This document shows, piece after piece, positions 1 through 64,000 of a stretch of 64,000 bases of DNA. Both the position numbers and the translations under genes were made by a program. Below the pieces are notes generated by a model. That model saw nothing but the letters and a program-made list of their open reading frames with translations. It was not told the DNA's origin and searched no databases. Origin of the DNA: Sphingomonas sp. AX6 (GTDB taxonomy: Bacteria; Pseudomonadota; Alphaproteobacteria; Sphingomonadales; Sphingomonadaceae); the NCBI RefSeq assembly GCF_902506605.1, contig NZ_LR733979.1:62001-126000 (forward strand). The letters run 5' to 3'. The stretch's first letter is position 1. Each line of letters opens with the position of its first letter.

Positions 1-8
1 GCGGGAGC

Positions 9-36
9 GTTTCTCGACTTTGCTCGAAATAAACGG
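9..36. repeat. Half-copy of palindromic repeat family A
   Basis: This stretch matches the right arm of the family A palindrome (TTTCTCGACTTCGCTCGAAA type) seen complete at four other places in the window, with one base change (ctttgctcg). The left arm would lie before base 1, so the element is cut by the window edge. No gene is visible in bases 1-66. Confidence 0.7.
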
Positions 37-66
37 GGAAGGAGGGCGGTGGGTAAAGTCGCGGGG

Positions 67-1863
67 CTATGCGGCCTCGCTGAACTGGAGCGCCGCGAGC
101 CGGGCGTAGAGTCCGCCTGCTGCCGCCAGTTCGGCGTGCGTCCCGCTTTCGACGATGCGGCCTTCGTCCATGACGATGATGCGCTTTGCCGCGCGGACGG
201 TTGCCAGACGATGGGCGATGACCAGCGTGGTGCGATCGGTCATCAGCTTTTCGAGTGCGTCCTGCACCAGCCGTTCGCTTTCGGCATCGAGTGCGCTGGT
301 CGCCTCGTCGAGCAACAAGATGGGGCTGTCGCGCAACAAGGCGCGCGCGATGGCGATGCGCTGGCGCTGGCCGCCCGAGAGGCGCGCGCCGCCTTCTCCA
401 AGGAAAGTGTCGAGGCCGTCGGGCAACGCGCGCAGGAAATCGGCGGCGTTGGCAGCCTCCGCTGCGGCCCACAAATCATCGTCGCTCGCGTCCCAACGAC
501 CATAGCGCAAATTGTCGCGGGCGGAGGAGGCGAAGATCACGGTTTCCTGCGGCACCATCGCGATGCGCGCGCGGACTTCCGACGGATCGGCATCGGTCAG
601 CGGCACGCCATCGACCAGCAATTGCCCGCTTTCGGGATCGTAGAAACGCTGGACGAGCTGGAACAAGGTCGACTTGCCTGCGCCCGACGGACCGACCACG
701 GCAACGGTATCGCCTGCGCCGATCGACAGCGAGAAATCCTTGAGCGCGGAAACTTCGGGGCGCGTCGGATAGCGGAACGACACGTCGCGAAATTCGATGC
801 TACCGCGCGAGGTGGCGGGGAGGGCGACCGGGCTGGCAGGCGCCGCGATGTCGGGCTCTTGCGCCAACAGTTCGGCGAGCCGTCCGGCGGCCCCTGATGC
901 GCGCAGCAGGTCGCCATAGACTTCGGTCAGCGCGCCGAACGCGCCGGTGACGAGCCCGGCAGTGAACACGAACGCGGCAAGCGCACCGGCGGTCAGATTG
1001 CCCGAAGCGACGTCGCTGACCGCATCCCACAGGATCAGCGTGACCGCGCCGAACAACAGCCCGATCACCATCGCGGTCATCACCGCGCGGGTGGCGAAGC
1101 GCAATTTGGCGGTCTCGAACCCGCGATCGACTGCGTGCTTGAATCGGTCGCCTTCGCGGCGTTCCTGGCCGAAGGCTTGCACGATCTTCATCGCGCCCAG
1201 CGTTTCGCTGGCGATGGTGCCGATGTCCGCAATCCGGTCCTGGCTGTGACGCGAATATTTGCGAAGCCGCGCGCCCAGCATCATCATCGGCGTGACGATC
1301 AGCGGGATGCCGAGCAGCAGGAAGGCGGCGAGTTTGGGCGCGAGAATGAACAGATAGACGACTCCGCCGATGCCGATCAGCAGGTTGCGCAGCGCCACCG
1401 ATACGGTCGACCCGACGATCTGTTCGACCACCGCGGTGTCGGCGGTCAGCCGCGACGCGATTTCCGACGGACGGTTTTCCTCGAACCACTGGGGCGCGAG
1501 CCGCAACAGGTTGCGCTGCACCGCGACGCGCATGTCGGCGACGGTGCGCTCTCCCAGCCACGACACGAAATAGAAGCGTGCGGCAGTCGCAAGCGCCAGC
1601 ACGCCGACGACCATCAGCAATCGCCAGAAATACGGCCCGATCGCGCTCAAATCCGCGCCTTGCGCGAAGCCGTTATCGATCACTTGTTTGAAGGTGTAGG
1701 GGATGTAGAGCGTCGCCGTCGCCGCGCACAGCAGCGCGAGAATCGCGAGCGTCAAGTGACCCGGATAGCGCGAGGTATAGCCCCACACGATCATCAAATT
1801 GGACAGCTTGCGCTTTTCGGGCGCTGGAGCGGGCGGGCGCGGTTGCGGCGTGGGTTCGGCCAT
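67..1863 (-). CDS. MsbA-like ABC exporter, fused permease and ATPase
   Basis: A half-transporter of 598 residues that should homodimerise in the inner membrane and export a lipid or hydrophobic substrate using ATP. About six membrane segments fill residues 35-310. The C-terminal nucleotide-binding domain has Walker A (GPSGAGKS), the signature LSGGQRQ, Walker B (ILLLDEA) and the H-loop (IAHRL). Overall it resembles the alphaproteobacterial MsbA-related family; the substrate cannot be read from sequence. The ATG at 1863 begins a proline-rich cytosolic lead (MAEPTPQPRP); the frame stays open 30 codons further upstream but that part looks non-coding. It is transcribed divergently from the PHB depolymerase gene, and an inverted repeat lies just upstream of its start. 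Confidence 0.9.
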   Translation of the reverse strand: MAEPTPQPRPPAPAPEKRKLSNLMIVWGYTSRYPGHLTLAILALLCAATATLYIPYTFKQVIDNGFAQGADLSAIGPYFWRLLMVVGVLALATAARFYFVSWLGERTVADMRVAVQRNLLRLAPQWFEENRPSEIASRLTADTAVVEQIVGSTVSVALRNLLIGIGGVVYLFILAPKLAAFLLLGIPLIVTPMMMLGARLRKYSRHSQDRIADIGTIASETLGAMKIVQAFGQERREGDRFKHAVDRGFETAKLRFATRAVMTAMVIGLLFGAVTLILWDAVSDVASGNLTAGALAAFVFTAGLVTGAFGALTEVYGDLLRASGAAGRLAELLAQEPDIAAPASPVALPATSRGSIEFRDVSFRYPTRPEVSALKDFSLSIGAGDTVAVVGPSGAGKSTLFQLVQRFYDPESGQLLVDGVPLTDADPSEVRARIAMVPQETVIFASSARDNLRYGRWDASDDDLWAAAEAANAADFLRALPDGLDTFLGEGGARLSGGQRQRIAIARALLRDSPILLLDEATSALDAESERLVQDALEKLMTDRTTLVIAHRLATVRAAKRIIVMDEGRIVESGTHAELAAAGGLYARLAALQFSEAA

Positions 1864-1884
1864 GCGTGCGCGCCTAGCGCGTTC

Positions 1885-1911
1885 GGAAGCGAAACGGAAC
1901 CGTTCGCTTCC
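1885..1911. promoter_or_regulatory. Inverted repeat upstream of the ABC exporter
   Basis: The arms GGAAGCGAA (1885-1893) and TTCGCTTCC (1903-1911) are exact reverse complements. With a one-base bulge the pairing extends inward through ACGG/CCGT. It lies 22 bases upstream of the exporter start, in the divergent promoter region with phaZ. It could be an operator or a 5'-leader hairpin; no regulator gene is adjacent to decide which. Confidence 0.35.
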
Positions 1912-2019
1912 ACTCGCCGTTATCGAATTTATAGTATCGTTGCACCGCAGCACCGCGGCGCTATAACCCCCTGTCCGGTCGCCGACGCCGGGGGCTCATA
2001 AATGTCGGCGGAGATTTGA

Positions 2020-3252
2020 ATGCTGTACAACGCTTATGAAATGCAGCGCGGAATGCTGGCCGGTGCCAGCGCGTTCGCGAATTTCAGCGCCGGCCTGCTC
2101 AACAACCCCGCCAATCCCTTTGCCTATTTCGGCGGCGGTCCCGTGCTGGCGAGCGCGCTCGAAGTGTTCGCCCATGCTTCTGCCCCGCGCGGCAAGCCCG
2201 CATTCGGGCTGGATGAGACCAAGGTCGATGGCAAGACCGTCGCGGTGCGCGAGGAGATCGTGCTGCAAAAGCCGTTCGGCCAGTTGAAGCACTTCGTCCG
2301 CGAAGGCGTGGATGGCGGACCGAAGCTCCTGATCGTCGCGCCCATGTCGGGCCATTTCGCCACGTTGCTGCGCGGTACGGTCGAACGGATGTTGCCGACC
2401 TGCGATGTGTACATCACCGACTGGCGTGATGCGAAGCTGGTGCCGATGTCCGAAGGGACGTTCGATCTCGACGATTATATCGATTATGTGATTGAGTTCC
2501 TGGCGCATATCGGCGCCGAGGGCGATCCGCGCGGGCATATGCTCGCGGTGTGTCAGCCATCGGTGCCCTGTTATGCCGCCGTTGCATTGATGGGCGCGGA
2601 CAAGCATCCCAATCGGCCCAAGACGCTGACAATGATGGGCGGGCCGATCGACACGCGCGAAGCACCGACTGCGGTCAACACGCTGGCGACCGATCGTCCG
2701 CATAGCTGGTTCGAACAGAATGTCGTCGCGACCGTACCGATGACCTATCCGGGCGCGGGTCGCCGGGTCTATCCGGGGTTCCTGCAGCTCGCCGGATTCA
2801 TGACGATGAACCTGGGCAGCCACATGGTCAGCCATTGGGAAATGTTCCGCCATCTGGTCGATGGCGACGGCGAAAGCGCCGACGCGACCAAGGAATTCTA
2901 CGACGAATATCGCAGCGTGTGCGACATGGACGCGGCATTCTACCTCCAGACCGTCGACCTGGTGTTTCAGACGCATGCGCTGCCCAAAGGCACGATGACG
3001 CATCGCGGCCGGCTGGTCGATCTGGGCGCGAACACGGATACCGCATTGCTGGCGGTCGAAGGCGAGCGCGACGATATTTCGGGGCTCGGCCAGACCAAGG
3101 CGGCACTGACCCTGGCGACCGGGCTTCCCGACAAGGCCAAGCACTATCACATGGCCGAAAGCGTCGGCCATTACGGCATCTTCAACGGCTCGAAATGGCG
3201 GACCAAGATCGCGCCGGTGCTTGAGAAGTGGATCGAGACGCACGGGGGGTAA
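2020..3252 (+). CDS. phaZ: Intracellular polyhydroxybutyrate depolymerase
   Basis: A protein of 410 residues matching the intracellular PHB depolymerase family, which degrades storage polyhydroxyalkanoate granules to 3-hydroxybutyrate oligomers. The alpha/beta-hydrolase nucleophile elbow reads CQPSVP near residue 184, so the nucleophile is cysteine in place of the usual lipase-box serine, as known for PhaZ1-type enzymes. The family features DWRDAKLVP, a later Asp-containing segment (LLAVEGERDDISG) and a C-terminal GHYGIFNGSKWR with the catalytic-type His are present. There is no signal peptide, consistent with a cytosolic granule enzyme. Start ATG 2020 follows a GGAG about six bases upstream. 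The gene is monocistronic and divergent from the ABC exporter. The thiolase at 4.7-5.9 kb may feed the same metabolite pool (inference). Confidence 0.93.
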   Translation: MLYNAYEMQRGMLAGASAFANFSAGLLNNPANPFAYFGGGPVLASALEVFAHASAPRGKPAFGLDETKVDGKTVAVREEIVLQKPFGQLKHFVREGVDGGPKLLIVAPMSGHFATLLRGTVERMLPTCDVYITDWRDAKLVPMSEGTFDLDDYIDYVIEFLAHIGAEGDPRGHMLAVCQPSVPCYAAVALMGADKHPNRPKTLTMMGGPIDTREAPTAVNTLATDRPHSWFEQNVVATVPMTYPGAGRRVYPGFLQLAGFMTMNLGSHMVSHWEMFRHLVDGDGESADATKEFYDEYRSVCDMDAAFYLQTVDLVFQTHALPKGTMTHRGRLVDLGANTDTALLAVEGERDDISGLGQTKAALTLATGLPDKAKHYHMAESVGHYGIFNGSKWRTKIAPVLEKWIETHGG

Positions 3253-3275
3253 GGGGGCTTTTCCCCTTCTTTTCC

Positions 3276-3381
3276 GTCACCCCGGACTTGTTCCGGGGTC
3301 CACTAAGCCGCTTGCAATACGTTCATTATTTCGCGTCCTGTGATCGCCGTCCGGTGGACCCCAGAACAAGTCCGGGGTGAC
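3276..3381. repeat. Palindromic repeat family C, copy 1
   Basis: Inverted arms GTCACCCCGGACTTGTTCCG... (3276-3303) and its near-perfect reverse complement (3354-3381) flank about 50 bases. It sits between the convergent phaZ and DUF1232 genes and could form a long hairpin acting as a bidirectional transcript end. A second copy is at 42599-42703. Confidence 0.8.
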
Positions 3382-3405
3382 GTTGGAGATGCGGCCAAGT
3401 TCCGG

Positions 3406-3777
3406 TCAATCCCACCACATTCGGGCGATCGACCACAGGAACCAACCGCTCGCGATCCAGACTCCGATCACCAGCAACGCGCCGACAATCGACTTCGGCC
3501 GCTGGCTAGCGCGTTCGGCGACCGCGCGATGTTCGGCCATCTGCGTCGGCGCAACCAGCCGCTCGAACAGCCACACGCCCGCCGGGATCAGCACTGCCTC
3601 GTCGAGCAGGCCGAGAAACGGAATGAAATCGGGGATCAGGTCGATCGGTGACAGCGCATAGGCGGCGATCAGCAACCCGACCAGCTTCGCGCGCATTGGC
3701 GTGCGTGGGTCGCGAGAGGCGAGCCACACCGCATGTGCCTCAACCCGGATTCGGTGAACTAGACTCGGTCCCGCCAT
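3406..3777 (-). CDS. DUF1232 (YkvA-like) small membrane protein
   Basis: A protein of 123 residues. The central hydrophobic segment contains the family hallmark ALSPIDLIPDFIP (about residues 41-53), then LGLLDEAVLIPAGVWLF, and a second C-terminal membrane helix (VGALLVIGVWIASGWFLW). DUF1232 proteins have no established function. The gene is convergent with phaZ and lies about 50 bases downstream of the PPOX-fold gene on the same strand, so the two may be co-transcribed. The ATG start at 3777 lacks a strong Shine-Dalgarno sequence. Confidence 0.8.
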   Translation of the reverse strand: MAGPSLVHRIRVEAHAVWLASRDPRTPMRAKLVGLLIAAYALSPIDLIPDFIPFLGLLDEAVLIPAGVWLFERLVAPTQMAEHRAVAERASQRPKSIVGALLVIGVWIASGWFLWSIARMWWD

Positions 3778-3824
3778 ACGTTAGCCTTGCGGGTGCAAAG
3801 CGGGACCGGTCAAGCAGCGTCGCC

Positions 3825-4313
3825 TTACAAAGCGACTTCGGTGTGGCGTCCGGCCTCGTCGGGCTTGATCTTCATGCCGGTCATCATCTTGAACAGGCCG
3901 GTCAGCGACTGGTCGCCTTCCCAGATTTCGGCGTCCGACAGGTCGAAACGCATCATTTTCAGATTGGGATCGTTCCGACCACCCTCGAACCATGCCTCGG
4001 TCTGGTTGGACCAATATTTGTCGATGATCGCCGGGTCGGTTTCCTCGGTCAGGGTGCCGCGAATACAGGCAAACACCTTGTGATCCTTGGACACATATTG
4101 CGCCATTGCTGGACCACCCGGCGCGATGCGATTGTCCTTGCGCGTGTAGAACCAGAATTCGCTGTCCGCATCCTCGTCCAGCTGCGCGGTCATCGGCTCG
4201 CTATGCTCGTTCGCGTTCGTCAGGCCGATCATCAGGAAGGGGCTGTCCGCCATCTTCTTCCACATCCGCTTGCGAACTTCGATCGGATCTTCGTGCGATT
4301 GCTGGTCGGTCAT
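3825..4313 (-). CDS. Pyridoxamine 5'-phosphate oxidase-fold general stress-type protein
   Basis: A protein of 162 residues resembling the general stress protein 26-like branch of the PNPOx flavin split-barrel family. Members bind FMN or related cofactors and usually act as oxidoreductases of unknown substrate. Recognisable parts are the N-terminal helix (VRKRMWKKMADSPF), the barrel strands SEFWFYTRKDNRIA, and the region around AWFEGGRNDPNL. ATG 4313 was chosen because AAGGAG lies seven bases upstream. The frame stays open further upstream but that part has no family resemblance. It is followed on the same strand by the DUF1232 gene. Confidence 0.8.
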   Translation of the reverse strand: MTDQQSHEDPIEVRKRMWKKMADSPFLMIGLTNANEHSEPMTAQLDEDADSEFWFYTRKDNRIAPGGPAMAQYVSKDHKVFACIRGTLTEETDPAIIDKYWSNQTEAWFEGGRNDPNLKMMRFDLSDAEIWEGDQSLTGLFKMMTGMKIKPDEAGRHTEVAL

Positions 4314-4454
4314 CGGGTTTCTCCTTACGGTTCGGCCAGACAACAAACGAGGATGAGGGAGGCTCCCGAACTTTTCTGCTCGACGCATTTCGACAGCATT
4401 TTGCTACGCCGGTCAGGACGGCAATTCCGCCGTCGAATCTGAGAGGAGAAGGCA

Positions 4455-4547
4455 ATGAGCTTTGCCGAGTTGTGCCTGTTCCTCGGAATGCTGTTTGCTT
4501 TCGGCACCTTCGTTTTGAAGGTGATCGAAGTGGCGCGGTCCGAGTAG
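4455..4547 (+). CDS. Possible 30-residue hydrophobic peptide, toxin-like
   Basis: ATG 4455 follows a strong Shine-Dalgarno sequence (GAGGAGAAGG) and encodes MSFAELCLFLGMLFAFGTFV continuing LKVIEVARSE, then TAG. It is one membrane helix with a short charged tail. The composition and the FGTFVLKVIE stretch recall short holin-like type I toxins, but this comparison is from memory and the peptide could simply be a small membrane protein. It is isolated between convergent-facing neighbours and followed by two GC-rich hairpins. The bases ATGAGCTTTGC recur at 4653 after a second weak ribosome-binding site, but without a matching peptide. Confidence 0.42.
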   Translation: MSFAELCLFLGMLFAFGTFVLKVIEVARSE

Positions 4548-4597
4548 GGCACACGGGAGGGGGTGGGCCTGCCAGTCTGCCCCCGAACGCCGCTCAA

Positions 4598-4636
4598 GAG
4601 ATTTGAGCCCCGGTCGCTGCCACGACCGGGGCTCGA
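4598..4636. terminator. Long GC-rich hairpin
   Basis: The segment GAGATTTGAGCCCCGGTCG pairs with CGACCGGGGCTCGATCTC around a six-base loop, broken only by a TT/C internal mismatch. It lies about 50 bases past the small hydrophobic ORF and 70 bases beyond the thiolase stop on the other strand. It has no T-run on either strand, so it may be a processed or antisense-RNA structure and not a classical intrinsic terminator. Confidence 0.45.
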
Positions 4637-4708
4637 TCTCAAAGGACTGGCCGATGAGCTTTGCAGCTATTCACATAGCGCAAAGCGATGAATTTTTCAA
4701 TCAGGTCG

Positions 4709-5890
4709 TCAAAGAACCTCGAACAGTCCCGCTGCACCCATGCCTCCGCCGACGCACATCGTCACGACCACATATTTCGCGCCGCGGCGCTTGCCTTCGA
4801 TCAGGGCGTGGCCGGTCATTCGCGCGCCGCTCATGCCGTAGGGATGGCCGATCGAGATCGCGCCGCCGTTGACGTTGAGCAGTTCGTCGGGGATGCCGAG
4901 CTTATCCTGGCAATAGAGCACCTGGACCGCAAACGCCTCGTTCAGCTCCCACAGGCCGATATCGTCCATCTTCAGGTTGAAGCGTTCGAGGAGCTTGGGG
5001 ATCGCGAAGACCGGGCCGATGCCCATCTCGTCGGGCTTGGTGCCCGCCACCGCCATGCCGACATAGCGGCCCAGCGGTTGAAGTCCGCGCTTCTCGGCCA
5101 GCTTTTCTTCCATCAGCACCGCCGATGACGATCCGTCGGATAGCTGGCTGGCATTGCCCGCGGTGATCGTGCCCTGATCGCCGATTACAGCCTTGAGCGA
5201 CTTGAGCCCTTCCAGCGTCGTGTCGGCGCGGTTGCCTTCGTCCTTCGTCAGCGTGACCTCCTTGGTGGTCACTTCCTTGGTCTCCTTGTTCACGACGTTC
5301 ATCGTCGCGGTGACGGGGACGATTTCGTCGTCGAACTTGCCCGCTTCCTGCGCGGCGGCGGTGCGCTGTTGCGAGCGCAGGCCATATTCGTCCATCCGGT
5401 CGCGGCTGATGCCATAACGCTGGCCGACGATTTCGGCGGTCTGGAGCATCGGCATGTAGATGTCGCCGTGCATCGCGAGCAGTTCGGGATCGGCGGCGAC
5501 GCGCATCTGCGGTGTCTGGACCATCGAGATCGAGTCGACCCCGCCACCGATCGTCACGTCCATATTGTCGGTGATGATCTGTTTGGCGGCAGTCGCGATC
5601 GCCATCAGGCCAGAGGCGCACTGGCGGTCGACCGACATGCCCGAGACCGAGATGGGCAGCCCTGCACGCAACAGCGCCTGACGCGCGATGTTCCCGGCCT
5701 GATGCCCCTGTTGAAGGGCAGCGCCGAACACGACGTCGTCGACCTCGGCACCGTCGATCTTGGCGCGTTCTACCGCGGCCTTGATCGAGTGCGCCGCGAG
5801 CGTCTGCGACGGCAAATTGTTGAACGCACCGCGATAGGCGCGGCCAATGGGCGTGCGGGCGGTGGAGACGATGACGGCGGAGCGGGTCAT
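4709..5890 (-). CDS. Acetyl-CoA acyltransferase (thiolase)
   Basis: A thiolase of 393 residues, the normal family length. It either cleaves 3-ketoacyl-CoA in beta-oxidation or condenses acetyl-CoA. The nucleophilic Cys91 is in RQCASG, NEAFAVQ supplies the substrate loop, the general His is in [16 protein letters not shown], and the second catalytic Cys is in [10 protein letters not shown]. The unusual flexible-loop motif SSAVLMEEK is normal for FadA-like members. A MaoC hydratase lies directly upstream on the same strand, about 95 bases away across a repeat, which suggests fatty-acid or PHB-related metabolism. Whether it is biosynthetic or degradative cannot be fixed from sequence. Confidence 0.92.
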
Positions 5891-5913
5891 GGGTGGTTCC
5901 TTTTTGTCTAGGT

Positions 5914-5976
5914 CGTCACTCCAGCGAAAGCTGGAGTCTCAAGCCGCATGAGATCCCAGCTTTCGCTGGGATGACG
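5914..5976. repeat. Palindromic repeat family D, copy 1
   Basis: An inverted repeat built from CGTCACTCCAGCGAAAGCTG and CAGCTTTCGCTGGGATGACG with a short spacer (AGTCTCAAGCCGCATGAGAT). It fills the gap between the MaoC and thiolase genes. Other copies lie at 33873-33948 and 37212-37284. Confidence 0.8.
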
Positions 5977-5985
5977 GTTACTGGC

Positions 5986-6462
5986 TCAAACGAAAATCTG
6001 GCTCATCCATTCGGCGATCATCGCGGGCTTTTCCTGGCCTTCGATCTCGACGGTGAATTCGTTGGTCTGTTGCCACTGGCCGGGCCGTTTCTCGACCAGC
6101 TCGAGCAGCTTGAAGCGGCCGCGCACGCGCGATCCCGATCGGACGGGCGTCAGGAAGCGGACCTTGTTACCGCCATAATTGACCCCCATCTTGATGCCAT
6201 CGATTTGAGGTTGTTCGGTTTTCTGCGACAGCAGCGGCATCAGCGACAACGTCAGAAAGCCATGCGCGATGGTGCCGCCGAACGGCGTCATCGCCGCCTT
6301 GGCCGGATCGACATGGATGAACTGGTGGTCACCGGTCGCATCGGCAAATTTGTCGATCATATCCTGGGTCACTTCGACCCAGTCGGAAACGCGCTCCTCG
6401 CCCGTGCGTTCGGCATATTCCTGGATGGTGATCGATTGCACCGGCTTTCCCTCCACGACCAT
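5986..6462 (-). CDS. MaoC-family hotdog dehydratase
   Basis: A protein of 158 residues with the hotdog hydratase motif FADATGDHQFIHVDPAKA, in which the Asp and His are the catalytic pair of R-specific enoyl-CoA hydratases, followed by TPFGGTIAHGFLTLSL. Members hydrate enoyl-CoA to (R)-3-hydroxyacyl-CoA, which could link to PHB or fatty-acid metabolism alongside the thiolase downstream. ATG 6462 is preferred; an in-frame TTG at 6483 is an alternative, and neither has a strong ribosome-binding site. It is divergent from putA with only about 30-80 bases between the starts. Confidence 0.85.
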   Translation of the reverse strand: MVVEGKPVQSITIQEYAERTGEERVSDWVEVTQDMIDKFADATGDHQFIHVDPAKAAMTPFGGTIAHGFLTLSLMPLLSQKTEQPQIDGIKMGVNYGGNKVRFLTPVRSGSRVRGRFKLLELVEKRPGQWQQTNEFTVEIEGQEKPAMIAEWMSQIFV

Positions 6463-6540
6463 TTCAGCGCATAGCGCGCTCAATCTCTAGGCGTGCAAGC
6501 GCCGATTTCGCAACCCCGACCAACCGAGAATTGGAAAAAC

Positions 6541-9500
6541 ATGCAGGACGTAGCGTCGATCGCCCCGATTAGTTTGAATGCAGCGCGTCGGGCGGCCGAA
6601 CCCGATGTTCTAAAACCACTATTGGCGCATGCGGCGCTGACAAGTGATTCGCGCCAAAGGGTGGTCGGAATCGCATCCGGCTTGATCGCGGACCTTCGTG
6701 CAGCGCAGAATTCGGGCTGGGTAAATCAGTTCCTGCAGGAATATCGGCTGAATTCGTCCGAAGGTATCGCGCTGCTGACGCTGGCCGAAGCGTTTTTGCG
6801 TGTGCCCGACCCCGAAACCGCCGACATGCTGATTTCGGACAAGCTTGGCGAGGCCAATTGGCGTGCGCACACCGGCAAATCGAGTTCGTCGATGGTCAAT
6901 TCGGCGACCTGGGGGCTGGTCGTCGGGCGCGCTTTGGTCGGTGAAGGGTCGGCGGGGCCTCTACGCCGCCTGATCGCGCGTGCGGGCGAACCGTTCGTGC
7001 GCCAGGCGGTCGGCGCGGCAATGCGGATGATGGGCGAAGTGTTCGTGATGGGCCGCACCATCGACGAAGCGATGAAGCGCATGAAAAAGCCAGAAAATCG
7101 CGGCTTTACCGCCAGTTTCGACATGCTGGGCGAAGCCGCGCGGACGCAGGCGGATGCCGAGCGCTACTTTCGCGCTTATTCCGACGCGATCCGCCGGGTC
7201 GGGCGGTCGCCGGATTCGGGGCATTCGATTTCGGTCAAGCTGTCGGCGCTCCACGCCCGTTACGAAGTCGCACAATGGGACTGGTGCGTGCCCGAATTGA
7301 CCGACCTGCTGGCGCAGCTGGCGTCCGAGGCGGCGGCGCAGAACATCTCTCTGACGGTCGATGCCGAAGAGGATGATCGGCTGGAAATGAGTCTGGCGAT
7401 CATCGGCGATGTCGCGCGGCGGCCTGAATTAAAGGGCTGGAACGGCATGGGCATGGTGATTCAGGCGTATAACAAGCGCGGGCGTGCCGTCGTGCAATGG
7501 GCCGACGAACTCGACCGCCCGATGAATGTGCGGCTGGTCAAGGGTGCCTATTGGGATACCGAGATCAAGCGTACCCAGGTCGAGGGACTGAGCGATTATC
7601 CGCTGTTCACGCGCAAGGCGGCGACCGACGTGTCGTATCTTGCATGCGCGCGCGACATGTTGGCGGCCAAAAATATCAGCCCGGCCTTTGCCAGCCACAA
7701 TGCCCTGACCGTCGCCACCATCCTGGAATGGGCGGGCGATTCGCGGGATTTCGAATTTCAGCGGCTGCACGGCATGGGCGAAGGGCTGTACGAGCGGCTG
7801 GTCCGCGAAGAAGGCTATCGCTGTCGCATCTATGCGCCCGTCGGTGGGCACCGCGACCTGCTCGCCTATCTGGTCCGTAGGTTGCTGGAAAATGGCGCGA
7901 ACACCAGTTTCGTCCACCAGCTTGCCGATGAAGACCTATCGGACGAGGAATTGCTCGCCGACCCGGCCGAAAAAATCGCCGAAGTCGGCGGGACGCCGCA
8001 TCCGTCGATCCCGCTGCCGGTCGATATCTTCGGCCAATGGCGCAACAGCGCGGGCATCGACCTGACCGATCGCCAGACGCTGGCCGATACGCGTGCGGCA
8101 ATCGATGCGGTGGCGGTCGGCAATCGTGGCACCGACGCGGTCCATGCCGATCCCGATCACGCAAGCGGCGCGGGCAAGCGCGCGATCGAGGCGTGGAACA
8201 CCAGCGACAGCAGCGTCCACGACGCCGTCACCCGCGCTCAGGCCGCCTATCCGGCATGGGACGCCATCGGGGTTGAGGCGCGCGCGCGCATTCTAGAACG
8301 CTATGCCGACCTGATCGAGGAACATCGGATCGAATTGATGGCGATCTGCGTCAAGGAAGCGTTCAAGTCGATCCCCGATGCGCTCGGCGAAATCCGCGAG
8401 GCTGCCGATTTCTGCCGCTATTATGCGATGCAGGCACGGCGGGTGATGACGCCGCATATCCTGCCCGGACCAACGGGCGAGCGCAACGAATTGCGGCTGG
8501 AGGGGCGGGGCACCTGGGCCACCATCGCGCCGTGGAATTTCCCGTTTGCGATCTTCACCGGCCAGAATGCGGCGGCTTTGGTCACTGGCAACACCGTCGT
8601 CGCCAAGCCTGCGCCGCAAACGCCGCTGGTCGCCAAACGATCGGTCGAACTGGCGCATGAAGCGGGCGTGCCCGAAGACGCGTTGATCCTGGTGACGGGT
8701 GCCGCCGAAGTCGGTGCGGAGTTGACCAGCGACCTGCGGATCGCGGGTGTCGTCTTTACCGGATCGACTGCGACCGCCAAGCGGATCGCATCGTCGCTGC
8801 TGGTCGACGAGGACCGCGCGATCATTCCGCTGATCGCGGAGACCGGCGGCGTTAACGCGATGATCGTCGATTCGACCGCCTTGCCCGAACAGGTGGTGGC
8901 CGACGTGCTGACCAGCGCATTCCGGACGGCGGGGCAGCGATGTTCGGCGCTGCGCCTGCTGATCCTGCAAGAAGAAGTCGCCGACCAGATGATCGAAATG
9001 ATCTCTGGCGCGATGGACTTGCTGACGCTGGGCGATCCCGGCGATCCGTCCACCGATGTCGGGCCGGTGATCGACCGCGATGCGTATGAGCGATTGATGA
9101 GCTATCGCGAGACCGCACGACCGCGCTGGATCAAGACGGTCGATGCACCCGACGAAGGTCTGTTCGTGCCGCCGACGATGATCGGGCTGGACGCGATCGA
9201 GGATCTGAACCGCGAATGGTTCGGCCCCGTGCTGCATGTCGCTACCTGGAAAGCGGGCACGCTGGCGGAGACGATCGAGCGGGTGAACGCCAAACGGTTC
9301 GGACTGACGATGGGGCTGCACAGCCGCATCGCGCGTTCGGCCGAACTGGCCGAACGCTGTGCGCGGGTCGGTAATCTCTATATCAACCGGTCGATGATCG
9401 GCGCGGTGGTCGGCAGCCAGCCGTTCGGCGGCGAAGGACTGTCGGGCACCGGCCCCAAAGCAGGCGGGCCGAATTACCTCCCGCGTTTCTGTGGCGAGCG

Positions 9501-9573
9501 GGCGATTTCGGTAGATACCACCAGCGCGGGCGGCAATGCGACATTGCTCAATCTGGACGAAGGCGCGCATTGA
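6541..9573 (+). CDS. putA: Bifunctional proline dehydrogenase / P5C dehydrogenase PutA
   Basis: A protein of 1010 residues that oxidises proline to glutamate in two steps: FAD-dependent proline dehydrogenase (about residues 80-470) then NAD-dependent P5C dehydrogenase (about 530-1000). The PRODH barrel is marked by VRLVKGAYWDTEIKR and YAPVGGHRDLLAYLVRRLLENGANTSF. The ALDH half has APWNFPFAIFTGQ, the NAD loop FTGSTATAKRI and the catalytic Cys in AFRTAGQRCSALR. It lacks the N-terminal ribbon-helix-helix DNA-binding domain of E. coli PutA, so it should be enzyme only. ATG 6541 is preferred over an in-frame GTG at 6493. One base separates its stop from the following tetR start. Confidence 0.95.
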   Translation: MQDVASIAPISLNAARRAAEPDVLKPLLAHAALTSDSRQRVVGIASGLIADLRAAQNSGWVNQFLQEYRLNSSEGIALLTLAEAFLRVPDPETADMLISDKLGEANWRAHTGKSSSSMVNSATWGLVVGRALVGEGSAGPLRRLIARAGEPFVRQAVGAAMRMMGEVFVMGRTIDEAMKRMKKPENRGFTASFDMLGEAARTQADAERYFRAYSDAIRRVGRSPDSGHSISVKLSALHARYEVAQWDWCVPELTDLLAQLASEAAAQNISLTVDAEEDDRLEMSLAIIGDVARRPELKGWNGMGMVIQAYNKRGRAVVQWADELDRPMNVRLVKGAYWDTEIKRTQVEGLSDYPLFTRKAATDVSYLACARDMLAAKNISPAFASHNALTVATILEWAGDSRDFEFQRLHGMGEGLYERLVREEGYRCRIYAPVGGHRDLLAYLVRRLLENGANTSFVHQLADEDLSDEELLADPAEKIAEVGGTPHPSIPLPVDIFGQWRNSAGIDLTDRQTLADTRAAIDAVAVGNRGTDAVHADPDHASGAGKRAIEAWNTSDSSVHDAVTRAQAAYPAWDAIGVEARARILERYADLIEEHRIELMAICVKEAFKSIPDALGEIREAADFCRYYAMQARRVMTPHILPGPTGERNELRLEGRGTWATIAPWNFPFAIFTGQNAAALVTGNTVVAKPAPQTPLVAKRSVELAHEAGVPEDALILVTGAAEVGAELTSDLRIAGVVFTGSTATAKRIASSLLVDEDRAIIPLIAETGGVNAMIVDSTALPEQVVADVLTSAFRTAGQRCSALRLLILQEEVADQMIEMISGAMDLLTLGDPGDPSTDVGPVIDRDAYERLMSYRETARPRWIKTVDAPDEGLFVPPTMIGLDAIEDLNREWFGPVLHVATWKAGTLAETIERVNAKRFGLTMGLHSRIARSAELAERCARVGNLYINRSMIGAVVGSQPFGGEGLSGTGPKAGGPNYLPRFCGERAISVDTTSAGGNATLLNLDEGAH

Positions 9574-9574
9574 G

Positions 9575-10111
9575 ATGAGTACGGGCAAGCCGGATCGGGA
9601 GGCGCGACACGCAGCGTTGCTCGACCGGCTGGCCGACCATGTGCTTGACCATGGGCTGGCGGCGACCAGTCTGCGTCCGCTGGCACGCGCGGCGGGCACC
9701 AGCGACCGGATGTTGCTTTATTATTTCACCGACAAGGATGCGCTGATCGCGGCGTTACTGTCGCATCTGGCCGACCGGATGCGTGGGCTGCTCGACCAGA
9801 GCGTCGCGGCCGAACCGCTGGCGGAGGCAGAGTTGCTGGTGCTGTTGCGCGCTCGCGTGCTGGACGATGCGTTCTGGCCCTATATGCGGCTGTGGCTCGA
9901 CCTGGCGGCGGGTGCCGCGGGCGGAAATGCCCAGTATCGCCAGGTCGGCGAAGCAATCGGGCGGGGTTTTGTCGGCTGGCTGGAGCCCCAGATTGCCGCA
10001 CCCGATGCGGACGCACGACGTCAGTCGACGGCGCGTTTGCTGACGATGATAGAGGGCATGGTGCTGCTCAAAGCGCTGGGGCTGGACGATGTCGGAGCGG
10101 AGGCGGTTTAG
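9575..10111 (+). CDS. TetR-family transcriptional regulator
   Basis: A repressor-like protein of 178 residues. The N-terminal helix-turn-helix runs over about residues 14-50: GLAATSLRPLARAAGTSDRM followed by LLYYFTDKDALIAAL, the typical TetR recognition helix and YYxF-KDxL motif. The C-terminal ligand domain is divergent. The start is one base after the putA stop, so the two are surely co-transcribed, and regulation of putA is possible. It ends tail-to-tail (stop codons overlap) with a membrane-protein gene whose upstream region carries two TetR-type 16-bp dyads, an equally good target (inference). Confidence 0.88.
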   Translation: MSTGKPDREARHAALLDRLADHVLDHGLAATSLRPLARAAGTSDRMLLYYFTDKDALIAALLSHLADRMRGLLDQSVAAEPLAEAELLVLLRARVLDDAFWPYMRLWLDLAAGAAGGNAQYRQVGEAIGRGFVGWLEPQIAAPDADARRQSTARLLTMIEGMVLLKALGLDDVGAEAV

Positions 10112-10434
10112 GGTTGGCGTTCCATGACGAGCGCCAGGGCAAACGCCACTGCGAACGCCCATAACAGATACGCCGTGCCGACAAATTGCTCCATCGGCGT
10201 GTCGGCATAGAGCGTCGGCATGAGCCGCAGCGCGAGTGCGTCAAGGAGCATTGCCGTCGACGCGATCACGGTGACGCCCCGCAACAACTGACCCGGAGCA
10301 AGGGCGGCGATCGATCGACCGATGGCGATGAACCCCAAGGTCACGGGGATGATCGCGGCATAGAGCATGACGCCGCTTGCGCCTTCGAACGCGCCCAGTG
10401 GCGACAGCAACCGGATCGCCACCACGCCGGACAC
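10108..10434 (-). CDS. Small multi-span membrane protein, unknown function
   Basis: From the GTG at 10434 the product has 108 residues with three hydrophobic helices. The frame stays open upstream and encodes a convincing first helix (IAVAIAFGAVLWVSGVVAI), so the true product is probably four-helix and about 129 residues, starting near 10497. No ATG, GTG or TTG is available there: an ATT (10497-10495) begins a natural-looking N-terminus (I/MSAALSTRQIAVAIAFG). The two dyads at 10519-10566 restrict the start to below about 10510. Its stop overlaps the tetR stop on the other strand. No family function can be assigned. Confidence 0.65.
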   Translation of the reverse strand: MSGVVAIRLLSPLGAFEGASGVMLYAAIIPVTLGFIAIGRSIAALAPGQLLRGVTVIASTAMLLDALALRLMPTLYADTPMEQFVGTAYLLWAFAVAFALALVMERQP

Positions 10435-10518
10435 CCACAGAACCGCCCCGAAGGCGATGGCGACTGCAATCTGGCGAGTCGAGAGAGCGGCGGAAATCGG
10501 GGAAATTGGCGAGTGCTC

Positions 10519-10534
10519 CGTAGCGAGTGCTACG
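10519..10534. promoter_or_regulatory. TetR-type operator dyad, site 1
   Basis: The palindrome CGTAGCGAGTGCTACG has six-base arms around a four-base centre. It shares GTAGC-4-GCTAC with site 2, whose centre is 32 bases away, about three helical turns. It lies upstream of the small membrane-protein gene and is likely bound by the adjacent TetR protein (inference). Confidence 0.55.
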
Positions 10535-10550
10535 GATTGTTCTAGCGCAT

Positions 10551-10566
10551 TGTAGCGACTGCTACA
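10551..10566. promoter_or_regulatory. TetR-type operator dyad, site 2
   Basis: TGTAGCGACTGCTACA is a perfect 16-bp dyad with six-base arms. It lies between the membrane-protein gene and the end of mscS. Two equally spaced copies argue for paired repressor dimers. Confidence 0.6.
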
Positions 10567-10574
10567 AGTCTGGG

Positions 10575-11807
10575 TTAGGCGGTCCCCTCTATCGATTTCC
10601 CACTCTTGTCGCGTTTCGTGACCCGCTCGCCCTTTGCGACCGGCAGCACCTGCTGCACGTCGGGATAGGGGAGCACCATCGTCCCGTCGGGGGCGGCGGT
10701 GAAGCTGGTTTGGGTGGGATAGGCGATTTCAATGCCGTCGTCGTTGAACCGCTTCAGGATCGCGATGCCGATCGCCGTGCGCTTTTCGTAGAACAGCGCA
10801 TAATCCGGTCCGGCGGTGTCGAACAGCAATTCGAAATCTAGGCTCGAGGCACCGAAGCCGGTGAAGCCGCAGCGGATGAAGATCGCCTTGTGTTGTTCGA
10901 CGATGGCTTTCAACATCTCCGGGATCGCGGCGCAAACCTCAGGTGGCGTCTGATAGGTGACGCCGATAATGAACTGGCCGCGGCGGTGGTCGCGCTGGGT
11001 GTTGTTGGTAATTTCCTTGTCGAGCAACTGCTTGTTCGAGATCACGCGCTCCTCGCCCGTGAACGAACGGATACGCGTCGATTTAAGCCCGATCGCCTCG
11101 ATATTGCCCTGTGTCTGGTCATAGGACACGCTGTCGCCGCGACGGAACGGCTTGTCGAAAATGATCGACAGCGCCGCGAACAGATCGGCGAAGATGCCCT
11201 GCGCGGCCAGACCGATGGCGATGCCGCCGACGCCCAGACCCGCGACCAGGCCGGTCACGTTGACCCCCAGATTGTCGAGCACCACGACCAGCGCGATCGC
11301 AAACAGCGCGATCGTCACCAGCAGGCGAATGAGCCCCATCGCCGTGTTCAGCGTCTCGCCGTGATAGCCTTCGTTACCGGTGCGTTTTTCGACCGCGCCC
11401 AGAATCAGCTCGCGCGCCCAGATCGCGGCCTGGAACACGGCGGCGACGGTGAACAGGAAATTGACCGTGGTCGTCACCGCATCGGGGGTCGCGGCGTATC
11501 CCTCGACCAGTTTGGCCGCGACCATGACGATGAAGAACTGGTTGGTCTTCGACGCGGCCTTGGCCAGGATCGAACCCCAGCCGGTGATATGGTTGTTGCG
11601 CTTCTGGAACGATTTGACCGCGTGCCCGCGAATGAAGGTCAGCAGCAGGACAATGCCCGTTCCGATCGCGGCGGCGATCAGGATTTGCAGCCAGTGGGTC
11701 TGCAGCCAGTCCATGCTGGATTGAAAGAAATAGCGGGTCTGCGTTTCGAGATCGACGGCGGGCTGGGCGACGTCACGCGCGGCGGTTGCCGCGTTGGCGG
11801 TGGTCAT
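10575..11807 (-). CDS. MscS-type mechanosensitive ion channel
   Basis: A protein of 410 residues with an N-terminal helix near 40-60, further membrane segments at about 85-190, and the conserved pore helix and beta-domain entry (GLGVGGIAIGLAAQG then DLFAALSIIFDKPFRRGD). A cytoplasmic beta and alpha/beta domain follows (GNIEAIGLKSTRIRSFTGEE). It should open on membrane tension and release solutes on hypo-osmotic shock, in the inner membrane. The start ATG 11807 is preceded by only a weak ribosome-binding site. The gene lies 11 bases downstream of the topoisomerase IB gene on the same strand, so the two are probably co-transcribed. Confidence 0.93.
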   Translation of the reverse strand: MTTANAATAARDVAQPAVDLETQTRYFFQSSMDWLQTHWLQILIAAAIGTGIVLLLTFIRGHAVKSFQKRNNHITGWGSILAKAASKTNQFFIVMVAAKLVEGYAATPDAVTTTVNFLFTVAAVFQAAIWARELILGAVEKRTGNEGYHGETLNTAMGLIRLLVTIALFAIALVVVLDNLGVNVTGLVAGLGVGGIAIGLAAQGIFADLFAALSIIFDKPFRRGDSVSYDQTQGNIEAIGLKSTRIRSFTGEERVISNKQLLDKEITNNTQRDHRRGQFIIGVTYQTPPEVCAAIPEMLKAIVEQHKAIFIRCGFTGFGASSLDFELLFDTAGPDYALFYEKRTAIGIAILKRFNDDGIEIAYPTQTSFTAAPDGTMVLPYPDVQQVLPVAKGERVTKRDKSGKSIEGTA

Positions 11808-11818
11808 GAAGGCTGGCC

Positions 11819-12838
11819 TTAAGCTGCTTTTGTCTTGGGGCGGACGATAGGCGTGCCGCTATCGCAGGCTTGGAGGTAGGCAATCAACCCCCGCTCGGGT
11901 CGCGACAGATAACGCGTGCCACGCGGCAACCGACACCCGACGAATTCGGCGGCACCCGATTTGCACGCTTCGATGAGGGCAGGGTGGACATAAGATTTGC
12001 GTGCGATGGTGGGCGTGTTTCCCAGCGCCGCGACGACGGGCTCCAGCATGTCGCGCAGCGAAATCGCGCCATCGGCTTCGCACATCGTCTGGTACGCGAT
12101 GGCGCTGGCGGCCCAGGTGCGGAAATGCTTGGCGGTGAATTCCTCACCCATTGCGTCGCGAATGTAATCGTTGACGTCGGACGAGGTGACGGGTCGCGCC
12201 TCGCCATCGTCGTCGATCCAGCGGAACAGGTGCTGGCCGGGCAAATCCTGACATTTCCGTACGAAGCTGAGCAGCGAGCGGTCGGTAATCGTCAGCACGC
12301 GCAGCTTGCCCGATTTCGCCTTGTATTGCAGCCGTAGCGACGATCCGCCTAGCTTGGCGTGGCGTTTGCGCAGGGTGGTCGCGCCGTAGCTCTTGTTCGC
12401 CTGGACATAGGCTTCGTTGCCGATGCGGATGCTGCCCAGATCGAGCAACCGCACGACCGCCGCAACCGCGCGTTCCTTTGCCAGCGCGCGTTTGCGCAAA
12501 TCCTTTTCCACCTGCGCGCGCAATTTGGGCAGCTTGCTGCCGAACGCCCCGCACAGCCCGAATTTTTCGCTTTCCTGCTGCGCGCGGAAATCGGGATGAT
12601 AGCGATATTGCTTGCGCCCCTTGTCGTCGTAGCCCGTCGCCTGGATATGGCCGTTCGGCTTGGGACAGAACCACGCATCGACATAGGCGGGCGGCAGGCC
12701 GATCGCATTCAGCCGGTCGATTTCGTCGCGGTCGGTGATGCGCTCGCCATTCTCATCGCAATAACCCCATTTGTCGCCGCGCACCTTCATGCGGGTATAG
12801 CCGGGCATCGTGTCCTCGACAAAGATCAGGCGGGGCAT
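11819..12838 (-). CDS. Type IB DNA topoisomerase (poxvirus-like)
   Basis: An enzyme of 339 residues that relaxes supercoils through a 3'-phosphotyrosyl intermediate without ATP. The family catalytic set is visible: Arg in LGSIRIGNEAYVQANKSYG, Lys in YKAKSGK, Arg in AKHFRTWAAS, and His/Tyr in ARKSYVHPALIE, where the Tyr is the nucleophile. The N-terminal part (MKVRGDKWGYCDENGERI) is the DNA-contacting module of bacterial members. ATG 12838 was chosen because AGAAGAGG lies six bases upstream; another ATG at 12844 is too close to that site. It is divergent from the DJ-1/PfpI gene and 11 bases upstream of mscS. Confidence 0.93.
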   Translation of the reverse strand: MPRLIFVEDTMPGYTRMKVRGDKWGYCDENGERITDRDEIDRLNAIGLPPAYVDAWFCPKPNGHIQATGYDDKGRKQYRYHPDFRAQQESEKFGLCGAFGSKLPKLRAQVEKDLRKRALAKERAVAAVVRLLDLGSIRIGNEAYVQANKSYGATTLRKRHAKLGGSSLRLQYKAKSGKLRVLTITDRSLLSFVRKCQDLPGQHLFRWIDDDGEARPVTSSDVNDYIRDAMGEEFTAKHFRTWAASAIAYQTMCEADGAISLRDMLEPVVAALGNTPTIARKSYVHPALIEACKSGAAEFVGCRLPRGTRYLSRPERGLIAYLQACDSGTPIVRPKTKAA

Positions 12839-12952
12839 CGGCATCCTCTTCTCATTCACCCCGACGAATGCTCGGGCGGTCGCTTCGTTCCGGGAACCGG
12901 TGGCGCAGGCGATGGTTCGGGTTGCTTCTCCCAAAGCGAAAAGGAACCTCCC

Positions 12953-13531
12953 ATGACCGATCGCAATACCGACCTGTCGGGCGTCAAAGTGCTGATGCTC
13001 GCGACCGACGGGTTCGAGGAATCCGAACTGTTCGACCCCCGCCAGGCCTTGCTGGATGCGGGCGCCGAAGTGACGCTGGCCTCGATCGAAAAGGACGCCA
13101 TCCAGGGCGTCATCAATGACGACGAAAAGGGCAAGACCATCACCCCTGACCTGACGCTGGATGAGGTCGAGACCACCGAATATGACGCGCTGGTCCTGCC
13201 CGGCGGAGTCGGCAATCCCGACAAGCTGCGCATGAACGAACGCGCGGTCGATATCGTCGGCGAGTTCATGGACGACGCCAAGATCGTTGCCGCAATCTGT
13301 CACGCTCCCTGGCTGCTGGTCGAGGCCGATGTCGTCGATGGCAGGCGCGTGACGAGCTGGCCGTCGGTGCGCACCGACCTGGCCAATGCGGGCGGCGACG
13401 TGGTGGACGAGGAAGTGGTGGTGGACGAGAATTTGATCACCAGCCGCAAGCCCGACGATATTCCTGCGTTCAATGCCGCGATAATCAAAGCGCTGGCGGA
13501 GCAGCGTGTGGAGGTCGAAGAGGACGCGTAA
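12953..13531 (+). CDS. DJ-1/PfpI-family protein, deglycase- or protease-like
   Basis: A protein of 192 residues. Members of this class-I glutamine-amidotransferase-like family act as protein deglycases, chaperones or peptidases. Cys116 sits in the nucleophile elbow AAICHAPWLL, with His117 next to it, and the supporting Glu is in TDGFEESE (about residue 23-25). The length and the C-terminal SRKPDDIPAFNAAI match YhbO/PfpI-type proteins. ATG 12953 follows AAGGAAC. It is divergent from topoisomerase IB, and a family B repeat follows it. A stress role is likely by family, not shown here. Confidence 0.88.
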   Translation: MTDRNTDLSGVKVLMLATDGFEESELFDPRQALLDAGAEVTLASIEKDAIQGVINDDEKGKTITPDLTLDEVETTEYDALVLPGGVGNPDKLRMNERAVDIVGEFMDDAKIVAAICHAPWLLVEADVVDGRRVTSWPSVRTDLANAGGDVVDEEVVVDENLITSRKPDDIPAFNAAIIKALAEQRVEVEEDA

Positions 13532-13560
13532 CGACGCGCTTCCGTTCGAAACCGTTGGTG

Positions 13561-13671
13561 TCGAGTAGGGTTCGAGCGAAGTCGAGAACCCGTATCGAGA
13601 CAGCGTGTGTTATGGCTCCCCTCCCTCGATACGCCTTCTCGACAAGCTCGAAGGCTACTCGGGACAAACGG
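13561..13671. repeat. Palindromic repeat family B, copy 1
   Basis: An imperfect long inverted repeat: TCGAGTAGGGTTCGAGCGAA... pairs with a mirrored arm ending GGCTACTCGGGACAAACGGG. It shares layout and core words (CGTATCGA, CGATACGCC, GGCTACTC) with the copy at 28893-29007. It occupies the gap after the DJ-1/PfpI gene. Confidence 0.75.
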
Positions 13672-13709
13672 GTGAGGGGCAAGCATCGCGACAGCGAATA
13701 AAGATGCTT

Positions 13710-13753
13710 AACCCCGTCCGGATTCCCGAAAGGGTACATCCGGGCGGGGTTTT
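13710..13753 (+). terminator. Intrinsic-terminator-like hairpin
   Basis: AACCCCGTCCGGAT pairs with ATCCGGGCGGGGTT (one mismatch) around TCCCGAAAGGGTAC, and TTTTCG follows at the 3' arm on the plus strand. It probably ends transcription from the DJ-1/PfpI side, 70 bases before the beta-helix gene. Confidence 0.55.
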
Positions 13754-13819
13754 CGTCGGCCATCGCAGCGCATCCGCGGGGTAGGATGGCGGAACCCGCA
13801 TCCTTCGAAAGCCCGTCCC

Positions 13820-14758
13820 ATGCGCCTTCGCCTGCCCCTGATCCTCGCCGCGTCGCTGATCGCGCTGCCTGCATTGTCCCAGTCCAACCCCCGGCCGTTC
13901 ACGGTCGAGGAAAGCGGCCAGTCCTTTGCGCGGCTTCAGGAAGCGGTCGATGCGATCGGCGCCCGCCAGGGCACGATCCGCATCGCCCCCGGCCTGTATC
14001 GCGATTGCGCGGTGGTCGAGGAAGGCGCGATCGCGTTCGTCGCCGAAGTGCCGGGCAAGTCAGTGTTCGAGGGGCTGGCGTGCGAAGACAAGGCGACACT
14101 GGTGCTGCGCGGCGACGGCGCACGGGTCGAGGGGCTGGTGTTCACCGGCCTCGCGGTCGATGACGGCAATGGCGCTGGCATCCGGCTGGAGGAAGGCGAT
14201 CTGGCCGTCGCCAACGCGATGTTCCTCGATTCGCAAAGCGGCATCCTGACGGCGGCATTTCCTTCGGGCAGCCTGTCGATCGATCGTTCGACCTTTGCAG
14301 GACTGGGCAAGGATCCCACCGGCAACGGCGCGCATTCGGTCTATGTCGGCGGATACGGGTCGGTGAAGGTCACGCGGTCGCGCTTCGAACGCGGGGTTGG
14401 CGGGCATTATTTGAAAAGCCGTGCCGCGACGGTCGAGATCGTCGACAACAGCTTCGACGATTCCAAGGGCAACGACACCAATTACCTGATCGACCTGCCC
14501 AATGGCGCGAGCGGCCGGATTGCAGGCAACAGTTTCGCCCAAGGGCCGAACAAGCAGAATTACGGCACGCTCATCACCGTCGCGCCCGAAGGGGTCGAGC
14601 ACACATCCACCGGGCTGGTGATCGAAAACAACCGCGCCTGGCTGTCGCCCCAGTTCGAATATCGTACGACCTTCGTGGGGAACTGGTCGGGAGAAGCGGT
14701 GACGATGCGCGGGAACGAGTTGGCCGACCGCATCACGCCGTACGAGGATCGGGACTGA
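13820..14758 (+). CDS. Secreted right-handed beta-helix repeat protein
   Basis: A protein of 312 residues beginning with a clear Sec signal peptide (MRLRLPLILAASLIALPALS, then cleavage near Q21). From about residue 35 it shows the pattern of a right-handed parallel beta-helix: repeated short strands with Asn/Gly/Asp turns (VEGLVFTGLAVDDGNGAGIR, IVDNSFDDSKGN, IAGNSFAQG, VIENNRAWL). Such folds bind or cleave carbohydrate, but no lyase or hydrolase active site is obvious. It stands alone between repeats, next to the surface-glycan genes, which is suggestive only. The precise substrate or role is unknown. Confidence 0.78.
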   Translation: MRLRLPLILAASLIALPALSQSNPRPFTVEESGQSFARLQEAVDAIGARQGTIRIAPGLYRDCAVVEEGAIAFVAEVPGKSVFEGLACEDKATLVLRGDGARVEGLVFTGLAVDDGNGAGIRLEEGDLAVANAMFLDSQSGILTAAFPSGSLSIDRSTFAGLGKDPTGNGAHSVYVGGYGSVKVTRSRFERGVGGHYLKSRAATVEIVDNSFDDSKGNDTNYLIDLPNGASGRIAGNSFAQGPNKQNYGTLITVAPEGVEHTSTGLVIENNRAWLSPQFEYRTTFVGNWSGEAVTMRGNELADRITPYEDRD

Positions 14759-14767
14759 GGCAGAACC

Positions 14768-14843
14768 GTACTCCTGCGAAAGCAGGAGTCCTGGCAACAA
14801 ATGATGACGCTGGTGGCCAACGCTCCTGCTTTCGCAGGAGCAC
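14768..14843. repeat. Palindromic repeat family E, copy 1
   Basis: Arms GTACTCCTGCGAAAGCAGGA and GCTCCTGCTTTCGCAGGAGC, each itself palindromic, flank about 30 bases. It lies between convergent genes. A second copy is at 38831-38905. Confidence 0.8.
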
Positions 14844-14857
14844 GGTGTGGGTACTCG

Positions 14858-16594
14858 CTAGCCCAGCTTGCTCCCCAACCGCCCGGCCAGATATTCCAGA
14901 CACGCCACCCTTCGCCATACGGCGCTATCCGAAATCGCTGCCACATCGAAAAACCGCCGCATCGCCGGAAACTCCAGGTCGATCACCCGGCGCATATAAT
15001 CCGCGTCCAGCAACCCGCCATGCTCGTCCCCCATCGCCCCGCGACGGCGCTGGAGCGCGTAGCTTTGCTGCCGCAACCACGTCGGGCGGATGCGGGTCGT
15101 CCATTCGGCGAAGCGGTGCGCCCGGTTCGGTCCAGCGGCGAAACTGTGCCCGTAGGTGGAGGGGTGACGCGCCAGCGCGGGGTCGATCGCGTTCAGCAAC
15201 GCGCCCTCGAACCGTCCCGCCTGTTTCATCGGCATCGGCAGCGTCAGTGCCTCGGCAACGATGCGGTGGTCGAGAAAGGGCATGAAATACGCACCGAGCC
15301 GCGATTCCAAACTGATCTCGCGACCGAACAGCGACCGGCAGCGGATGCGCGGATAGAGTTGTTCGACCTGCGTGCGCGACAGCCGACCGTCGTCGCCGCC
15401 CGCTGCTTCGCCCAGCTTGGTCGCGATACGCGCGACAAAAGCCGCCGGATCGAAGACGTCGGTCGCGTCGCTGGCGACGAACCGCGCGAAGAATGTGCGC
15501 GCGACCGCCCTCGCAGTGGTCGCGCGATCGGCCATGTAGAAGAAGTCCCGGTACACTTCGCCGCACCCGCCCGATGCCGCGAGCCCGCCTGCCGGATGCC
15601 GATGCTCGCGCGCCGCCAGGTGTCCGCCATTGTCGAAAATGTTGCCGAAGGTCGGCAGCGCGTCGAACCCGGCGAAATTGGCCGCGACCTGATCGGCAAA
15701 GGCGTCGGGCGGCAGAGGGGCGGCTTCCTTGTCGATCCATTCGATTTGGAACCCTTCGGCAGCGGCGATGGCGCGCGCGATCTGAACATCCTCGCTGGTC
15801 GCGGGGCCATAGACATAGACGTGCGGGCGCGCCCCGCTCGCCCGGAACGCACCGAGCAGCAGGCGCGAGTCGAGCCCGCCCGACAGCGGGCAATGGATGG
15901 CGTCGCCGAACGCGCGGACATGATCGTCGACCGTCCGCATCAGCAGATCGCGGTGCGCCGCCAGCCGCTCGGCAAGCGGGCGGTCGTCGATGCGATCGGG
16001 AAGCGGCTTGTCGAGCGCATGTGGCGTCGCACCACCCTGATCCAGCTCGATCATCGTGCCGGGGCCGAGCAATTTCAGTTCTTCGAACACCGTGTCGTCG
16101 CCGACGGGCACCACATTGAACGCGAATTCATACACGCCCTGCGGATCGAAACGGACGCGGGGCAGGGCGTCGAGCGCGGCCAGCAGCGAAGTCGAAAGCA
16201 CATGGTCGCCTTCGCTGCGAAACAGTTGGAAGGCCGCGAAGAAATCGGTGAACAGCCAGCTTCGCCCTGCGCTGCGCACCAGTGCGACGAACTGGCCCGC
16301 GACGCGCTGCCAATCGATTGCCCCGTCTGCCAACATGGCGATCAGCCGGGCGAGCGCTTCCCGGCCCATATGCCCATCGACGGTCATCGTGCCCGCGATC
16401 GCGGCGAAGTCATCGCCGTCGACCAGCAGCGTGTCGGGACCGCCCTTGGCATAGGCCCAGTGGCGGACTTCCCAGCCGGGCAGCGAAAGCGCGGTCGGCC
16501 GATCGAAGCTGGACGCGGCGAAACGCGCCTCTGCGGCCGCAACGATCGCTTCGGCGTCGGGCGCGACGCTGCGCGTCAGGACCAATCCTGCCAC
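14858..16594 (-). CDS. Asparagine-synthase-like amidotransferase lacking the glutaminase Cys
   Basis: A protein of 578 residues. The synthetase half has the PP-loop SGGLDS at 238-243 (adenylation site), preceded by an N-terminal domain resembling the class-II glutaminase fold (VDGDDFAAIAGTM, LFTDFFAAFQLF). The glutaminase requires a Cys at position 2, and none is present. It may use free ammonia or another amine, or the N-domain may be structural. The GTG start at 16594 lies three bases after the stop of the O-antigen-ligase-like gene. In such surface-glycan operons these enzymes are thought to modify sugar carboxylates; the substrate here is unknown. Confidence 0.82.
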   Translation of the reverse strand: MAGLVLTRSVAPDAEAIVAAAEARFAASSFDRPTALSLPGWEVRHWAYAKGGPDTLLVDGDDFAAIAGTMTVDGHMGREALARLIAMLADGAIDWQRVAGQFVALVRSAGRSWLFTDFFAAFQLFRSEGDHVLSTSLLAALDALPRVRFDPQGVYEFAFNVVPVGDDTVFEELKLLGPGTMIELDQGGATPHALDKPLPDRIDDRPLAERLAAHRDLLMRTVDDHVRAFGDAIHCPLSGGLDSRLLLGAFRASGARPHVYVYGPATSEDVQIARAIAAAEGFQIEWIDKEAAPLPPDAFADQVAANFAGFDALPTFGNIFDNGGHLAAREHRHPAGGLAASGGCGEVYRDFFYMADRATTARAVARTFFARFVASDATDVFDPAAFVARIATKLGEAAGGDDGRLSRTQVEQLYPRIRCRSLFGREISLESRLGAYFMPFLDHRIVAEALTLPMPMKQAGRFEGALLNAIDPALARHPSTYGHSFAAGPNRAHRFAEWTTRIRPTWLRQQSYALQRRRGAMGDEHGGLLDADYMRRVIDLEFPAMRRFFDVAAISDSAVWRRVACLEYLAGRLGSKLG

Positions 16595-16597
16595 GGT

Positions 16598-17959
16598 TCA
16601 GCCCTGCGCGGTGGCGACGGGCGCGCGTTTGGCGCGCAACGGCACCTTGGCGTCCGCTTGGCGCAACCGTCCGAGATACGTGTCCAGCCCGATCTGCGCC
16701 CCGATGATGAGGTAGATGAACGGATTGAGCGCGATCCCGACGAACAGCGCGCCGACCATGTAGATGATATGACAATGCTGGAGCGCGGTGGCGAGCGGGG
16801 ATATCCATTCATCGCCCTCGCGCGGGGTACGGTAGCGGCGGCGCAGGATTTCCATCCTCAGAAATCCGAGCCCGTGGATCACCAGCCACAGAATCAACCC
16901 CGGCCAGCCCTGTTCGCCCAGCATTTCGAAATAGGCGCTGTGATAGGCGCGTGCCTGATCGACCACCAGTTGGCGCTGAACGGTCTGGTTTGGCCCCACG
17001 CCGACGACCGCGGTGGTTTCATAGCGCAGCTCGTTCTGGCGATAGGCGTCGAACCCGCCGCCCAGCGGCTTCTGTTTCACGTAATCGAGCGTCCAGTTCC
17101 ACACCATGATGCGGGTCGAGGCGCTGGCATCCGCCTGGTAATTGCGGATCGTGCCCATGCGCTCGGTATAGGCCGACGGCAGGAACGGGATCACCAGCAG
17201 CAACGCCATCACCGCGCCGCCGATGTAGAGCATTCGCCGCTTGGCATCGCGCAGGCTCAGCACCGCCAACATGGCGATACAGATCAGCCCGGTACGCGCG
17301 GCGGTGCCGATGGGCAGGATGAGGCAGGCAAAAATCAGCGCTGATCCGAACGCCTTCACCCGCCAGTCGGGCGGAAAGATCGTGCCGAATTTCATGAACC
17401 ACAGGATGATCGGGATCATCGCGATGGCGACGGTGGAGGCGATCGAACTTTCGAAAATGCCGGAATTGTTTGAGACGAGCAGGTGCATCTGGCCGTAACC
17501 GCCGCCCGACAGCACGGTCTTCAGCCCGCCGGTGATGACGATCGCGCTGACCGACAACAGGATGAACAGCAGCAGCGCCTCGATGCGGAGCTTGGTGCGG
17601 AGCGTCAGCGGGAGGAAGATCGCGAACACCATCGCCTTCCACACCCAGTCCCATTTGAACGCCGCCTCGATCGGAAAATCCGCGCGGCTGGTGGTGAACC
17701 AGCACCAGCCGAGCAGCATCAGCAGCAGCAATTGTCGCGGCGCGAAGCGGCTGTCGCGCTTGTCGTCGAACACCAGCCAGCTCAGCCCCGCCAGCCCGAA
17801 CGCGATCATCGACACGGGGATCGCGTTCAACAAATAATAGCTGATATGCTGGGGCGAGACGATGTCGATATAGACATAGGTGAGGACGAACAGGAACGGC
17901 CGCCGCGCCGCCAGCAGGAACAGCGCGCCCAGAAAGACGATCAGGAACAGGTCACGCAT
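16598..17959 (-). CDS. O-antigen ligase/polymerase-type protein, exosortase A-associated
   Basis: An integral membrane protein of 453 residues with about ten to twelve hydrophobic helices. The large periplasmic loop and the segment YHSAYFEMLGEQGWPGLILWL are typical of the Wzy/WaaL superfamily. The whole sequence resembles the putative O-glycosylation ligase found with exosortase A systems (family recalled, not searched). It would join or transfer lipid-linked glycan in the periplasm. Its start overlaps the stop of a 44-residue membrane ORF by eight bases, and the asparagine-synthase-like gene follows after three bases, so the three form one operon. No exosortase or PEP-CTERM substrate is seen in this window. 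Confidence 0.85.
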   Translation of the reverse strand: MRDLFLIVFLGALFLLAARRPFLFVLTYVYIDIVSPQHISYYLLNAIPVSMIAFGLAGLSWLVFDDKRDSRFAPRQLLLLMLLGWCWFTTSRADFPIEAAFKWDWVWKAMVFAIFLPLTLRTKLRIEALLLFILLSVSAIVITGGLKTVLSGGGYGQMHLLVSNNSGIFESSIASTVAIAMIPIILWFMKFGTIFPPDWRVKAFGSALIFACLILPIGTAARTGLICIAMLAVLSLRDAKRRMLYIGGAVMALLLVIPFLPSAYTERMGTIRNYQADASASTRIMVWNWTLDYVKQKPLGGGFDAYRQNELRYETTAVVGVGPNQTVQRQLVVDQARAYHSAYFEMLGEQGWPGLILWLVIHGLGFLRMEILRRRYRTPREGDEWISPLATALQHCHIIYMVGALFVGIALNPFIYLIIGAQIGLDTYLGRLRQADAKVPLRAKRAPVATAQG

Positions 17960-18086
17960 CGGGCTTTTTCCGACGCAATGCGGGGACCGGCGGTTCTTCT
18001 GAATCCAGATCGCGCCGTGACAGCAATCGCCACGCCGCCAGCATCAGCAGCCCGTGCGAGACCAGCAATGAAATCGTGTCGACCAT
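17952..18086 (-). CDS. 44-residue single-helix membrane peptide
   Basis: ATG 18086 to TGA 17952 encodes MVDTISLLVSHGLLMLAAWR followed by LLSRRDLDSEEPPVPALRRK and a short end. That is one membrane helix then a charged, proline-containing cytosolic tail with positively charged flanks. Its stop overlaps the ligase-type gene start by eight bases, which implies translational coupling. Codon use is like the neighbours. I do not recognise a family; it could be an accessory subunit of the glycan ligase or a leader ORF. Confidence 0.5.
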   Translation of the reverse strand: MVDTISLLVSHGLLMLAAWRLLSRRDLDSEEPPVPALRRKKPDA

Positions 18087-18178
18087 GCGCGCGTGCTGTC
18101 GTCCCTGAACCGTCCTGACCAGCCCTAGCGCGACGGAGTTGACGTGCCGTTAAACAGTCGCGTGGCAGGAACGCGGCA

Positions 18179-19420
18179 ATGCGGATTCTCCATGTTCTCG
18201 ACCACAGCCTGCCGATGCATTCGGGTTATACCTTTCGCACGCGCGCGATCCTGAAGGCGCAGATTGCGCATGGCTGGACCGTGGCGGGGGTCACCGGGCC
18301 GCGCCATCCTGATCGCGGTGACCTGAGCCGTGAGACGATCGACGGGCTCGATTTTCTGAGGACGCCGTCACCGGCTTCGCTACCGCCGCCCTTGGGCGAG
18401 ATGCGCGAGATTGCGGCGTTTGCGCAGCGGATCGTCGCGGCCATCGACCAGTTTCGCCCCGATGTGCTCCATGCCCATTCGCCGGTCCTGTGCGCGCTCG
18501 CCGCGTTGCTGGCGCGTCGCAGACGGGACGTGCCCGTCCTCTATGAAATCCGTGCATTCTGGGAAGACGCCGCCGTTGGCAACGGGACAGGCCGCGAAGG
18601 ATCGCCGCGCTATCGCCTGACTCGCGCCGCAGAGACCTTCGCCGCGCGCCGCGTGGATGCGCTGGCGGTGATCTGCGACGGATTGAAGCGCGACCTGATC
18701 GATCGCGGCATTCCCGCTGCCAAGATCATGGTGTCGCCCAACGGTGTCGATATGGGGCTGTTCGGCACGCCGCCCGCTTATGACGCAGCCTTTGCCACCG
18801 AAATGGGGTTGGTGGGGGCCGATGTCGTCGGCTTTATCGGCAGCTTCTACGATTACGAGGGGCTGCACGATCTGATCGCTGCCATGCCCGCGTTGGTCGC
18901 AGCACGCCCGGCAGCACACTTGCTGCTGGTCGGCGGCGGGCCGCGGGATGCGGCGTTGCGCGCCCAGGCCGCCGCCTCGCAGGTCGCTAACCGCATCCAT
19001 TTCACCGGTCGCGTGCCGCACGAGGCGGTCGAGCGCTATTACGGGCTGATCGATATCCTCGCCTATCCGCGAAAGCACATGCGGCTCACCGATCTGGTCA
19101 CCCCGCTCAAGCCGCTGGAGGCGATGGCGCAGGGGCGGATCGTCGCGGCGTCGGACGTGGGCGGCCACCGCGAACTGATCTGCGACGGCGATACCGGCAC
19201 GCTGTTCGCGCCCGACGATCCCGTCGCGATTGCGGCGTCGCTCGGCGCTCTGTTCGCTCATCGCGAGGGGTGGGATGCAATGCGAGCGCGCGCACGCGCT
19301 CATGTCGAGGCCGAACGTAACTGGTCGTCAAACATTTTAGGATACGAACCCGTTTACCAAAGGCTGATCGCAGCGAAGCAAACGGATGTAAAATGGTCGC
19401 GTACACCCGCCAACGCCTGA
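18179..19420 (+). CDS. GT4-type glycosyltransferase, exosortase A-associated
   Basis: A protein of 413 residues with the two-Rossmann-domain GT-B layout. The N-terminus MRILHVLDHSLPMHSGYTFR is very typical of the glycosyltransferase family found beside exosortase A genes. The donor-binding C-terminal domain has FIGSFYDYEGLHDLIAAMP, LLVGGGP, and the EX7E-like region DLVTPLKPLEAMAQGRIVAASDVGGHRE. It should add a sugar from a nucleotide donor during synthesis of a surface glycan, at the cytosolic membrane face. It is divergent from the ligase operon with about 90 bases between the two starts, and its end overlaps the next gene by 28 bases. Confidence 0.88.
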   Translation: MRILHVLDHSLPMHSGYTFRTRAILKAQIAHGWTVAGVTGPRHPDRGDLSRETIDGLDFLRTPSPASLPPPLGEMREIAAFAQRIVAAIDQFRPDVLHAHSPVLCALAALLARRRRDVPVLYEIRAFWEDAAVGNGTGREGSPRYRLTRAAETFAARRVDALAVICDGLKRDLIDRGIPAAKIMVSPNGVDMGLFGTPPAYDAAFATEMGLVGADVVGFIGSFYDYEGLHDLIAAMPALVAARPAAHLLLVGGGPRDAALRAQAAASQVANRIHFTGRVPHEAVERYYGLIDILAYPRKHMRLTDLVTPLKPLEAMAQGRIVAASDVGGHRELICDGDTGTLFAPDDPVAIAASLGALFAHREGWDAMRARARAHVEAERNWSSNILGYEPVYQRLIAAKQTDVKWSRTPANA

Positions 19421-20190
19421 ACCTTCCCATTGCCGGGGCCGCAGGGGGCGCATCAGCGCTGCTCGCGGCGCTCGCCTTTGCGCTCGCGCCGTTATCACTG
19501 ATCGAATCGCTGGTCGTGGCCAGCGGATTGCCCGGACTGTTGGGGGCTGCCGAACCGCCACTGGGTGCCACCGCACGCGCATTGCTGTGCTTCGGGGGAT
19601 CGGTCGGGGCCGGTGCGCTGGTCCTGCTGGTCGTGGGCCGGATCGTTGGGAATCGCACCCTATCGTTCGGCCGACGCCGCGGGGAAGGGTTCGAAGCGAC
19701 GCCGATCGTGCGCCGCGCCGATTCGCACCCCGACGCGCCGCCACGCCCCCCGGTAATCGCCACGCGCGAACTGGGCGCGCCGATGATGTCGGTGGGGGCA
19801 GAGGAAGAACGGCCCTTGCCCCAGGATCTGGATACGCCGCTGGCGGAATTCGACCCCCTGGCATTCATCGAATCGCATCCACCCCAGCCGCTGCCGAATG
19901 AGGGCGAACCGGATTATGCGGTTGCCGCGCCTGCGCCATTGCCGCGCCCGGCGGTGTTCGATGTGGGCGAGCGGTTCGACACCTTTGCCCTGAACCCGCC
20001 GGTGGCGACCTCGACCCCGCGCGCACCGCAACCCGCGTTCGACCGCGAAATTTCTGTGCCCGCATTGCTCGAACGGCTGGAGGCCGGAATTTCGCGCCGC
20101 GCGACCGATGACACCATTCGCGTCGATCAGGGCGACACCAGACTTTCGATCGCGATCGATTCGCTGCGTAGGCTCGCGGCGGCGGGATGA
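19393..20190 (+). CDS. Membrane protein of unknown function, two helices and acidic tail
   Basis: A protein of 265 residues. Two N-terminal membrane helices (about residues 14-50 and 63-85) precede a long proline- and acid-rich linker (about 90-215) and a short C-terminal region, VPALLERLEAGISRR, that looks helical. I recognise no functional family; similar proteins seem confined to sphingomonads (recalled, not searched). ATG 19393 lies 28 bases inside the glycosyltransferase gene, so they are co-transcribed and probably coupled. A role in surface-glycan assembly is possible only by neighbourhood. Confidence 0.68.
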   Translation: MVAYTRQRLNLPIAGAAGGASALLAALAFALAPLSLIESLVVASGLPGLLGAAEPPLGATARALLCFGGSVGAGALVLLVVGRIVGNRTLSFGRRRGEGFEATPIVRRADSHPDAPPRPPVIATRELGAPMMSVGAEEERPLPQDLDTPLAEFDPLAFIESHPPQPLPNEGEPDYAVAAPAPLPRPAVFDVGERFDTFALNPPVATSTPRAPQPAFDREISVPALLERLEAGISRRATDDTIRVDQGDTRLSIAIDSLRRLAAAG

Positions 20191-20213
20191 GCGGTTAGCT
20201 GCTCCCCCCGCTT

Positions 20214-20279
20214 GTTTCGAGCGAAGTCGAGAAACGGCAGCCAAGCGCAGGACTAGCGTTTCTCGACTTCGCTCGAAAC
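20214..20279. repeat. Palindromic repeat family A, copy 1
   Basis: Exact 22-base arms beginning GTTTCGAGCGAAGTCGAGAA and its reverse complement, separated by 22 bases, lie between convergent genes. Further full copies occur at 21543-21607, 33052-33117 and 60983-61046 (the last within murB). Confidence 0.88.
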
Positions 20280-20298
20280 ATACGGTGTTGGGGGTGGA

Positions 20299-20613
20299 TC
20301 AGCCATCCTCCACGGTGAGGACTTCGATCGCCACCACCAGCATGTCCCCTTCGCCATGCGTGCGCAGGACGATCGCGTCGGCAACCAGATGACCGCGGAT
20401 CGGGATATCTGCCTCGGGTAACGCGGCGAGCCACCTTGCCGCCGCTTCGATGTCGGGCAATTCCAAGAGCAGTTCGTGTCGCGCGCCTGCAAAGGTCGCA
20501 CTTGCCCAGCGCTGCCAATCGCTGGAGCGCACCGCAAGCGTCAGCCCAGCCGACGATGCCGCACGATTCAGCGCCCGGACCAGCAAGGTCGCGGCATCCG
20601 GTCCCCGGCTCAT
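20299..20613 (-). CDS. Conserved small protein of unknown function
   Basis: A protein of 104 residues, mostly an alpha/beta mix: an N-terminal helix (DAATLLVRALNRAASSAG), strands around HELLLELPDIEAAARWLAAL, and a C-terminal strand (DMLVVAIEVLTVEDG). I recognise no family. Its ATG overlaps the stop of the 58-residue gene upstream by four bases (ATGA), so both are one operon under the divergent promoter that carries the LexA-type box. An SOS-linked role is therefore plausible but unproven. Confidence 0.65.
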   Translation of the reverse strand: MSRGPDAATLLVRALNRAASSAGLTLAVRSSDWQRWASATFAGARHELLLELPDIEAAARWLAALPEADIPIRGHLVADAIVLRTHGEGDMLVVAIEVLTVEDG

Positions 20614-20786
20614 CGCTGCGCCTCGGCAATATAGCGTTCGACTCGTGCGACGGTCGCGTCGCGCGGCTGGCGTCCGTTGCGCAGGTCGGACACGAAACGC
20701 GGATCATGGACCGCGAGCCGCCCGAATTTGGTCTCCGGCATCCCCGTCGCGCGGAGATGGTGATTGATCCTGCTGAGCAGGTGCAT
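20610..20786 (-). CDS. Small DNA-binding-like protein, 58 residues
   Basis: MHLLSRINHHLRATGMPETK is followed by a helix-turn-helix-like stretch, FGRLAVHDPRFVSDLRNGRQ, then PRDATVARVERYI. The pattern resembles a minimal XRE-type helix-turn-helix. ATG 20786 has a very strong Shine-Dalgarno sequence (AGGAGGG, seven bases upstream); the frame is open for 18 more codons but those lack support. It is the first gene of a two-gene operon that starts 36 bases from a LexA-type box shared with the divergent S24 gene. The function is unknown. Confidence 0.68.
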   Translation of the reverse strand: MHLLSRINHHLRATGMPETKFGRLAVHDPRFVSDLRNGRQPRDATVARVERYIAEAQR

Positions 20787-20821
20787 GGCGTCGGCCCTCC
20801 TGACTGATTCGTCGATTGTTA

Positions 20822-20836
20822 GTTCATTGTTTGTTC
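20822..20836. promoter_or_regulatory. LexA-type SOS box
   Basis: GTTCATTGTTTGTTC is an exact match to GTTC-N7-GTTC, the established LexA box of alphaproteobacteria. It lies in the 96-base divergent intergenic region, 36 bases from the start of the 58-residue gene and 47 bases from the S24-protein start, so it could control both directions. It sits in an AT-rich stretch (TTGTTAGTTC, TTGTTTGTTC) unlike the surrounding GC-rich DNA. Confidence 0.6.
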
Positions 20837-20882
20837 TCAAATCCTACTTGTCTAGGAAAAATCCTTGGGCTATGGATCGTAT

Positions 20883-21521
20883 ATGGATGGACAGGATCAG
20901 CGGGCGGCGTTGAGGGACGCGATCGAGCGTGACGGCACCAGCCTGTCGTGGCTGTCCGAGCGGCTGTTGAAGCGCAACGCGGCCTATCTTCAGCAATATC
21001 TAACGCGCGGCACGCCGCGATTGCTGGCCGAGGGCGACCGGCGGCTGCTCGCCAAGTTCCTGCGGGTCAGCGATGCGGCGCTGGGCGGGGTCGAAACAGC
21101 AAGCGACGACAGCATCGCGGTGCCGCGCTATGCGCTCGCGGCGTCGGCAGGGCCGGGCACGCTTGTCGGGGAAGAACAACGCGCCTTGCCGTTCCGGTTC
21201 GACGCGCGGTTCCTTGCAGGCTTGGGGGTGCGGCGCGATGCAGCGTCGCTAATCGAGGTGAAGGGTGATTCGATGCTGCCGACCTTGATCGACGGCGACA
21301 CCATGCTGGTCGATCACGCCCGCCGCAGTATTGCGCCGCGCGGCGGCGTTTATGCGATCCGGCTCGACGGGATGCTGGGGGTCAAGCGGCTACGCACGAT
21401 TGGCCGCGAGGTGGAGGTTGTAAGCGATAACCGCGATTACGCGACCGTGGTCCTTGAGGGCGATACGGTGGAGGTAATCGGGCGCGTGGTGTGGATCGGA
21501 CGGAGTTTGGCGGGGTTATGA
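20883..21521 (+). CDS. XRE-like regulator with S24 (LexA/CI) self-cleavage domain
   Basis: A protein of 212 residues. The N-terminal helical region (about residues 18-62: SLSWLSERLLKRNAAYLQQYL) looks like a helix-turn-helix. The C-terminal S24 domain has the nucleophile Ser130 in KGDSMLPTLIDGDT and the general base Lys168 in GVKRLR. An Ala-Gly pair at 89-90 (ASAGPG) is a candidate self-cleavage site. It is not the canonical LexA architecture, so it is more like a CI-type or accessory damage-responsive repressor. ATG 20883 is chosen; an in-frame TTG lies at 20865. The LexA-type box just upstream suggests SOS control. Confidence 0.85.
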   Translation: MDGQDQRAALRDAIERDGTSLSWLSERLLKRNAAYLQQYLTRGTPRLLAEGDRRLLAKFLRVSDAALGGVETASDDSIAVPRYALAASAGPGTLVGEEQRALPFRFDARFLAGLGVRRDAASLIEVKGDSMLPTLIDGDTMLVDHARRSIAPRGGVYAIRLDGMLGVKRLRTIGREVEVVSDNRDYATVVLEGDTVEVIGRVVWIGRSLAGL

Positions 21522-21542
21522 GTAGCCCCCCAGCATCCGTTT

Positions 21543-21607
21543 GTTTCGAGCGAAGTCGAGAAACGTGAGCTAGGCGCTTGTGATCGTTTCTCGACTTCGC
21601 TCGAAAC
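21543..21607. repeat. Palindromic repeat family A, copy 2
   Basis: Exact arms GTTTCGAGCGAAGTCGAGAA and reverse complement flank a 21-base spacer. It lies just after the S24 gene stop, between convergent genes, where it may also end transcripts. Confidence 0.88.
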
Positions 21608-21668
21608 AAACGGGTTTAGCGAAGGACATTACCATCGTGTGCGCTTGCATTCGCACGTCCGCTCATGG

Positions 21669-21860
21669 TCAGCCCCGCCGTGCGCTCACCAGCCAGATCG
21701 CAACCGCAATCGCGATGCCCACGCCCAGCCCGACCAGCACGCCGATCGTCGGTTGACCGCGCGAAACGCCCCAAATCGCACCGATCAGCGTGGTGATCGC
21801 GATCGGTGCGCCTCCAGCGGCGGCATTGGGCTTGCGAGCGGGTGGGCGGGGCTGGTCCAT
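21669..21860 (-). CDS. Small two-helix membrane protein
   Basis: A product of 63 residues, with a short proline-rich N-terminus (MDQPRPPARKPNAAAGGAPI) and then two hydrophobic stretches (AITTLIGAIWGV and IGVLVGLGVGIAIAVAIWLV). I do not recognise a characterised family. ATG 21860 is preferred because the upstream open part has no membrane-protein or family character. It is convergent with the S24 gene and divergent from the DUF6961-like gene. The function is unknown. Confidence 0.55.
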   Translation of the reverse strand: MDQPRPPARKPNAAAGGAPIAITTLIGAIWGVSRGQPTIGVLVGLGVGIAIAVAIWLVSARRG

Positions 21861-22011
21861 CGCCGCCCCATGCCATGTGCGCGACGGTCGCGCCAGTCGC
21901 GGCGGAAAAGGCAAACGCGATCTTAACCTTGTCGCGACACCGGGCGGCAAAGACTTGCAGGCTATGGCAACATCCTGCCGCCGACGCATCAACAGGATCG
22001 CACCCGCACCT

Positions 22012-22224
22012 ATGCCCCGATTGCCCTATCTTCCCGATCGATCGATGGTGTCCGATGCGGCGCTTTTGATCGAACAATTCGGCGCCGAGGCGGGGCTGGA
22101 AGCGTCCGAGCGTGCTGCGCGCAGCCGCACGCTCGGCAACCACATCCATTTCGCGCGCTGGCGTCAAGTCGAACGGCTGATCGACGTGCTGTCGGCGGAC
22201 GGTGCGGTGGGCACGATACACTGA
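22012..22224 (+). CDS. DUF6961-like small protein
   Basis: A protein of 70 residues. The stretch DAALLIEQFGAEAGLEASER then LGNHIHFARWRQVERLIDVL matches small sphingomonad proteins of unknown function (DUF6961, recalled from memory). The protein is soluble and helical. The start is uncertain: ATG 22012 (MPRLPYLPDR) fits best, and ATG 21964 is an in-frame alternative. It lies about 70 bases before tamA on the same strand. Confidence 0.6.
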   Translation: MPRLPYLPDRSMVSDAALLIEQFGAEAGLEASERAARSRTLGNHIHFARWRQVERLIDVLSADGAVGTIH

Positions 22225-22292
22225 TCGAGCGCGGCGAAAGCCCCTGAAATTCGGCGATTGGCGTGAAGGTTAAGCTCCGCTAGGACGGCATC

Positions 22293-24305
22293 ATGTCGCG
22301 CCACCCCGGCCGGGCCACAATGTATCTGCGTTGCGCCGCGGTTTTCTCCGTCACTTGTGCTGCCGTGCCCGTCTGGGCGCAGGATGTGCCGCCGCCCATC
22401 GTTGCGGACGAAGCGACGCAGGACGACAGCGGCCTTGACCCGAATACTCCGCTCGCGCCGCTTCCCGATATCGGCGTTGACTGGCCCGATCTCGGCACGC
22501 CGTTGCCTGAGGAACAGGCAGTCGTCACCGACGAAGCGGGCCAGCCGCTCGATACCCCCGCCGCAACCGCCAGCGCGCAGAGCGAATATCGCTCCAATTA
22601 CCGGATCACCGGCATCGACGGGGTGGGCGGCGACCTGCTGCGCCAGCGATTCAACGAATTGTCCGTGCTGCGCGCCAATGAGGACGAGCCCGCCAACGCC
22701 GCCCAGATCGACCGCCGCGCGCGTGAGGACGCCGATCTGTTGGGGACGCTGCTGGAAGCGGAGGGCTATTACGCCGCGCGCATCGGCACCTCTGTTGCCA
22801 CCGAAGGCGAGCGGCTGATCGTCACGCTCGATGTGCGTGCCGGAGAGCAATATCGCATCGCCGCGGTCGAATTGCCGGGACTGGAAGCGGCGGGCGCGCG
22901 CACCGAAAGCTTGCGCAACATTTACGGGATCGCCCCCGACACGCCGTTCAACGCCGACGAAGTCGCCGCGGCCGAGGAGCGGCTGCGCACCAATATCGGG
23001 CGCGAAGGCTTTCCCTTTGCCGAAATCCGTCCCAGCGAAGTCGTGATCGATCATGCGACGCAAACCGCGACCTTGCTGGTTCAGGTCGATCCGGGCGGCG
23101 AGCGGCGCTTCGGGCGCATCCTGAAGGATAATGACCGGGTGTTCGGCGCCGATCACGTCGCCGATCTCGCGCGCTTTTCACCGGGCGATCTCTACAACGA
23201 AGCGGCGCTCGACGATCTGCGCCGGGCGATCGTCCAGACCGGGCTGGTGTCCTCGGTCCGCGCCGAGCCGGTCGAGGGGGCGGAGCCTGGCACCGTCGAT
23301 ATCCAGGTCGCGCTGGAGCCCGCACCGCCGCGCACCATCGCGGGCGAACTGGGCTACGGTACCGGCGAAGGCGCGCGCGCGGAGGTGAGTTGGACGCATC
23401 GCAACCTGTTCCCGCCCGAAGGCGCGCTGACGCTGCGCGGCGTGCTGGGGACCAAGGAGCAACTGGCGGGCATCATTTTCCGTCGCAGCAATTTCCATGG
23501 ACGCGACCGCGTGCTGACCGGCCAGATCACCGCCGCGCATCTCGAACGCGATGCGTACGAAGCGGATACCGTGTCGATTTCAGGTTCACTGGAGCGTCAG
23601 ACCAACATCTTTTTTCAGAAAACCTGGACCTGGTCGCTGGGCGCGGAACTCGTCGCGACCGACGAGCGCGACGTGATCGTCGATACCGGGGAGGCGCGGC
23701 GGCGAACCTATTTCATCGGCGCGCTGCCGACGAGCCTCAACTATGACGGCTCGGATGATCTGCTCAATCCCACCCGCGGCTTCCGGCTGGGCGGGCGTTT
23801 CTCGCCAGAGGTTTCGCTGTCGGGCGCGACGTTCGGCTATGCGCGGGTTCAGATCGATGCCAGCGGCTATTACCCCGTCAACGACCGGGTGGTGATCGCG
23901 GGCCGGGTGCGTGCGGGCACGATCGCGGGCGCACCACGCGACGCCATCGCGCCGTCGCGGCGTTTCTATGCAGGCGGCGGCGCATCGGTGCGCGGTTACG
24001 GCTTCCAGCGGATCGGACCGCGCGACGCCAACAACGATCCGATCGGCGGACGGTCGCTGACCGAGTTCTCGCTTGAGGCGCGGGTGAAGGCGTTCGGCAA
24101 TTTCGGCGTCGTGCCCTTCCTTGACGGCGGCAACATCTACACCGACCCGCTGCCGCGCCTGTCGGGCTTCCGCTACGGCGCAGGACTGGGTGTTCGTTAT
24201 TATTCGAACTTTGGCCCGATCCGCGTCGATGTCGGAACCCCGCTTAACCCGCAGGAAGGTGATCCGCGCATCGCCGTCTACGTCTCGCTCGGACAGGCGT
24301 TTTGA
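22293..24305 (+). CDS. tamA: Outer-membrane assembly factor TamA (BamA/Omp85 superfamily)
   Basis: A protein of 670 residues. A signal peptide (helix CAAVFSVTCAAVPVWA, cleavage after Ala near residue 29) leads to an acidic linker, then POTRA domains (about residues 100-330). A C-terminal 16-strand Omp85 barrel follows, with the family motif GGGASVRGYGFQRIG (the RGY lid-loop signature) and a final strand ending in IAVYVSLGQAF. With TamB it should insert autotransporters and other outer-membrane proteins or help transport across the envelope. Its stop overlaps the tamB start, so the two genes form a coupled unit. Confidence 0.92.
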   Translation: MSRHPGRATMYLRCAAVFSVTCAAVPVWAQDVPPPIVADEATQDDSGLDPNTPLAPLPDIGVDWPDLGTPLPEEQAVVTDEAGQPLDTPAATASAQSEYRSNYRITGIDGVGGDLLRQRFNELSVLRANEDEPANAAQIDRRAREDADLLGTLLEAEGYYAARIGTSVATEGERLIVTLDVRAGEQYRIAAVELPGLEAAGARTESLRNIYGIAPDTPFNADEVAAAEERLRTNIGREGFPFAEIRPSEVVIDHATQTATLLVQVDPGGERRFGRILKDNDRVFGADHVADLARFSPGDLYNEAALDDLRRAIVQTGLVSSVRAEPVEGAEPGTVDIQVALEPAPPRTIAGELGYGTGEGARAEVSWTHRNLFPPEGALTLRGVLGTKEQLAGIIFRRSNFHGRDRVLTGQITAAHLERDAYEADTVSISGSLERQTNIFFQKTWTWSLGAELVATDERDVIVDTGEARRRTYFIGALPTSLNYDGSDDLLNPTRGFRLGGRFSPEVSLSGATFGYARVQIDASGYYPVNDRVVIAGRVRAGTIAGAPRDAIAPSRRFYAGGGASVRGYGFQRIGPRDANNDPIGGRSLTEFSLEARVKAFGNFGVVPFLDGGNIYTDPLPRLSGFRYGAGLGVRYYSNFGPIRVDVGTPLNPQEGDPRIAVYVSLGQAF

Positions 24306-27300
24306 GCGACGTCGAGACGCCTGTGGCGATTGAGGTCCAAACACGTCGCAATCCCTGGCCGCGTCGGATTATCGGCAGCCTGGCGCTGGTGCTCGGCCTG
24401 CTTGGGGCGGCACTGATGGTGCTGGATTCGAGCATCGGCCACCGCTGGATCGTCGATCGCATCGCGGCGATGGAGCCCGCCAACGGCCTGCGCTACCGAA
24501 TCGGGCGGATCGAAGGCTCGATCTTTTCGGAAGCGCGTCTGGTCGATGTGGCGCTGGCCGATGGTCAGGGTGAATTTTTCCGCGCGCCGGAGGCCACGCT
24601 CGACTGGCGGCCCTTCGCCTGGCTGAGTAACCGGTTGTCGATCGAGCAACTCCACGTCCCGCGCGCAACGCTCAGCCGGTTGCCTGCGCTGCAGCCCACC
24701 GGGCGCACCGGCCCGATCCTTCCCGGCTTCGACATTCGCATCGGTTCGCTGCGCGTCGACCGGATCGACATCGGCCCTGCGGTGACGGGGGTCGCGAAGA
24801 CAGGCCGGATCGCGGGCAGCGCCGACATTCGCGCTGGTCGGGCGATGGTCGATCTGGTGGCATTGGTCGAGGGCAGCGATGTGCTGCGTGCCAAGGTGGA
24901 CATCGCCGAATCCGAACGGCGCTTCGATGTCGATGTCCAGGCACGCGGACGCGCCGACGGCGTGCTGGCGCGCCTCTCGGGCATCGCCCAGCCGCTGCAA
25001 TTGCGCATCGACGGCGAGGGCGACTGGAAACGCTGGACCGGGATCGCACTGGCAGAAGCAAATGGCGTCCGCGTCGTCGATCTGAAGCTGGGTCATACCA
25101 GCGGCAATTATTCGCTGGGCGGAACGCTGGCGCTGGGCACGCTGACGCAGGGCAAGGTCCAGCGGCTGACCGCGCCCAGCGTGGCGATCACCGGTGCGGG
25201 GACGCTCGTCAACCGCCAGCTCGACGGCAATTTGTCGATCCGTTCGCGCAGCGTCGCGATCGAGGCGGAGGGCGTGGTCGATCTCGCGCGCTCGGCATAC
25301 CGCTCGATGCGAGTGCGCGCGCGGCTGCTCCAGCCGCAGGCGTTGTTCCCTAACATGACCGGTCGCAATGTCGAGGCACGGGTGATCCTCGACGGCGCGT
25401 TTTCGACCGCGCGCTACGATTACCGCCTGACCGCCGATCGCTTCGCGTTCGACCAAACCGGGTTCGAGGTCGCACGCGCATCGGGTCGCGGGCGGTTGTC
25501 GCCAGCGCCCGTGACGGTGCCGGTGCGCTTCACCGCCGCGCGGGTCACCGGTGTCGGCGACGTGGCGGGCGGCATCTTGCGCAACCTGACCGTGAGCGGG
25601 CCGCTACGGATTACGCCGACACTCATCATTGGCGACAATCTGCGCCTGACCTCCGACCGGTTGTCGGGACAGATCAGCCTGATGCTCGATCTGCGCACCG
25701 GCCGGTATGAAGTCGGGCTGACCGGCGGGTTGCAACGCTATCTGATCCCCGGCCTGGGCGTGGTCGACATCCAGTCTCGCTTGCGCGTCGTACCCGGCCC
25801 CGGCGGGCGCGGTACGCGCGTGATCGGCACCGGTGCGGCGCAGGTCGTGCGGCTCGACAATGCCTTCTTCCGCTCGCTCACCGGCGGCTTGCCGCGCATT
25901 ACCACGGGGCTGGAGCGCGGGCCGGACGGGGTGCTTTATTTCCGCAACCTGGTGCTGACGTCGCCCGACCTGACCCTGCGCGGCCACGGTTTCCGCCGCC
26001 GCGACGGGACGTTCCGGTTCGAAGGATCAGGGCAGCAGCGCAGCTACGGCCCGGTTACGCTCGAACTCGACGGCAATATCAGCCGTCCTGCGCTCAACCT
26101 GCGCTTCGCCGCGCCCAATGATGCGATGGGGTTGCGCGACGTCACCGCGCAACTGCGGCCCAATGCGGGCGGCTATGCCTTTACCGCGCAGGGCCAGTCG
26201 TTGCTCGGCGCCTTCGACGGCGAAGGCGCGATCCTGTTGCCGGCGGGCGGCACCGCCCGCATCCAGATCGCGCGGCTGGACGTCAGCGGCACACGCGCGA
26301 ACGGTATGCTCGATATCGTCGAGGGCGGGTTCCTGGGCGCGATGGCGTTCAATGGCGGCGGGCTGGACGGCAAGCTCGATTTCCGCCCAGAGAACGGTTT
26401 GCAGCGGATCGACGGCACGGTGGAGGCGCGCAACGCCCAACTCGGTCCCGACATGCGCGTTCAGCGCGGGCGCGCGCAATTTGCGGTGGTGCTCGATCCC
26501 GAAGGCACGACGATCGACGCGACCGTTCAGGCGCGGGGATTCCAGCGCGGTGCGCTCAGCATCTCGCGGCTCGCCGCCAACGCCCAACTTCGCGGCGGCG
26601 AGGGCGAGGTAAAGGCGAGCATTGCGGGCAATCAGGGTCGTGCGTTCGACATCCAGACCGTAACGCAATTTTCCGACACGCAGGTTCGCGTGAATGGGCA
26701 GGGCACGCTCGACAATCGTCCGCTGCGACTGGTGGAACCCGCAGTCCTGACGCGCGAAGGCGATGGCTGGCGGCTCGCACCCACACGGCTGACCTTTGCC
26801 GGCGGCGAAGCGCGCGTCGGCGGCACCTTTACCGATAGCGAAAACGCGATCGAACTGGGGCTGACGCGGATGCCGCTGGCGGTGCTCGACATCGGTTATC
26901 CGGGGCTGGGGCTGGGCGGCGCGGCATCGGGCACGCTCAGCTATGTCGATCGCGGGGATGGCGCGCCGACGGGGCGGATGAACATGACGGTCCGCGGGCT
27001 TTCGCGATCGGGGCTGGTGCTGTCGTCGCGCCCGGTCGATCTGGGTATCGCCGCGGTGCTCGGGCGCGATAGTCTTGGCGCGCGGATCGTGGCGGCGAGC
27101 GACGGCAAGACCGTCGGCCGCGCGCAGATGCAGTTGCGCCCGCTGGCAGGCGGCAATCCGGTGCAGCGTATCGTCAACGCGCCGCTGTTCGGTCAGCTTC
27201 GCTACGAGGGGCCGGGCGACACGTTGTGGCGGTTGACGGGGGTCGAATTGTTCGATCTGACCGGCCCGATCGCGGTGGCGGCGGACGTGCGCGGGCGGCT

Positions 27301-28465
27301 GGCCGATCCCCAAATCCGCGGATCGCTGCGCACCAACGGCGCGCGCATCCAGAGTGCCACGACCGGCACCGACCTGCGCGACATTCGTGCGACCGGCCGC
27401 TTCAATGGATCGCGGTTGCGCATCGACCAGTTCAGCGCGCGTGACCGGGCTAGCGGGACCGTCACCGGCACCGGGCTGTTCGATCTGGCGGCGGTGCGTG
27501 GCTTCGGCTTGGATTTGCAGGTTCAGGCGAACAACGCCGAACTCATCAACCGCGACGATATCGGCGCGACGGTCACCGGCCCCTTGCGCTTCCGGTCGGA
27601 CGGCGCGGGCGGGTTGATTTCGGGCGATGTGGTGGTCAATGCCAGCCGCTACCGCCTGGGCCGTGCGGTCGCAGCCACGCCGTTGCCGCGCCTCAACATC
27701 CGCCAGATCAATCGCGGTGATCTCGACGAAGTGCCGATGGCACAAGCCGTGCCGTGGCGCATGGCGATCAAGGCGCGCGCGCCCGGCAACATGATCGTCA
27801 CTGGCCTTGGTCTTGACAGCGAATGGTCTGCGAACCTGGAAATCGCGGGTGAGCCGACCAATCCGCAATTGCGCGGCCAGGCCGACCTGATCCAGGGCGA
27901 CTACGAGTTTGCGGGCCGCGATTTCGAACTGGAGCGCGGCGTCATCCGCTTTGACGGGTCGGTGCCTGCCAATCCCAGCCTGGATATCGCCGCCAATGCC
28001 GACGAACAAGGAATCAACGCGCAGATCCGGGTCACTGGCAATGCCGAGCGCCCGCAAATCGGCTTTTCATCGATCCCCGCATTGCCCGAGGACGAATTGC
28101 TGTCACGGCTGCTGTTCGGCACCTCAATCACCAACCTGTCCGCGCCCGAAGCCTTGCAATTGGCCGCGGCGGTGGCGGCGCTTCAGGACGGGTCGGGCGA
28201 CCTCAACCCCCTGAATGCGCTACGCCGCGCGGCGGGACTCGACCGCCTTCGCATCATCGCCGCCGATCCGCAGACGGGGCAGGGCACGGCGGTTGCGGCG
28301 GGCAAGTTCATCACGCGGCGCATTTACGTGGAGATCATCAGCGACGGTCAGGGCTATTCCGCGACCCGTGCCGAATTCCGCATCACCCGCTGGCTGTCGC
28401 TGCTGTCGACTATTTCGACAATCGGACGGCAAAGCGCGAACGTCCGCATCTCGCGCGATTATTGA
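24302..28465 (+). CDS. tamB: Translocation and assembly module protein TamB
   Basis: A protein of 1387 residues. One N-terminal membrane anchor (IIGSLALVLGLLGAALMVLD, about residues 22-41) is followed by a very long repetitive beta-rich periplasmic region and a C-terminal DUF490/TamB domain (about 1050-1387, including QGDYEFAGRDFELERGVIRF and ending in a beta-signal-like NVRISRDY). TamB bridges the inner and outer membranes and partners TamA; related proteins move phospholipid. The TTG start overlaps the tamA stop, and no good ATG exists nearby. A large open frame on the opposite strand inside this gene is a GC-rich shadow. Confidence 0.9.
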   Translation: MSDVETPVAIEVQTRRNPWPRRIIGSLALVLGLLGAALMVLDSSIGHRWIVDRIAAMEPANGLRYRIGRIEGSIFSEARLVDVALADGQGEFFRAPEATLDWRPFAWLSNRLSIEQLHVPRATLSRLPALQPTGRTGPILPGFDIRIGSLRVDRIDIGPAVTGVAKTGRIAGSADIRAGRAMVDLVALVEGSDVLRAKVDIAESERRFDVDVQARGRADGVLARLSGIAQPLQLRIDGEGDWKRWTGIALAEANGVRVVDLKLGHTSGNYSLGGTLALGTLTQGKVQRLTAPSVAITGAGTLVNRQLDGNLSIRSRSVAIEAEGVVDLARSAYRSMRVRARLLQPQALFPNMTGRNVEARVILDGAFSTARYDYRLTADRFAFDQTGFEVARASGRGRLSPAPVTVPVRFTAARVTGVGDVAGGILRNLTVSGPLRITPTLIIGDNLRLTSDRLSGQISLMLDLRTGRYEVGLTGGLQRYLIPGLGVVDIQSRLRVVPGPGGRGTRVIGTGAAQVVRLDNAFFRSLTGGLPRITTGLERGPDGVLYFRNLVLTSPDLTLRGHGFRRRDGTFRFEGSGQQRSYGPVTLELDGNISRPALNLRFAAPNDAMGLRDVTAQLRPNAGGYAFTAQGQSLLGAFDGEGAILLPAGGTARIQIARLDVSGTRANGMLDIVEGGFLGAMAFNGGGLDGKLDFRPENGLQRIDGTVEARNAQLGPDMRVQRGRAQFAVVLDPEGTTIDATVQARGFQRGALSISRLAANAQLRGGEGEVKASIAGNQGRAFDIQTVTQFSDTQVRVNGQGTLDNRPLRLVEPAVLTREGDGWRLAPTRLTFAGGEARVGGTFTDSENAIELGLTRMPLAVLDIGYPGLGLGGAASGTLSYVDRGDGAPTGRMNMTVRGLSRSGLVLSSRPVDLGIAAVLGRDSLGARIVAASDGKTVGRAQMQLRPLAGGNPVQRIVNAPLFGQLRYEGPGDTLWRLTGVELFDLTGPIAVAADVRGRLADPQIRGSLRTNGARIQSATTGTDLRDIRATGRFNGSRLRIDQFSARDRASGTVTGTGLFDLAAVRGFGLDLQVQANNAELINRDDIGATVTGPLRFRSDGAGGLISGDVVVNASRYRLGRAVAATPLPRLNIRQINRGDLDEVPMAQAVPWRMAIKARAPGNMIVTGLGLDSEWSANLEIAGEPTNPQLRGQADLIQGDYEFAGRDFELERGVIRFDGSVPANPSLDIAANADEQGINAQIRVTGNAERPQIGFSSIPALPEDELLSRLLFGTSITNLSAPEALQLAAAVAALQDGSGDLNPLNALRRAAGLDRLRIIAADPQTGQGTAVAAGKFITRRIYVEIISDGQGYSATRAEFRITRWLSLLSTISTIGRQSANVRISRDY

Positions 28466-28514
28466 TTGTCCACCGCGCGACCCTAGGTTGGGGGGACAAT
28501 CACAGGAGAAAATA

Positions 28515-28874
28515 ATGCGTTCGCCCGAAGCCGTTGCCGGAATGCTCTGCCCCGTCTGCAAGACCGGCCTTGCGATGAGCGAGCGATCTGGGATCGAGAT
28601 CGATTATTGTCCGTCGTGCCGCGGCGTATGGCTGGACCGCGGCGAACTCGACAAGATTATCGAACGCAGCGAAGCGCCCGAGGCTCCGGCCGCGCCGCAA
28701 CCCGCGCCCCAACCCAATTACCCGCCGCAACAACCCTATCCGCCGCAAGCGCCCAACCCGTGGGCTGGTGGCGGCGGATATCGCGACGACAAATACCGCG
28801 ACCAGCGCGGCTACGACCCGCGCTATCACGGCAAGAAGCGTCAGAAATCGTTTCTGGAGAATTTGTTCGATTGA
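28515..28874 (+). CDS. TFIIB-type zinc-ribbon protein
   Basis: A protein of 119 residues. The N-terminal zinc knuckle pairs are CPVC (Cys12, Cys15) and CPSC (Cys32, Cys35) in the arrangement of the zf-TFIIB family, followed by GVWLDRGELDKI. A proline- and glutamine-rich linker leads to a basic tail (HGKKRQKSFLENLFD). ATG 28515 has a good AGGAG site. Members of this family are uncharacterised; nucleic-acid or protein binding is inferred from the zinc ribbon. It is followed by a family B repeat. Confidence 0.82.
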   Translation: MRSPEAVAGMLCPVCKTGLAMSERSGIEIDYCPSCRGVWLDRGELDKIIERSEAPEAPAAPQPAPQPNYPPQQPYPPQAPNPWAGGGGYRDDKYRDQRGYDPRYHGKKRQKSFLENLFD

Positions 28875-28892
28875 GGCGCGGCCGGAAAACCG

Positions 28893-29007
28893 TTTGTCCT
28901 GAGTAGGGACTGAGCGAAGTCGAAGGCCCGTATCGAAGGATCGTTCCAAATGGCCGTCCTTCGATACGCCATTTCGACTTCGCTCAATGGCTACTCAGGA
29001 TAAGTGG
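28893..29007. repeat. Palindromic repeat family B, copy 2
   Basis: A long imperfect inverted repeat from TTTGTCCTGAGTAGGGACTG to GGCTACTCAGGATAAGTGGG, with inner arms CGTATCGAAGGA and TCCTTCGATACG. It lies between the convergent zinc-ribbon and gpmA genes. Confidence 0.8.
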
Positions 29008-29033
29008 GTAGGGAGGCGAGCGACCGTCGCCCC

Positions 29034-29720
29034 TCAACGCTCGTGCAGATAATAGCGGTCGGTCGCGTTCAGCGCGTCGTCCAGTTCGTAGACGATCGGT
29101 TTGCCCGTCGGGATTTCCAGGCTCGCGATATCGGCTTCCGAAATGCCCGACAAATGCTTGACCAACGCGCGCAGCGAATTGCCGTGCGCGGAAATCAGCA
29201 CGCGCTTGCCCGCCTTCAACTCGGGGACGATGGCGCTTTCCCAGTAAGGAAGCACGCGGTCGATCGTGTCCTTCAGGCTCTCGGTCTGGGGAATGGGTAC
29301 GCCCTTGTACCGCAAGTCCTTGGCCAGATCCCAAGGGCTCCCTTCCTCGGGCAGCGGTGGCGGGATGTCGAAACTGCGGCGCCACAGATGCACCTGCTCG
29401 TCGCCGTGGCGCGCCGCGGTCTCCGCCTTGTCGAGGCCGGTCAGCCCGCCATAATGCCGCTCGTTCAGCCGCCAGTCCTTGACCGTCGGCAGCCATAGGC
29501 GGCCCATCGCCTCCAGCGCCAGATTCAGCGTCTTGATCGCACGCGTCTGGAAACTGGTGAAGGTCAGGTCGAAATCCAGCCCCTTATCGCGCATCAACTC
29601 GCCTGCTTCGGTTGCTTCGCGTACACCCTGATCGGTCAGGTCGACGTCCCACCAGCCGGTGAAGCGATTTTCGAGATTCCAGGCCGACTGGCCGTGGCGG
29701 ATCAGGACGAGCGTGGGCAT
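29034..29720 (-). CDS. gpmA: 2,3-bisphosphoglycerate-dependent phosphoglycerate mutase
   Basis: An enzyme of 228 residues, the usual size, interconverting 3- and 2-phosphoglycerate in glycolysis. The phospho-acceptor His9 is in IRHGQSAWN, the second His is in [11 protein letters not shown], and [12 protein letters not shown] and the Glu-containing [10 protein letters not shown] loop are the family signatures. Expression is in the cytosol. It is monocistronic, about 40 bases upstream of the GNAT operon's end on the same strand. Pyruvate kinase, another glycolytic gene, lies 4 kb away. Confidence 0.95.
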
Positions 29721-29761
29721 GGGGCCTCCCGTTGTGAATTGGGTGTCGTGCGCGGCCTAGC

Positions 29762-30223
29762 CTAAAGCGCGCGCGACATGAAGCGGCTGAACGGATCGCC
29801 TTCGCGGTAATCGCCGAACGCGTCGCAGGGGGTGAAGCCGAACCGGCGGTAGAGTGCGTGGGCGGGTTCGAACGCGTCGCCGCTGCCGGTCTCCAGGCTT
29901 AGCCGCGTCATTCCTGCCGCACGGGCGGCGGTCAGGATATGGCCGACGATCGCCGCACCGACGCCGGAGCGCAGATGGTCGGGCAGGGTCCGCATCGATT
30001 TGATCTCGCCATGTTCAGGGTCGAGCGTCCTGAGCGCGCCGCAGCCCATCAACTCGTGGCCACACCACGCGGTCCAGAAGCGGACGTCCGGTCCGCTCAA
30101 CCCCGTCAGATCGAGCGCGTGAACGCTTTCGCGCGGGGAATTCGCGTGCATCTGGTCGAGATGCGCGCGCAACATCGCCTGGACGGCGGGCAATTCGAGC
30201 CCCCCTTCGCGAATGTCGATCAA
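29762..30223 (-). CDS. GNAT-family N-acetyltransferase
   Basis: A protein of 153 residues with the GNAT core: motif A approximates LRSGVGAAIVGHILTAARAAGM (acetyl-CoA pyrophosphate loop), and the C-terminal motif B includes ALYRRFGFTPCDAFGDY. The acceptor is not predictable. The TTG start at 30223 overlaps the stop of the M14 peptidase gene by four bases (TTGA), so translation is coupled. It is the last gene of a three-gene operon with the M14 peptidase and a lipoprotein. Confidence 0.86.
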   Translation of the reverse strand: MIDIREGGLELPAVQAMLRAHLDQMHANSPRESVHALDLTGLSGPDVRFWTAWCGHELMGCGALRTLDPEHGEIKSMRTLPDHLRSGVGAAIVGHILTAARAAGMTRLSLETGSGDAFEPAHALYRRFGFTPCDAFGDYREGDPFSRFMSRAL

Positions 30224-31338
30224 ATCAGGTCGATCCGGTCGCTCAGAACATTGAGGCAGCTATGCGCCAGCTTCTTCGATCGTTCGGGCGACCACGCATA
30301 TTCCGCGTCCGCATTGGGATCGTGATCCTTGAACGGCATTTCCAGCGTCATCGAAACCGCGCCGAAGCGTTCGGCGACTTGATTGGTCGACATCGACAGG
30401 TTCGCCTGCCCCGGCTTCGATTTCTCATAGCCCTTTTCGGTCTGGAAATCGGGCGTTTCGGCTTCAAGCGCGGTGCCGAAATCATAGAATTTCTGGCCGA
30501 GTTCGTCGGTCCAGGACGGGATGCCTTCGAACCCGGCAAGGAAGTTGGCGGGGATCGCTTCGTCGCCGTGTACATCCATCGCGAAATCAACGCCGGTTTC
30601 GTCCATCGCGGCTTTGACAAGAAATACCTCGGGCGATTGCTCCATCGTCGGCGCGTGCCATTCGCGGTTGAGGTTCACACCTGCGGCATTGGTGCGCAGA
30701 TGCCCGCGCCGCGATCCGTCGGGGTTCATGTTGGGGACGACATGGACGGTCGCCTTGGCCAACAACGCCTTCGCCTTGGCATTGCCCGCATCGGTCAGCC
30801 ATTCGAGCGCGCCCTCGGCCCACCATTCGGCCATGCTCTCGCCCGGATGCTGGCGGGCATAGAGCCAGACCGATTTCGGCCCCTCTCCAATCGTCAGCAT
30901 GTCGAGCGGCTGGCCGTCGAGCGTCTGGCCGAGCTGGCGATGGCGCACGCCCGGAAGCCCGGCGATTCGCGCGATCAGATCGTGATGCCGCTCCATCGAA
31001 TAGGGCGCGAAATAGGCGAACCATGCCGCGTCGCCTTCGAACGTATAGGTGAAGGTCAGCACGCCATCGGCGTAATGGGTATCGGTGGTCCGCCACGCCT
31101 GGCGATCGGTGGAGACGCGCGTCCGGTAATTGGGCCAGCCGAACGCATAGGCCGACTGGCCCGCATTCATGATGCGCAGCGTCAGCGTCCTTCCGCGCGC
31201 CCCGGCAACGCGGAAATGGAACCACTGGAAAAAATCCGACTGGTGGTCGGCGATGATTTCCAGGTCGATTCGGTCGCCGTCATGGCCGACCAGGCGGATG
31301 TTGCCGCTATCGAAAGCGGACGTGATTTGGATGGTCAT
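30220..31338 (-). CDS. M14 zinc carboxypeptidase, cytosolic carboxypeptidase-like
   Basis: A protein of 372 residues. An N-terminal beta-sandwich (about residues 1-115) of the cytosolic-carboxypeptidase branch precedes the M14 domain. Zinc ligands His164 and Glu167 are in RQHPGES, the third ligand His257 is in MDVHGDE, Arg/Asn are in VNLNREW (221-227), and the catalytic Glu333 is in SMTLEMPFKD. There is no signal peptide, so it should act in the cytosol to trim C-terminal residues of peptides or proteins. It overlaps the lipoprotein gene upstream (ATGA) and the GNAT gene downstream. Confidence 0.9.
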   Translation of the reverse strand: MTIQITSAFDSGNIRLVGHDGDRIDLEIIADHQSDFFQWFHFRVAGARGRTLTLRIMNAGQSAYAFGWPNYRTRVSTDRQAWRTTDTHYADGVLTFTYTFEGDAAWFAYFAPYSMERHHDLIARIAGLPGVRHRQLGQTLDGQPLDMLTIGEGPKSVWLYARQHPGESMAEWWAEGALEWLTDAGNAKAKALLAKATVHVVPNMNPDGSRRGHLRTNAAGVNLNREWHAPTMEQSPEVFLVKAAMDETGVDFAMDVHGDEAIPANFLAGFEGIPSWTDELGQKFYDFGTALEAETPDFQTEKGYEKSKPGQANLSMSTNQVAERFGAVSMTLEMPFKDHDPNADAEYAWSPERSKKLAHSCLNVLSDRIDLI

Positions 31339-31940
31339 TTGACCGTGATAGTGATCCCTGACTCGCCCGGAAAGCCCCTGAACAAAGCCGAGGCCAGCTT
31401 TGCCGACATGACTTCGTTCGCGGCATCGGGCGTGCCCGCTACAGACTGGGCGACGGCACGGCCTTCCCAGACCACGGTCGAATCGCTGCGGCGGCGAAGC
31501 TGGACCGCGAGTTCGGACGCGGTGACTTCGCGCAAGCCGCCTCCGCCAATCGGCAGGTTCACCCCGCCACCGACGCCGACGTTGCGCCCGAAGCTGCCGC
31601 CGCCCAGTCCGATCGAAAAGGGCGATAGCTGGCGGATGACGCCTGCAGGCGCGCGGCGAAACGATACTTGCGCGACGTAATTGGATTGCAGCCCTTCGCC
31701 GACGCGGGTGTAGCCCAGCCGGGTCAATTCCGCCGCGACCGCATCGCCGTAGCTGCGATATTCCAGGCTCATCGTGCCCGTCGTGCTGAGCGGTTCGACC
31801 GTGAAGCTGCCGGGGCGGATTTGCTCGCTGCCCAGATGATAGCGAGTGACGTCGGTCGGCCCCGCGCGCGGCGTCGTCATGCAGGCCGAGGTGCCGAGCG
31901 CGAGCGCGGCGATCAAAAGGGGCTTTGCGATACGCTTCAT
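31335..31940 (-). CDS. DUF4136-type lipoprotein
   Basis: A protein of 201 residues with a lipoprotein signal peptide ([20 protein letters not shown]; lipobox LGTSAC with Cys20 to be acylated). The mature part resembles DUF4136 lipoproteins ([15 protein letters not shown]...). A Gly-rich stretch near residues 100-125 ([20 protein letters not shown]) is notable. It is likely in the outer or inner membrane leaflet; function unknown. It heads the operon with the M14 peptidase, overlapping by four bases. ATG 31940 is preferred over an upstream in-frame start because it opens directly at the signal peptide. Confidence 0.78.
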
Positions 31941-32125
31941 TGTGCGAACTCCCGTCGCGGGTACCAACGCTTCATCGCCCATCAACGCATGGGATGTCGA
32001 GGGGTGTCCGCGGTTCAGGTCGTGCGGGGAATTGCCATGCGCGCGCCTTGACTTTGGCGGGGTACGACCGTAGGCGGGCGCCTCGAAATTCCCCTGTCAT
32101 TCAGCATTTGAGAAACGAATCGGTC

Positions 32126-32251
32126 ATGAAGATCGTCAATTCCCTGAAGTCGCTCAAGGATCGCCACCGGGACAACCGCGTGATCCGTCGTCGTGGCCGC
32201 ATCTACGTCATCAACAAGACCAATCGCCGCTTCAAAGCCCGCCAGGGCTGA
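32126..32251 (+). CDS. rpmJ: 50S ribosomal protein L36
   Basis: A basic protein of 41 residues, [20 protein letters not shown] followed by [21 protein letters not shown], the alphaproteobacterial L36 form. It has no Cys, so it is the zinc-independent type. It binds 23S rRNA in the large subunit. It stands alone, as often in this group. The window shows no other L36. Confidence 0.95.
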
Positions 32252-32401
32252 TCGATCGGTCTTCGGTCCAGAGCGGGCTGCAAAGGGCAGTCGCCTGCGC
32301 TTCCGGTGCTCATGTGCCGTAAGCACACTCCGCTCCGGTTCTCGGCAACTACCTTTTTCGCCGCGCCCTGAACCGAATCTCAACCGATCAGGTTTGTGTC
32401 G
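32252..32401. other. Intergenic region after rpmJ, no clear feature
   Basis: A gap of 150 bases between L36 and the HAD hydrolase. It contains a short imperfect hairpin (GTGCT ... AGCAC near 32308-32330) without a T-run. No convincing gene or promoter elements are visible. Confidence 0.4.
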
Positions 32402-33019
32402 ATGAGCGACAAACACCCTAACGCCGTCATTTTCGATGTGGGGCGGGTGTTGTTCGATTGGGACCCGCGGTTCCTTTACGAGCGCCTGATCAGCGATGAT
32501 CGGGCGCTTGATGCGTTTCTGCGCGATGTCGTGACACAGGAATGGCATTTCCAGCATGACGCGGGGCGGCCGTTCGCGGAAACCTCTGCCGAGCTGATCG
32601 CCGAGCATCCGCACCACCGCGACCTGATCGAGGCTTGGGGTGCACGGTTCGACGAGACGATCCCCGGCGCGGTTGCCGGTATGCACGCCATCGTCGAGGA
32701 ACTGGATGCGGCGGGCGTGCCGTTGTTCTGCATCACCAATTTCTCGGGCGAATTCTTTCCACCGTTTCGCGAGAAATATGCCGAGTTGTTCGACCGGTTT
32801 CGCGACATCGTCGTGTCGGGGGACGAGCGGTTGGTGAAGCCCGATCCGGCCATCTATGCGCTGGCGCTCGACCGGTTCGGGCTACGGGCGCAAGAGGCGT
32901 TGTTTATCGACGACAATGCGGCGAATGTCGATGCGGCAGCGGCAATGGGCATCCATGCGGTGCTGTTCACCGATGCGGCCAGTTTCCGGTTGGAGCTGGT
33001 GCGGGTGGGGCTGCTTTAG
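32402..33019 (+). CDS. HAD-superfamily hydrolase, subfamily IA
   Basis: A protein of 205 residues. HAD motif I is VIFDVGRVLFDWD (nucleophile Asp12); the general acid position differs from the DxD of typical phosphatases because it reads DVG, as in YihX and epoxide-hydrolase-like HADs. Motif II is CITNFSG, motif III LVKPDPAIY, motif IV FIDDNAANV. It likely acts on a small phosphate ester, probably a sugar phosphate such as alpha-glucose-1-phosphate by analogy with YihX. ATG 32402 chosen; GTG 32396 is an alternative. Monocistronic; followed by a family A repeat. Confidence 0.87.
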   Translation: MSDKHPNAVIFDVGRVLFDWDPRFLYERLISDDRALDAFLRDVVTQEWHFQHDAGRPFAETSAELIAEHPHHRDLIEAWGARFDETIPGAVAGMHAIVEELDAAGVPLFCITNFSGEFFPPFREKYAELFDRFRDIVVSGDERLVKPDPAIYALALDRFGLRAQEALFIDDNAANVDAAAAMGIHAVLFTDAASFRLELVRVGLL

Positions 33020-33051
33020 AGCTTCACTCCCAATCCCTTCCTCCCCCATTC

Positions 33052-33117
33052 GTTTCGAGCGAAGTCGAGAAACGTGAGCTTGGTACTCGAAACACTTTTC
33101 TCGACTTCGCTCGAAAC
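33052..33117. repeat. Palindromic repeat family A, copy 3
   Basis: Arms GTTTCGAGCGAAGTCGAGAA and reverse complement with a 22-base spacer, between two co-oriented genes. It is nearly identical to the copies at 20214 and 21543. Confidence 0.88.
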
Positions 33118-33163
33118 GAACGGGGATGGTGGATGTCGATGCAGGTCGAGCTAGAGTTGGTGG

Positions 33164-33853
33164 ATGACCCAGCCCGAACAGCACTTCTCCGTTACCCAAG
33201 CCGTCGCGCAGCGTCGCTCGGTCCGCGCCTTCACCGATCAGCCCGTCGATCTGACGCTCCTTCGCACGCTGATCGAACGCGCGGCCCGCGCCCCGTCCGG
33301 CGGCAACCTCCAGCCCTGGCACATCCACATTGTCTCGGGCGATGCGATGACGCGCCTAAAGACCCTCATGGCAGTCCGCGTCACCGAAGCGCCGATGGGC
33401 GAGTGCGCGGAATATGCGGTTTATCCGCCTCATCTCGGCGAGCGGTTCAACGATCGGCGGAAAGGCGTCGGCGCGGCGATGTACGACGCCCTGGGGATCG
33501 AACGCGGTGACCTCGCGCGGCGGCAGGCGGTGTTCGCGGAGAATTTCCAGTTCTTCGGCGCGCCAGTGGGCCTGTTCTGCACGGTCGAGCGCGATCATGG
33601 CCCGCCGCAATGGTCGGATTGCGGGATGTATCTGCAAACGCTGATGCTGTTGCTGGTCGAGGCGGGGCTGGATAGCTGCGCGCAAGAAGCGTGGGCGCTG
33701 TGGCCGCGGACGGTTGGAGATTTTCTGAGGGTGCCGGACAGTCAGATGCTGTTTACCGGGATGGCGATCGGGTATCGCGATGGGGATGCGGCGGTGAATA
33801 ACTGGTCGGTGCCGCGCGCGGCGACAGACGAGTTCGCGACCTTCCACCAATAA
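33164..33853 (+). CDS. Nitroreductase-family flavoprotein
   Basis: A protein of 229 residues. It has the FMN-binding Arg-rich start (AVAQRRSVRAFTDQPVD), APSGGNLQPWHIHIV and the C-terminal LFTGMAIGYRDGDAAVNNW, as in NAD(P)H-dependent nitroreductases and related FMN oxidoreductases. Reduces nitro or quinone compounds in vitro in known members; the physiological substrate is unknown. It is monocistronic between repeat families A and D. Confidence 0.88.
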   Translation: MTQPEQHFSVTQAVAQRRSVRAFTDQPVDLTLLRTLIERAARAPSGGNLQPWHIHIVSGDAMTRLKTLMAVRVTEAPMGECAEYAVYPPHLGERFNDRRKGVGAAMYDALGIERGDLARRQAVFAENFQFFGAPVGLFCTVERDHGPPQWSDCGMYLQTLMLLLVEAGLDSCAQEAWALWPRTVGDFLRVPDSQMLFTGMAIGYRDGDAAVNNWSVPRAATDEFATFHQ

Positions 33854-33872
33854 CGCTATCCCCCACCCCAAT

Positions 33873-33948
33873 CGTCATCCCAGCGAAGGCTGGGATATCA
33901 GGCGGTGGTGCGATACGGCTGGATATCCCAGCTTTCGCTGGGATGACG
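33873..33948. repeat. Palindromic repeat family D, copy 2
   Basis: Arms CGTCATCCCAGCGAAGGCTG and CAGCTTTCGCTGGGATGACG flank about 35 bases. It lies between the convergent nitroreductase and pyruvate kinase genes. Confidence 0.82.
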
Positions 33949-33979
33949 ATTAGTGAGGAAGATAGAGAGGCCGCGCGCC

Positions 33980-35443
33980 TCAATTCCCGTCCTTATACCC
34001 CTTCAACTCGTCGCCGATGATCTGCACCACGTGCAGCACGTTGGTCGATCCCGGCACGCCGAACGGCACGCCAGCGCACACCACAATGCGGTCGCCGCCC
34101 TTGGCGAGGTTGTGGCGGAGCGCCATTCGCTTGGCCTTGGCGACCATTTCCTCGAAGGATTCGACGTCGCGGGTGTGGACCGCGTGCGAGCCCCATAGCA
34201 GCCCCAGCCGACGGGCGGTTTCGTGGCGGGGTGTCAACACCATAATCGGCACGGCGGGCCGTTCGCGGGCGATGCGGCGGGCGGTCGATCCCGACATGGT
34301 GAAACACACGATCGCCTTTGCCGATACGGTCGCGGCGATGGTCTTGGCGGCTTCGGCCAGCGCGTCGGCGGTCGTGGGATCGGGGCGGGTGACGGTGAAA
34401 TGCACGCGGTCGCCATGCGCGGGATCGCGTTCGACCGCGTCGGCGATGGCGTTCATCATCGCCACCGATTCGATCGGCCACTGGCCCGCGGCACTTTCGG
34501 CCGAGAGCATGATCGCGTCCGCGCCGTCGTAAACCGCGGTCGCCACGTCGGACACTTCTGCGCGCGTCGGCGAAGGCGAAGTGATCATCGATTCGAGCAT
34601 CTGCGTCGCGACCACCACCGGGCGGCCCAGGCGACGGGCAGTCTCGACAATGCGCTTCTGCATCGGCGGCACTGATTGCGGCGGCAATTCGACGCCCAGA
34701 TCGCCACGCGCGACCATCACGCCGTCGCACGCCTCGACGATTTCCTCCAGCCGCGCGACGGCGGAGGGCTTTTCGATCTTGGCGAGCAGCGCGGTCTTGC
34801 CGCCGATCAGCTTGCGCGCCTCGGCCAGATCCTCGGGCCGCTGAACGAACGAAAGTGCGATCCAGTCGACACCCTGTTCGACCGCGAATGCCAGATCGCT
34901 GCGATCCTTTTCGGTCAGCGCGGCCATCGGCAGCACGACGTCGGGGACGTTCAGGCCCTTGGAATTGGACAGCGCACCGCCGACCTCGACCACCGTTTCG
35001 ATGCGGTCGTCGCTATGGTCGGTCACCCGCAGCACCAGCTTGCCGTCGTCGAGCAACAGGCGTGCGTCGCGCGCGATCGCGGCAAAGATTTCACGGTGGG
35101 GGAGTTCGACGCGCGTCGCGTCGCCCGGCGTCGGATCGCGGTCGAGCGTGAAGGTCTTGCCGGTCTCCAGCATCGTGCGCCCGCCCTCGAACTTGCCGAC
35201 GCGCAGTTTCGGCCCCTGAAGGTCGGCGAGGATCGTCGTCGGGCGGCCATAGGTCTTCTCAAGGCTGCGGATCGCCTGGATCAGGGGGATTTTCGATTCC
35301 TGGTCGCCATGGCTCATATTGACGCGGAAGGCATCGGCACCCGCGTCGAACAGCTTGGCTATCATCTCTACCGTCGAACTGGCGGGGCCGAGCGTGGCGA
35401 GGATGCGGACCTTGCGGGTGCGGGGCTGGATCGATTTGGACAT
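33980..35443 (-). CDS. pyk: Pyruvate kinase
   Basis: A protein of 487 residues of typical length, converting phosphoenolpyruvate and ADP to pyruvate and ATP at the end of glycolysis. The barrel begins RKVRILATLGPASST, with the PEP/K+ site in FRVNMSHGD. The catalytic Lys is in LLAKIEKPSA, and the metal ligands are in GVMVARGDLGVELP. The nearby QMLESMI is also conserved. The C-terminal domain runs from about 350 to 485. It is divergent from a DUF1244 gene, a pairing I recall as frequent in alphaproteobacteria. Confidence 0.96.
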   Translation of the reverse strand: MSKSIQPRTRKVRILATLGPASSTVEMIAKLFDAGADAFRVNMSHGDQESKIPLIQAIRSLEKTYGRPTTILADLQGPKLRVGKFEGGRTMLETGKTFTLDRDPTPGDATRVELPHREIFAAIARDARLLLDDGKLVLRVTDHSDDRIETVVEVGGALSNSKGLNVPDVVLPMAALTEKDRSDLAFAVEQGVDWIALSFVQRPEDLAEARKLIGGKTALLAKIEKPSAVARLEEIVEACDGVMVARGDLGVELPPQSVPPMQKRIVETARRLGRPVVVATQMLESMITSPSPTRAEVSDVATAVYDGADAIMLSAESAAGQWPIESVAMMNAIADAVERDPAHGDRVHFTVTRPDPTTADALAEAAKTIAATVSAKAIVCFTMSGSTARRIARERPAVPIMVLTPRHETARRLGLLWGSHAVHTRDVESFEEMVAKAKRMALRHNLAKGGDRIVVCAGVPFGVPGSTNVLHVVQIIGDELKGYKDGN

Positions 35444-35517
35444 GGGGAGGTGCGGCCTTACTTGTGCGGTCGCTGGTCTAACCGCTATTCGCGACGGATC
35501 AACCGGAAGGACGTTAG

Positions 35518-35904
<387 letters not shown>

Positions 35905-35972
35905 GTTTGGGTTAAGCAGCCTGTCTGCAAACGGCCTGTTGCGGAAATCTGAAGCATCGATAACTTGCGGGA

Positions 35973-36245
35973 ATGGTTTCTCTGTCGCCTCTATGTCCCG
36001 CCTGTGGCGAACCGGTCCCTTTCTTGAAGACGCAATGGGGCCTTGGAAAGCCGTTTGCCTGCAATGGTTGTAAGACTCCGCTTGTCATTCCAAAGAATGT
36101 TTGGATTGGCTTTGGTGCTTTTGTGATCTTCTGGCTCTTGAAAGATCGAATGAGTTCGTCGTTTGAGATTGTTACGCTGATCGCCGGTCTTGTCGTCGCG
36201 ATTCTCATCGTGTCACGATTATTTTTGCATCCGCGGAGAGCATAG
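35973..36245 (+). CDS. Small zinc-ribbon membrane protein of atypical composition
   Basis: A protein of 90 residues with a zinc ribbon at the N-terminus (CPAC, Cys8 and Cys11; CNGC, Cys30 and Cys33) and two membrane stretches (VWIGFGAFVIFWLLK and IVTLIAGLVVAILIVSRLF). Base composition is visibly less GC-rich than neighbours and codon use is A/T-ending more often, suggesting recent acquisition. No family is recognised with confidence. It lies about 70 bases after the DUF1244 gene on the same strand. Confidence 0.62.
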   Translation: MVSLSPLCPACGEPVPFLKTQWGLGKPFACNGCKTPLVIPKNVWIGFGAFVIFWLLKDRMSSSFEIVTLIAGLVVAILIVSRLFLHPRRA

Positions 36246-36340
36246 TGTCAGCACTCCAACCAGTTTTAATCGTTCGTGCATCCGTTAACCGCGTCGGCTT
36301 TCGGTAGACACGACGGCAAGCCGGTGCGCGCAGACTCGCA

Positions 36341-37147
36341 CTACCCACACCTTACCCGTTCGAAGTTTTCGCCGCGCGTCGTGACGATCAACCGGTCGCC
36401 GTCGCCGAGACGTAGCGTCTGCGTTGCAGTCCATTCCATGCCTTCGCCTTCGTAAGCCGAGGTTACTGCGATCGTATCCGCATCGCGGCGGGTGACGCGG
36501 GTGGGGATTCCCAGGCTTTCGTGGAAGCGCAGTTCGCGGGGGGATATGGTCAGGCCTTCGATGCTGCTTGCTGGGTTGCGGCACGCGGCGATATCCTTGC
36601 CCCAGCGACCGACATAGGCGGCGGGGATGCGCGGGGTGTCGGCGACGTCCTCCGGCGCGGATTCGCGTGGGGGCGGGGCGGAGGCGAGGCGGGCGCAGCC
36701 TTCGGCATTGCCGCGACCGGAGATGGTCAGGCTGCCGGAGAAGGGGAAGCGCGCGCCCGACATGCTGTCCTCGCAGGGCATGTTGCGGATCGTGACGTCG
36801 ATCGTGCCGCGCGCATCGCGAGCGCGGATAACGCGACCGTCGCTTGCTTCGTTGCTGTTGACGATCGCCAAGCGCCGTTCGGGCTGATCGATGCCGGTCA
36901 ATATGACCGCGTCACGCGATACTCGGGCCTGCCAGAAGGGCTCGTTGGTGGAGATGATCAGGTCGTCGGGCAGGGTCGGGGAACCGGGCGCTGGCAGAGC
37001 GTTGTTATCTGGAAGCGTGCCGGCTGGCAGTGTTGGCGTCACGGCATTTTCCAGCGCAGCATTCTGCACGTCCGGGAGCGCTTCATTGTCCGATGATGGT
37101 GATCCGCACGCGGCCAGCGGCAGGACAAGCAACAGAATGAACCGCAT
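36341..37147 (-). CDS. Lipoprotein of unknown function
   Basis: A protein of 268 residues beginning with a short lipoprotein signal (MRFILLLVLPLAACG; lipobox LAAC, Cys14). A low-complexity Ala/Pro/Asn linker (about 20-62) precedes two possible domains: one resembling the heat-shock HslJ/META-like or putative YbaY-type beta fold (ISTNEPFWQARVSRDAVIL), and a C-terminal part from YVGRWGKDIAACRNPASS. The first part contains conserved-looking FW and CED motifs. The role is not known. Convergent with the zinc-ribbon gene. Confidence 0.66.
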   Translation of the reverse strand: MRFILLLVLPLAACGSPSSDNEALPDVQNAALENAVTPTLPAGTLPDNNALPAPGSPTLPDDLIISTNEPFWQARVSRDAVILTGIDQPERRLAIVNSNEASDGRVIRARDARGTIDVTIRNMPCEDSMSGARFPFSGSLTISGRGNAEGCARLASAPPPRESAPEDVADTPRIPAAYVGRWGKDIAACRNPASSIEGLTISPRELRFHESLGIPTRVTRRDADTIAVTSAYEGEGMEWTATQTLRLGDGDRLIVTTRGENFERVRCG

Positions 37148-37211
37148 TCGACCTCTCCTCGGTTAAGGGCGAAAAACGGTGATCGGTGCCGGTGTGTTCC
37201 CCGTCTGATTC

Positions 37212-37284
37212 CGTCATTCCCGCGAAGGCGGGAATCCATAACCCATGTCGGCGCTTATGGATTCCCGCCTTCGCGGGAATGACG
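37212..37284. repeat. Palindromic repeat family D, copy 3
   Basis: Arms CGTCATTCCCGCGAAGGCGG and reverse complement flank a 25-base spacer that itself contains ATCCATAA ... TTATGGAT pairing. It is a sequence variant of family D, sharing the CGTCAT ... ATGACG termini. Confidence 0.75.
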
Positions 37285-37307
37285 GATTGGGTTGGGAAGC
37301 ACCCTGC

Positions 37308-37487
37308 TCAATGCAGCTTGGCGATCTTCAGCCCGTCCAGCTTGGCGCGGTCCTTGACCGATTCCTCGCTTCGGTTGAGCGCCTTGGCGATGGCGCGCAC
37401 TGCCATGCCCTTGGCCGCCAGACGGTGGAGTTTCTGAAGCTCGTCTGATTTCCACGGCTGGCGGTGGCGTTCGAACTTGTCGCTCAT
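37308..37487 (-). CDS. Small SANT/Myb- or HTH-like protein
   Basis: A protein of 59 residues: MSDKFERHRQPWKSDELQKL then HRLAAKGMAVRAIAKALNRS and EESVKDRAKLDGLKIAKLH. The WKSDELQKLHRLAAKGMAVR-IAKALNRSEESV core is a helix-turn-helix of SANT/GcrA-like type. Its ATG shares one base with the stop of the GreA-like gene (TGATG), so it is co-translated with it. It is likely DNA-binding or a transcription accessory protein; the partner is unknown. Confidence 0.72.
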   Translation of the reverse strand: MSDKFERHRQPWKSDELQKLHRLAAKGMAVRAIAKALNRSEESVKDRAKLDGLKIAKLH

Positions 37488-37960
37488 CAGGCGTCTTTCG
37501 GAATGGGTTGGGCGTCAAGGATTTCGATCGCTTCGGGCTTGCCGTTGAATTCGACCCGCTCTCCGACCTGGGCTTCCAGCATTGCCTGGGCCAGTGGCGC
37601 GGTGAAGGTGATGCGGTCGGCCTCGGGATCGGCTTCGTCGGCGCCAACGAGATCGAGCGTACGGGTCTGGCCGTTCAGGCGGAACGTGACGCGGGTGCCG
37701 AACGCGACTTCGCCGGGTTCTGGGACGGGCACGATCTCCGCCGTCGTCTCGCGCGTCTGCCAGTAACGCAAGTCGCGCTTTGCGACCTTGCGCGCGTCGT
37801 CGTCCAGGGCGGCATCGACTGCTGCGGAGAAATGCACCACTCGCTCGCGCATCAACGCCAGCCCGCGCGCGGTCACCAGATTGGGACCGGGGGGCAGCGG
37901 CAGTTCGAACCGGGGTTCCTTGTGTTCCTCATCGCTTTCGCGGCGAAAGGCGACGCTCAT
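37487..37960 (-). CDS. GreA/GreB-family transcription elongation factor
   Basis: A protein of 157 residues. The N-terminal coiled coil covers about 30-75 (LVTARGLALMRERVVHFSAA...), shorter than in GreA, and the C-terminal FKBP-like GreA_C domain runs from 80 to the end (GEVAFGTRVTFRLNGQTRTL, TFTAPLAQAMLEAQVGERVE, ending near IEILDAQPIP). It should bind the RNA polymerase secondary channel to rescue backtracked complexes. The acidic tip residues are not obvious, so it may be a Gre-like or Rnk-like regulator. ATG 37960 follows GGAGA. Coupled to the small HTH gene downstream and divergent from tonB. Confidence 0.82.
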   Translation of the reverse strand: MSVAFRRESDEEHKEPRFELPLPPGPNLVTARGLALMRERVVHFSAAVDAALDDDARKVAKRDLRYWQTRETTAEIVPVPEPGEVAFGTRVTFRLNGQTRTLDLVGADEADPEADRITFTAPLAQAMLEAQVGERVEFNGKPEAIEILDAQPIPKDA

Positions 37961-38022
37961 GATTGTCTCTCCATGCGCATAAGATGGGCGTTTCGCACCA
38001 AATGTTCCACCCGCGTTCAGCC

Positions 38023-38775
38023 ATGCGTGATAAATGCGGCAGCGTGAAACGGGCGTCCCCCACCTCGAAGCGCGAACGCGCCGTCGCCATCGCGGCGGTG
38101 GCGGGCATCCACGCGCTGATCGTGCTGGCGCTGATGCAGGGTTTGCAGGTGCGCTTCGGCGCGGTCGAGCAATCATCGCTCGCCGCTTTCGATGTGACCG
38201 TCCCCGCGCGCCCACCGCTGGTCGAAGCCACACCCGAACCGGCTGCCGATCCGCGCGAGGAGGGCGCGGCGGCACCGCCCGCGCTTGAGGCGATCGCGAC
38301 GCCGGTCGTCGCGCCGCCGGTGCGCCTCCCCCAGCCTTCGCCGCTCGTGGCGGCACCAGTCGCCGGGAACGGTGCGGACGCGTCTGCGGGGGCGGCACCG
38401 GTGCCGGGACCGGGGACCGGCGGGGGTGGCACCGGCACGGGAACCGGCAGTGGGCGGGGCGGTGATGGGCAAGGCGGCGGCGGTGGCGCGCGGGCCGAAA
38501 AGACGACGGGCGCGATCCTCGACCGCGATTATCCCCGCAGCGCCAGACGCGCGCGGGCGCAGGGAAGCGTGACGACGCGGTTCACCGTCGGCACCGATGG
38601 CCGGGCGCGCGGCTGTGCGGTGACGGGATCGAGCGGGAATGCCGAGCTGGACGCGACCACGTGCCGGTTGATCGAACAGCGGTTCCGCTATCGCCCGGCG
38701 CTGGGGCAGAACGGGCAGCCTGTTGCGGAAGTGCGGGGCTGGCGGCAGGACTGGTGGTTGGAGCGGCGGGGATAG
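38023..38775 (+). CDS. TonB-like energy transducer
   Basis: A protein of 250 residues. One N-terminal membrane helix (about 25-42, AIAAVAGIHALIVLALM) precedes a proline/glycine-rich periplasm-spanning linker and a C-terminal TonB domain from about residue 170 (ILDRDYPRSARRARAQGSVT, CAVTGSSGNAELDATTCRLI). It should transmit proton motive force to outer-membrane receptors with ExbB/ExbD; these are not in the window. The start is uncertain: ATG 38023 or GTG 38044. It is divergent from the Gre-like gene. Confidence 0.85.
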   Translation: MRDKCGSVKRASPTSKRERAVAIAAVAGIHALIVLALMQGLQVRFGAVEQSSLAAFDVTVPARPPLVEATPEPAADPREEGAAAPPALEAIATPVVAPPVRLPQPSPLVAAPVAGNGADASAGAAPVPGPGTGGGGTGTGTGSGRGGDGQGGGGGARAEKTTGAILDRDYPRSARRARAQGSVTTRFTVGTDGRARGCAVTGSSGNAELDATTCRLIEQRFRYRPALGQNGQPVAEVRGWRQDWWLERRG

Positions 38776-38830
38776 GGCGCGCACCGACATCCGTACTGGT
38801 TCGGTGCTTGTTCCTTTGAAACAAGGCATG

Positions 38831-38905
38831 TGCTCCTGCGAAAGCAGGAGCGCTGGCCGCCAGCGATCACTGCGCTTCCCAGCACTCCTGCTTTCGCAGG
38901 AGTAC
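38831..38905. repeat. Palindromic repeat family E, copy 2
   Basis: Arms GCTCCTGCGAAAGCAGGAGC and reverse-type ACTCCTGCTTTCGCAGGAGT flank about 33 bases. It sits in the gap between tonB and the ABC-F gene. The other copy is at 14768-14843. Confidence 0.8.
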
Positions 38906-38979
38906 AGTTTCGGAACTATAGGGAGCGCTCCCACACCCACTCGCCAATCCGTGCTGCATCTGCTAACAGCCCGCGCATC

Positions 38980-40848
38980 ATGCTCAACCTGAACGACATC
39001 ACGGTGCGCCTGGGCGGGCGCGTCATTCTCGACGGCGCGACGGCGGCCCTTCCGCCCGGAAGCCGCGTCGGCCTGATCGGGCGCAATGGCGCGGGTAAAT
39101 CGACGCTGGTGCGCGTCATCGCCGGGATGCTGGAACCCGATGCAGGCGTGGCGTCGATGCCGCGCGGGGCCAAGATCGGCTATATCGCGCAGGAAGCCCC
39201 GTCGGGCACCGCGACTCCGTTCGACACCGTGCTTGCCGCCGACCTCGAACGCGCAGCGCTGATGATCGAGAGCGAGACATGCGAAGACCCCGACCGGCTG
39301 GGCGATGTGTACGAACGCCTGATCGCAATCGACGCCTATACCGCGCCTGCACGCGCTGCGCAGATCCTGCTCGGCCTGGGCTTCGACGAGGAGATGCAGG
39401 CGCGGTCGCTCGACAGTTTTTCGGGCGGGTGGAAGATGCGCGTGGCGCTGGCCGCGTTGCTGTTCTCGCAGCCCGATCTGCTGCTGCTCGACGAGCCGTC
39501 GAACCATCTCGACCTCGAAGCGGTGATGTGGCTCGAGGATTTCCTGCGCGGCTACAAGGCGACGATCGTCGTCGTCAGCCATGAACGCGATTTCCTGAAC
39601 AACGTCGTCGATCACATCCTGCATTTGCAGGGCGGCAAGATCACGCTCTATCCCGGCGGATACGATGCGTTCGAGCGCCAGCGTGCCGAGCGGCTTGCGC
39701 AGATCGAGGCGGCGCGCGCCAACCAGGCCGCGCAGCGCGAGAAATTGCAGAGCTATATCGCCAAGAATTCGGCGCGCGCCTCGACCGCGAAGCAGGCGCA
39801 GTCGCGCCAGAAGATGCTGGCGAAGATGCAGCCGATCGCTGAAAGCTTCAACGATCCGACGCTCTCGTTCGGCTTCCCGAACCCCACCGAGTTGCGCCCG
39901 CCGCTCATCACCCTCGACCTCGCCAGTGTCGGGTATAGCGAAGTGCCGATCCTCAAGCGGCTCAACCTGCGGCTCGATCCCGACGATCGCATTGCGCTCC
40001 TGGGTCGCAACGGCAATGGCAAGACCACGCTGGCGCGGTTGCTGGCGGCGCAACTGACGCCGATGGATGGCGCGATGAACGCCTCGTCCAAGATGAAGGT
40101 CGGATACTTCACCCAGTATCAGGTCGAGGAACTCGATACTGACGATACGCCGCTCGAGCACATGACGCACAATATGAAGGGCGCGAGCCCCGCCGCGGTG
40201 CGTGCGCAACTGGGCCGGTTCGGCTTTTCTGGCGACAAGGCGACGACCAAGGTCGGCAAGCTGTCGGGCGGCGAGCGGGCGCGCCTCGCGCTGGCGCTCA
40301 TCACCCGCGATGCGCCGCACCTGTTGATCCTCGACGAGCCGACGAACCATTTGGACGTCGATGCGCGCGAGGCACTGGTCCAGGCGCTCAACGATTACAC
40401 CGGCGCCGTCGTGCTGGTTAGCCACGACCGCCACATGCTCGAACTCACCGCCGATCGGCTGGTGCTGGTCGATGAGGGCACCGCGCGCGAATATGACGGC
40501 AGCCTCGACGATTATATCGCGCTGGTGCTGAAGGGCGATGCGGGCAAGGGCGACGCGATGTCCAAGGCCGATCGCAAGGCGGAGAAAAAGGCCGCTGCCG
40601 AAGCGCGCGAGAAGCAGGCCGAATTGCGCAAGACCGCCAAGGATGCCGAGGGCGAGATCGCCAAGCTGACCGCGCGGCGCAAGGCGCTGGACGAAGCGAT
40701 GTTCGCGCCCGATCAGGCCAAGGGCGATCTTGCCAAGCTGACGGTGAGCGAGCTGATGAAAAAGCGCGCGGAGGTTGCCGAGCGGCTCGATACGCTGGAA
40801 GCGCAGTGGCTGGAGATCAGCGAAGTGCTGGAACGCATCGCCGCCTGA
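38980..40848 (+). CDS. ABC-F ATPase, ribosome-associated translation factor
   Basis: A soluble protein of 622 residues with two nucleotide-binding domains and no membrane segments. Walker A sites are GRNGAGKST (near 35) and GRNGNGKTT (near 345); the signatures are FSGGWKMRV and LSGGERARLAL; Walker B regions end LLLDEPSNHLDLEA and LILDEPTNHLDVDA. The inter-domain linker is about 60 residues and a C-terminal coiled coil (KADRKAEKKAAAEAREKQAE) follows, as in YheS/Uup-like proteins. ABC-F proteins act on the ribosome E-site to clear stalled complexes. ATG 38980. A huge open frame on the other strand here is a shadow. Confidence 0.93.
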   Translation: MLNLNDITVRLGGRVILDGATAALPPGSRVGLIGRNGAGKSTLVRVIAGMLEPDAGVASMPRGAKIGYIAQEAPSGTATPFDTVLAADLERAALMIESETCEDPDRLGDVYERLIAIDAYTAPARAAQILLGLGFDEEMQARSLDSFSGGWKMRVALAALLFSQPDLLLLDEPSNHLDLEAVMWLEDFLRGYKATIVVVSHERDFLNNVVDHILHLQGGKITLYPGGYDAFERQRAERLAQIEAARANQAAQREKLQSYIAKNSARASTAKQAQSRQKMLAKMQPIAESFNDPTLSFGFPNPTELRPPLITLDLASVGYSEVPILKRLNLRLDPDDRIALLGRNGNGKTTLARLLAAQLTPMDGAMNASSKMKVGYFTQYQVEELDTDDTPLEHMTHNMKGASPAAVRAQLGRFGFSGDKATTKVGKLSGGERARLALALITRDAPHLLILDEPTNHLDVDAREALVQALNDYTGAVVLVSHDRHMLELTADRLVLVDEGTAREYDGSLDDYIALVLKGDAGKGDAMSKADRKAEKKAAAEAREKQAELRKTAKDAEGEIAKLTARRKALDEAMFAPDQAKGDLAKLTVSELMKKRAEVAERLDTLEAQWLEISEVLERIAA

Positions 40849-40993
40849 TCGCTCTGCCCATCGCCATTTCTGCCCGGCTCGTCGGACTCGGCTGTCTCTC
40901 GCCTGGTAAATACGCCTGTTTCGATTGCGTTAGCGGCACGTTTCGGATGCGAAAGCGTTGGCTTGCGGCAAGATACAGGGAGTGGTGCCGGAC

Positions 40994-41542
40994 ATGAACC
41001 CAGCGAAATCAATGATCGTGATCGCCTCCGGGCTCGCGCTGGCCGCCTGCGGACAGGGTGGCGATGGCAATGCGGCAGTTGCCGACAACACGACCACCGC
41101 CGGTGCAGTCGCCGCGACGCCGGGCGGTGCGACGCTGTGGAACAGCGGGCAGGCCAAGCCGCTCGATATTCAGGTCGCACACCCCAATGGTGTCGTGCTT
41201 CAGGTGACGTCGCTGCAATCGCGCCAGACCGATACCGCGGTCGGCATCCGCGTCATCAACGGGCGCGACCGGGAAATCGACCTCAATCGGTTCCCGAACA
41301 ATCGCAACGGGTTCCTGTTGCTGGAGAGCGGTGAGCGGCTGTTCCTTTCGCCCCCGGCCAGCAATGCGCGGCTGACGGTGCCGGCGGGCCAGACGTTCGA
41401 GGGCGAGCTAGTGTTTCTGGGTCGTCTGCCGATGGTTCGTACTGGCGTGATGGTGCTTAACGAGCAGCAATCGGGCGACAATCAATATACCACGACGCCC
41501 GGGTTCCGCATCGACCTGCCCCTGACGGAGCCTGCGCAATGA
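40994..41542 (+). CDS. Lipoprotein with beta domain, first of a tandem pair
   Basis: A protein of 182 residues. A lipoprotein signal ends in the lipobox LAAC (MNPAKSMIVIASGLALAACG; Cys19). The mature beta-rich domain (QVAHPNGVVLQVTSLQSRQT, INGRDREIDLNRF, TFEGELVFLG) is clearly paralogous to the N-terminal domain of the next gene, sharing HPNGVVLQV, INGRDREI and ELVFLG-type words. The function is unknown. It overlaps the next gene by four bases (ATGA). Confidence 0.75.
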   Translation: MNPAKSMIVIASGLALAACGQGGDGNAAVADNTTTAGAVAATPGGATLWNSGQAKPLDIQVAHPNGVVLQVTSLQSRQTDTAVGIRVINGRDREIDLNRFPNNRNGFLLLESGERLFLSPPASNARLTVPAGQTFEGELVFLGRLPMVRTGVMVLNEQQSGDNQYTTTPGFRIDLPLTEPAQ

Positions 41543-42558
41543 ACCGCGCGGGCTGGGCGATCGCGGCGATGGTCGCGTTGGCCGCGTGCGACGGCGGCAT
41601 CGGCGCGATCGGTGGCGGCGGGGACGGGGCGGCGGTCGATGCGCAGATCGCGCATCCGAGCGGCGTCGTGCTGCAAGTGCTGTCGGTGCGCGCGTCGGGC
41701 GAGCGCGCCGTCGTCGCGATCCGTGTGTTGAACGGGCGCGACCGGGAGATCGAACTCGATGCGCTGACCGACAAAAGCTACATCGTCACCGACAGCGGCG
41801 AAAAGCTGATGCTGGTGCCATCGCCGACCAACGAAGACCTGGCGGTGCAGCCGGGAAAGACCATGGACGGCGAACTGGTGTTCGCCGGCGCGCTGCCCTC
41901 GTCCGGCAACGTGGTGATGATCCTCAACGAACATGATTCGGGCGGCGAATATACCCGCAACCCACGGCTGGAAGTGAGTTTGCCGCTGGAAGGATCGCGC
42001 GGCGGGTCGATACCCGAGGTAACGGCGCTGTCGAACATGCAGTCGCTGCCGACCGGACGTTTCGGCGCCGCGACCGGCGGCGGATCGCAATTCGGGGCCG
42101 CCGGGCAGGCGACCAGCAGCCTGAGCGCGGTGCAGGAACTACGCTCCGAACTGGGCGCGGTCGATACCGATCGCGGGACGCTCGTGTCGTTGCCGGGCGA
42201 CGTGACCTTCGATTTCGACAAGGCGACGATCCAGGCGGGCGCAGAGCCGACGCTCGATCGTCTCGCACAACTGATCGCCGCCGGCGGTGAGGGCAAGATC
42301 GCGATTGAGGGGCACACCGATGCGCGCGGCGACGACGCCTATAACAAGCGGCTGTCCGAACAGCGGGCAGAGGCGGTCAAGGCGTATCTGGCTGAAAAGG
42401 GTGTCGATGCGGCACGGTTGAACACGATCGGGCTGGGCGAGCTTCGCCCGGTTGCGCCCAACATCAATTCGGACGGATCGGACGACGAAGCCGGGCGCCA
42501 GCGCAACCGGCGCGTCGAGGTGATCCTGCCGAAACAGGCGGCGACCCCGACACCCTAG
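41539..42558 (+). CDS. OmpA-family lipoprotein with paralogous N-domain
   Basis: A protein of 339 residues with a lipoprotein signal (lipobox LAAC, Cys17). The N-terminal domain (about 35-150) duplicates that of the preceding lipoprotein. A linker leads to a C-terminal OmpA domain (about 215-330): VTFDFDKATIQAGAEPTL, KIAIEGHTDARGDDAYNKRL, and RQRNRRVEVIL, which binds peptidoglycan diaminopimelate via the Asp and Arg of the motif (family knowledge). It likely tethers the outer membrane to the wall. Coupled to the preceding gene; gene pair is probably one operon. Confidence 0.86.
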   Translation: MNRAGWAIAAMVALAACDGGIGAIGGGGDGAAVDAQIAHPSGVVLQVLSVRASGERAVVAIRVLNGRDREIELDALTDKSYIVTDSGEKLMLVPSPTNEDLAVQPGKTMDGELVFAGALPSSGNVVMILNEHDSGGEYTRNPRLEVSLPLEGSRGGSIPEVTALSNMQSLPTGRFGAATGGGSQFGAAGQATSSLSAVQELRSELGAVDTDRGTLVSLPGDVTFDFDKATIQAGAEPTLDRLAQLIAAGGEGKIAIEGHTDARGDDAYNKRLSEQRAEAVKAYLAEKGVDAARLNTIGLGELRPVAPNINSDGSDDEAGRQRNRRVEVILPKQAATPTP

Positions 42559-42598
42559 GTCGGCTCGATGCTCGGGAAAAGCCGAGCCGAATCCAACC

Positions 42599-42703
42599 GT
42601 CACCCCGGCCGAAGTGCCGGGGTCCACCAAGCAGCAAGCGTAACTCTAGAAATCAGACTGTGCGCAAGCGGTTTGGTGGACCCCGGAACAAGTCCGGGGT
42701 GAC
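42599..42703. repeat. Palindromic repeat family C, copy 2
   Basis: Arms from GTCACCCCGGCCGAAGTGCC to GGAACAAGTCCGGGGTGAC flank about 45 bases; the left arm has diverged slightly from the copy at 3276-3381. It lies downstream of the OmpA-lipoprotein gene. Confidence 0.78.
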
Positions 42704-42841
42704 GGTGGTGTTATGACGCACCCGACTGCCAATCGGCCCTATGCTACCGAGGCAGTGCGTGCTCCCAATGACAAGGCACTTTCTTCTGATCGATGAGGTG
42801 CTATAGATCAGCACTACACCTAATCAGAGGGGATTTTTGGC

Positions 42842-44674
42842 ATGCAACGCCGCGACTTGATCGGCTCCACCGCTGCACTGGGCGCGCTGTCGTTGTTTCC
42901 GACGCGGGTGTTCGCTCAAGCGGCTGCACCCGCGACCGGAGAGGCGGCGAAGCTCAACGCGCTCCTCGCGCAGGTGTGGGAAACCATGCTGGACATGAGC
43001 CCCGAAGGGCGGACGGCGCTTGGCCTCGACACCGGCGCAAATGCTGCGGCGCGCGCTCGGCTGGACGATCGCTCGCCCACGGGGATCGCGCGCAACCATG
43101 CCCAGTATCGCAAGGCGCTTGCCGATCTGAAGGCGATCGACGCGGGCCAACTTACGGGCATGGACCGGGTCAATTACGATACGTTTCGCGCGCCCTGGCA
43201 GAATCAGATCGATGCGTTCGATCGTTTCAAATATGGCACGCATAGCTGGCCCGAACCCTATACCGTTAGCCAACTTGGCGGATCGTACCGCGCGACGCCC
43301 GATTTCCTGATCAACCAGCATCCGATCAATAACGCCGCCGATGCCGAGGCGTATCTGTCGCGCTGCAACGCCTTTGCCGGTGGCCTCGGCCATGAGACGG
43401 AACGGATGCGCACCGAGCACGCGATGGGCGTGATCCAACCGGACTTCGCGATCGACAAGGCGCTGGTGCAATATGCGGCGATTCTGAAACCCACGCCCGA
43501 AGCCAACGGGCTGACCACCAATCTTGCGACCAAAACCAAAGCCAAGAATATCGCGGGCGACTGGGCCGGGCGCTGTGCGGCGATCGTGCGGGATCGTATC
43601 TATCCGGCGATGCGGCGTCAGGCCGATGTGCTGCGCGCCGTTCGACCCAAGGCGGTGCATGACGCGGGCGTGTGGCGGCTGCCCGATGGCGATGCCTATT
43701 ACGCCTACGGCCTGCGCTATGCCACGACGACCGACATGTCTGCGGACGAGATCCATGAACTCGGCATCGACCAAATGGCCAAGCTGACCGCGCGTGCCGA
43801 TGCGATCTTCAGGAAGCAGGGCATGACCAGCGGCACCGTCGCCGAACGGATGCTCGCGCTCGGCAAGGAGCCGCGCTTCCTCTATCCCAATACCGACGAG
43901 GGCAAGGCGAAGCTGCTCGCCGACCTCAACGCGCAGATGGCGGAAATGAACAAGCGGCTGCCTGCGGTGTTCGGGCGGATGCCAAAGGCGGGCGTCGAAA
44001 TCCGCCGCGTTCCGCCGGAGATCGAGGCAGGTGCCCCGGGCGGCTATTATCAGGTTCCGGCACTCGATGGATCGCGTCCCGGCGCCTATTACATCAACCT
44101 GCGCGATACCGCGGAAAACCCGAGCTGGACGCTGCCGACGCTGACCTATCACGAAGCGACGCCCGGCCATCACCACCAGATCGCGCTGGCGCAGGAAGCG
44201 CAAGGCATCCCCGAAATCCGCAAGCTACCCAATTATTCGGTCTATACCGAGGGGTGGGGGCTTTACGCCGAACAGCTCGCCGACGAACTGGGCGCGTATG
44301 AGAACGACCCCTGGGGGCAACTTGGTTATCTGCAAAGCTATATGTTTCGTGCCGGGCGGCTGGTGGTCGATACCGGCATCCACGCCAAGCGCTGGAGCCG
44401 CGAAAAGGCGATCGACTACATGGTCGCCAATACCGGTCAGCCCGAAGCGTCGATGGCGACCGAGATCGAGCGTTACGCCGTATGGCCGGGCCAGGCGACC
44501 AGCTACATGGTCGGGCAGACCCGCTGGGTCGCGCTGCGCGATCGGTTGAAGGCGGAATTGGGCGACCGGTTCGACTTGCGCGAATTTCACGATACGGCGC
44601 TGGGCGCAGGCGCGATGCCGATTTCGGTGCTGGAGGCGTTGATGGAACGCTGGGCCGCGGGCCGAAAGGCTTAG
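42842..44674 (+). CDS. Tat-exported DUF885 zinc peptidase-like protein
   Basis: A protein of 610 residues. The N-terminus MQRRDLIGSTAALGALSLFP with a twin-arginine motif (RRDLIG) and an AQA cleavage area indicates Tat export to the periplasm. The catalytic-type motif YHEATPGHHHQ (near 437-447) and downstream Glu in YTEGWGLYAEQLADELG are the DUF885 hallmark, a metallopeptidase-like fold. Substrates of this family are mostly unknown; some cleave peptides. It is transcribed alone, and a hairpin follows its stop. Confidence 0.88.
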   Translation: MQRRDLIGSTAALGALSLFPTRVFAQAAAPATGEAAKLNALLAQVWETMLDMSPEGRTALGLDTGANAAARARLDDRSPTGIARNHAQYRKALADLKAIDAGQLTGMDRVNYDTFRAPWQNQIDAFDRFKYGTHSWPEPYTVSQLGGSYRATPDFLINQHPINNAADAEAYLSRCNAFAGGLGHETERMRTEHAMGVIQPDFAIDKALVQYAAILKPTPEANGLTTNLATKTKAKNIAGDWAGRCAAIVRDRIYPAMRRQADVLRAVRPKAVHDAGVWRLPDGDAYYAYGLRYATTTDMSADEIHELGIDQMAKLTARADAIFRKQGMTSGTVAERMLALGKEPRFLYPNTDEGKAKLLADLNAQMAEMNKRLPAVFGRMPKAGVEIRRVPPEIEAGAPGGYYQVPALDGSRPGAYYINLRDTAENPSWTLPTLTYHEATPGHHHQIALAQEAQGIPEIRKLPNYSVYTEGWGLYAEQLADELGAYENDPWGQLGYLQSYMFRAGRLVVDTGIHAKRWSREKAIDYMVANTGQPEASMATEIERYAVWPGQATSYMVGQTRWVALRDRLKAELGDRFDLREFHDTALGAGAMPISVLEALMERWAAGRKA

Positions 44675-44690
44675 CCCCACGTTATGGCGA

Positions 44691-44714
44691 ACGGTGTCAT
44701 CGGCATGGCACCGT
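44691..44714 (+). terminator. Rho-independent-type terminator after the DUF885 gene
   Basis: ACGGTGTCAT pairs with ATGGCACCGT (one G-U pair) over a CGGC tetraloop; TAGTCTTTT follows. It lies 17 bases past the stop of the DUF885 gene and 38 bases before the next start. Confidence 0.65.
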
Positions 44715-44752
44715 TAGTCTTTTGGTAGCGCTGACATCGGTAGGGTCATCCC

Positions 44753-45157
44753 ATGAGTGCGGAATTTTCGATTCACGTCGATCCCTCCCGCGACTTGGTG
44801 CGGATCGAGATGCGTGGGCTGTTCGAGCCTGAAGACGTCCAGCGTTTCCTGCGTGCACGCACGGTGGCACATCGTGATCTGATGTGCGGGCCGAACCGCC
44901 ACCTGACGCTCAACGACCTGCGCGACATGAAAATCCAGCCGCAGCAAAGCGTAGTCGCGTTTCGCGATATGCTCGCCGATCCGGTCTATCGCTCGCGCAA
45001 ACTGGCCTTCGTTGCCGCGCCGACGCTGGCGCGCAGCCAATTGATGCGCGCGCTGAACGGGCGCGAGGCAAAATGTTTCGAGGATATAGCCTCAGCCGAG
45101 ACCTGGCTGTTCGCCGACGATCTGGACGATGTGGGTCGGCTTCCCCGGACGGCTTGA
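44753..45157 (+). CDS. SpoIIAA/STAS-like small protein, unknown
   Basis: A protein of 134 residues, alpha/beta in character: FSIHVDPSRDLVRIEMRGLF at the N-terminus, an adjoining helix (DVQRFLRARTVAHRDL), and a C-terminal AFVAAPTLARSQLMRALNGR. The layout resembles SpoIIAA-like proteins of the STAS fold, but without a recognised phosphosite. The function is unknown. It is separated from the next gene by a 72-base region containing a BlaI-type dyad. Confidence 0.58.
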   Translation: MSAEFSIHVDPSRDLVRIEMRGLFEPEDVQRFLRARTVAHRDLMCGPNRHLTLNDLRDMKIQPQQSVVAFRDMLADPVYRSRKLAFVAAPTLARSQLMRALNGREAKCFEDIASAETWLFADDLDDVGRLPRTA

Positions 45158-45175
45158 CCATTTTCGAGTGCTATT

Positions 45176-45191
45176 GACTACATATGTAGTC
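45176..45191. promoter_or_regulatory. BlaI/MecI-type operator dyad overlapping a -35 element
   Basis: GACTACATATGTAGTC is a perfect 16-bp palindrome whose core TACATATGTA matches the BlaI/MecI-family operator core (TACA...TGTA dyad). TTGACT (45175-45180), a plausible -35 element, overlaps it. It lies 39 bases upstream of the HELGH-protein start. No BlaI-type regulator or M56 sensor is in this window. Confidence 0.5.
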
Positions 45192-45229
45192 GTTATTAGA
45201 CCATCCCCAATACGACGGGGAGCGGTCAC

Positions 45230-46369
45230 ATGCGCATGGCGCGAGAAAATCTGGTCTACCTAACGAGTTCCGTGATGCTGATGCTGATCGCCGCATCGGC
45301 GACGGCGATGCAGGACGGTGATCGAGGATGTGCCAAAATTGAGCCGATTGCAGCCGAGGTTGGGCAGTGTGCGGACACTCCTTACGGCGTCGTGCTGGCG
45401 GCAACCGCGGATCGCGCCGCCGCACTCGCGGCGATCGCCGCGCAAGGCGAGGTGCGCTTTGCCCGGCATTTCGATCGCACTCCGCCCCTCTATGCGTTGA
45501 TCGAAGGGGATGGCGCATTCGATTCTGCGATCGGCGACGCGCTGGCGGCGGCGGGCTATGTCTGGCGGTTTCCTTGGTTGTCCGCGAAAGCGCAGTCGGA
45601 TGGCATGGCGGCATCGGTCCGAAGGGCGGTCGAAGCGCGGGCAAAGGCCGAGGGTGCGACGACGCAAGCAACCGAAGCGATGGTGACGGCGGCGCTGGCG
45701 CAACAGCAGGCGCGGCAAACGCCGGAAGCGATCGATCGACGCGAGCGCGGGGTGGTGCCGCACGAACTGGGGCATGGCTGGTACATGCGCGGCTGGTGGC
45801 CGGAGCCGCCAAAGGTCGCGGGTGCCACACGTCAATATGGTGGTCCGGGGCCGGACTGGATGGACGAACTCGCCGCCGTGTTGATGGAGGACGACGTCCT
45901 GACCGCCGAACGCCGTAGCGGTTTCGCGTCCCGGCTGGAACAGGGCGGCAGCGAACGCGAGCGATTGCTTGACTTGAAAAAATTTCTGACGACGGATCAT
46001 CCGATGGCGGGGCAGTCCTTCACCATGCCTGCTACCGTGCGATCGCCAAGGGGAACGACGCCGCAGGCGGGCGCACCCGTCAGGATCAGCCGGGTCGGCG
46101 TCGTAAGTGGTGACGAGGCGCGGTCGCTGGCAGCCTCGGGATTGCTCTTCTATCTCCAGTCGCGGCTGTTCGCCGATTATCTCATCGAGCGGGCAGGACC
46201 TTCGCGCGCGTTCGTGACCGCAGCGGAGACGTTTGCGTCTGGAGGCACGACCGCCGACTGGCTGGCGCGCCATGGCGCATCGCTCGGCATCGCGACCGAT
46301 ATCGACACGCTGGATGCTGACTGGCGGGAATGGGTGGCACCGCGCAGTGTCTCGCCAACCGACGGGTGA
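45230..46369 (+). CDS. Secreted HExxH metallopeptidase-like protein
   Basis: A protein of 379 residues with a signal peptide (hydrophobic VYLTSSVMLMLIAASATAM). Zinc-peptidase-type residues are HELGH at 178-182, with WMDEL (Glu213) about 30 residues downstream, the gluzincin arrangement. The rest has no family I know: an N-terminal alpha/beta region with disulfide-capable Cys34 and Cys47, a linker rich in Gln/Ala, and a C-terminal helical part (LLFYLQSRLFADYLIERAG) like peptidase_MA domains. ATG 45230 follows GGGGAG. The upstream BlaI-type dyad predicts regulated expression, perhaps by cell-wall stress (inference). Confidence 0.66.
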   Translation: MRMARENLVYLTSSVMLMLIAASATAMQDGDRGCAKIEPIAAEVGQCADTPYGVVLAATADRAAALAAIAAQGEVRFARHFDRTPPLYALIEGDGAFDSAIGDALAAAGYVWRFPWLSAKAQSDGMAASVRRAVEARAKAEGATTQATEAMVTAALAQQQARQTPEAIDRRERGVVPHELGHGWYMRGWWPEPPKVAGATRQYGGPGPDWMDELAAVLMEDDVLTAERRSGFASRLEQGGSERERLLDLKKFLTTDHPMAGQSFTMPATVRSPRGTTPQAGAPVRISRVGVVSGDEARSLAASGLLFYLQSRLFADYLIERAGPSRAFVTAAETFASGGTTADWLARHGASLGIATDIDTLDADWREWVAPRSVSPTDG

Positions 46370-46401
46370 CGGCCGCGTGATTTCGGGGTAGCATCGCGGC
46401 C

Positions 46402-46749
46402 ATGTCGAACCGCATCCCAAGCTATGACGCGTTCTGGCCCTATTATCTGCGCGAACATTCGAAGCCGGAGACTCGCACGCTTCACTACGCCGGAACCGCG
46501 CTGACTTTCGTCTTCCTCGGGATCGCGATCCTGTCTGGCGGCTGGTGGTGGCTGGCGGTGCCGCTTGCCGGATACGGTTTCGCCTGGTTCGCGCATTTCC
46601 GCGTGGAGCGGAACCGCCCGGCGACCTTCACCCATCCATTGTGGTCGCTGGTCAGCGATTACCGCATGTTCTTTCTGTGGCTGACCGGTCGGCTGGATGC
46701 GCATCTGAAGGCGGCTGGGGTGTTCGCTGCTGACAACAAGCGATTGTAA
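46402..46749 (+). CDS. DUF962 (Mpo1-like) membrane protein
   Basis: A protein of 115 residues. [20 protein letters not shown] (a His-containing entry), two membrane helices (about 28-65) and [26 protein letters not shown] are typical of the DUF962 family, to which yeast Mpo1 belongs; Mpo1 is an iron-dependent fatty-acid alpha-dioxygenase. The conserved His residues (HxxxxxxH-like) are present. A similar activity here is only an extrapolation. It is likely co-transcribed with neither neighbour closely. Confidence 0.82.
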
Positions 46750-46804
46750 CGAACGAAACCAACATTGCTTGCCGCGCGTGCGGGGCCGCGCCATTTAGGG
46801 CACC

Positions 46805-47782
46805 ATGACCATTGCGACGACCACGCTCGACCTGATCGGGAACACCCCGCTCGTCCGCCTGAACGGACCGAGCGACGCCACCGGATGCGATATTTTTGGC
46901 AAGTGCGAATATGCCAATCCCGGCGCCAGCGTGAAGGATCGCGCGGCGCTGTTCATCGTTCAGGACGCCGAGGAACGCGGGGCGATCCAGCCCGGCGGGA
47001 CGATCGTCGAGGGAACGGCGGGCAACACCGGCATCGGGCTGGCGCTGGTCGCCAATGCCAAGGGTTACAAGACGATCATCGTCATGCCCGAGACGCAGAG
47101 CCGCGAGAAGATGGATACGTTGCGCGCGCTGGGGGCCGAACTGGTGCTGGTCCCCGCCGCGCCCTATTCCAATCCCGGCCATTTCGTCCACACCTCGCGC
47201 CGGATTGCCGAGGAAACCGAAAATGCGGTCTGGGCCAACCAGTTCGACAATATCGCCAACCGCCGGGCGCACATCGTCGGCACCGCGCGCGAAATCTGGG
47301 AACAGATGGAGGGGCGGGTGGACGGCTTCACTTGCGCGGTCGGGACCGGCGGGACGCTGGCAGGCGTCGGGCTGGGCCTCAAGGAATTTGACGAAGCCGT
47401 TACCATAGCCCTGAGCGATCCGCACGGCGCCGCGCTCTACGAATATTATGCGCATGGCGAGTTAAAGTCCGAAGGCAATTCGGTTGCCGAGGGGATCGGA
47501 CAGGGGCGGATCACCGCCAATCTGGAAGGCGCGCCGATCGACACCCAATACCGGATTTCGGATGAGGAGGGGCTGGAATGGACCCGTCGCCTGCTCGACG
47601 AAGAGGGGCTGTGCCTGGGCCTGTCTTCGGGGATCAACGTCGCGGGCGCGGTGCGGTTGGCGCGCGACCTGGGGCCGGGAAAGCGAGTCGCGACGATCCT
47701 GTGCGATACCGGATTCCGCTATCTTTCAACGCTCTACAACGACGCCTGGCTTGCCGAAAAAGGGCTGCCGACTCGCGGCTGA
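46805..47782 (+). CDS. cysK: Cysteine synthase A-type PLP enzyme
   Basis: A protein of 325 residues of the normal length. It joins sulfide to O-acetyl-L-serine (or related acceptor) to form cysteine. PLP Lys44 is in NPGASVKDRAA; the substrate loop is EGTAGNTGIGLA; the phosphate loop is GTGGTLAGV. Absence of an N-terminal CBS domain excludes cystathionine beta-synthase. The YISDEEG... region and short length favour CysK over CysM. Monocistronic; it lies about 60 bases upstream of an unrelated membrane protein. Confidence 0.93.
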   Translation: MTIATTTLDLIGNTPLVRLNGPSDATGCDIFGKCEYANPGASVKDRAALFIVQDAEERGAIQPGGTIVEGTAGNTGIGLALVANAKGYKTIIVMPETQSREKMDTLRALGAELVLVPAAPYSNPGHFVHTSRRIAEETENAVWANQFDNIANRRAHIVGTAREIWEQMEGRVDGFTCAVGTGGTLAGVGLGLKEFDEAVTIALSDPHGAALYEYYAHGELKSEGNSVAEGIGQGRITANLEGAPIDTQYRISDEEGLEWTRRLLDEEGLCLGLSSGINVAGAVRLARDLGPGKRVATILCDTGFRYLSTLYNDAWLAEKGLPTRG

Positions 47783-47844
47783 GTGCGCGAATGACTGCAA
47801 AACTGGACTATGTTCAATTCGGGTGTTACCCGGATGTCACGCTT

Positions 47845-48153
47845 ATGCAGTCGGGTTCGCACGATAACACGCAAGCGATGCAACGCATCCGCGTGGGCAT
47901 GACGGGATTGGCAGCGGTCGTGCTGCTGATCGGCGTCGGAAGTGCCATTTACACGTCCGCTTCCAATGAGGAACCGGTGACCGCCATCGGTGCGCCGCGC
48001 CCGAACGTGGTTGCCGACTTGACCGCCGCGCCGACGCCGTCGGCAACCGAGGCGGCGAAGACCGAAGAGCCGCTCGCCGAACTGGGTGTTGCGCCCAGCA
48101 CGTCGAACACGACCACGGCAACGCCCATCCCGGCGGTCCCCATCATCGAATAA
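47845..48153 (+). CDS. Single-helix membrane protein, unknown function
   Basis: A protein of 102 residues: MQSGSHDNTQAMQRIRVGMT, a membrane helix (AVVLLIGVGSAIYTSA), then an acidic Ala/Thr/Pro-rich periplasmic tail. I recall similar short proteins in sphingomonads near cysteine synthase but not a function. ATG 47845 fits the remembered N-terminus; ATG 47791 is in frame upstream. It is followed by the long non-coding region before mraZ. Confidence 0.6.
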   Translation: MQSGSHDNTQAMQRIRVGMTGLAAVVLLIGVGSAIYTSASNEEPVTAIGAPRPNVVADLTAAPTPSATEAAKTEEPLAELGVAPSTSNTTTATPIPAVPIIE

Positions 48154-48522
48154 CCCGCAGGCCGTTTGGATCGGCCTATTCCGCTTGCCTGAATGGGCAC
48201 GGATTCCATTCCGGATTCTTGTGAACTGCGCGAGTCGGGCTCGCTGCGTGTGCCCGTGCGCATGCATCTGGCAACGATGTTCAGCAAATACAAAACTTAC
48301 CGAGAACAAAGCATCCTTGCGCTAAAATGTACGAACCCTAATGGTTAAAGTGGGGCTATATCCCATGAAATCCCCGTAAGAGGCGTTGCGACCCGTCCTG
48401 CTTTGAGTTAGAAAATTCGTCCGAGGGGGCACGCTCCTTATTTCCTGACGATCACCGGACGGGCGGGCAGGGCCGCTTTTTCGGAACGGGAGAGGCGTGT
48501 GTTCGCCGCTTTGGGGTGAAGC
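48154..48522. other. Intergenic region upstream of the dcw cluster
   Basis: About 370 bases without a supported gene. Near its left end AGGCCG and CGGCCT (48159-48177) form a short hairpin. The middle (48290-48370) is AT-richer, including TAAAAT (48323-48328) as a possible -10. Direct repeats at 48361-48375 resemble MraZ boxes. A long GC-rich leader follows to the mraZ GTG. It most likely carries the principal dcw promoter. Confidence 0.55.
48361..48375 (-). promoter_or_regulatory. Putative MraZ boxes
   Basis: On the minus strand GGGGA and TGGGA are spaced five bases apart (plus-strand TCCCATGAAATCCCC), the 10-base periodic TGGGN direct-repeat pattern known for MraZ autoregulation in E. coli. 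Only two boxes are seen. They lie about 150 bases upstream of mraZ. Confidence 0.42.
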
Positions 48523-49011
48523 GTGACGAACCGAGAACTCTATGAAGGCTTTGCGCTGCAGGCGGTCGATGCGAAGGGTCGCGTCGCCATTCCCGCCGAC
48601 TTGCGCGCCGCCATGGAGCGGAATTCCGAAAGCCGCACCATCGTCGTTCGCCGCAATGGCCTCTGCCTGAGCGCTTATGACGTCGAGCGTTCGAAGGACG
48701 AATTCGGGCGCATCCACAACCGCGAAATCGAAGCCGAAGAGAAAGCTGGCCTGGACGGAGGAGTCGTGCCCACCCGTGCCAAGGCGAACGCATTCGGCAA
48801 GGTGGAGCGCACCCCGTTCGACCCGTCCGGCCGGTTCATCCTGCCGCGCTTTTTCAAGATGAAGGCGGGGATCGGCAACTGGGCGTTTTTCGTCGGCCAT
48901 GGCGACACGTTCGAGATCTGGGCACCGGAAGTATTGATGGCGTCGAGCGACGACGAGGAATTGAAGGAAATCTGTGCCTTCTGCCTCGACGACAAGAAGG
49001 TGACGCTGTGA
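48523..49011 (+). CDS. mraZ: Transcriptional regulator MraZ
   Basis: A protein of 162 residues with two SpoVT/AbrB-type halves: [16 protein letters not shown] near residue 15 and [18 protein letters not shown] near residue 103. MraZ binds repeats upstream of itself to repress the dcw cluster and possibly binds RsmH. The GTG at 48523 follows GGGGTGA. It overlaps rsmH by four bases. First gene of the operon. Confidence 0.94.
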
Positions 49012-49976
49012 GCGCGGTCGGTCTGATCCCGCGCGATGCGCCGCATCTGCCGGTTTTGCTGGACGAGGTGATCGACGGCCTGGCGATCGCCGACGGCGAG
49101 ACTCATGTCGATGCGACCTTTGGCGCAGGCGGCTATACCCGCGCGATGATCGCCACGGGCGCGCGGGTGATCGCGTTCGACCGCGATCCCGACGCGATTG
49201 CGAACGGCCGCGCGCTGGAGGCCGAAAGCGGCAATGCGTTGACCCTCGTTGCGGCGGATTTCTCCGCGATGGAAAGCGAGTTGGCGGCACTGGACGCGAT
49301 CCCGGTCGATGGCGTGACGATGGACATCGGCGTGTCGTCGATGCAGCTCGACCAGGCGGCGCGCGGTTTCTCGTTTCAGTCGGACGGACCGCTCGACATG
49401 CGGATGAGCCAGTCGGGGCCGAGCGCGGCCGATTTCGTCAACGAAGCCGACGAAGCCGAGATCGCCGACGTCCTCTACAATTACGGCGAAGAGCGCCAGT
49501 CACGCCGCGTCGCGCGTGCGATCGTCGCCGCGCGTCCGATCACGCGGACGTCCGAACTCGCCAACATCATCCGCAAGTCGCTGGGGCATAAACCTCACGA
49601 CAAAAAAGACCCGGCGACGCGCAGTTTTCAGGCGATCCGCATCCATGTGAATCGCGAACTGGGCGAACTGGTCGATGGGTTGGAAGCCGCCGAGCGCGTG
49701 CTGAAGCCCGGCGGTCGGCTGGCTGTGGTCACCTTTCACAGCCTGGAAGACCGGCTGGTGAAACAGTTTTTCCGCGAGCGCTCCGGGTCGCAACCGGCGG
49801 GATCGCGGCACCGCCCGGAACTGGGGAGTAATCGGCTCCCCAGTTTCGACAAACCGGCCCGCGCAGTGCGGGCAAGTGAAAGTGAATTGGCGCGTAATCC
49901 GCGCGCGCGTTCGGCGACGCTTCGGGTCGCGCGCCGGACCGCCGCGGAAGCCTGGTCGAATAAAGGGGACGGATAA
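49008..49976 (+). CDS. rsmH: 16S rRNA (cytosine-1402-N4)-methyltransferase RsmH
   Basis: A protein of 322 residues (MraW). It methylates N4 of C1402 in 16S rRNA using S-adenosylmethionine. The N-terminal [13 protein letters not shown] and [14 protein letters not shown] form the AdoMet site; [20 protein letters not shown], the long [14 protein letters not shown] helix and [20 protein letters not shown] are signatures. The GTG start overlaps the mraZ stop, and its TAA overlaps the next start by one base (TAATG). Confidence 0.96.
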
Positions 49977-50674
49977 TGGCGTTGGGCTTCAAGGGCATGG
50001 GGTGGTTCCTGTGCGGTCTCGTGGTGGCGCCCGGCTGCTACGTGGTCATGTCGCAAGTCGCGGCCGAACGCGCGCGTGTCGAAAGCGTCGACCGGGCGAT
50101 CCGTCAGGCGAAGCGCGACATCCGCAACCTGGAAACCGAGTTCAAGACGCGCGCCAACTTCGCACAGCTCGAGCGCTGGAACGGTGAAGTCTTCGCGCTC
50201 GGCGCCCCCCAGCCCGAACAATTCGCAGGCGACATCGCCGAACTGGCGGCGCGCGGCATGGGTGAGGGCGATGCCGGTATGCGCTATGCCAGCTATGTCG
50301 TGCCGACGATGACGGCGGAAATCGACGACGCGGTGCGCGGCGGCATTCAGCGCGCGCAGATCGCCGAACGCGAAGCCAGCCAGTCGCCTGCGCCTGTGCA
50401 GACCGCTTCGGTTGCGGCAGCGACTCCGGCGCGCCAATTATCCGATGCGACGCCCAAGGCGGCTGCACCGAAACAACAGGCCGCTAAGCCGACTCGCGTC
50501 GCGGCTGCACCGGCGACCAAGCCCGTTCGCACCGCGTCGGCACCCGCCGCAAAGCCTGCGCCGCGCCAGCAACGGCGCGCCGAAGTCGCATCGCTTGACC
50601 GCAAGCTGCTGAGCGATTCGACGATGGGCGACCTGATGAAAGCCGCGCGCACGGAGGCTCGTCCCCGCAATTGA
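49976..50674 (+). CDS. ftsL: FtsL-position protein with extended Ala/Pro/Lys tail
   Basis: A protein of 232 residues. It has a short cytosolic start, one membrane helix (about 8-26), then a coiled-coil-like region (about 27-65, ARVESVDRAIRQAKRDIRNL) that fits FtsL. FtsL is usually about 100-120 residues, so the 100-residue Ala/Thr/Pro/Lys-rich extension (about 135-210) is unusual. FtsL bridges FtsQB to FtsWI in the divisome. Identity rests on position and helix plus coil layout; sequence is poorly conserved. It ends overlapping the ftsI TTG by four bases. Confidence 0.75.
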   Translation: MALGFKGMGWFLCGLVVAPGCYVVMSQVAAERARVESVDRAIRQAKRDIRNLETEFKTRANFAQLERWNGEVFALGAPQPEQFAGDIAELAARGMGEGDAGMRYASYVVPTMTAEIDDAVRGGIQRAQIAEREASQSPAPVQTASVAAATPARQLSDATPKAAAPKQQAAKPTRVAAAPATKPVRTASAPAAKPAPRQQRRAEVASLDRKLLSDSTMGDLMKAARTEARPRN

Positions 50675-52392
50675 TCGTCCTGACCGCCCCGCAGATGATC
50701 GACCGGCGAGGTGCCGGGTCACGCAATCCGATGGTCGTCGCCGCTCATGCGCGGTTGATGGTGCTGATGCTCGTCTTCACGGCGTGCGTCGCAGTGGTGA
50801 TTTTCCGGCTGGCGCTGCTGGCGATTACGGTCGAGCCTGCAAGCGCGGCGACTGCTGCCAACGCGATGGTGCCGCTGCGCGGGGATGTGGTGGACCGCAA
50901 TGGTGCGCCGTTGGCGCGCACGATCGATGCCTGGTCGATCGGGATTCACCCCAAGAAAGTGATCGGCGACAAGGCGGCACTGGCAGCACAACTCGCCGCC
51001 GTGATCCCGGACCGGACCGAAGCGCAGTACCGCCAGATCCTCGAATCGGACTTTACCTTCACCTATCTGAAGCGTCGTGCGCTTCCCGAACTGGTGGCGG
51101 ACGTCAACGCGCTGGGCGAGCCCGGCATCGCCTTTTCGCGCGAGCCCGAGCGGCTCTATCCCCAGGCGACGATGGCCGCGCACGCGCTCGGTTATCTCAG
51201 CCGTGAAGGCGAGGGGATGCGCGGCATGGAGCGTGCGCTTAACGCGCAGCTCACCGATCCCACGGCGCGCGCCGCACCAACCCAATTGTCGATCGACGTG
51301 CGCGTGCAGGCGGCGCTGCAAAGCGAATTGTCGCGCGCGATGGCCAAGCATTCGGCGGCGGGCGCGGGCGGCATCGTGCTCGACGTCAATACCGGCGAAG
51401 TCGTCGCGATCGCGTCGCTGCCGACCTTCAACCCCAATAACATCGCCGGTGCCACCGACGACATGCTGCGCAACAACATGACGCAGAGCCAGTATGAACT
51501 GGGATCGACGTTCAAGCCGATCGCAATGGCAGGCGCGATGGATGCCGGCGTCGTCACGTCGATGGCGAAGCGGTACGACGCGACCGCGCCCCTGCAGGTC
51601 GGACGCTTCCGCATCCGCGACGATCATCCGCAGAATCGCTGGTTGAACGTGCCCGAATTGCTGGTTCATTCGTCGAATATCGCCACTGCGCGGATCGCCG
51701 AGGAAATGGGGCAGGCGCGGATGGAGCAACTGTTTCGCAACCTGGAATTCGACGAAGCGCCGAACATCGAAATCCGCGAAAAGGGCAAGCCGATCTGGCC
51801 GAGCTATTGGGGTCGGACCACGGTGATGACTACCGCTTATGGCCACGGGATCGCGGTGACGCCGCTGCATCTGGCCCAGGCCTATGCCGCGTTGGTCAAT
51901 GGCGGCATCCTGCGCCCGGCAACGATGCTCAAGGTCGAATCGGGTCGGGCCTCGCCCGGCAAGCGCGTCTTTTCGCAGAATACGAGCTGGCGGATTCGCC
52001 AGATGCTGCGGATGATCGTGACCGAAGGTACGGGCCGTCGCGCCGAAGCGCCCGGCTACCGCGTCGGGGGAAAGACCGGGACGGCTGAAAAGCCGGGATC
52101 GGGTGGCTATAGCCGCAGCGTGAACGTCTCTACCTTTGCCGCCGCCTTTCCGATGGATTCGCCCCGTTATGTCGTCATCGCGATGCTCGATGCGCCCAAG
52201 GGCACGTCGGACACGTTCGGATTCACGGGAGCCGCCTGGACGGCAGCGCCGGTCGTGTCGCGCGTTATCCAGCGCACGGGGTCGATGCTGGGGGTGATTC
52301 CCGATCGCGGCACCGACATCGACACGGCGGAACTCAAGTCGCTGATGTGGCGCGCGCCGGGCGAGCGCGAAGCGATGGCGAACGCGGAATGA
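50671..52392 (+). CDS. ftsI: Peptidoglycan transpeptidase FtsI (PBP3-type)
   Basis: A protein of 573 residues. A cytosolic start and one membrane helix (near 28-52) lead to the non-catalytic pedestal (about 60-220), then the transpeptidase domain. Active-site motifs are STFK (279-282; Ser279 acylated), SSN in LLVHSSNIATARI (near 340), and KTGTAEK near 470. It cross-links septal wall with FtsW. The TTG at 50671 overlaps the ftsL stop; ATG 50698 (the ninth codon region) is an alternative. It overlaps murE by four bases. Confidence 0.95.
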   Translation: MIVLTAPQMIDRRGAGSRNPMVVAAHARLMVLMLVFTACVAVVIFRLALLAITVEPASAATAANAMVPLRGDVVDRNGAPLARTIDAWSIGIHPKKVIGDKAALAAQLAAVIPDRTEAQYRQILESDFTFTYLKRRALPELVADVNALGEPGIAFSREPERLYPQATMAAHALGYLSREGEGMRGMERALNAQLTDPTARAAPTQLSIDVRVQAALQSELSRAMAKHSAAGAGGIVLDVNTGEVVAIASLPTFNPNNIAGATDDMLRNNMTQSQYELGSTFKPIAMAGAMDAGVVTSMAKRYDATAPLQVGRFRIRDDHPQNRWLNVPELLVHSSNIATARIAEEMGQARMEQLFRNLEFDEAPNIEIREKGKPIWPSYWGRTTVMTTAYGHGIAVTPLHLAQAYAALVNGGILRPATMLKVESGRASPGKRVFSQNTSWRIRQMLRMIVTEGTGRRAEAPGYRVGGKTGTAEKPGSGGYSRSVNVSTFAAAFPMDSPRYVVIAMLDAPKGTSDTFGFTGAAWTAAPVVSRVIQRTGSMLGVIPDRGTDIDTAELKSLMWRAPGEREAMANAE

Positions 52393-53804
52393 AGCTGTCC
52401 GCGCTTGCAGCCGGAGGGGGCGATGCGACCGTGACGGGCTTTGCCATCGACCACCGCAAGGTCGCGCCCGGCACGATCTTCGGTGCGTTCGAAGGCGCGC
52501 GGGTGAATGGCGAGGATTTCATCCACGCGGCGATTGCGTCAGGGGCGATCGCGGTCGTCGCTCGGCGCGAGGCCAGGGTCGAGGGCGCGCTGCACATCCC
52601 CGCCGACTCCCCGCGCGCCTGCTTCGCCGAACTGGCGGCGCAATTCTTCGGGCCGTTTCCTGAAATCTCGGTCGCGGTGACGGGCACCAACGGCAAGACA
52701 TCGACGGTCGAACTGACGCGACAATTGTGGCGAATGGCGGGGCATCACGCCGCCTCGATCGGGACGCTTGGCGTCACCACGCCCGACGAGCGCGTGACGA
52801 CCGGGTTGACGACGCCCGATGTCGTTACCTTCCTGTCGAATGTCGCCGGATTGCAACGCGAAGGCGTGACGCATCTGGCATTCGAAGCATCGAGCCACGG
52901 GCTGACCCAGTATCGCACCGAAGGGTTGCGGGTGAAGGCGGCCGCGTTCACCAACCTCAGCCGCGATCACCTCGATTATCATGGCGACATGGCGGCCTAT
53001 TTCACCGCTAAGCTGCGGCTGTTTGCCGAGGTGCTCGACGCCGATGGCACCGCGGTCGTGTGGGCCGATGATCCCCAGTCGGAACGTGTCGTCGATCTGG
53101 CCCACGCGCGCGGCAACAAGCTGATGACCGTGGGCACGCATGGCGACACGTTGCGGCTGGTCAGCCGCGCGCCGACCCTGCTCGGGCAGGGACTGGTGAT
53201 CGAGCATGAGGGGGTTGAGCATAAGGTCAACCTGCCGCTGATCGGTGCCTATCAGGCGGCAAACGCGCTGGTCGCCGCCGGGCTGGTGATCGCAACCGGC
53301 GGCGAGGCGAAGGCAACGCTGCCGGCGCTATCGCGGCTTCAGCCGGTACGCGGGCGGTTGGAACGCGCGGTGATCGCGCGGTCGGGTGCGCCGGTCTATG
53401 TCGATTATGCGCATACAGCCGACGCGCTGGAAGCGGCGATTGCGGCATTGAAGCCCCATGCGACCGGCAAGCTGATCGTGGTGTTCGGTGCAGGCGGCGA
53501 CCGCGACGAGGGCAAGCGGGAGGACATGGGCAAGGTCGCGGTGGCCGAAGCCGATGTGGTGATCGTCACCGACGATAATCCGCGCAACGAAGACCCGGCG
53601 GTTATTCGCGCGATGGTGATGACGGGCGCGGTCGGCGCGACCGAAATCGGCGACCGGCGTGCGGCGATCCGCGCGGCGATCGAGATGGCGGGCGCGGAAG
53701 ACATCGTCCTGATCGCGGGCAAGGGGCATGAACAGGGGCAGTTGGTCGGCGATCTGGTGCTGCCGTTCGACGACGTGGTCGTTGCGCGCGAGGAAGCGGC
53801 GTGA
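52389..53804 (+). CDS. murE: UDP-MurNAc-tripeptide synthetase MurE, meso-DAP-adding
   Basis: A protein of 471 residues that adds meso-diaminopimelate to UDP-MurNAc-L-Ala-D-Glu. The ATP P-loop is AVTGTNGKTSTVEL (near 95-108); the GLTTPDVVTFLSN region and HHxxYHGDMAAY are typical. The DNPR motif in VTDDNPRNEDPAV specifies meso-DAP over lysine. ATG overlaps ftsI (ATGA). It is followed by a repeat of about 150 bases rather than direct coupling to murF. Confidence 0.95.
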   Translation: MKLSALAAGGGDATVTGFAIDHRKVAPGTIFGAFEGARVNGEDFIHAAIASGAIAVVARREARVEGALHIPADSPRACFAELAAQFFGPFPEISVAVTGTNGKTSTVELTRQLWRMAGHHAASIGTLGVTTPDERVTTGLTTPDVVTFLSNVAGLQREGVTHLAFEASSHGLTQYRTEGLRVKAAAFTNLSRDHLDYHGDMAAYFTAKLRLFAEVLDADGTAVVWADDPQSERVVDLAHARGNKLMTVGTHGDTLRLVSRAPTLLGQGLVIEHEGVEHKVNLPLIGAYQAANALVAAGLVIATGGEAKATLPALSRLQPVRGRLERAVIARSGAPVYVDYAHTADALEAAIAALKPHATGKLIVVFGAGGDRDEGKREDMGKVAVAEADVVIVTDDNPRNEDPAVIRAMVMTGAVGATEIGDRRAAIRAAIEMAGAEDIVLIAGKGHEQGQLVGDLVLPFDDVVVAREEAA

Positions 53805-53820
53805 TGGGTGTGCCGCAAAC

Positions 53821-53970
53821 GATGATCTCCCTCCCACCTCGGGGGGAGGGTCGGGGTGGGGGTAGCGATTGCATTGGCAATCGCGCGCCGCGCCGTGCCG
53901 CTTCCCCCATCCAACTGCGACTAGGCAGCAAGCTGCCTAGTCATCGTATCCTTCCCCCCTTCGGGAGGAA
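53821..53970. repeat. GC-rich palindromic element between murE and murF (family F-like)
   Basis: Terminal segments CTCCCTCCCACCTCGGGGGG and CTTCCCCCTTCGGGAGGAAG each fold and partially mirror one another. Inside lies a perfect 10-bp hairpin, GACTAGGCAG-CAAG-CTGCCTAGTC (53919-53942). The right end supplies the GGGAGGAAG that serves as the Shine-Dalgarno of murF. Similar in layout, not closely in sequence, to the element at 61940-62071. Confidence 0.65.
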
Positions 53971-53973
53971 GAA

Positions 53974-55347
53974 ATGATTGGGCTATGGAGCGCCGCCGAT
54001 ATTGCTGCCGATAACGGCGGCACGGCATCTGCCGACTTCACCGCCACACAGGTCGCGTTCGATTCACGCGAAGTTACGCCCGGAACGCTGTTCATCGCGC
54101 TAAGGGGCGAGGCGACCGACGGGCACAAATTCCTGACCCAGGCATTCGATCGCGGCGCGTCGGGGGCGATCGTATCGGAGGATTGCGACCACCCGCACGT
54201 CCGTGTCGCCGATACGATGGCGGCGCTCGAGGCGCTGGGCATCGCCGCCCGCGCCCGCACCGATGCGAAGATCATCGGCGTCACCGGGTCGGTCGGCAAG
54301 ACCGGGACCAAGGAAGCCTTGTTCGCCTGTCTCGATCGGATTTCGCGCGGTGCCGCGCACCGATCGGTCAAAAGCTACAACAATCATACCGGCGTGCCGC
54401 TGAGTCTGGCGCGGATGCCCGCTGACACGCGGTTCGGCGTGTTCGAAATGGGAATGAACCATGCGGGCGAGCTTGCGGCGCTGACGCGAATGGTGCGTCC
54501 GCACGTCGCCGTCGTTACGACCATCGCGCCTGCGCACACCGAATTCTTTTCGGGCGAGGAAGCGATTGCCGATGCCAAGGGTGAGATCTTCGAAGGGCTG
54601 GAACCCGGCGGCGTCGCGATCATCCCTTATGATAGTCCGCACCGCGACCGGCTGATCGCCGCGGCCAGTCCTCATGCGGCGAAAATCGTCACCTTCGGGT
54701 TGAGCAAGGACGCCGACGTTCATCCGATCGAACGGATGGCGGCACTGGGCGGTGGCACTTTCGTTTCCGCACGTGTCGGCGATAAGGAATTGAGCTTTAC
54801 GCTCGCGCCCCCCGGCGAGCATTGGGTCGCCAATGCGATGGCCATTCTCGCTGGGGTCGATGCGGTGGACGGCGACCTGGCGCAAGCGGGGCTGGCGCTG
54901 GCCGAACTCGAGGGGCTGGCCGGGCGCGGCGCGCGACTGACGGTTGCGCTGCCAGGTGGCGAGGCACTGGTGATCGACGAAAGCTACAACGCCAATCCGG
55001 CATCGATGCGCGCGACGCTGAAGGTGTTGGGTGTGGAACCCGCCACGCGTCGCATCGCGGTGTTGGGCGAGATGCGCGAACTGGGCGACGACAGCGACGC
55101 CTATCACGCCGCGCTCACAGCACCGCTCGACGAAGCGAGCGTTTCCTACGCCATATTGGTGGGCGGCGGCATGACGGCACTCGCCAAGGCGCTTGAGGGT
55201 CACACCGAATTCGTCCATGTGGCGACCGCCGCCGAGGCACGGGACGCGCTGGACGCGATTCTGTCGCCGGGCGACGCCGTCCTCATCAAGGGTTCGAACG
55301 CAGTCGGGCTGTCGGCACTCGTCGCCAGCCTGTCGGGAAGGGGCTGA
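53974..55347 (+). CDS. murF: UDP-MurNAc-pentapeptide synthetase MurF
   Basis: A protein of 457 residues that adds D-Ala-D-Ala to UDP-MurNAc-tripeptide. P-loop region is [15 protein letters not shown] (near 105-119). [14 protein letters not shown] and [19 protein letters not shown] are the family signatures; the C-terminal domain follows at about 300-457. ATG 53974 has GGGAGGAAG immediately upstream, delivered by the preceding repeat element. Its TGA overlaps the mraY ATG by one base (TGATG). Confidence 0.96.
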
Positions 55348-56417
55348 TGCTTTACCTCATTGCCGAATATCTGGGCTTCCCCAGCGTCTCGAACCTGATC
55401 CGATATCTGTCGTTCCGCGCGGGTGCTTCGGTTGCGACCGCGTTGTTCGTCGGCCTGATCATCGGCCCCAAATTCATCGGCTGGCTTCGCGTTCGCCAGG
55501 GCAAGGGGCAGCCGATCCGCGAGGACGGCCCGCAATCGCATCTGGCGAAGCGCGGCACGCCGACGATGGGCGGATTGCTGATCCTGACCTCGCTGACCTT
55601 TTCCGTCCTGCTGTGGATGGACCTGTCCGATCCGTCGGTGTGGGCGTGCCTGTTCGTGCTGATCGGCTTCGGCATGATCGGCTTTCTCGACGATTACGAC
55701 AAGGTTCGCAAAGCCACGACCGCAGGCGTTTCCGGGCGCATCCGGTTGCTCGGCGAGTTTGCGATTGCGGGCGTCGCGAGCTGGATCATCATCCAGCAAT
55801 CGGGGACGATGCTGTACGTGCCCTTCTTCTCGCATATCTCGATCGATCTGGGCTATTTTTACATCCTGTTCGCCGCGTTCACGATCGTCGCGTTCGGCAA
55901 TGCGGTGAACCTGACCGACGGGCTCGATGGGCTGGCGACGATGCCGGTCATCATCGCCGCGGTCGCGCTGATGGTCATCACCTATCTGGTCGGCAATGCG
56001 CGCTTCGCCGAATATCTGGGCATTCCGCATGTGCCGGGCGCAGGCGACCTCGCCATTTTCTGCGGCGCGATCGTGGGGGCGGGGCTGGCGTTCCTGTGGT
56101 TTAACGCGCCCCCCGCAGCCGTGTTCATGGGCGATACCGGCAGCCTCGCGCTGGGCGGCGCGCTGGGTGCGATCGCAGTGGTGTCCAAGCACGAACTGGT
56201 GCTGGCGATCATCGGCGGGCTGTTCGTGGTCGAGGCGCTGAGCGTCATCATCCAGGTGTTCTTCTACAAGCGCACGGGCAAGCGCGTGTTTCGCATGGCG
56301 CCGATCCATCATCATTTCGAACAACTGGGCTGGTCCGAGCCGACCGTGGTGATCCGTTTCTGGATCATTGCGCTGGTGCTGGCGCTGGCTGGCCTGTCCA
56401 CGCTGAAATTGCGGTGA
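55347..56417 (+). CDS. mraY: Phospho-MurNAc-pentapeptide translocase MraY
   Basis: A protein of 356 residues with about ten membrane helices. It transfers phospho-MurNAc-pentapeptide to undecaprenyl phosphate, making lipid I. Conserved parts are PTMGGLLIL, the DD pair in [27 protein letters not shown], and the C-terminal [12 protein letters not shown] with the catalytic His cluster. It overlaps murF upstream (TGATG) and the short murD-like gene downstream by four bases (GTGA). Confidence 0.97.
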
Positions 56418-56911
56418 GCACGGGCGTCCCCCTCCACGCCAACGTGTTCGTGTGCGGGGTGGGTCCGCGCACCGCGAAGCTGATCGCGCATATCCTGAGC
56501 GATGCGGGCGCGGTGCGGCTGATCCGTGCCGATGACGAACCCGCAGGCGGCGTGACGGTGCTGACCGGGGTCGATCCCGGCATCGATGTTTCGCGTGACG
56601 CTTTGATCGTCCAGCATTTGCTGGCGCGACCCAAGAGTGCGCCCTTGGTGGTCGGAATCGGCGACGTGCGCGCGGGGACGATTGCGCGCCAGGTTGCGAT
56701 GGCAGGCCGGGCCGAGGAATTGCATAAGGTCGCACCCGGCGTGTGCCTGAACGCATCGCGCTGGCCGGGATTACAGGGACCGGGCGACGATCTGGTCGCA
56801 CTCTGCGCAATTGCCGCGTGCGAGGCGCTGGACGTGGATCAGTCTATGATCGACAAGGGGCTGGAAAGCTTTGGCGCGAATATTGCGCCGACCGTGGGGG
56901 CGGGAACATGA
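56414..56911 (+). CDS. 165-residue protein in the murD slot; probable degenerate MurD
   Basis: In every other respect the order is that of a standard dcw cluster, and murD belongs between mraY and ftsW. This ORF is 165 residues instead of about 440. Parts recall Mur[21 protein letters not shown] resembles the stretch after the MurD P-loop, [10 protein letters not shown] resembles VAVLTNITPD, and [20 protein letters not shown] then [17 protein letters not shown] resembles the MurD segment LQGPHNxQNAAAAIAAxxAL. There is no Walker GKST/GKTT loop, no catalytic Glu-His-Lys set and no C-terminal ligase domain. GTG 56414 overlaps mraY and ATG-TGA overlaps ftsW by four bases, so the frame is kept. 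It cannot ligate D-Glu by itself. Confidence 0.6.
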
Positions 56912-58137
56912 CCGATGTGTTGCGCGGGACCGGAGGCGTATCGACCGGTCGCCTGCGCGAGAAATTCGACCGCCGCGTCGGGCGTTCCAGTCGCTCGCCG
57001 CTGGCCATGTGGTTCTGGGAAATCGACCGCGTATTGCTGTTGATGGCGCTGTTCCTGATCGCGATCGGGCTGATTGCGGTCGCGGCTGCGTCGCCTGCCT
57101 CCGCCGACCGTTATTCGGACATCCAGCACCGCATCGCGCCGATGGAATATTTCTGGAAACAGGCGGGCTGGGTCGGATTGTCGATCCCGGTGATGCTGGT
57201 GGTGTCGATGCTGCCGATCACGCTCGCGCGGCGACTGGCGCTTCTGGGCCTCGTTGTGTTTGCCGCATTTCTGGCACTGACGCCCGTGCTGGGCGTGACC
57301 GTCAACGGTGCCAAGCGCTGGATTTCGGTCGGGATCGGCCAGTTTCAGCCTTCGGAATTCCTGAAGCCGATGTTCGTGGTGACGACGGCCTGGCTGTTGT
57401 CGTTCCGGGCCAAAGACCAGACGCTGCCGGTCGTGCTCATCACCGGCGCGCTGACCGCGGTGATTGGCGGCCTGTTGATGCTCCAGCCCGATTTCGGACA
57501 GACGGTGGTGTTCGGCCTCATCTGGCTGACCATGCTGACGGTGGCGGGCACCTCTCACAAGATCATCGGCACGTTGCTTGGCGCGGGCGTCGGCGGCGTG
57601 GTCGCGGCATATTTCTTCTACGACACCGCGCGAATCCGCATCGACGGCTATCTGTTCGGCGAAGGCGGGCAGGTGACCGACACGTATCAGACCGACATGG
57701 CCCATTCGGTGCTGACCGCAGGCGGCGTGGTGGGAACCGGCCCCGGTGGGGGACGCGTCAAGTTCCTGCTGCCCGAGGCGCATACCGATTACATCTTTGC
57801 GGTGATCGGCGAGGAATTCGGGCTAATCGCGTGCGCGATCGTCGCGTTGCTGTTCCTGGGGATCGTCATCCGCGTGTTCGTCAAATTGCTGGACGAGGAA
57901 GACCCGTTCCGCGTGCTCGCCGCAGCAGGTCTAGCCGCGCAGTTCGGGCTACAGGCGCTGATCAACATGGCGGTCAATGTCGGGATCGCACCGTCCAAGG
58001 GCATGACGCTGCCCTTCATAAGCTATGGCGGGTCGTCGATGGTGGCGCTGTCGATCGCGATGGGACTATTGCTCGCCTTCACGCGGCGGAACCCGTATCT
58101 GTCGCGATCAACCTATAATGTGAGATATGGTGGATGA
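56908..58137 (+). CDS. ftsW: Peptidoglycan glycosyltransferase FtsW
   Basis: A SEDS-family protein of 409 residues with about ten membrane helices. It polymerises lipid II at the septum with FtsI. Signatures are GAKRWISVGIGQFQPSEFLK, LLMLQPDFGQTVV, PEAHTDYIFAVIGEEFGL (with the putative catalytic Asp/His region), and the C-terminal GMTLPFISYGGSSM. The N-terminal cytosolic lead of about 45 residues is longer than average. ATG 56908 overlaps the murD-like gene; the stop overlaps murG (ATGA). Confidence 0.96.
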   Translation: MTDVLRGTGGVSTGRLREKFDRRVGRSSRSPLAMWFWEIDRVLLLMALFLIAIGLIAVAAASPASADRYSDIQHRIAPMEYFWKQAGWVGLSIPVMLVVSMLPITLARRLALLGLVVFAAFLALTPVLGVTVNGAKRWISVGIGQFQPSEFLKPMFVVTTAWLLSFRAKDQTLPVVLITGALTAVIGGLLMLQPDFGQTVVFGLIWLTMLTVAGTSHKIIGTLLGAGVGGVVAAYFFYDTARIRIDGYLFGEGGQVTDTYQTDMAHSVLTAGGVVGTGPGGGRVKFLLPEAHTDYIFAVIGEEFGLIACAIVALLFLGIVIRVFVKLLDEEDPFRVLAAAGLAAQFGLQALINMAVNVGIAPSKGMTLPFISYGGSSMVALSIAMGLLLAFTRRNPYLSRSTYNVRYGG

Positions 58138-59270
58138 GCCGTTCGCGGCATTTCGTACTGGCGGCCGGGGGCACCGGCGGCCACATGGTTCCCGCAGCGG
58201 CACTCGCAGCGGAATTGCGCGCGCGCGGGCATCACGTCGCATTGGTGAGTGACGAGCGCGGCGTGCGCTTTCCCGGCCTGTTCGACGGTGTGCAGACGCA
58301 TGTCCTGCCCGCCGGGCGGTTTGCAGGCGGGCCAATCGGTTATCTCCGCGCGGCGCGCAAGATGGTGGAGGGTCGCGCGATGGCGATCCGCCTGCTCGAC
58401 AGCTTCCGGCCCGCCGCCGTGATCGGTTTCGGGGGTTATCCGGCGTTCCCGACCCTGCTCGCGGCGTTCCATCACAAGATCCCGACGATCATCCACGAGC
58501 AGAATGCGGTGCTCGGCCGCGTCAATCGGCTGGTCGCGGGCAAGGTCGATGCGATCGCCACTTCCTATGCCGATGTCGCGCGTTTGAAGCCGCGTCACGC
58601 CGCCAAGACGCAGCTAATCGGCAACCCGGTGCGCGCCGAGGTGCTGGAATTGCGTCACAAGCCCTATCCGATGCTCGACGAGGAAAGCATTTTCCGCGTG
58701 CTGGTGACCGGCGGCAGCCAGGGCGCGAGCGTGCTGAGTCAGGTGGTACCCGATGGCCTTGCCATGCTCCCTGTCCATTTTCGCCGTCGCCTGCAAGTGA
58801 CGCATCAGGCGCGGATCGAGGACATCGACGCGGTGCGCGCCAAATATGCCGAGCATGGTATCCCGGCTGAAATCGCCACTTACCTGCCCGATATGCCCGA
58901 GCGGCTGGCCTGGGCGCATCTGGTGATCGCGCGCGCGGGTGCATCGACGATTGCGGAACTGACGGCGGCCGGACGTCCTGCCATCCTGGTGCCGCTTCCG
59001 ACCTCCACCGACGATCACCAGACCGCGAACGCGCGGGAGATTTCGGATGCGGGCGGGGCGCGCACGATCCAGCAGCGCGCGTTCACGCCGGGCGAACTCG
59101 CCAAGCAGATGCAGAAACTGGGGCTTGAACCCCGTGCGCTCGAGAATGCTGCGGGCCGCGCCAAAAGCTGCGGTCGCCCCGATGCGGTGCGTGACCTGGC
59201 CGATCTGGTCGAGCGGGTCGACGGATCGCAGACCGCTGGTCCCGTCGCGCTGTCGAGGGCGGCGGCATGA
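58134..59270 (+). CDS. murG: Undecaprenyldiphospho-muramoylpentapeptide beta-N-acetylglucosaminyltransferase MurG
   Basis: A protein of 378 residues that adds GlcNAc to lipid I, making lipid II on the inner face of the membrane. GT-B fold: the N-terminal glycine-rich loop [34 protein letters not shown] and [13 protein letters not shown] bind lipid [34 protein letters not shown] and ADDHQTANA-like residues ([12 protein letters not shown]) bind UDP-GlcNAc. The last 20 residues are followed by a repeat fragment instead of a direct overlap with murC. Confidence 0.96.
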
Positions 59271-59297
59271 GGGGCCCTTCGACAAGCTCAGGACAGG
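59271..59297. repeat. Repeat fragment (family B-like) at the murG/murC junction
   Basis: CCCTTCGACAAGCTCAGGAC matches the outer arm word of dispersed sphingomonad repeats (compare CTTCTCGACAAGCTCGAAGG in the copy at 13561-13671). It directly abuts the murC hairpin and is the only break in overlap-coupling at this point. Confidence 0.5.
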
Positions 59298-59336
59298 CAA
59301 CACCTTTCATCGGAGGTATCCGATGAAAGGTGTTGC
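59297..59336 (+). promoter_or_regulatory. Perfect 18-bp hairpin enclosing the murC Shine-Dalgarno and start
   Basis: GCAACACCTTTCATCGGA (59297-59314) is the exact reverse complement of 59319-59336, with loop GGTA. The right arm contains ATG 59323 and the first codons of murC; the Shine-Dalgarno GGAGG (59312-59316) straddles the left arm and loop. The mRNA structure would hide the start, so murC expression may need an opened hairpin or ribosomes arriving from murG. It looks like an inverted duplication of the murC 5' end. Confidence 0.7.
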
Positions 59337-60753
59337 AACCGATATCGGCACGATCCACTTCATCGGCATCGGTGGGATCGGCATGTCAGGCATCGCCGAG
59401 GTGATGCACAATATGGGTTATAGCGTTCAGGGGTCGGACGCCGCCGACAGCTATGTGATCGAGGGGCTGCGCAAGCGCGGCATCCCCGTTGCCATCGGGC
59501 AGGATCCGGCCAATCTGGGCGACGCGGCGGTGGTCGTCACGTCGACTGCGATCAAGCGTGGCAATCCGGAAGTCGAGGCCGCCTATGCAAACCGCATTCC
59601 CGTGGTCCGCCGCGCGGAAATGCTCGCCGAACTGATGCGCCTGAAATCGACCGTCGCGGTCGCGGGCACGCATGGCAAGACGACGACGACCAGCATGATC
59701 GCCGCGATCCTCGATGCTGGCAATATCGACCCGACCGTCATCAATGGCGGAATCATCAACCAGTACGGATCGAACGCACGGCTGGGCGACAGCGAGTGGA
59801 TGGTGGTCGAGGCCGACGAGAGCGACGGCAGTTTCCTGCGGTTGGACGGCACGATCGCGGTCGTCACCAACATCGATCCCGAACATCTCGACCATTATGG
59901 CTCGTTCGAGCGCGCCAAGGACGCCTATGTCGAGTTCGTCGAGAATGTGCCTTTTTACGGCGCGGCGTTGCTGTGCCTCGACCATGCCGAGGTTCAGGCG
60001 ATCATCCCGCGCGTCCGTGACCGGCGGATCGTGACCTATGGATTCGCCGCCAGCGCCGATGTGCGGGGCGTCAACGTCCAGCCCTATCCGGGCGGCAACC
60101 GGTTCGAGGCGATCATCCGCCACCGCGACGGCACCACGCGGTCGATCGAGGACATCGACCTGCCGATGGCGGGGCGGCACAATGTCCAGAATGCGCTGGC
60201 CGCGGTCGGCGTCGCGCTGGAAATGGGTATCGACGACGCGACGATCCAGACCGGCTTCAAACAGTTTGGCGGGGTCAAACGCCGCTTCACCAAGGTAGGC
60301 GAGGTTGGCTTCGACGGCGCGGACCCGGCGATCGTGATCGACGATTACGGCCACCATCCGGTCGAAATCCGTGCAGTGCTGTCGGCGGCGCGGGAGAGTG
60401 CAACCGGTCGCGTGATCGCGGTGGTTCAGCCGCATCGCTATTCGCGGCTGGGCAATCTGATGGACGACTTCGCGCAAGGGTTCAATGACGCCGATCAGGT
60501 CTATGTGACCCCGGTCTACGCCGCGGGTGAGGCGCCGGTCGAGGGGGTCGATGCGGAGGCCTTGGTCGCGCGCACCGCCGAACGCGGCCACCGCGCGGTC
60601 GAGACGGTCGCTGATGCGGATGCGCTCGCACGGGTGCTGGCCGATCAGGCGCAGCCCGGTGACCTGATCGTATGTCTGGGCGCGGGCGACATCACCAAAT
60701 GGGCGGCGGGCCTGGCTGATGCGGTGAACGCACAGCGGAAGGTCGCGGCATGA
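59323..60753 (+). CDS. murC: UDP-N-acetylmuramate-L-alanine ligase MurC
   Basis: A protein of 476 residues, the first peptide-adding Mur ligase. N-terminal Rossmann domain [19 protein letters not shown] loop [13 protein letters not shown] (near 115-127); [14 protein letters not shown] carries the catalytic Glu; [14 protein letters not shown] and the C-terminal [14 protein letters not shown] are diagnostic. The ATG 59323 with GGAGG lies inside a perfect hairpin (see 59297-59336). Its stop overlaps the small 65-residue ORF by four bases. Confidence 0.97.
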
Positions 60754-60947
60754 GCGACTGGTTCTCCACCGCGATCGAAATGCAGCGCGAAATTCTGCGC
60801 GCGCAGCAGGCGCAGGTCGATGCCGCGCAAAAGATGCTCGATGCGGGCAAGCAGATGACCGACTTTCAGGTAGCGGGCCAGAAAGCCGCCGATGCGAATA
60901 TGGCGGCGTGGAAGGCCTGGGCCGGGCTGTGGGGTGTGAAGAAGTGA
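60750..60947 (+). CDS. 65-residue coiled-coil protein between murC and murB
   Basis: ATG 60750 to TGA 60947: [20 protein letters not shown] followed by an Ala/Gln/Lys-rich amphipathic helix ([20 protein letters not shown]) and [20 protein letters not shown]. It is highly helical and phasin-like in composition. It is not a standard dcw gene. ATGA overlap with murC and GTGA overlap with the murB start show it is translated within the operon. I recognise no family. Confidence 0.68.
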
Positions 60948-61927
60948 GTGGCTCCGCTACCTCTGCGCCGCATTCTCCGTTCGTTTCGAGCGAAGTCGAG
61001 AAACGTGAGTCCGGCGCTCGCGAGCGTTTCTCGACTTCGCTCGAAAGGAACGAGATCAGGGGGAAGTTGACGGCGGATGCCCCGCTTGCCCCTCTGGTTT
61101 GGTTCAAATCGGGCGGCGCTGCGCAGTGGCTGTTCGAGCCAAAGGATGTGGCCGACCTCCAGGATTTTCTGCGCAACCTTGACCCGCAGACGCCGGTGAT
61201 GGCGCTCGGACTCGGCTCGAACCTGATCGTCCGCGACGGCGGGGTGCGCGGGGTCGTGATCCGGCTGGGCAAGGCATTCGCCACCGTTGAGCAGGTCGAT
61301 GCGACAGCGCTGAAATGCGGCGGCGGGGCGAGCGGCATCCTCGTGTCGTCCAAGGCGCGCGACGCGGGCATTGCTGGCGTCGAATTCCTGCGCTCGATCC
61401 CCGGCACGGTCGGCGGTTTCGTGCGGATGAACGGCGGTGCTTACGGGCGCGAGACGGCGGATGTGCTGGTCGAATGCGAGGTCGTGCTGCGCTCGGGCGA
61501 GTTGCGGACGCTGGCGGTCGATGCGCTTGGCTATAGCTATCGTCATTCGGAATTGCCCGAGGGCGCGGTGGTCGTCTCCGCCACCTTTCGCGGTTCACCT
61601 GGCGAGCCTGCCGATATCCAGATCGAGATGGATCGCATCGCCACCTCGCGCGAGGCATCGCAACCGCTACGCAGCAAGACCGGGGGGTCGACCTTCAAGA
61701 ACCCCGACGGCGACAAGGCGTGGCGGCTGGTCGATGCGGCGGGCTGTCGCGGGCTGACGCGCGGCGGGGCTCAGGTGAGCGAGAAGCATACCAATTTCCT
61801 GATCAACACCGGCGATGCGACCAGCGCCGATATCGAGGGACTGGGCGATGACGTTCGCGCACGGGTGAAGGCGGCGTGCGGGGTGGAATTGGAGTGGGAA
61901 ATTCAGAGAGTTGGAGTGATTGCGTGA
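60944..61927 (+). CDS. murB: UDP-N-acetylenolpyruvoylglucosamine reductase MurB with in-frame repeat insertion
   Basis: A protein of 327 residues from GTG 60944. It reduces UDP-GlcNAc-enolpyruvate using FAD and NADPH. FAD motifs are MALGLGSNLIVRDGGVRGVV, GIEFLRSIPGTVGG-type VEFLRSIPGTVGGFVRMNGG, and SYRHSELPEG (with the Tyr/Arg); the catalytic-type Ser/Glu residues are near GGSTFKNP and EKHTNFLIN. A family A repeat (60983-61046) lies inside codons 14-35, translated as FVSSEVEKRESGARERFSTS and onward. Without it the length would be about 303 residues, the family norm. An internal TTG 61067 behind AGGGGG is the alternative start. Confidence 0.93.
   Translation: MSGSATSAPHSPFVSSEVEKRESGARERFSTSLERNEIRGKLTADAPLAPLVWFKSGGAAQWLFEPKDVADLQDFLRNLDPQTPVMALGLGSNLIVRDGGVRGVVIRLGKAFATVEQVDATALKCGGGASGILVSSKARDAGIAGVEFLRSIPGTVGGFVRMNGGAYGRETADVLVECEVVLRSGELRTLAVDALGYSYRHSELPEGAVVVSATFRGSPGEPADIQIEMDRIATSREASQPLRSKTGGSTFKNPDGDKAWRLVDAAGCRGLTRGGAQVSEKHTNFLINTGDATSADIEGLGDDVRARVKAACGVELEWEIQRVGVIA
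60983..61046. repeat. Palindromic repeat family A, copy 4, inside murB
   Basis: Arms GTTTCGAGCGAAGTCGAGAA and its reverse complement (right arm ends in AAAGG, one base off) surround a 20-base spacer. It lies within the 5' part of murB. It keeps the frame open. Confidence 0.88.
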
Positions 61928-61939
61928 GTGTTTCGGGTG

Positions 61940-62071
61940 AATTCCTCCCCCATCGGGGGAGGGGGACCATGCGTAGCATGGTGGAGGGGGTTGGCCGCGG
62001 GAGTTGCGCTGTGTGGCAGACCCCCTCCGTCAGCGCTTCGCGCTGCCACCTCCCCCGGTGGGGGAGGAATT
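61940..62071. repeat. GC-rich MITE-like element between murB and ddl (family F)
   Basis: About 132 bases with inverted ends AATTCCTCCCCCATCGGGGG and the reverse-type CCACCTCCCCCGGTGGGGGA with GGAATT at the right tip. Internal stem ACCATGCGTAGCATGGT-like pairing (GACCATGCGTAGCATGGT) is present. Its right end contributes GGGGAGGAAT, the ddl Shine-Dalgarno. I saw no transposase. Confidence 0.7.
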
Positions 62072-62072
62072 G

Positions 62073-63011
62073 ATGGCGCATCCCCTGCACATCGTGGTCC
62101 TGATGGGCGGCTGGTCCGCCGAGCGGGAGGTGTCGCTGATGTCGGGCGCGGGCGTTGCCGACGCGTTGGAATCGCGCGGGCACCGGGTCACGCGGATCGA
62201 TATGGACCGCAACCTTGCCGCGCGGCTGACCGAAGCGAAGCCGGACATTGTGTTCAACGCGCTGCACGGCACGCCTGGCGAGGATGGGACGGTACAGGGG
62301 ATGCTTGACCTGATGGGCATCCGCTATACCCATTCGGGCCTCGTTACCTCGGTCATCGCGATCGACAAGGTGCTGACAAAGCAAGCGCTGGTGCCGCACG
62401 GCATTCCGATGCCCGGCGGGCGAATCGTCAAATCGGCCGACCTGTTCGAGCGCGATCCGATGACCCGGCCTTATGTGCTGAAGCCGGTCAATGAGGGCTC
62501 GTCGGTCGGCGTCGCGATCGTCACCGACGAAGGCAATATGGGCAGCCCGATCTCGGCGCAGGCGAAAGGCCCTTGGCAGGAATTCGACGAATTGCTCGCC
62601 GAACCCTTCATTCGCGGGCGTGAACTGACGACGGCGGTGCTGGGCGATCAGGCGCTGGGTGTGACCGAGCTGATCGTCCGCAATGGTTTCTACGATTACG
62701 ACGCCAAATATACGGATGGGCTGACCCAGCATGTCTTCCCCGCGCAAATTCCCGACGACATCGCCGAGGCGTGCAAATCGCTCGCGGTCGAAGCGCACCG
62801 GCTGCTCGGCTGTAAGGGCGCATCGCGCTCCGATTTCCGCTGGGACGATGAACGCGGCGTCGATGGGCTATTCCTGCTGGAGGTGAATACGCAGCCCGGC
62901 ATGACACCGCTCAGCCTTGTCCCCGAACAGGCGCGTCATTGCGGCATCGATTATCCCGAGTTGGTCCAGCGCATCGTCGATGAAGCGATGAAGGATGCGC
63001 CCGCGACATGA
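62073..63011 (+). CDS. ddl: D-alanine-D-alanine ligase
   Basis: A protein of 312 residues of usual length, joining two D-Ala for MurF. ATP-grasp features: VVLMGGWSAEREVSLMSGAG at the start, VFNALHGTPGEDGTVQGMLDLMGI, FVLKPVNEGSSVGVAIV-type (YVLKPVNEGSSVGVAI), FIRGRELTTAVL, and GLFLLEVNTQPGMTPLSLVP with the metal-binding Glu/Asn. ATG 62073 has GGGGGAGGAAT upstream supplied by the preceding repeat. The stop overlaps ftsQ (ATGA). Confidence 0.97.
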   Translation: MAHPLHIVVLMGGWSAEREVSLMSGAGVADALESRGHRVTRIDMDRNLAARLTEAKPDIVFNALHGTPGEDGTVQGMLDLMGIRYTHSGLVTSVIAIDKVLTKQALVPHGIPMPGGRIVKSADLFERDPMTRPYVLKPVNEGSSVGVAIVTDEGNMGSPISAQAKGPWQEFDELLAEPFIRGRELTTAVLGDQALGVTELIVRNGFYDYDAKYTDGLTQHVFPAQIPDDIAEACKSLAVEAHRLLGCKGASRSDFRWDDERGVDGLFLLEVNTQPGMTPLSLVPEQARHCGIDYPELVQRIVDEAMKDAPAT

Positions 63012-63898
63012 GCGCAGCGCGCCGCCCCTCCGCTCGAAAGAAGGTCAGCCCCAAGCGGCGGCCGCAGCGGTCGCGCGCGCGCAAGGCATCGATGATGGAC
63101 CACGCCATCGCCGCGCTGCCTTTTGACGAAGCGACACTCAGGAAGATCGCGACCTGGTCGATCCTGGGCTTTGTCGGCGCAGTCGCATTGCTGATCGCGT
63201 CGGTCACCGGCGCGCTGGGCGCGGCGGGTACGGCGATGGCCGAGGGGATCGGGCGCGCGGGATTCAAGGTCAAGGAAATCGAGGTCACCGGCATCGACCG
63301 GATGGAGCGCATGTCGGTCTATGCCATCGCGCTCGACCAGCAATCGCGGGCGATGCCGCTGGTCGATCTGGATCAGGTCCGCGAACGGCTGCTCGATTAT
63401 GGATGGATCGCGGACGCGCGCGTTTCGCGCCGCCTGCCCGATACGCTGGTGATCGACATCGTCGAGCGAGAGCCGGCAGCGATCTGGCAACATGAAGGCC
63501 AGTTGATGCTCATCGATGCGACTGGCGTGCTGCTGGAGCCGGTCGCCGCTAGCGCGATGCCCGATCTGCCGCTGGTGATCGGGGAGGGGGCGAACGCACA
63601 GGAGCCGGCGTTCCAACGTCTGATCGCCGCCGCGCCTGCGCTGAAACCGCAAGTCACCGCTGCGACCTGGGTGGGCAGCCGCCGCTGGGACTTGCGCTTC
63701 GAATCGGGCGAAGTGCTGGCGCTGCCTGAAGGCGAGCAGGAATCGGCCAAGGCTTTGGTCGAATTCGCACGCCGTGACGGGACGCAGGGTTTGCTGGGGC
63801 GCGGATATGTGCGATTCGACATGCGCGATCCGACGCGGCTGGTGGTGCGGATGCCGAACCAGGTGACGCGCGAGATTTCAGGTGAAGGTGGCGGCTGA
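63008..63898 (+). CDS. ftsQ: Cell division protein FtsQ
   Basis: A protein of 296 residues. Basic cytosolic lead (RRPSARKKVSPKRRPQRSRA), one membrane helix (about 52-73, SILGFVGAVALLIASVTGAL), then a POTRA domain (about 88-160, KVKEIEVTGIDRMERMSVYA... GWIADARVSRRLPDTLVIDI) and a C-terminal beta domain ending ...PTRLVVRMPNQVTREI. FtsQ recruits FtsL/FtsB to the divisome. ATG overlaps the ddl stop. Confidence 0.93.
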   Translation: MSAARRPSARKKVSPKRRPQRSRARKASMMDHAIAALPFDEATLRKIATWSILGFVGAVALLIASVTGALGAAGTAMAEGIGRAGFKVKEIEVTGIDRMERMSVYAIALDQQSRAMPLVDLDQVRERLLDYGWIADARVSRRLPDTLVIDIVEREPAAIWQHEGQLMLIDATGVLLEPVAASAMPDLPLVIGEGANAQEPAFQRLIAAAPALKPQVTAATWVGSRRWDLRFESGEVLALPEGEQESAKALVEFARRDGTQGLLGRGYVRFDMRDPTRLVVRMPNQVTREISGEGGG

Positions 63899-63929
63899 GT
63901 ATTTGCCGCATTTGGGGAAGTTTGGGGAA

Positions 63930-64000
63930 ATGGCGAAAACGGCACCCGAGGGGTTGATCACGGTCCTCGACATCGGATCGTCGAAGGTTTCGGCACTGAT
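63930..64000 (+). CDS. ftsA: Cell division protein FtsA, 5' end only
   Basis: The window ends after the first 23 codons: MAKTAPEGLITVLDIGSSKV continuing SAL. The LDIGSSKV segment is the phosphate-1 motif of actin-like FtsA, the membrane tether for FtsZ. ATG 63930 follows a weak GGGGAA; a GTG at 63882, in frame and inside ftsQ, is an alternative. The remainder, and presumably ftsZ, lie beyond base 64000. Confidence 0.9.
   Translation, partial: MAKTAPEGLITVLDIGSSKVSAL

Follow-up and report, generated by a model that had tools for sequence, protein, structure and literature searches.

Predicted BlaI operator upstream of the HELGH gene

A perfect 16-bp palindrome, GACTACATATGTAGTC (45176–45191, no strand assigned), was identified 38 nt upstream of a gene for a predicted secreted, gluzincin-type metallopeptidase-like protein of an uncatalogued family (45230–46369, plus strand, ATG start, 379 aa), which is named here after its motif HELGH. 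As judged from the sequence, it is near certain that this dyad is an operator site of the only BlaI repressor of the genome, with a predicted regulatory function. The whole explanation, in which BlaI would act at the dyad, an M56 protease would relieve the repression and the product would be an exported gluzincin-type zinc endopeptidase, is given a probability of roughly three in four. The window analyzed is a stretch of 64 kb from a Sphingomonas genome that consists of a single contig of 3,016,405 bases.

The dyad carries the TACAnnTGTA core inside an extended palindrome and fits the 16-base consensus RNYKACANNYGTMRNY, which is proposed for CopR-CopY repressors in PMC7253601, where the authors caution that the 10-base core alone is insufficient. 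A search with its 14-bp form, ACTACANNTGTAGT, allowing up to two mismatches gave one match in the window, compared to 0.08 expected from shuffled sequences. For a further comparison, a scoring matrix was built on the blaI promoters of 26 other Sphingomonas genomes, which supplied 46 sites; of the 30 source loci, those of the genome itself and of two Kordiimonadales were excluded and one Kordiimonadales locus was unread. The window dyad scored 29.5, slightly above the best training site (29.4), whereas the next best 18-mer within the 64 kb reached 6.4.

The preliminary description had placed a perfect dyad with a BlaI core over a likely −35 box upstream of the HELGH gene. The dyad itself was recovered, and the hexamer TTGACT (45174–45179, plus strand), a possible −35 element read in the sequence, indeed overlaps it. 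The promoter claim is nevertheless tentative, since a consensus scan gave no −35/−10 pair and no clear −10 motif. The likely ribosome binding site GGGGAG (45217–45222, plus strand), also read in the sequence, ends 7 nt before the ATG.

The BlaI repressor and its M56 partner

Pairs of BlaI and M56 proteins are known mainly as penicillin-resistance switches. In the genome of the window, one BlaI protein (PF03965) and one M56 protein (BlaR; PF05569) were found by Pfam, encoded by adjacent genes in the order blaI, blaR. The blaI promoter contains two near-identical sites, GACTACAGGCGTAATC and GATTACAGGCGTAGTC, which were found by reading. They differ from the window dyad in the middle, and the exact window dyad has no match near blaI; a first pattern with a 3-base middle had likewise given no matches. 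The blaI promoters of all 26 other Sphingomonas genomes that were read contain one or two TACN4GTA dyads each, most of them fitting GAYTACRNNYGTARTC.

The M56 protein has a length of 531 aa, of which residues 6–272 match Peptidase_M56, and M48 is matched below threshold. No recognisable penicillin-binding sensor domain was detected on it by Pfam. Among the NCBIfam models, the repressor is nearest to CopY and BlaI models, all below cut-off, with 87 bits for CopY_TcrY (cut-off 122). It contains no cysteine and therefore no CopY-type CxC metal motif, and CopY-type copper control was rejected on the basis of the missing cysteine and the CopY_TcrY score.

Conservation of the site upstream of homologous genes

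Homologues of the window protein occur sporadically, in 8 of 61 genomes with the single sequence as query and in 12 of 397 family genomes with a profile (own genome included in both counts). For the clade of the window protein, ten other family loci were read (L004/L103, L081 and L083–L090). In eight of these, the highest-scoring matrix site of the entire 4–9 kb locus is located directly upstream of the start codon, with scores from 16.2 to 29.8, where the start codons of L084, L085 and L089 were chosen by hand for the site position. Two sites each were found in L004 and L089, and a perfect GACTACATCTGTAGTC in L081. L088 has a degraded site (15.1), which would make nine of ten if counted, and L087 has none (2.8). 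The proteins are 28–36% identical to the window protein where this was measured. The upstream neighbours vary, with a NusB-like gene end in three loci and a TonB-receptor-like end in five (by eye), and the conserved site in differing neighbourhoods suggests that it travels with the HELGH gene.

Outside this clade, no site was found near the start by the matrix scan in the short HEIGH clade (0/5), in Kordiimonadales (0/4) or in the other scanned loci (0/9); the best score there was 13.0, for a place in L104 that lies 362 nt upstream. In a maximum-likelihood tree of 30 rows, on which the degraded L108/L088 was scored as having the site, the site is clustered, with 3 label changes vs 8.6 in shuffles. 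BlaI was detected in each of the 11 other family genomes that have a homologue; two of the 11 carry short-clade homologues. This co-occurrence supports the assignment weakly, since most Sphingomonas genomes encode BlaI anyway (34 of 37 in the sample).

The preliminary description had named two observations that would speak against its BlaI-type operator, a genome lacking any BlaI-family gene and a dyad not conserved upstream of orthologues. The opposite was found in both cases: the genome encodes a single BlaI/M56 pair with two near-identical sites in the blaI promoter, and the site is kept before eight of the ten orthologues read in the same clade.

The HELGH protein

The protein carries the HELGH motif (H178–H182; 45761–45775, plus strand) and a downstream glutamate, E213 in the sequence DWMDE (45866–45868, plus strand), which is a candidate third zinc ligand. 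Across 21 aligned homologues, ranging down to 19% identity, the invariant residues are H178, E179, H182, Y203, G204, D209, W210, D212, E213, E220, R228, H257, P258, W116 and W344. The N-terminus resembles a signal peptide by eye, with a hydrophobic stretch followed by ATA before residue 27. In the AlphaFold2 model (mean pLDDT 82.8, pTM 0.82), E213 is positioned on the helix following the HELGH helix.

Foldseek gave no match to this model below E 0.001, and its first three rows were M1 aminopeptidases and LTA4 hydrolase (E 0.27–0.72). In VIA-align, where the rows are re-aligned Foldseek candidates with own E-values above 0.2, the top match was lugdulysin (M30; Z 12.1, 234 residues, rmsd 4.6), followed by collagenase T (Z 10.8) and M1 enzymes (Z 8–10); the listed rows with Z ≥ 8 are M30, M9 and M1-type entries. 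The HExxH motif, E213 on the following helix and these structural neighbours fit a gluzincin. A relation to M30 would rest on lugdulysin as top structural match; Pfam reported no M30 profile, and a profile search against PDB chains gave nothing at E 1.

No family was assigned at threshold by Pfam or NCBIfam. The nearest Pfam model, Peptidase_MA_2 (PF13485), gave 14.7 bits for the window protein vs a cut-off of 32.4, and a weak similarity to it was detected in 6 of the 21 family members (best E 1.2e-4). A plasmid location of the gene and a role in a defence system were both rejected, since tblastn gave no match in 72,556 plasmid records and the protein had none among the PADLOC defence systems. 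Sequence and model thus indicate that the HELGH protein is probably a gluzincin peptidase of an uncatalogued family. The description of a signal-peptide-like protein with HELGH and a downstream Glu, belonging to an undescribed family, agrees with these results (E213 and E220 are both invariant; the signal was judged by eye).

Upstream on the same strand, the window encodes a DUF885 protein with a signal-peptide-like start (42842–44674; PF05960, E 2e-171), and the HELGH gene is close to a cysteine synthase gene (region 46402–47782). In two other Sphingomonas genomes (L038 and L047), a different small secreted-protein gene behind the motif adjoins cysteine synthase.

Further sites in this genome

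The pattern GAYTACANNNGTARTC without mismatch was found at four places in the 3.0-Mb genome: the window dyad, a site upstream of a trypsin-like gene and the two sites in the blaI promoter. The backwards-read control of the slightly tighter GAYTACANNYGTARTC had no match in this genome. At up to two mismatches, the motif was found 20 and 25 times, vs 19 and 22 times for the backwards control, and two-mismatch places were therefore not read as operators. None of the four strict sites precedes a beta-lactamase or penicillin-binding protein gene.

The trypsin-like gene is the second peptidase-like target (site L012:1501–1516, gene 1531–2511; C1:971082 in the genome). Its product matches Pfam Trypsin above cut-off, with a catalytic triad that appears intact by eye, and gave only a weak match in PADLOC (E 0.0042). 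At E 1e-10, none of the 297 other family genomes yielded a homologue, which leaves no orthologous locus with which its site could be compared.

A one-mismatch site at C1:1545239 is located 115 nt before a gene for a small secreted protein with the pattern YC...TGSRI...C...W..GVD (L015:1113–1385, minus strand). Because similar small proteins (likeness by eye) follow sites in L040 and L198, at 105 and 116 nt, this place is counted, from its sequence context, as a probable fifth operator of the genome. Another one-mismatch place, at 2500969 (L016), was viewed as an ORF list only.

Sites in the genus Sphingomonas

The perfect dyad GACTACANNTGTAGTC was found in 19 of 151 genomes of the genus, vs none for the control. 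The pattern GAYTACANNYGTARTC was present in 37 of 41 Sphingomonas genomes, with one match in total for its backwards control. These matches correspond to 75 distinct places, which were sorted by hand: 50 lie in blaI promoters and the other 25 upstream of different genes; gene names at places without a Pfam match were assigned by reading. The three genomes without BlaI in the 37-genome sample all belong to the four genomes in which the 41-genome survey found no site, a coincidence to be expected because most sites are those of blaI itself.

Among the 25 other places, five precede TonB-receptor-like genes (Plug domain above cut-off in L191, sub-threshold in the other four) and four precede acetamidase/formamidase-like genes with a signal-peptide-like start (PF03069 above cut-off in three; the fourth, in L176, is a 149-aa frame with no match). 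In four cases the site is followed by a short leader ORF near folA, in two by PF00144 beta-lactamase-family genes (L182 and L197) and in two by HELGH-family genes. The remaining places, one or two per class, belong to a trypsin-like gene, small proteins, a second HExxH protein whose motif is HEETH and which has no match in Pfam, and two cases of unclear kind. Two aspartic-protease genes were added from the perfect-dyad loci of the 151-genome search (L037 and L049), and the gene start in L033, first read as beta-lactamase-like, was dropped from that class as it had no Pfam match.

The motif stands directly before a short leader ORF in L034, L039, L044, L045, L050, L177, L186, L192 and L196, and by eye a dihydrofolate-reductase-like gene follows the leader ORF in most of these nine loci. 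A literature search in open-access papers returned none that deals with a Sphingomonas BlaI regulon. In the available part of PMC12915585, an M56 protein appears solely among the annotations of a Legionella-like clone.

The Kordiimonadales lineage

Upstream of the Kordiimonadales homologues, which lack the BlaI site, a different palindrome was found. A perfect TGTCCGGACA precedes the HELGH homologues in L102, L105 and L107, a one-base variant those in L104 and L003, and L106 has partial matches only. In four Kordiimonadales genomes, the perfect form occurs at seven places: three upstream of the HELGH gene, three next to paralogous genes of RHH-TM-EF-hand type (L141–L143; EF-hands above the Pfam cut-off) and one in an unrelated coding region. 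The backwards control of TGTCCGGACA is commoner than the palindrome, so it is the location of the matches that counts and not their number.

A gene for a similar, smaller RHH-TM-EF-hand-like protein follows the peptidase gene tail-to-tail in all five loci read (L102:5050–5676, L104:5035–5622, L105:1421–2122, L106:4935–5714 and L107:5086–5742). Its EF-hands are below the Pfam cut-offs in all five, with conserved DxNxD loops; RHH and TM were assigned by eye. The structure model of the RHH-TM-EF-hand protein is poor (pLDDT 48).

In a broader reading, the secreted gluzincin family would be the effector that membrane signalling pathways with a repressor at their end use repeatedly (BlaI/M56 in Sphingomonadaceae, a membrane-tethered RHH-TM-EF-hand protein in Kordiimonadales); the peptidase might then cleave its signalling partner in a feedback loop, as part of an envelope surveillance unrelated to penicillin. 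This is speculative and considered unlikely. For the uncatalogued gluzincin family itself, the regulation seems to have been rewired between the lineages.

Proposed circuit and alternative explanations

In the resting cell, BlaI would be bound to the dyad over the likely −35 region and would silence the HELGH gene. The M56 protease BlaR would sense an envelope signal and inactivate BlaI, a step modelled on S. aureus, in which an M56 protease inactivates BlaI according to PMC7593790. The blaI-blaR pair, the HELGH gene, the trypsin-like gene and probably the small secreted-protein gene would then be switched on together, and the exported HELGH product would act in the periplasm or outside the cell as a gluzincin-type zinc endopeptidase. 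Sequence comparison gave the identity of the operator and its conservation, the BlaI/M56 pair as the only one of the genome, the invariant residues and the fold; DNA binding, repression, proteolytic derepression, export and peptidase activity are what we infer. The result is a concrete predicted regulon, with a well-defined operator motif, of a Gram-negative circuit that is undescribed so far. Predicted operators stand before peptidase-like genes in this genome; in relatives they are also seen before further genes, such as TonB-receptor-like and acetamidase-like ones.

The preliminary description had expected induction by beta-lactams or wall stress. A classical response of this kind, induced by beta-lactams or peptidoglycan damage, with a peptidase acting on wall peptides or penicillin-binding proteins, would agree with the strict sites before PF00144 genes in two of the 41 Sphingomonas genomes (L182 and L197) and with the position of the HELGH gene, about 2 kb before what we take to be an mraZ-rsmH-ftsL-ftsI-like cluster. 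It is nonetheless rather unlikely: the gluzincin likeness points to protein endopeptidases and aminopeptidases, no strict site of this genome precedes a beta-lactamase gene, and induction by beta-lactams in particular is unsupported because the M56 protein has no recognisable penicillin-binding domain. A wall-stress signal is conceivable in view of the two PF00144 loci.

The operator could also be real and the enzyme not, if BlaI controlled a dead or non-peptidase protein of zincin fold, for example an inhibitor or a binding protein. The lack of a Pfam or NCBIfam family at threshold, the poor Foldseek E-values and the missing PDB-chain profile match are in line with this, but H178, E179, H182, E213 and E220 do not vary in 21 sequences with identities as low as 19%, which would be difficult to account for if there were no metal-dependent catalysis and makes a dead protein quite improbable. 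It is hardly credible that the palindrome arose by chance or has no regulatory role, or that it belongs to a terminator of the gene at 44753–45157. The dyad does start 18 nt past the stop codon of that gene, and a palindrome could form a hairpin; this reading was rejected on the single match against 0.08 expected, the matrix score in the top class of blaI operators and the lack of any terminator-like site found, and the site is moreover conserved across genera before orthologues. The BlaI-controlled, exported gluzincin is therefore retained as the preferred explanation.

Comparison with known systems

The proposed circuit resembles the BlaI/MecI–BlaR1/MecR1 systems of staphylococci and Bacillus in the BlaI-family repressor encoded beside an M56 membrane protease and in palindromes with a TACAnnTGTA core; in the classical BlaI/MecI systems, palindromic operators lie over the promoter. 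It differs in the Sphingomonas M56 protein, which has no recognisable penicillin-binding sensor domain, and in its targets, since the genes behind the strict sites here are blaI and two peptidase-like genes, with no beta-lactamase gene among them.

With the cop boxes of the CopR-CopY repressors, the window dyad shares the 16-base consensus given in PMC7253601, whereas the repressor, lacking cysteine and CxC and scoring below the CopY_TcrY cut-off, is unlike CopY.

The HELGH protein is below the cut-off of Peptidase_MA_2, to which weak similarity is limited to 6 of the 21 members, and is too short for the accessory domains of M1 gluzincins. Although its identity to the gluzincins is about 10–13% over the aligned core, with no PDB profile match, the M30 lugdulysin, the M9 collagenases and the M1/LTA4H enzymes are its best structural neighbours, and it has in common with them the HExxH motif and a Glu on the next helix.
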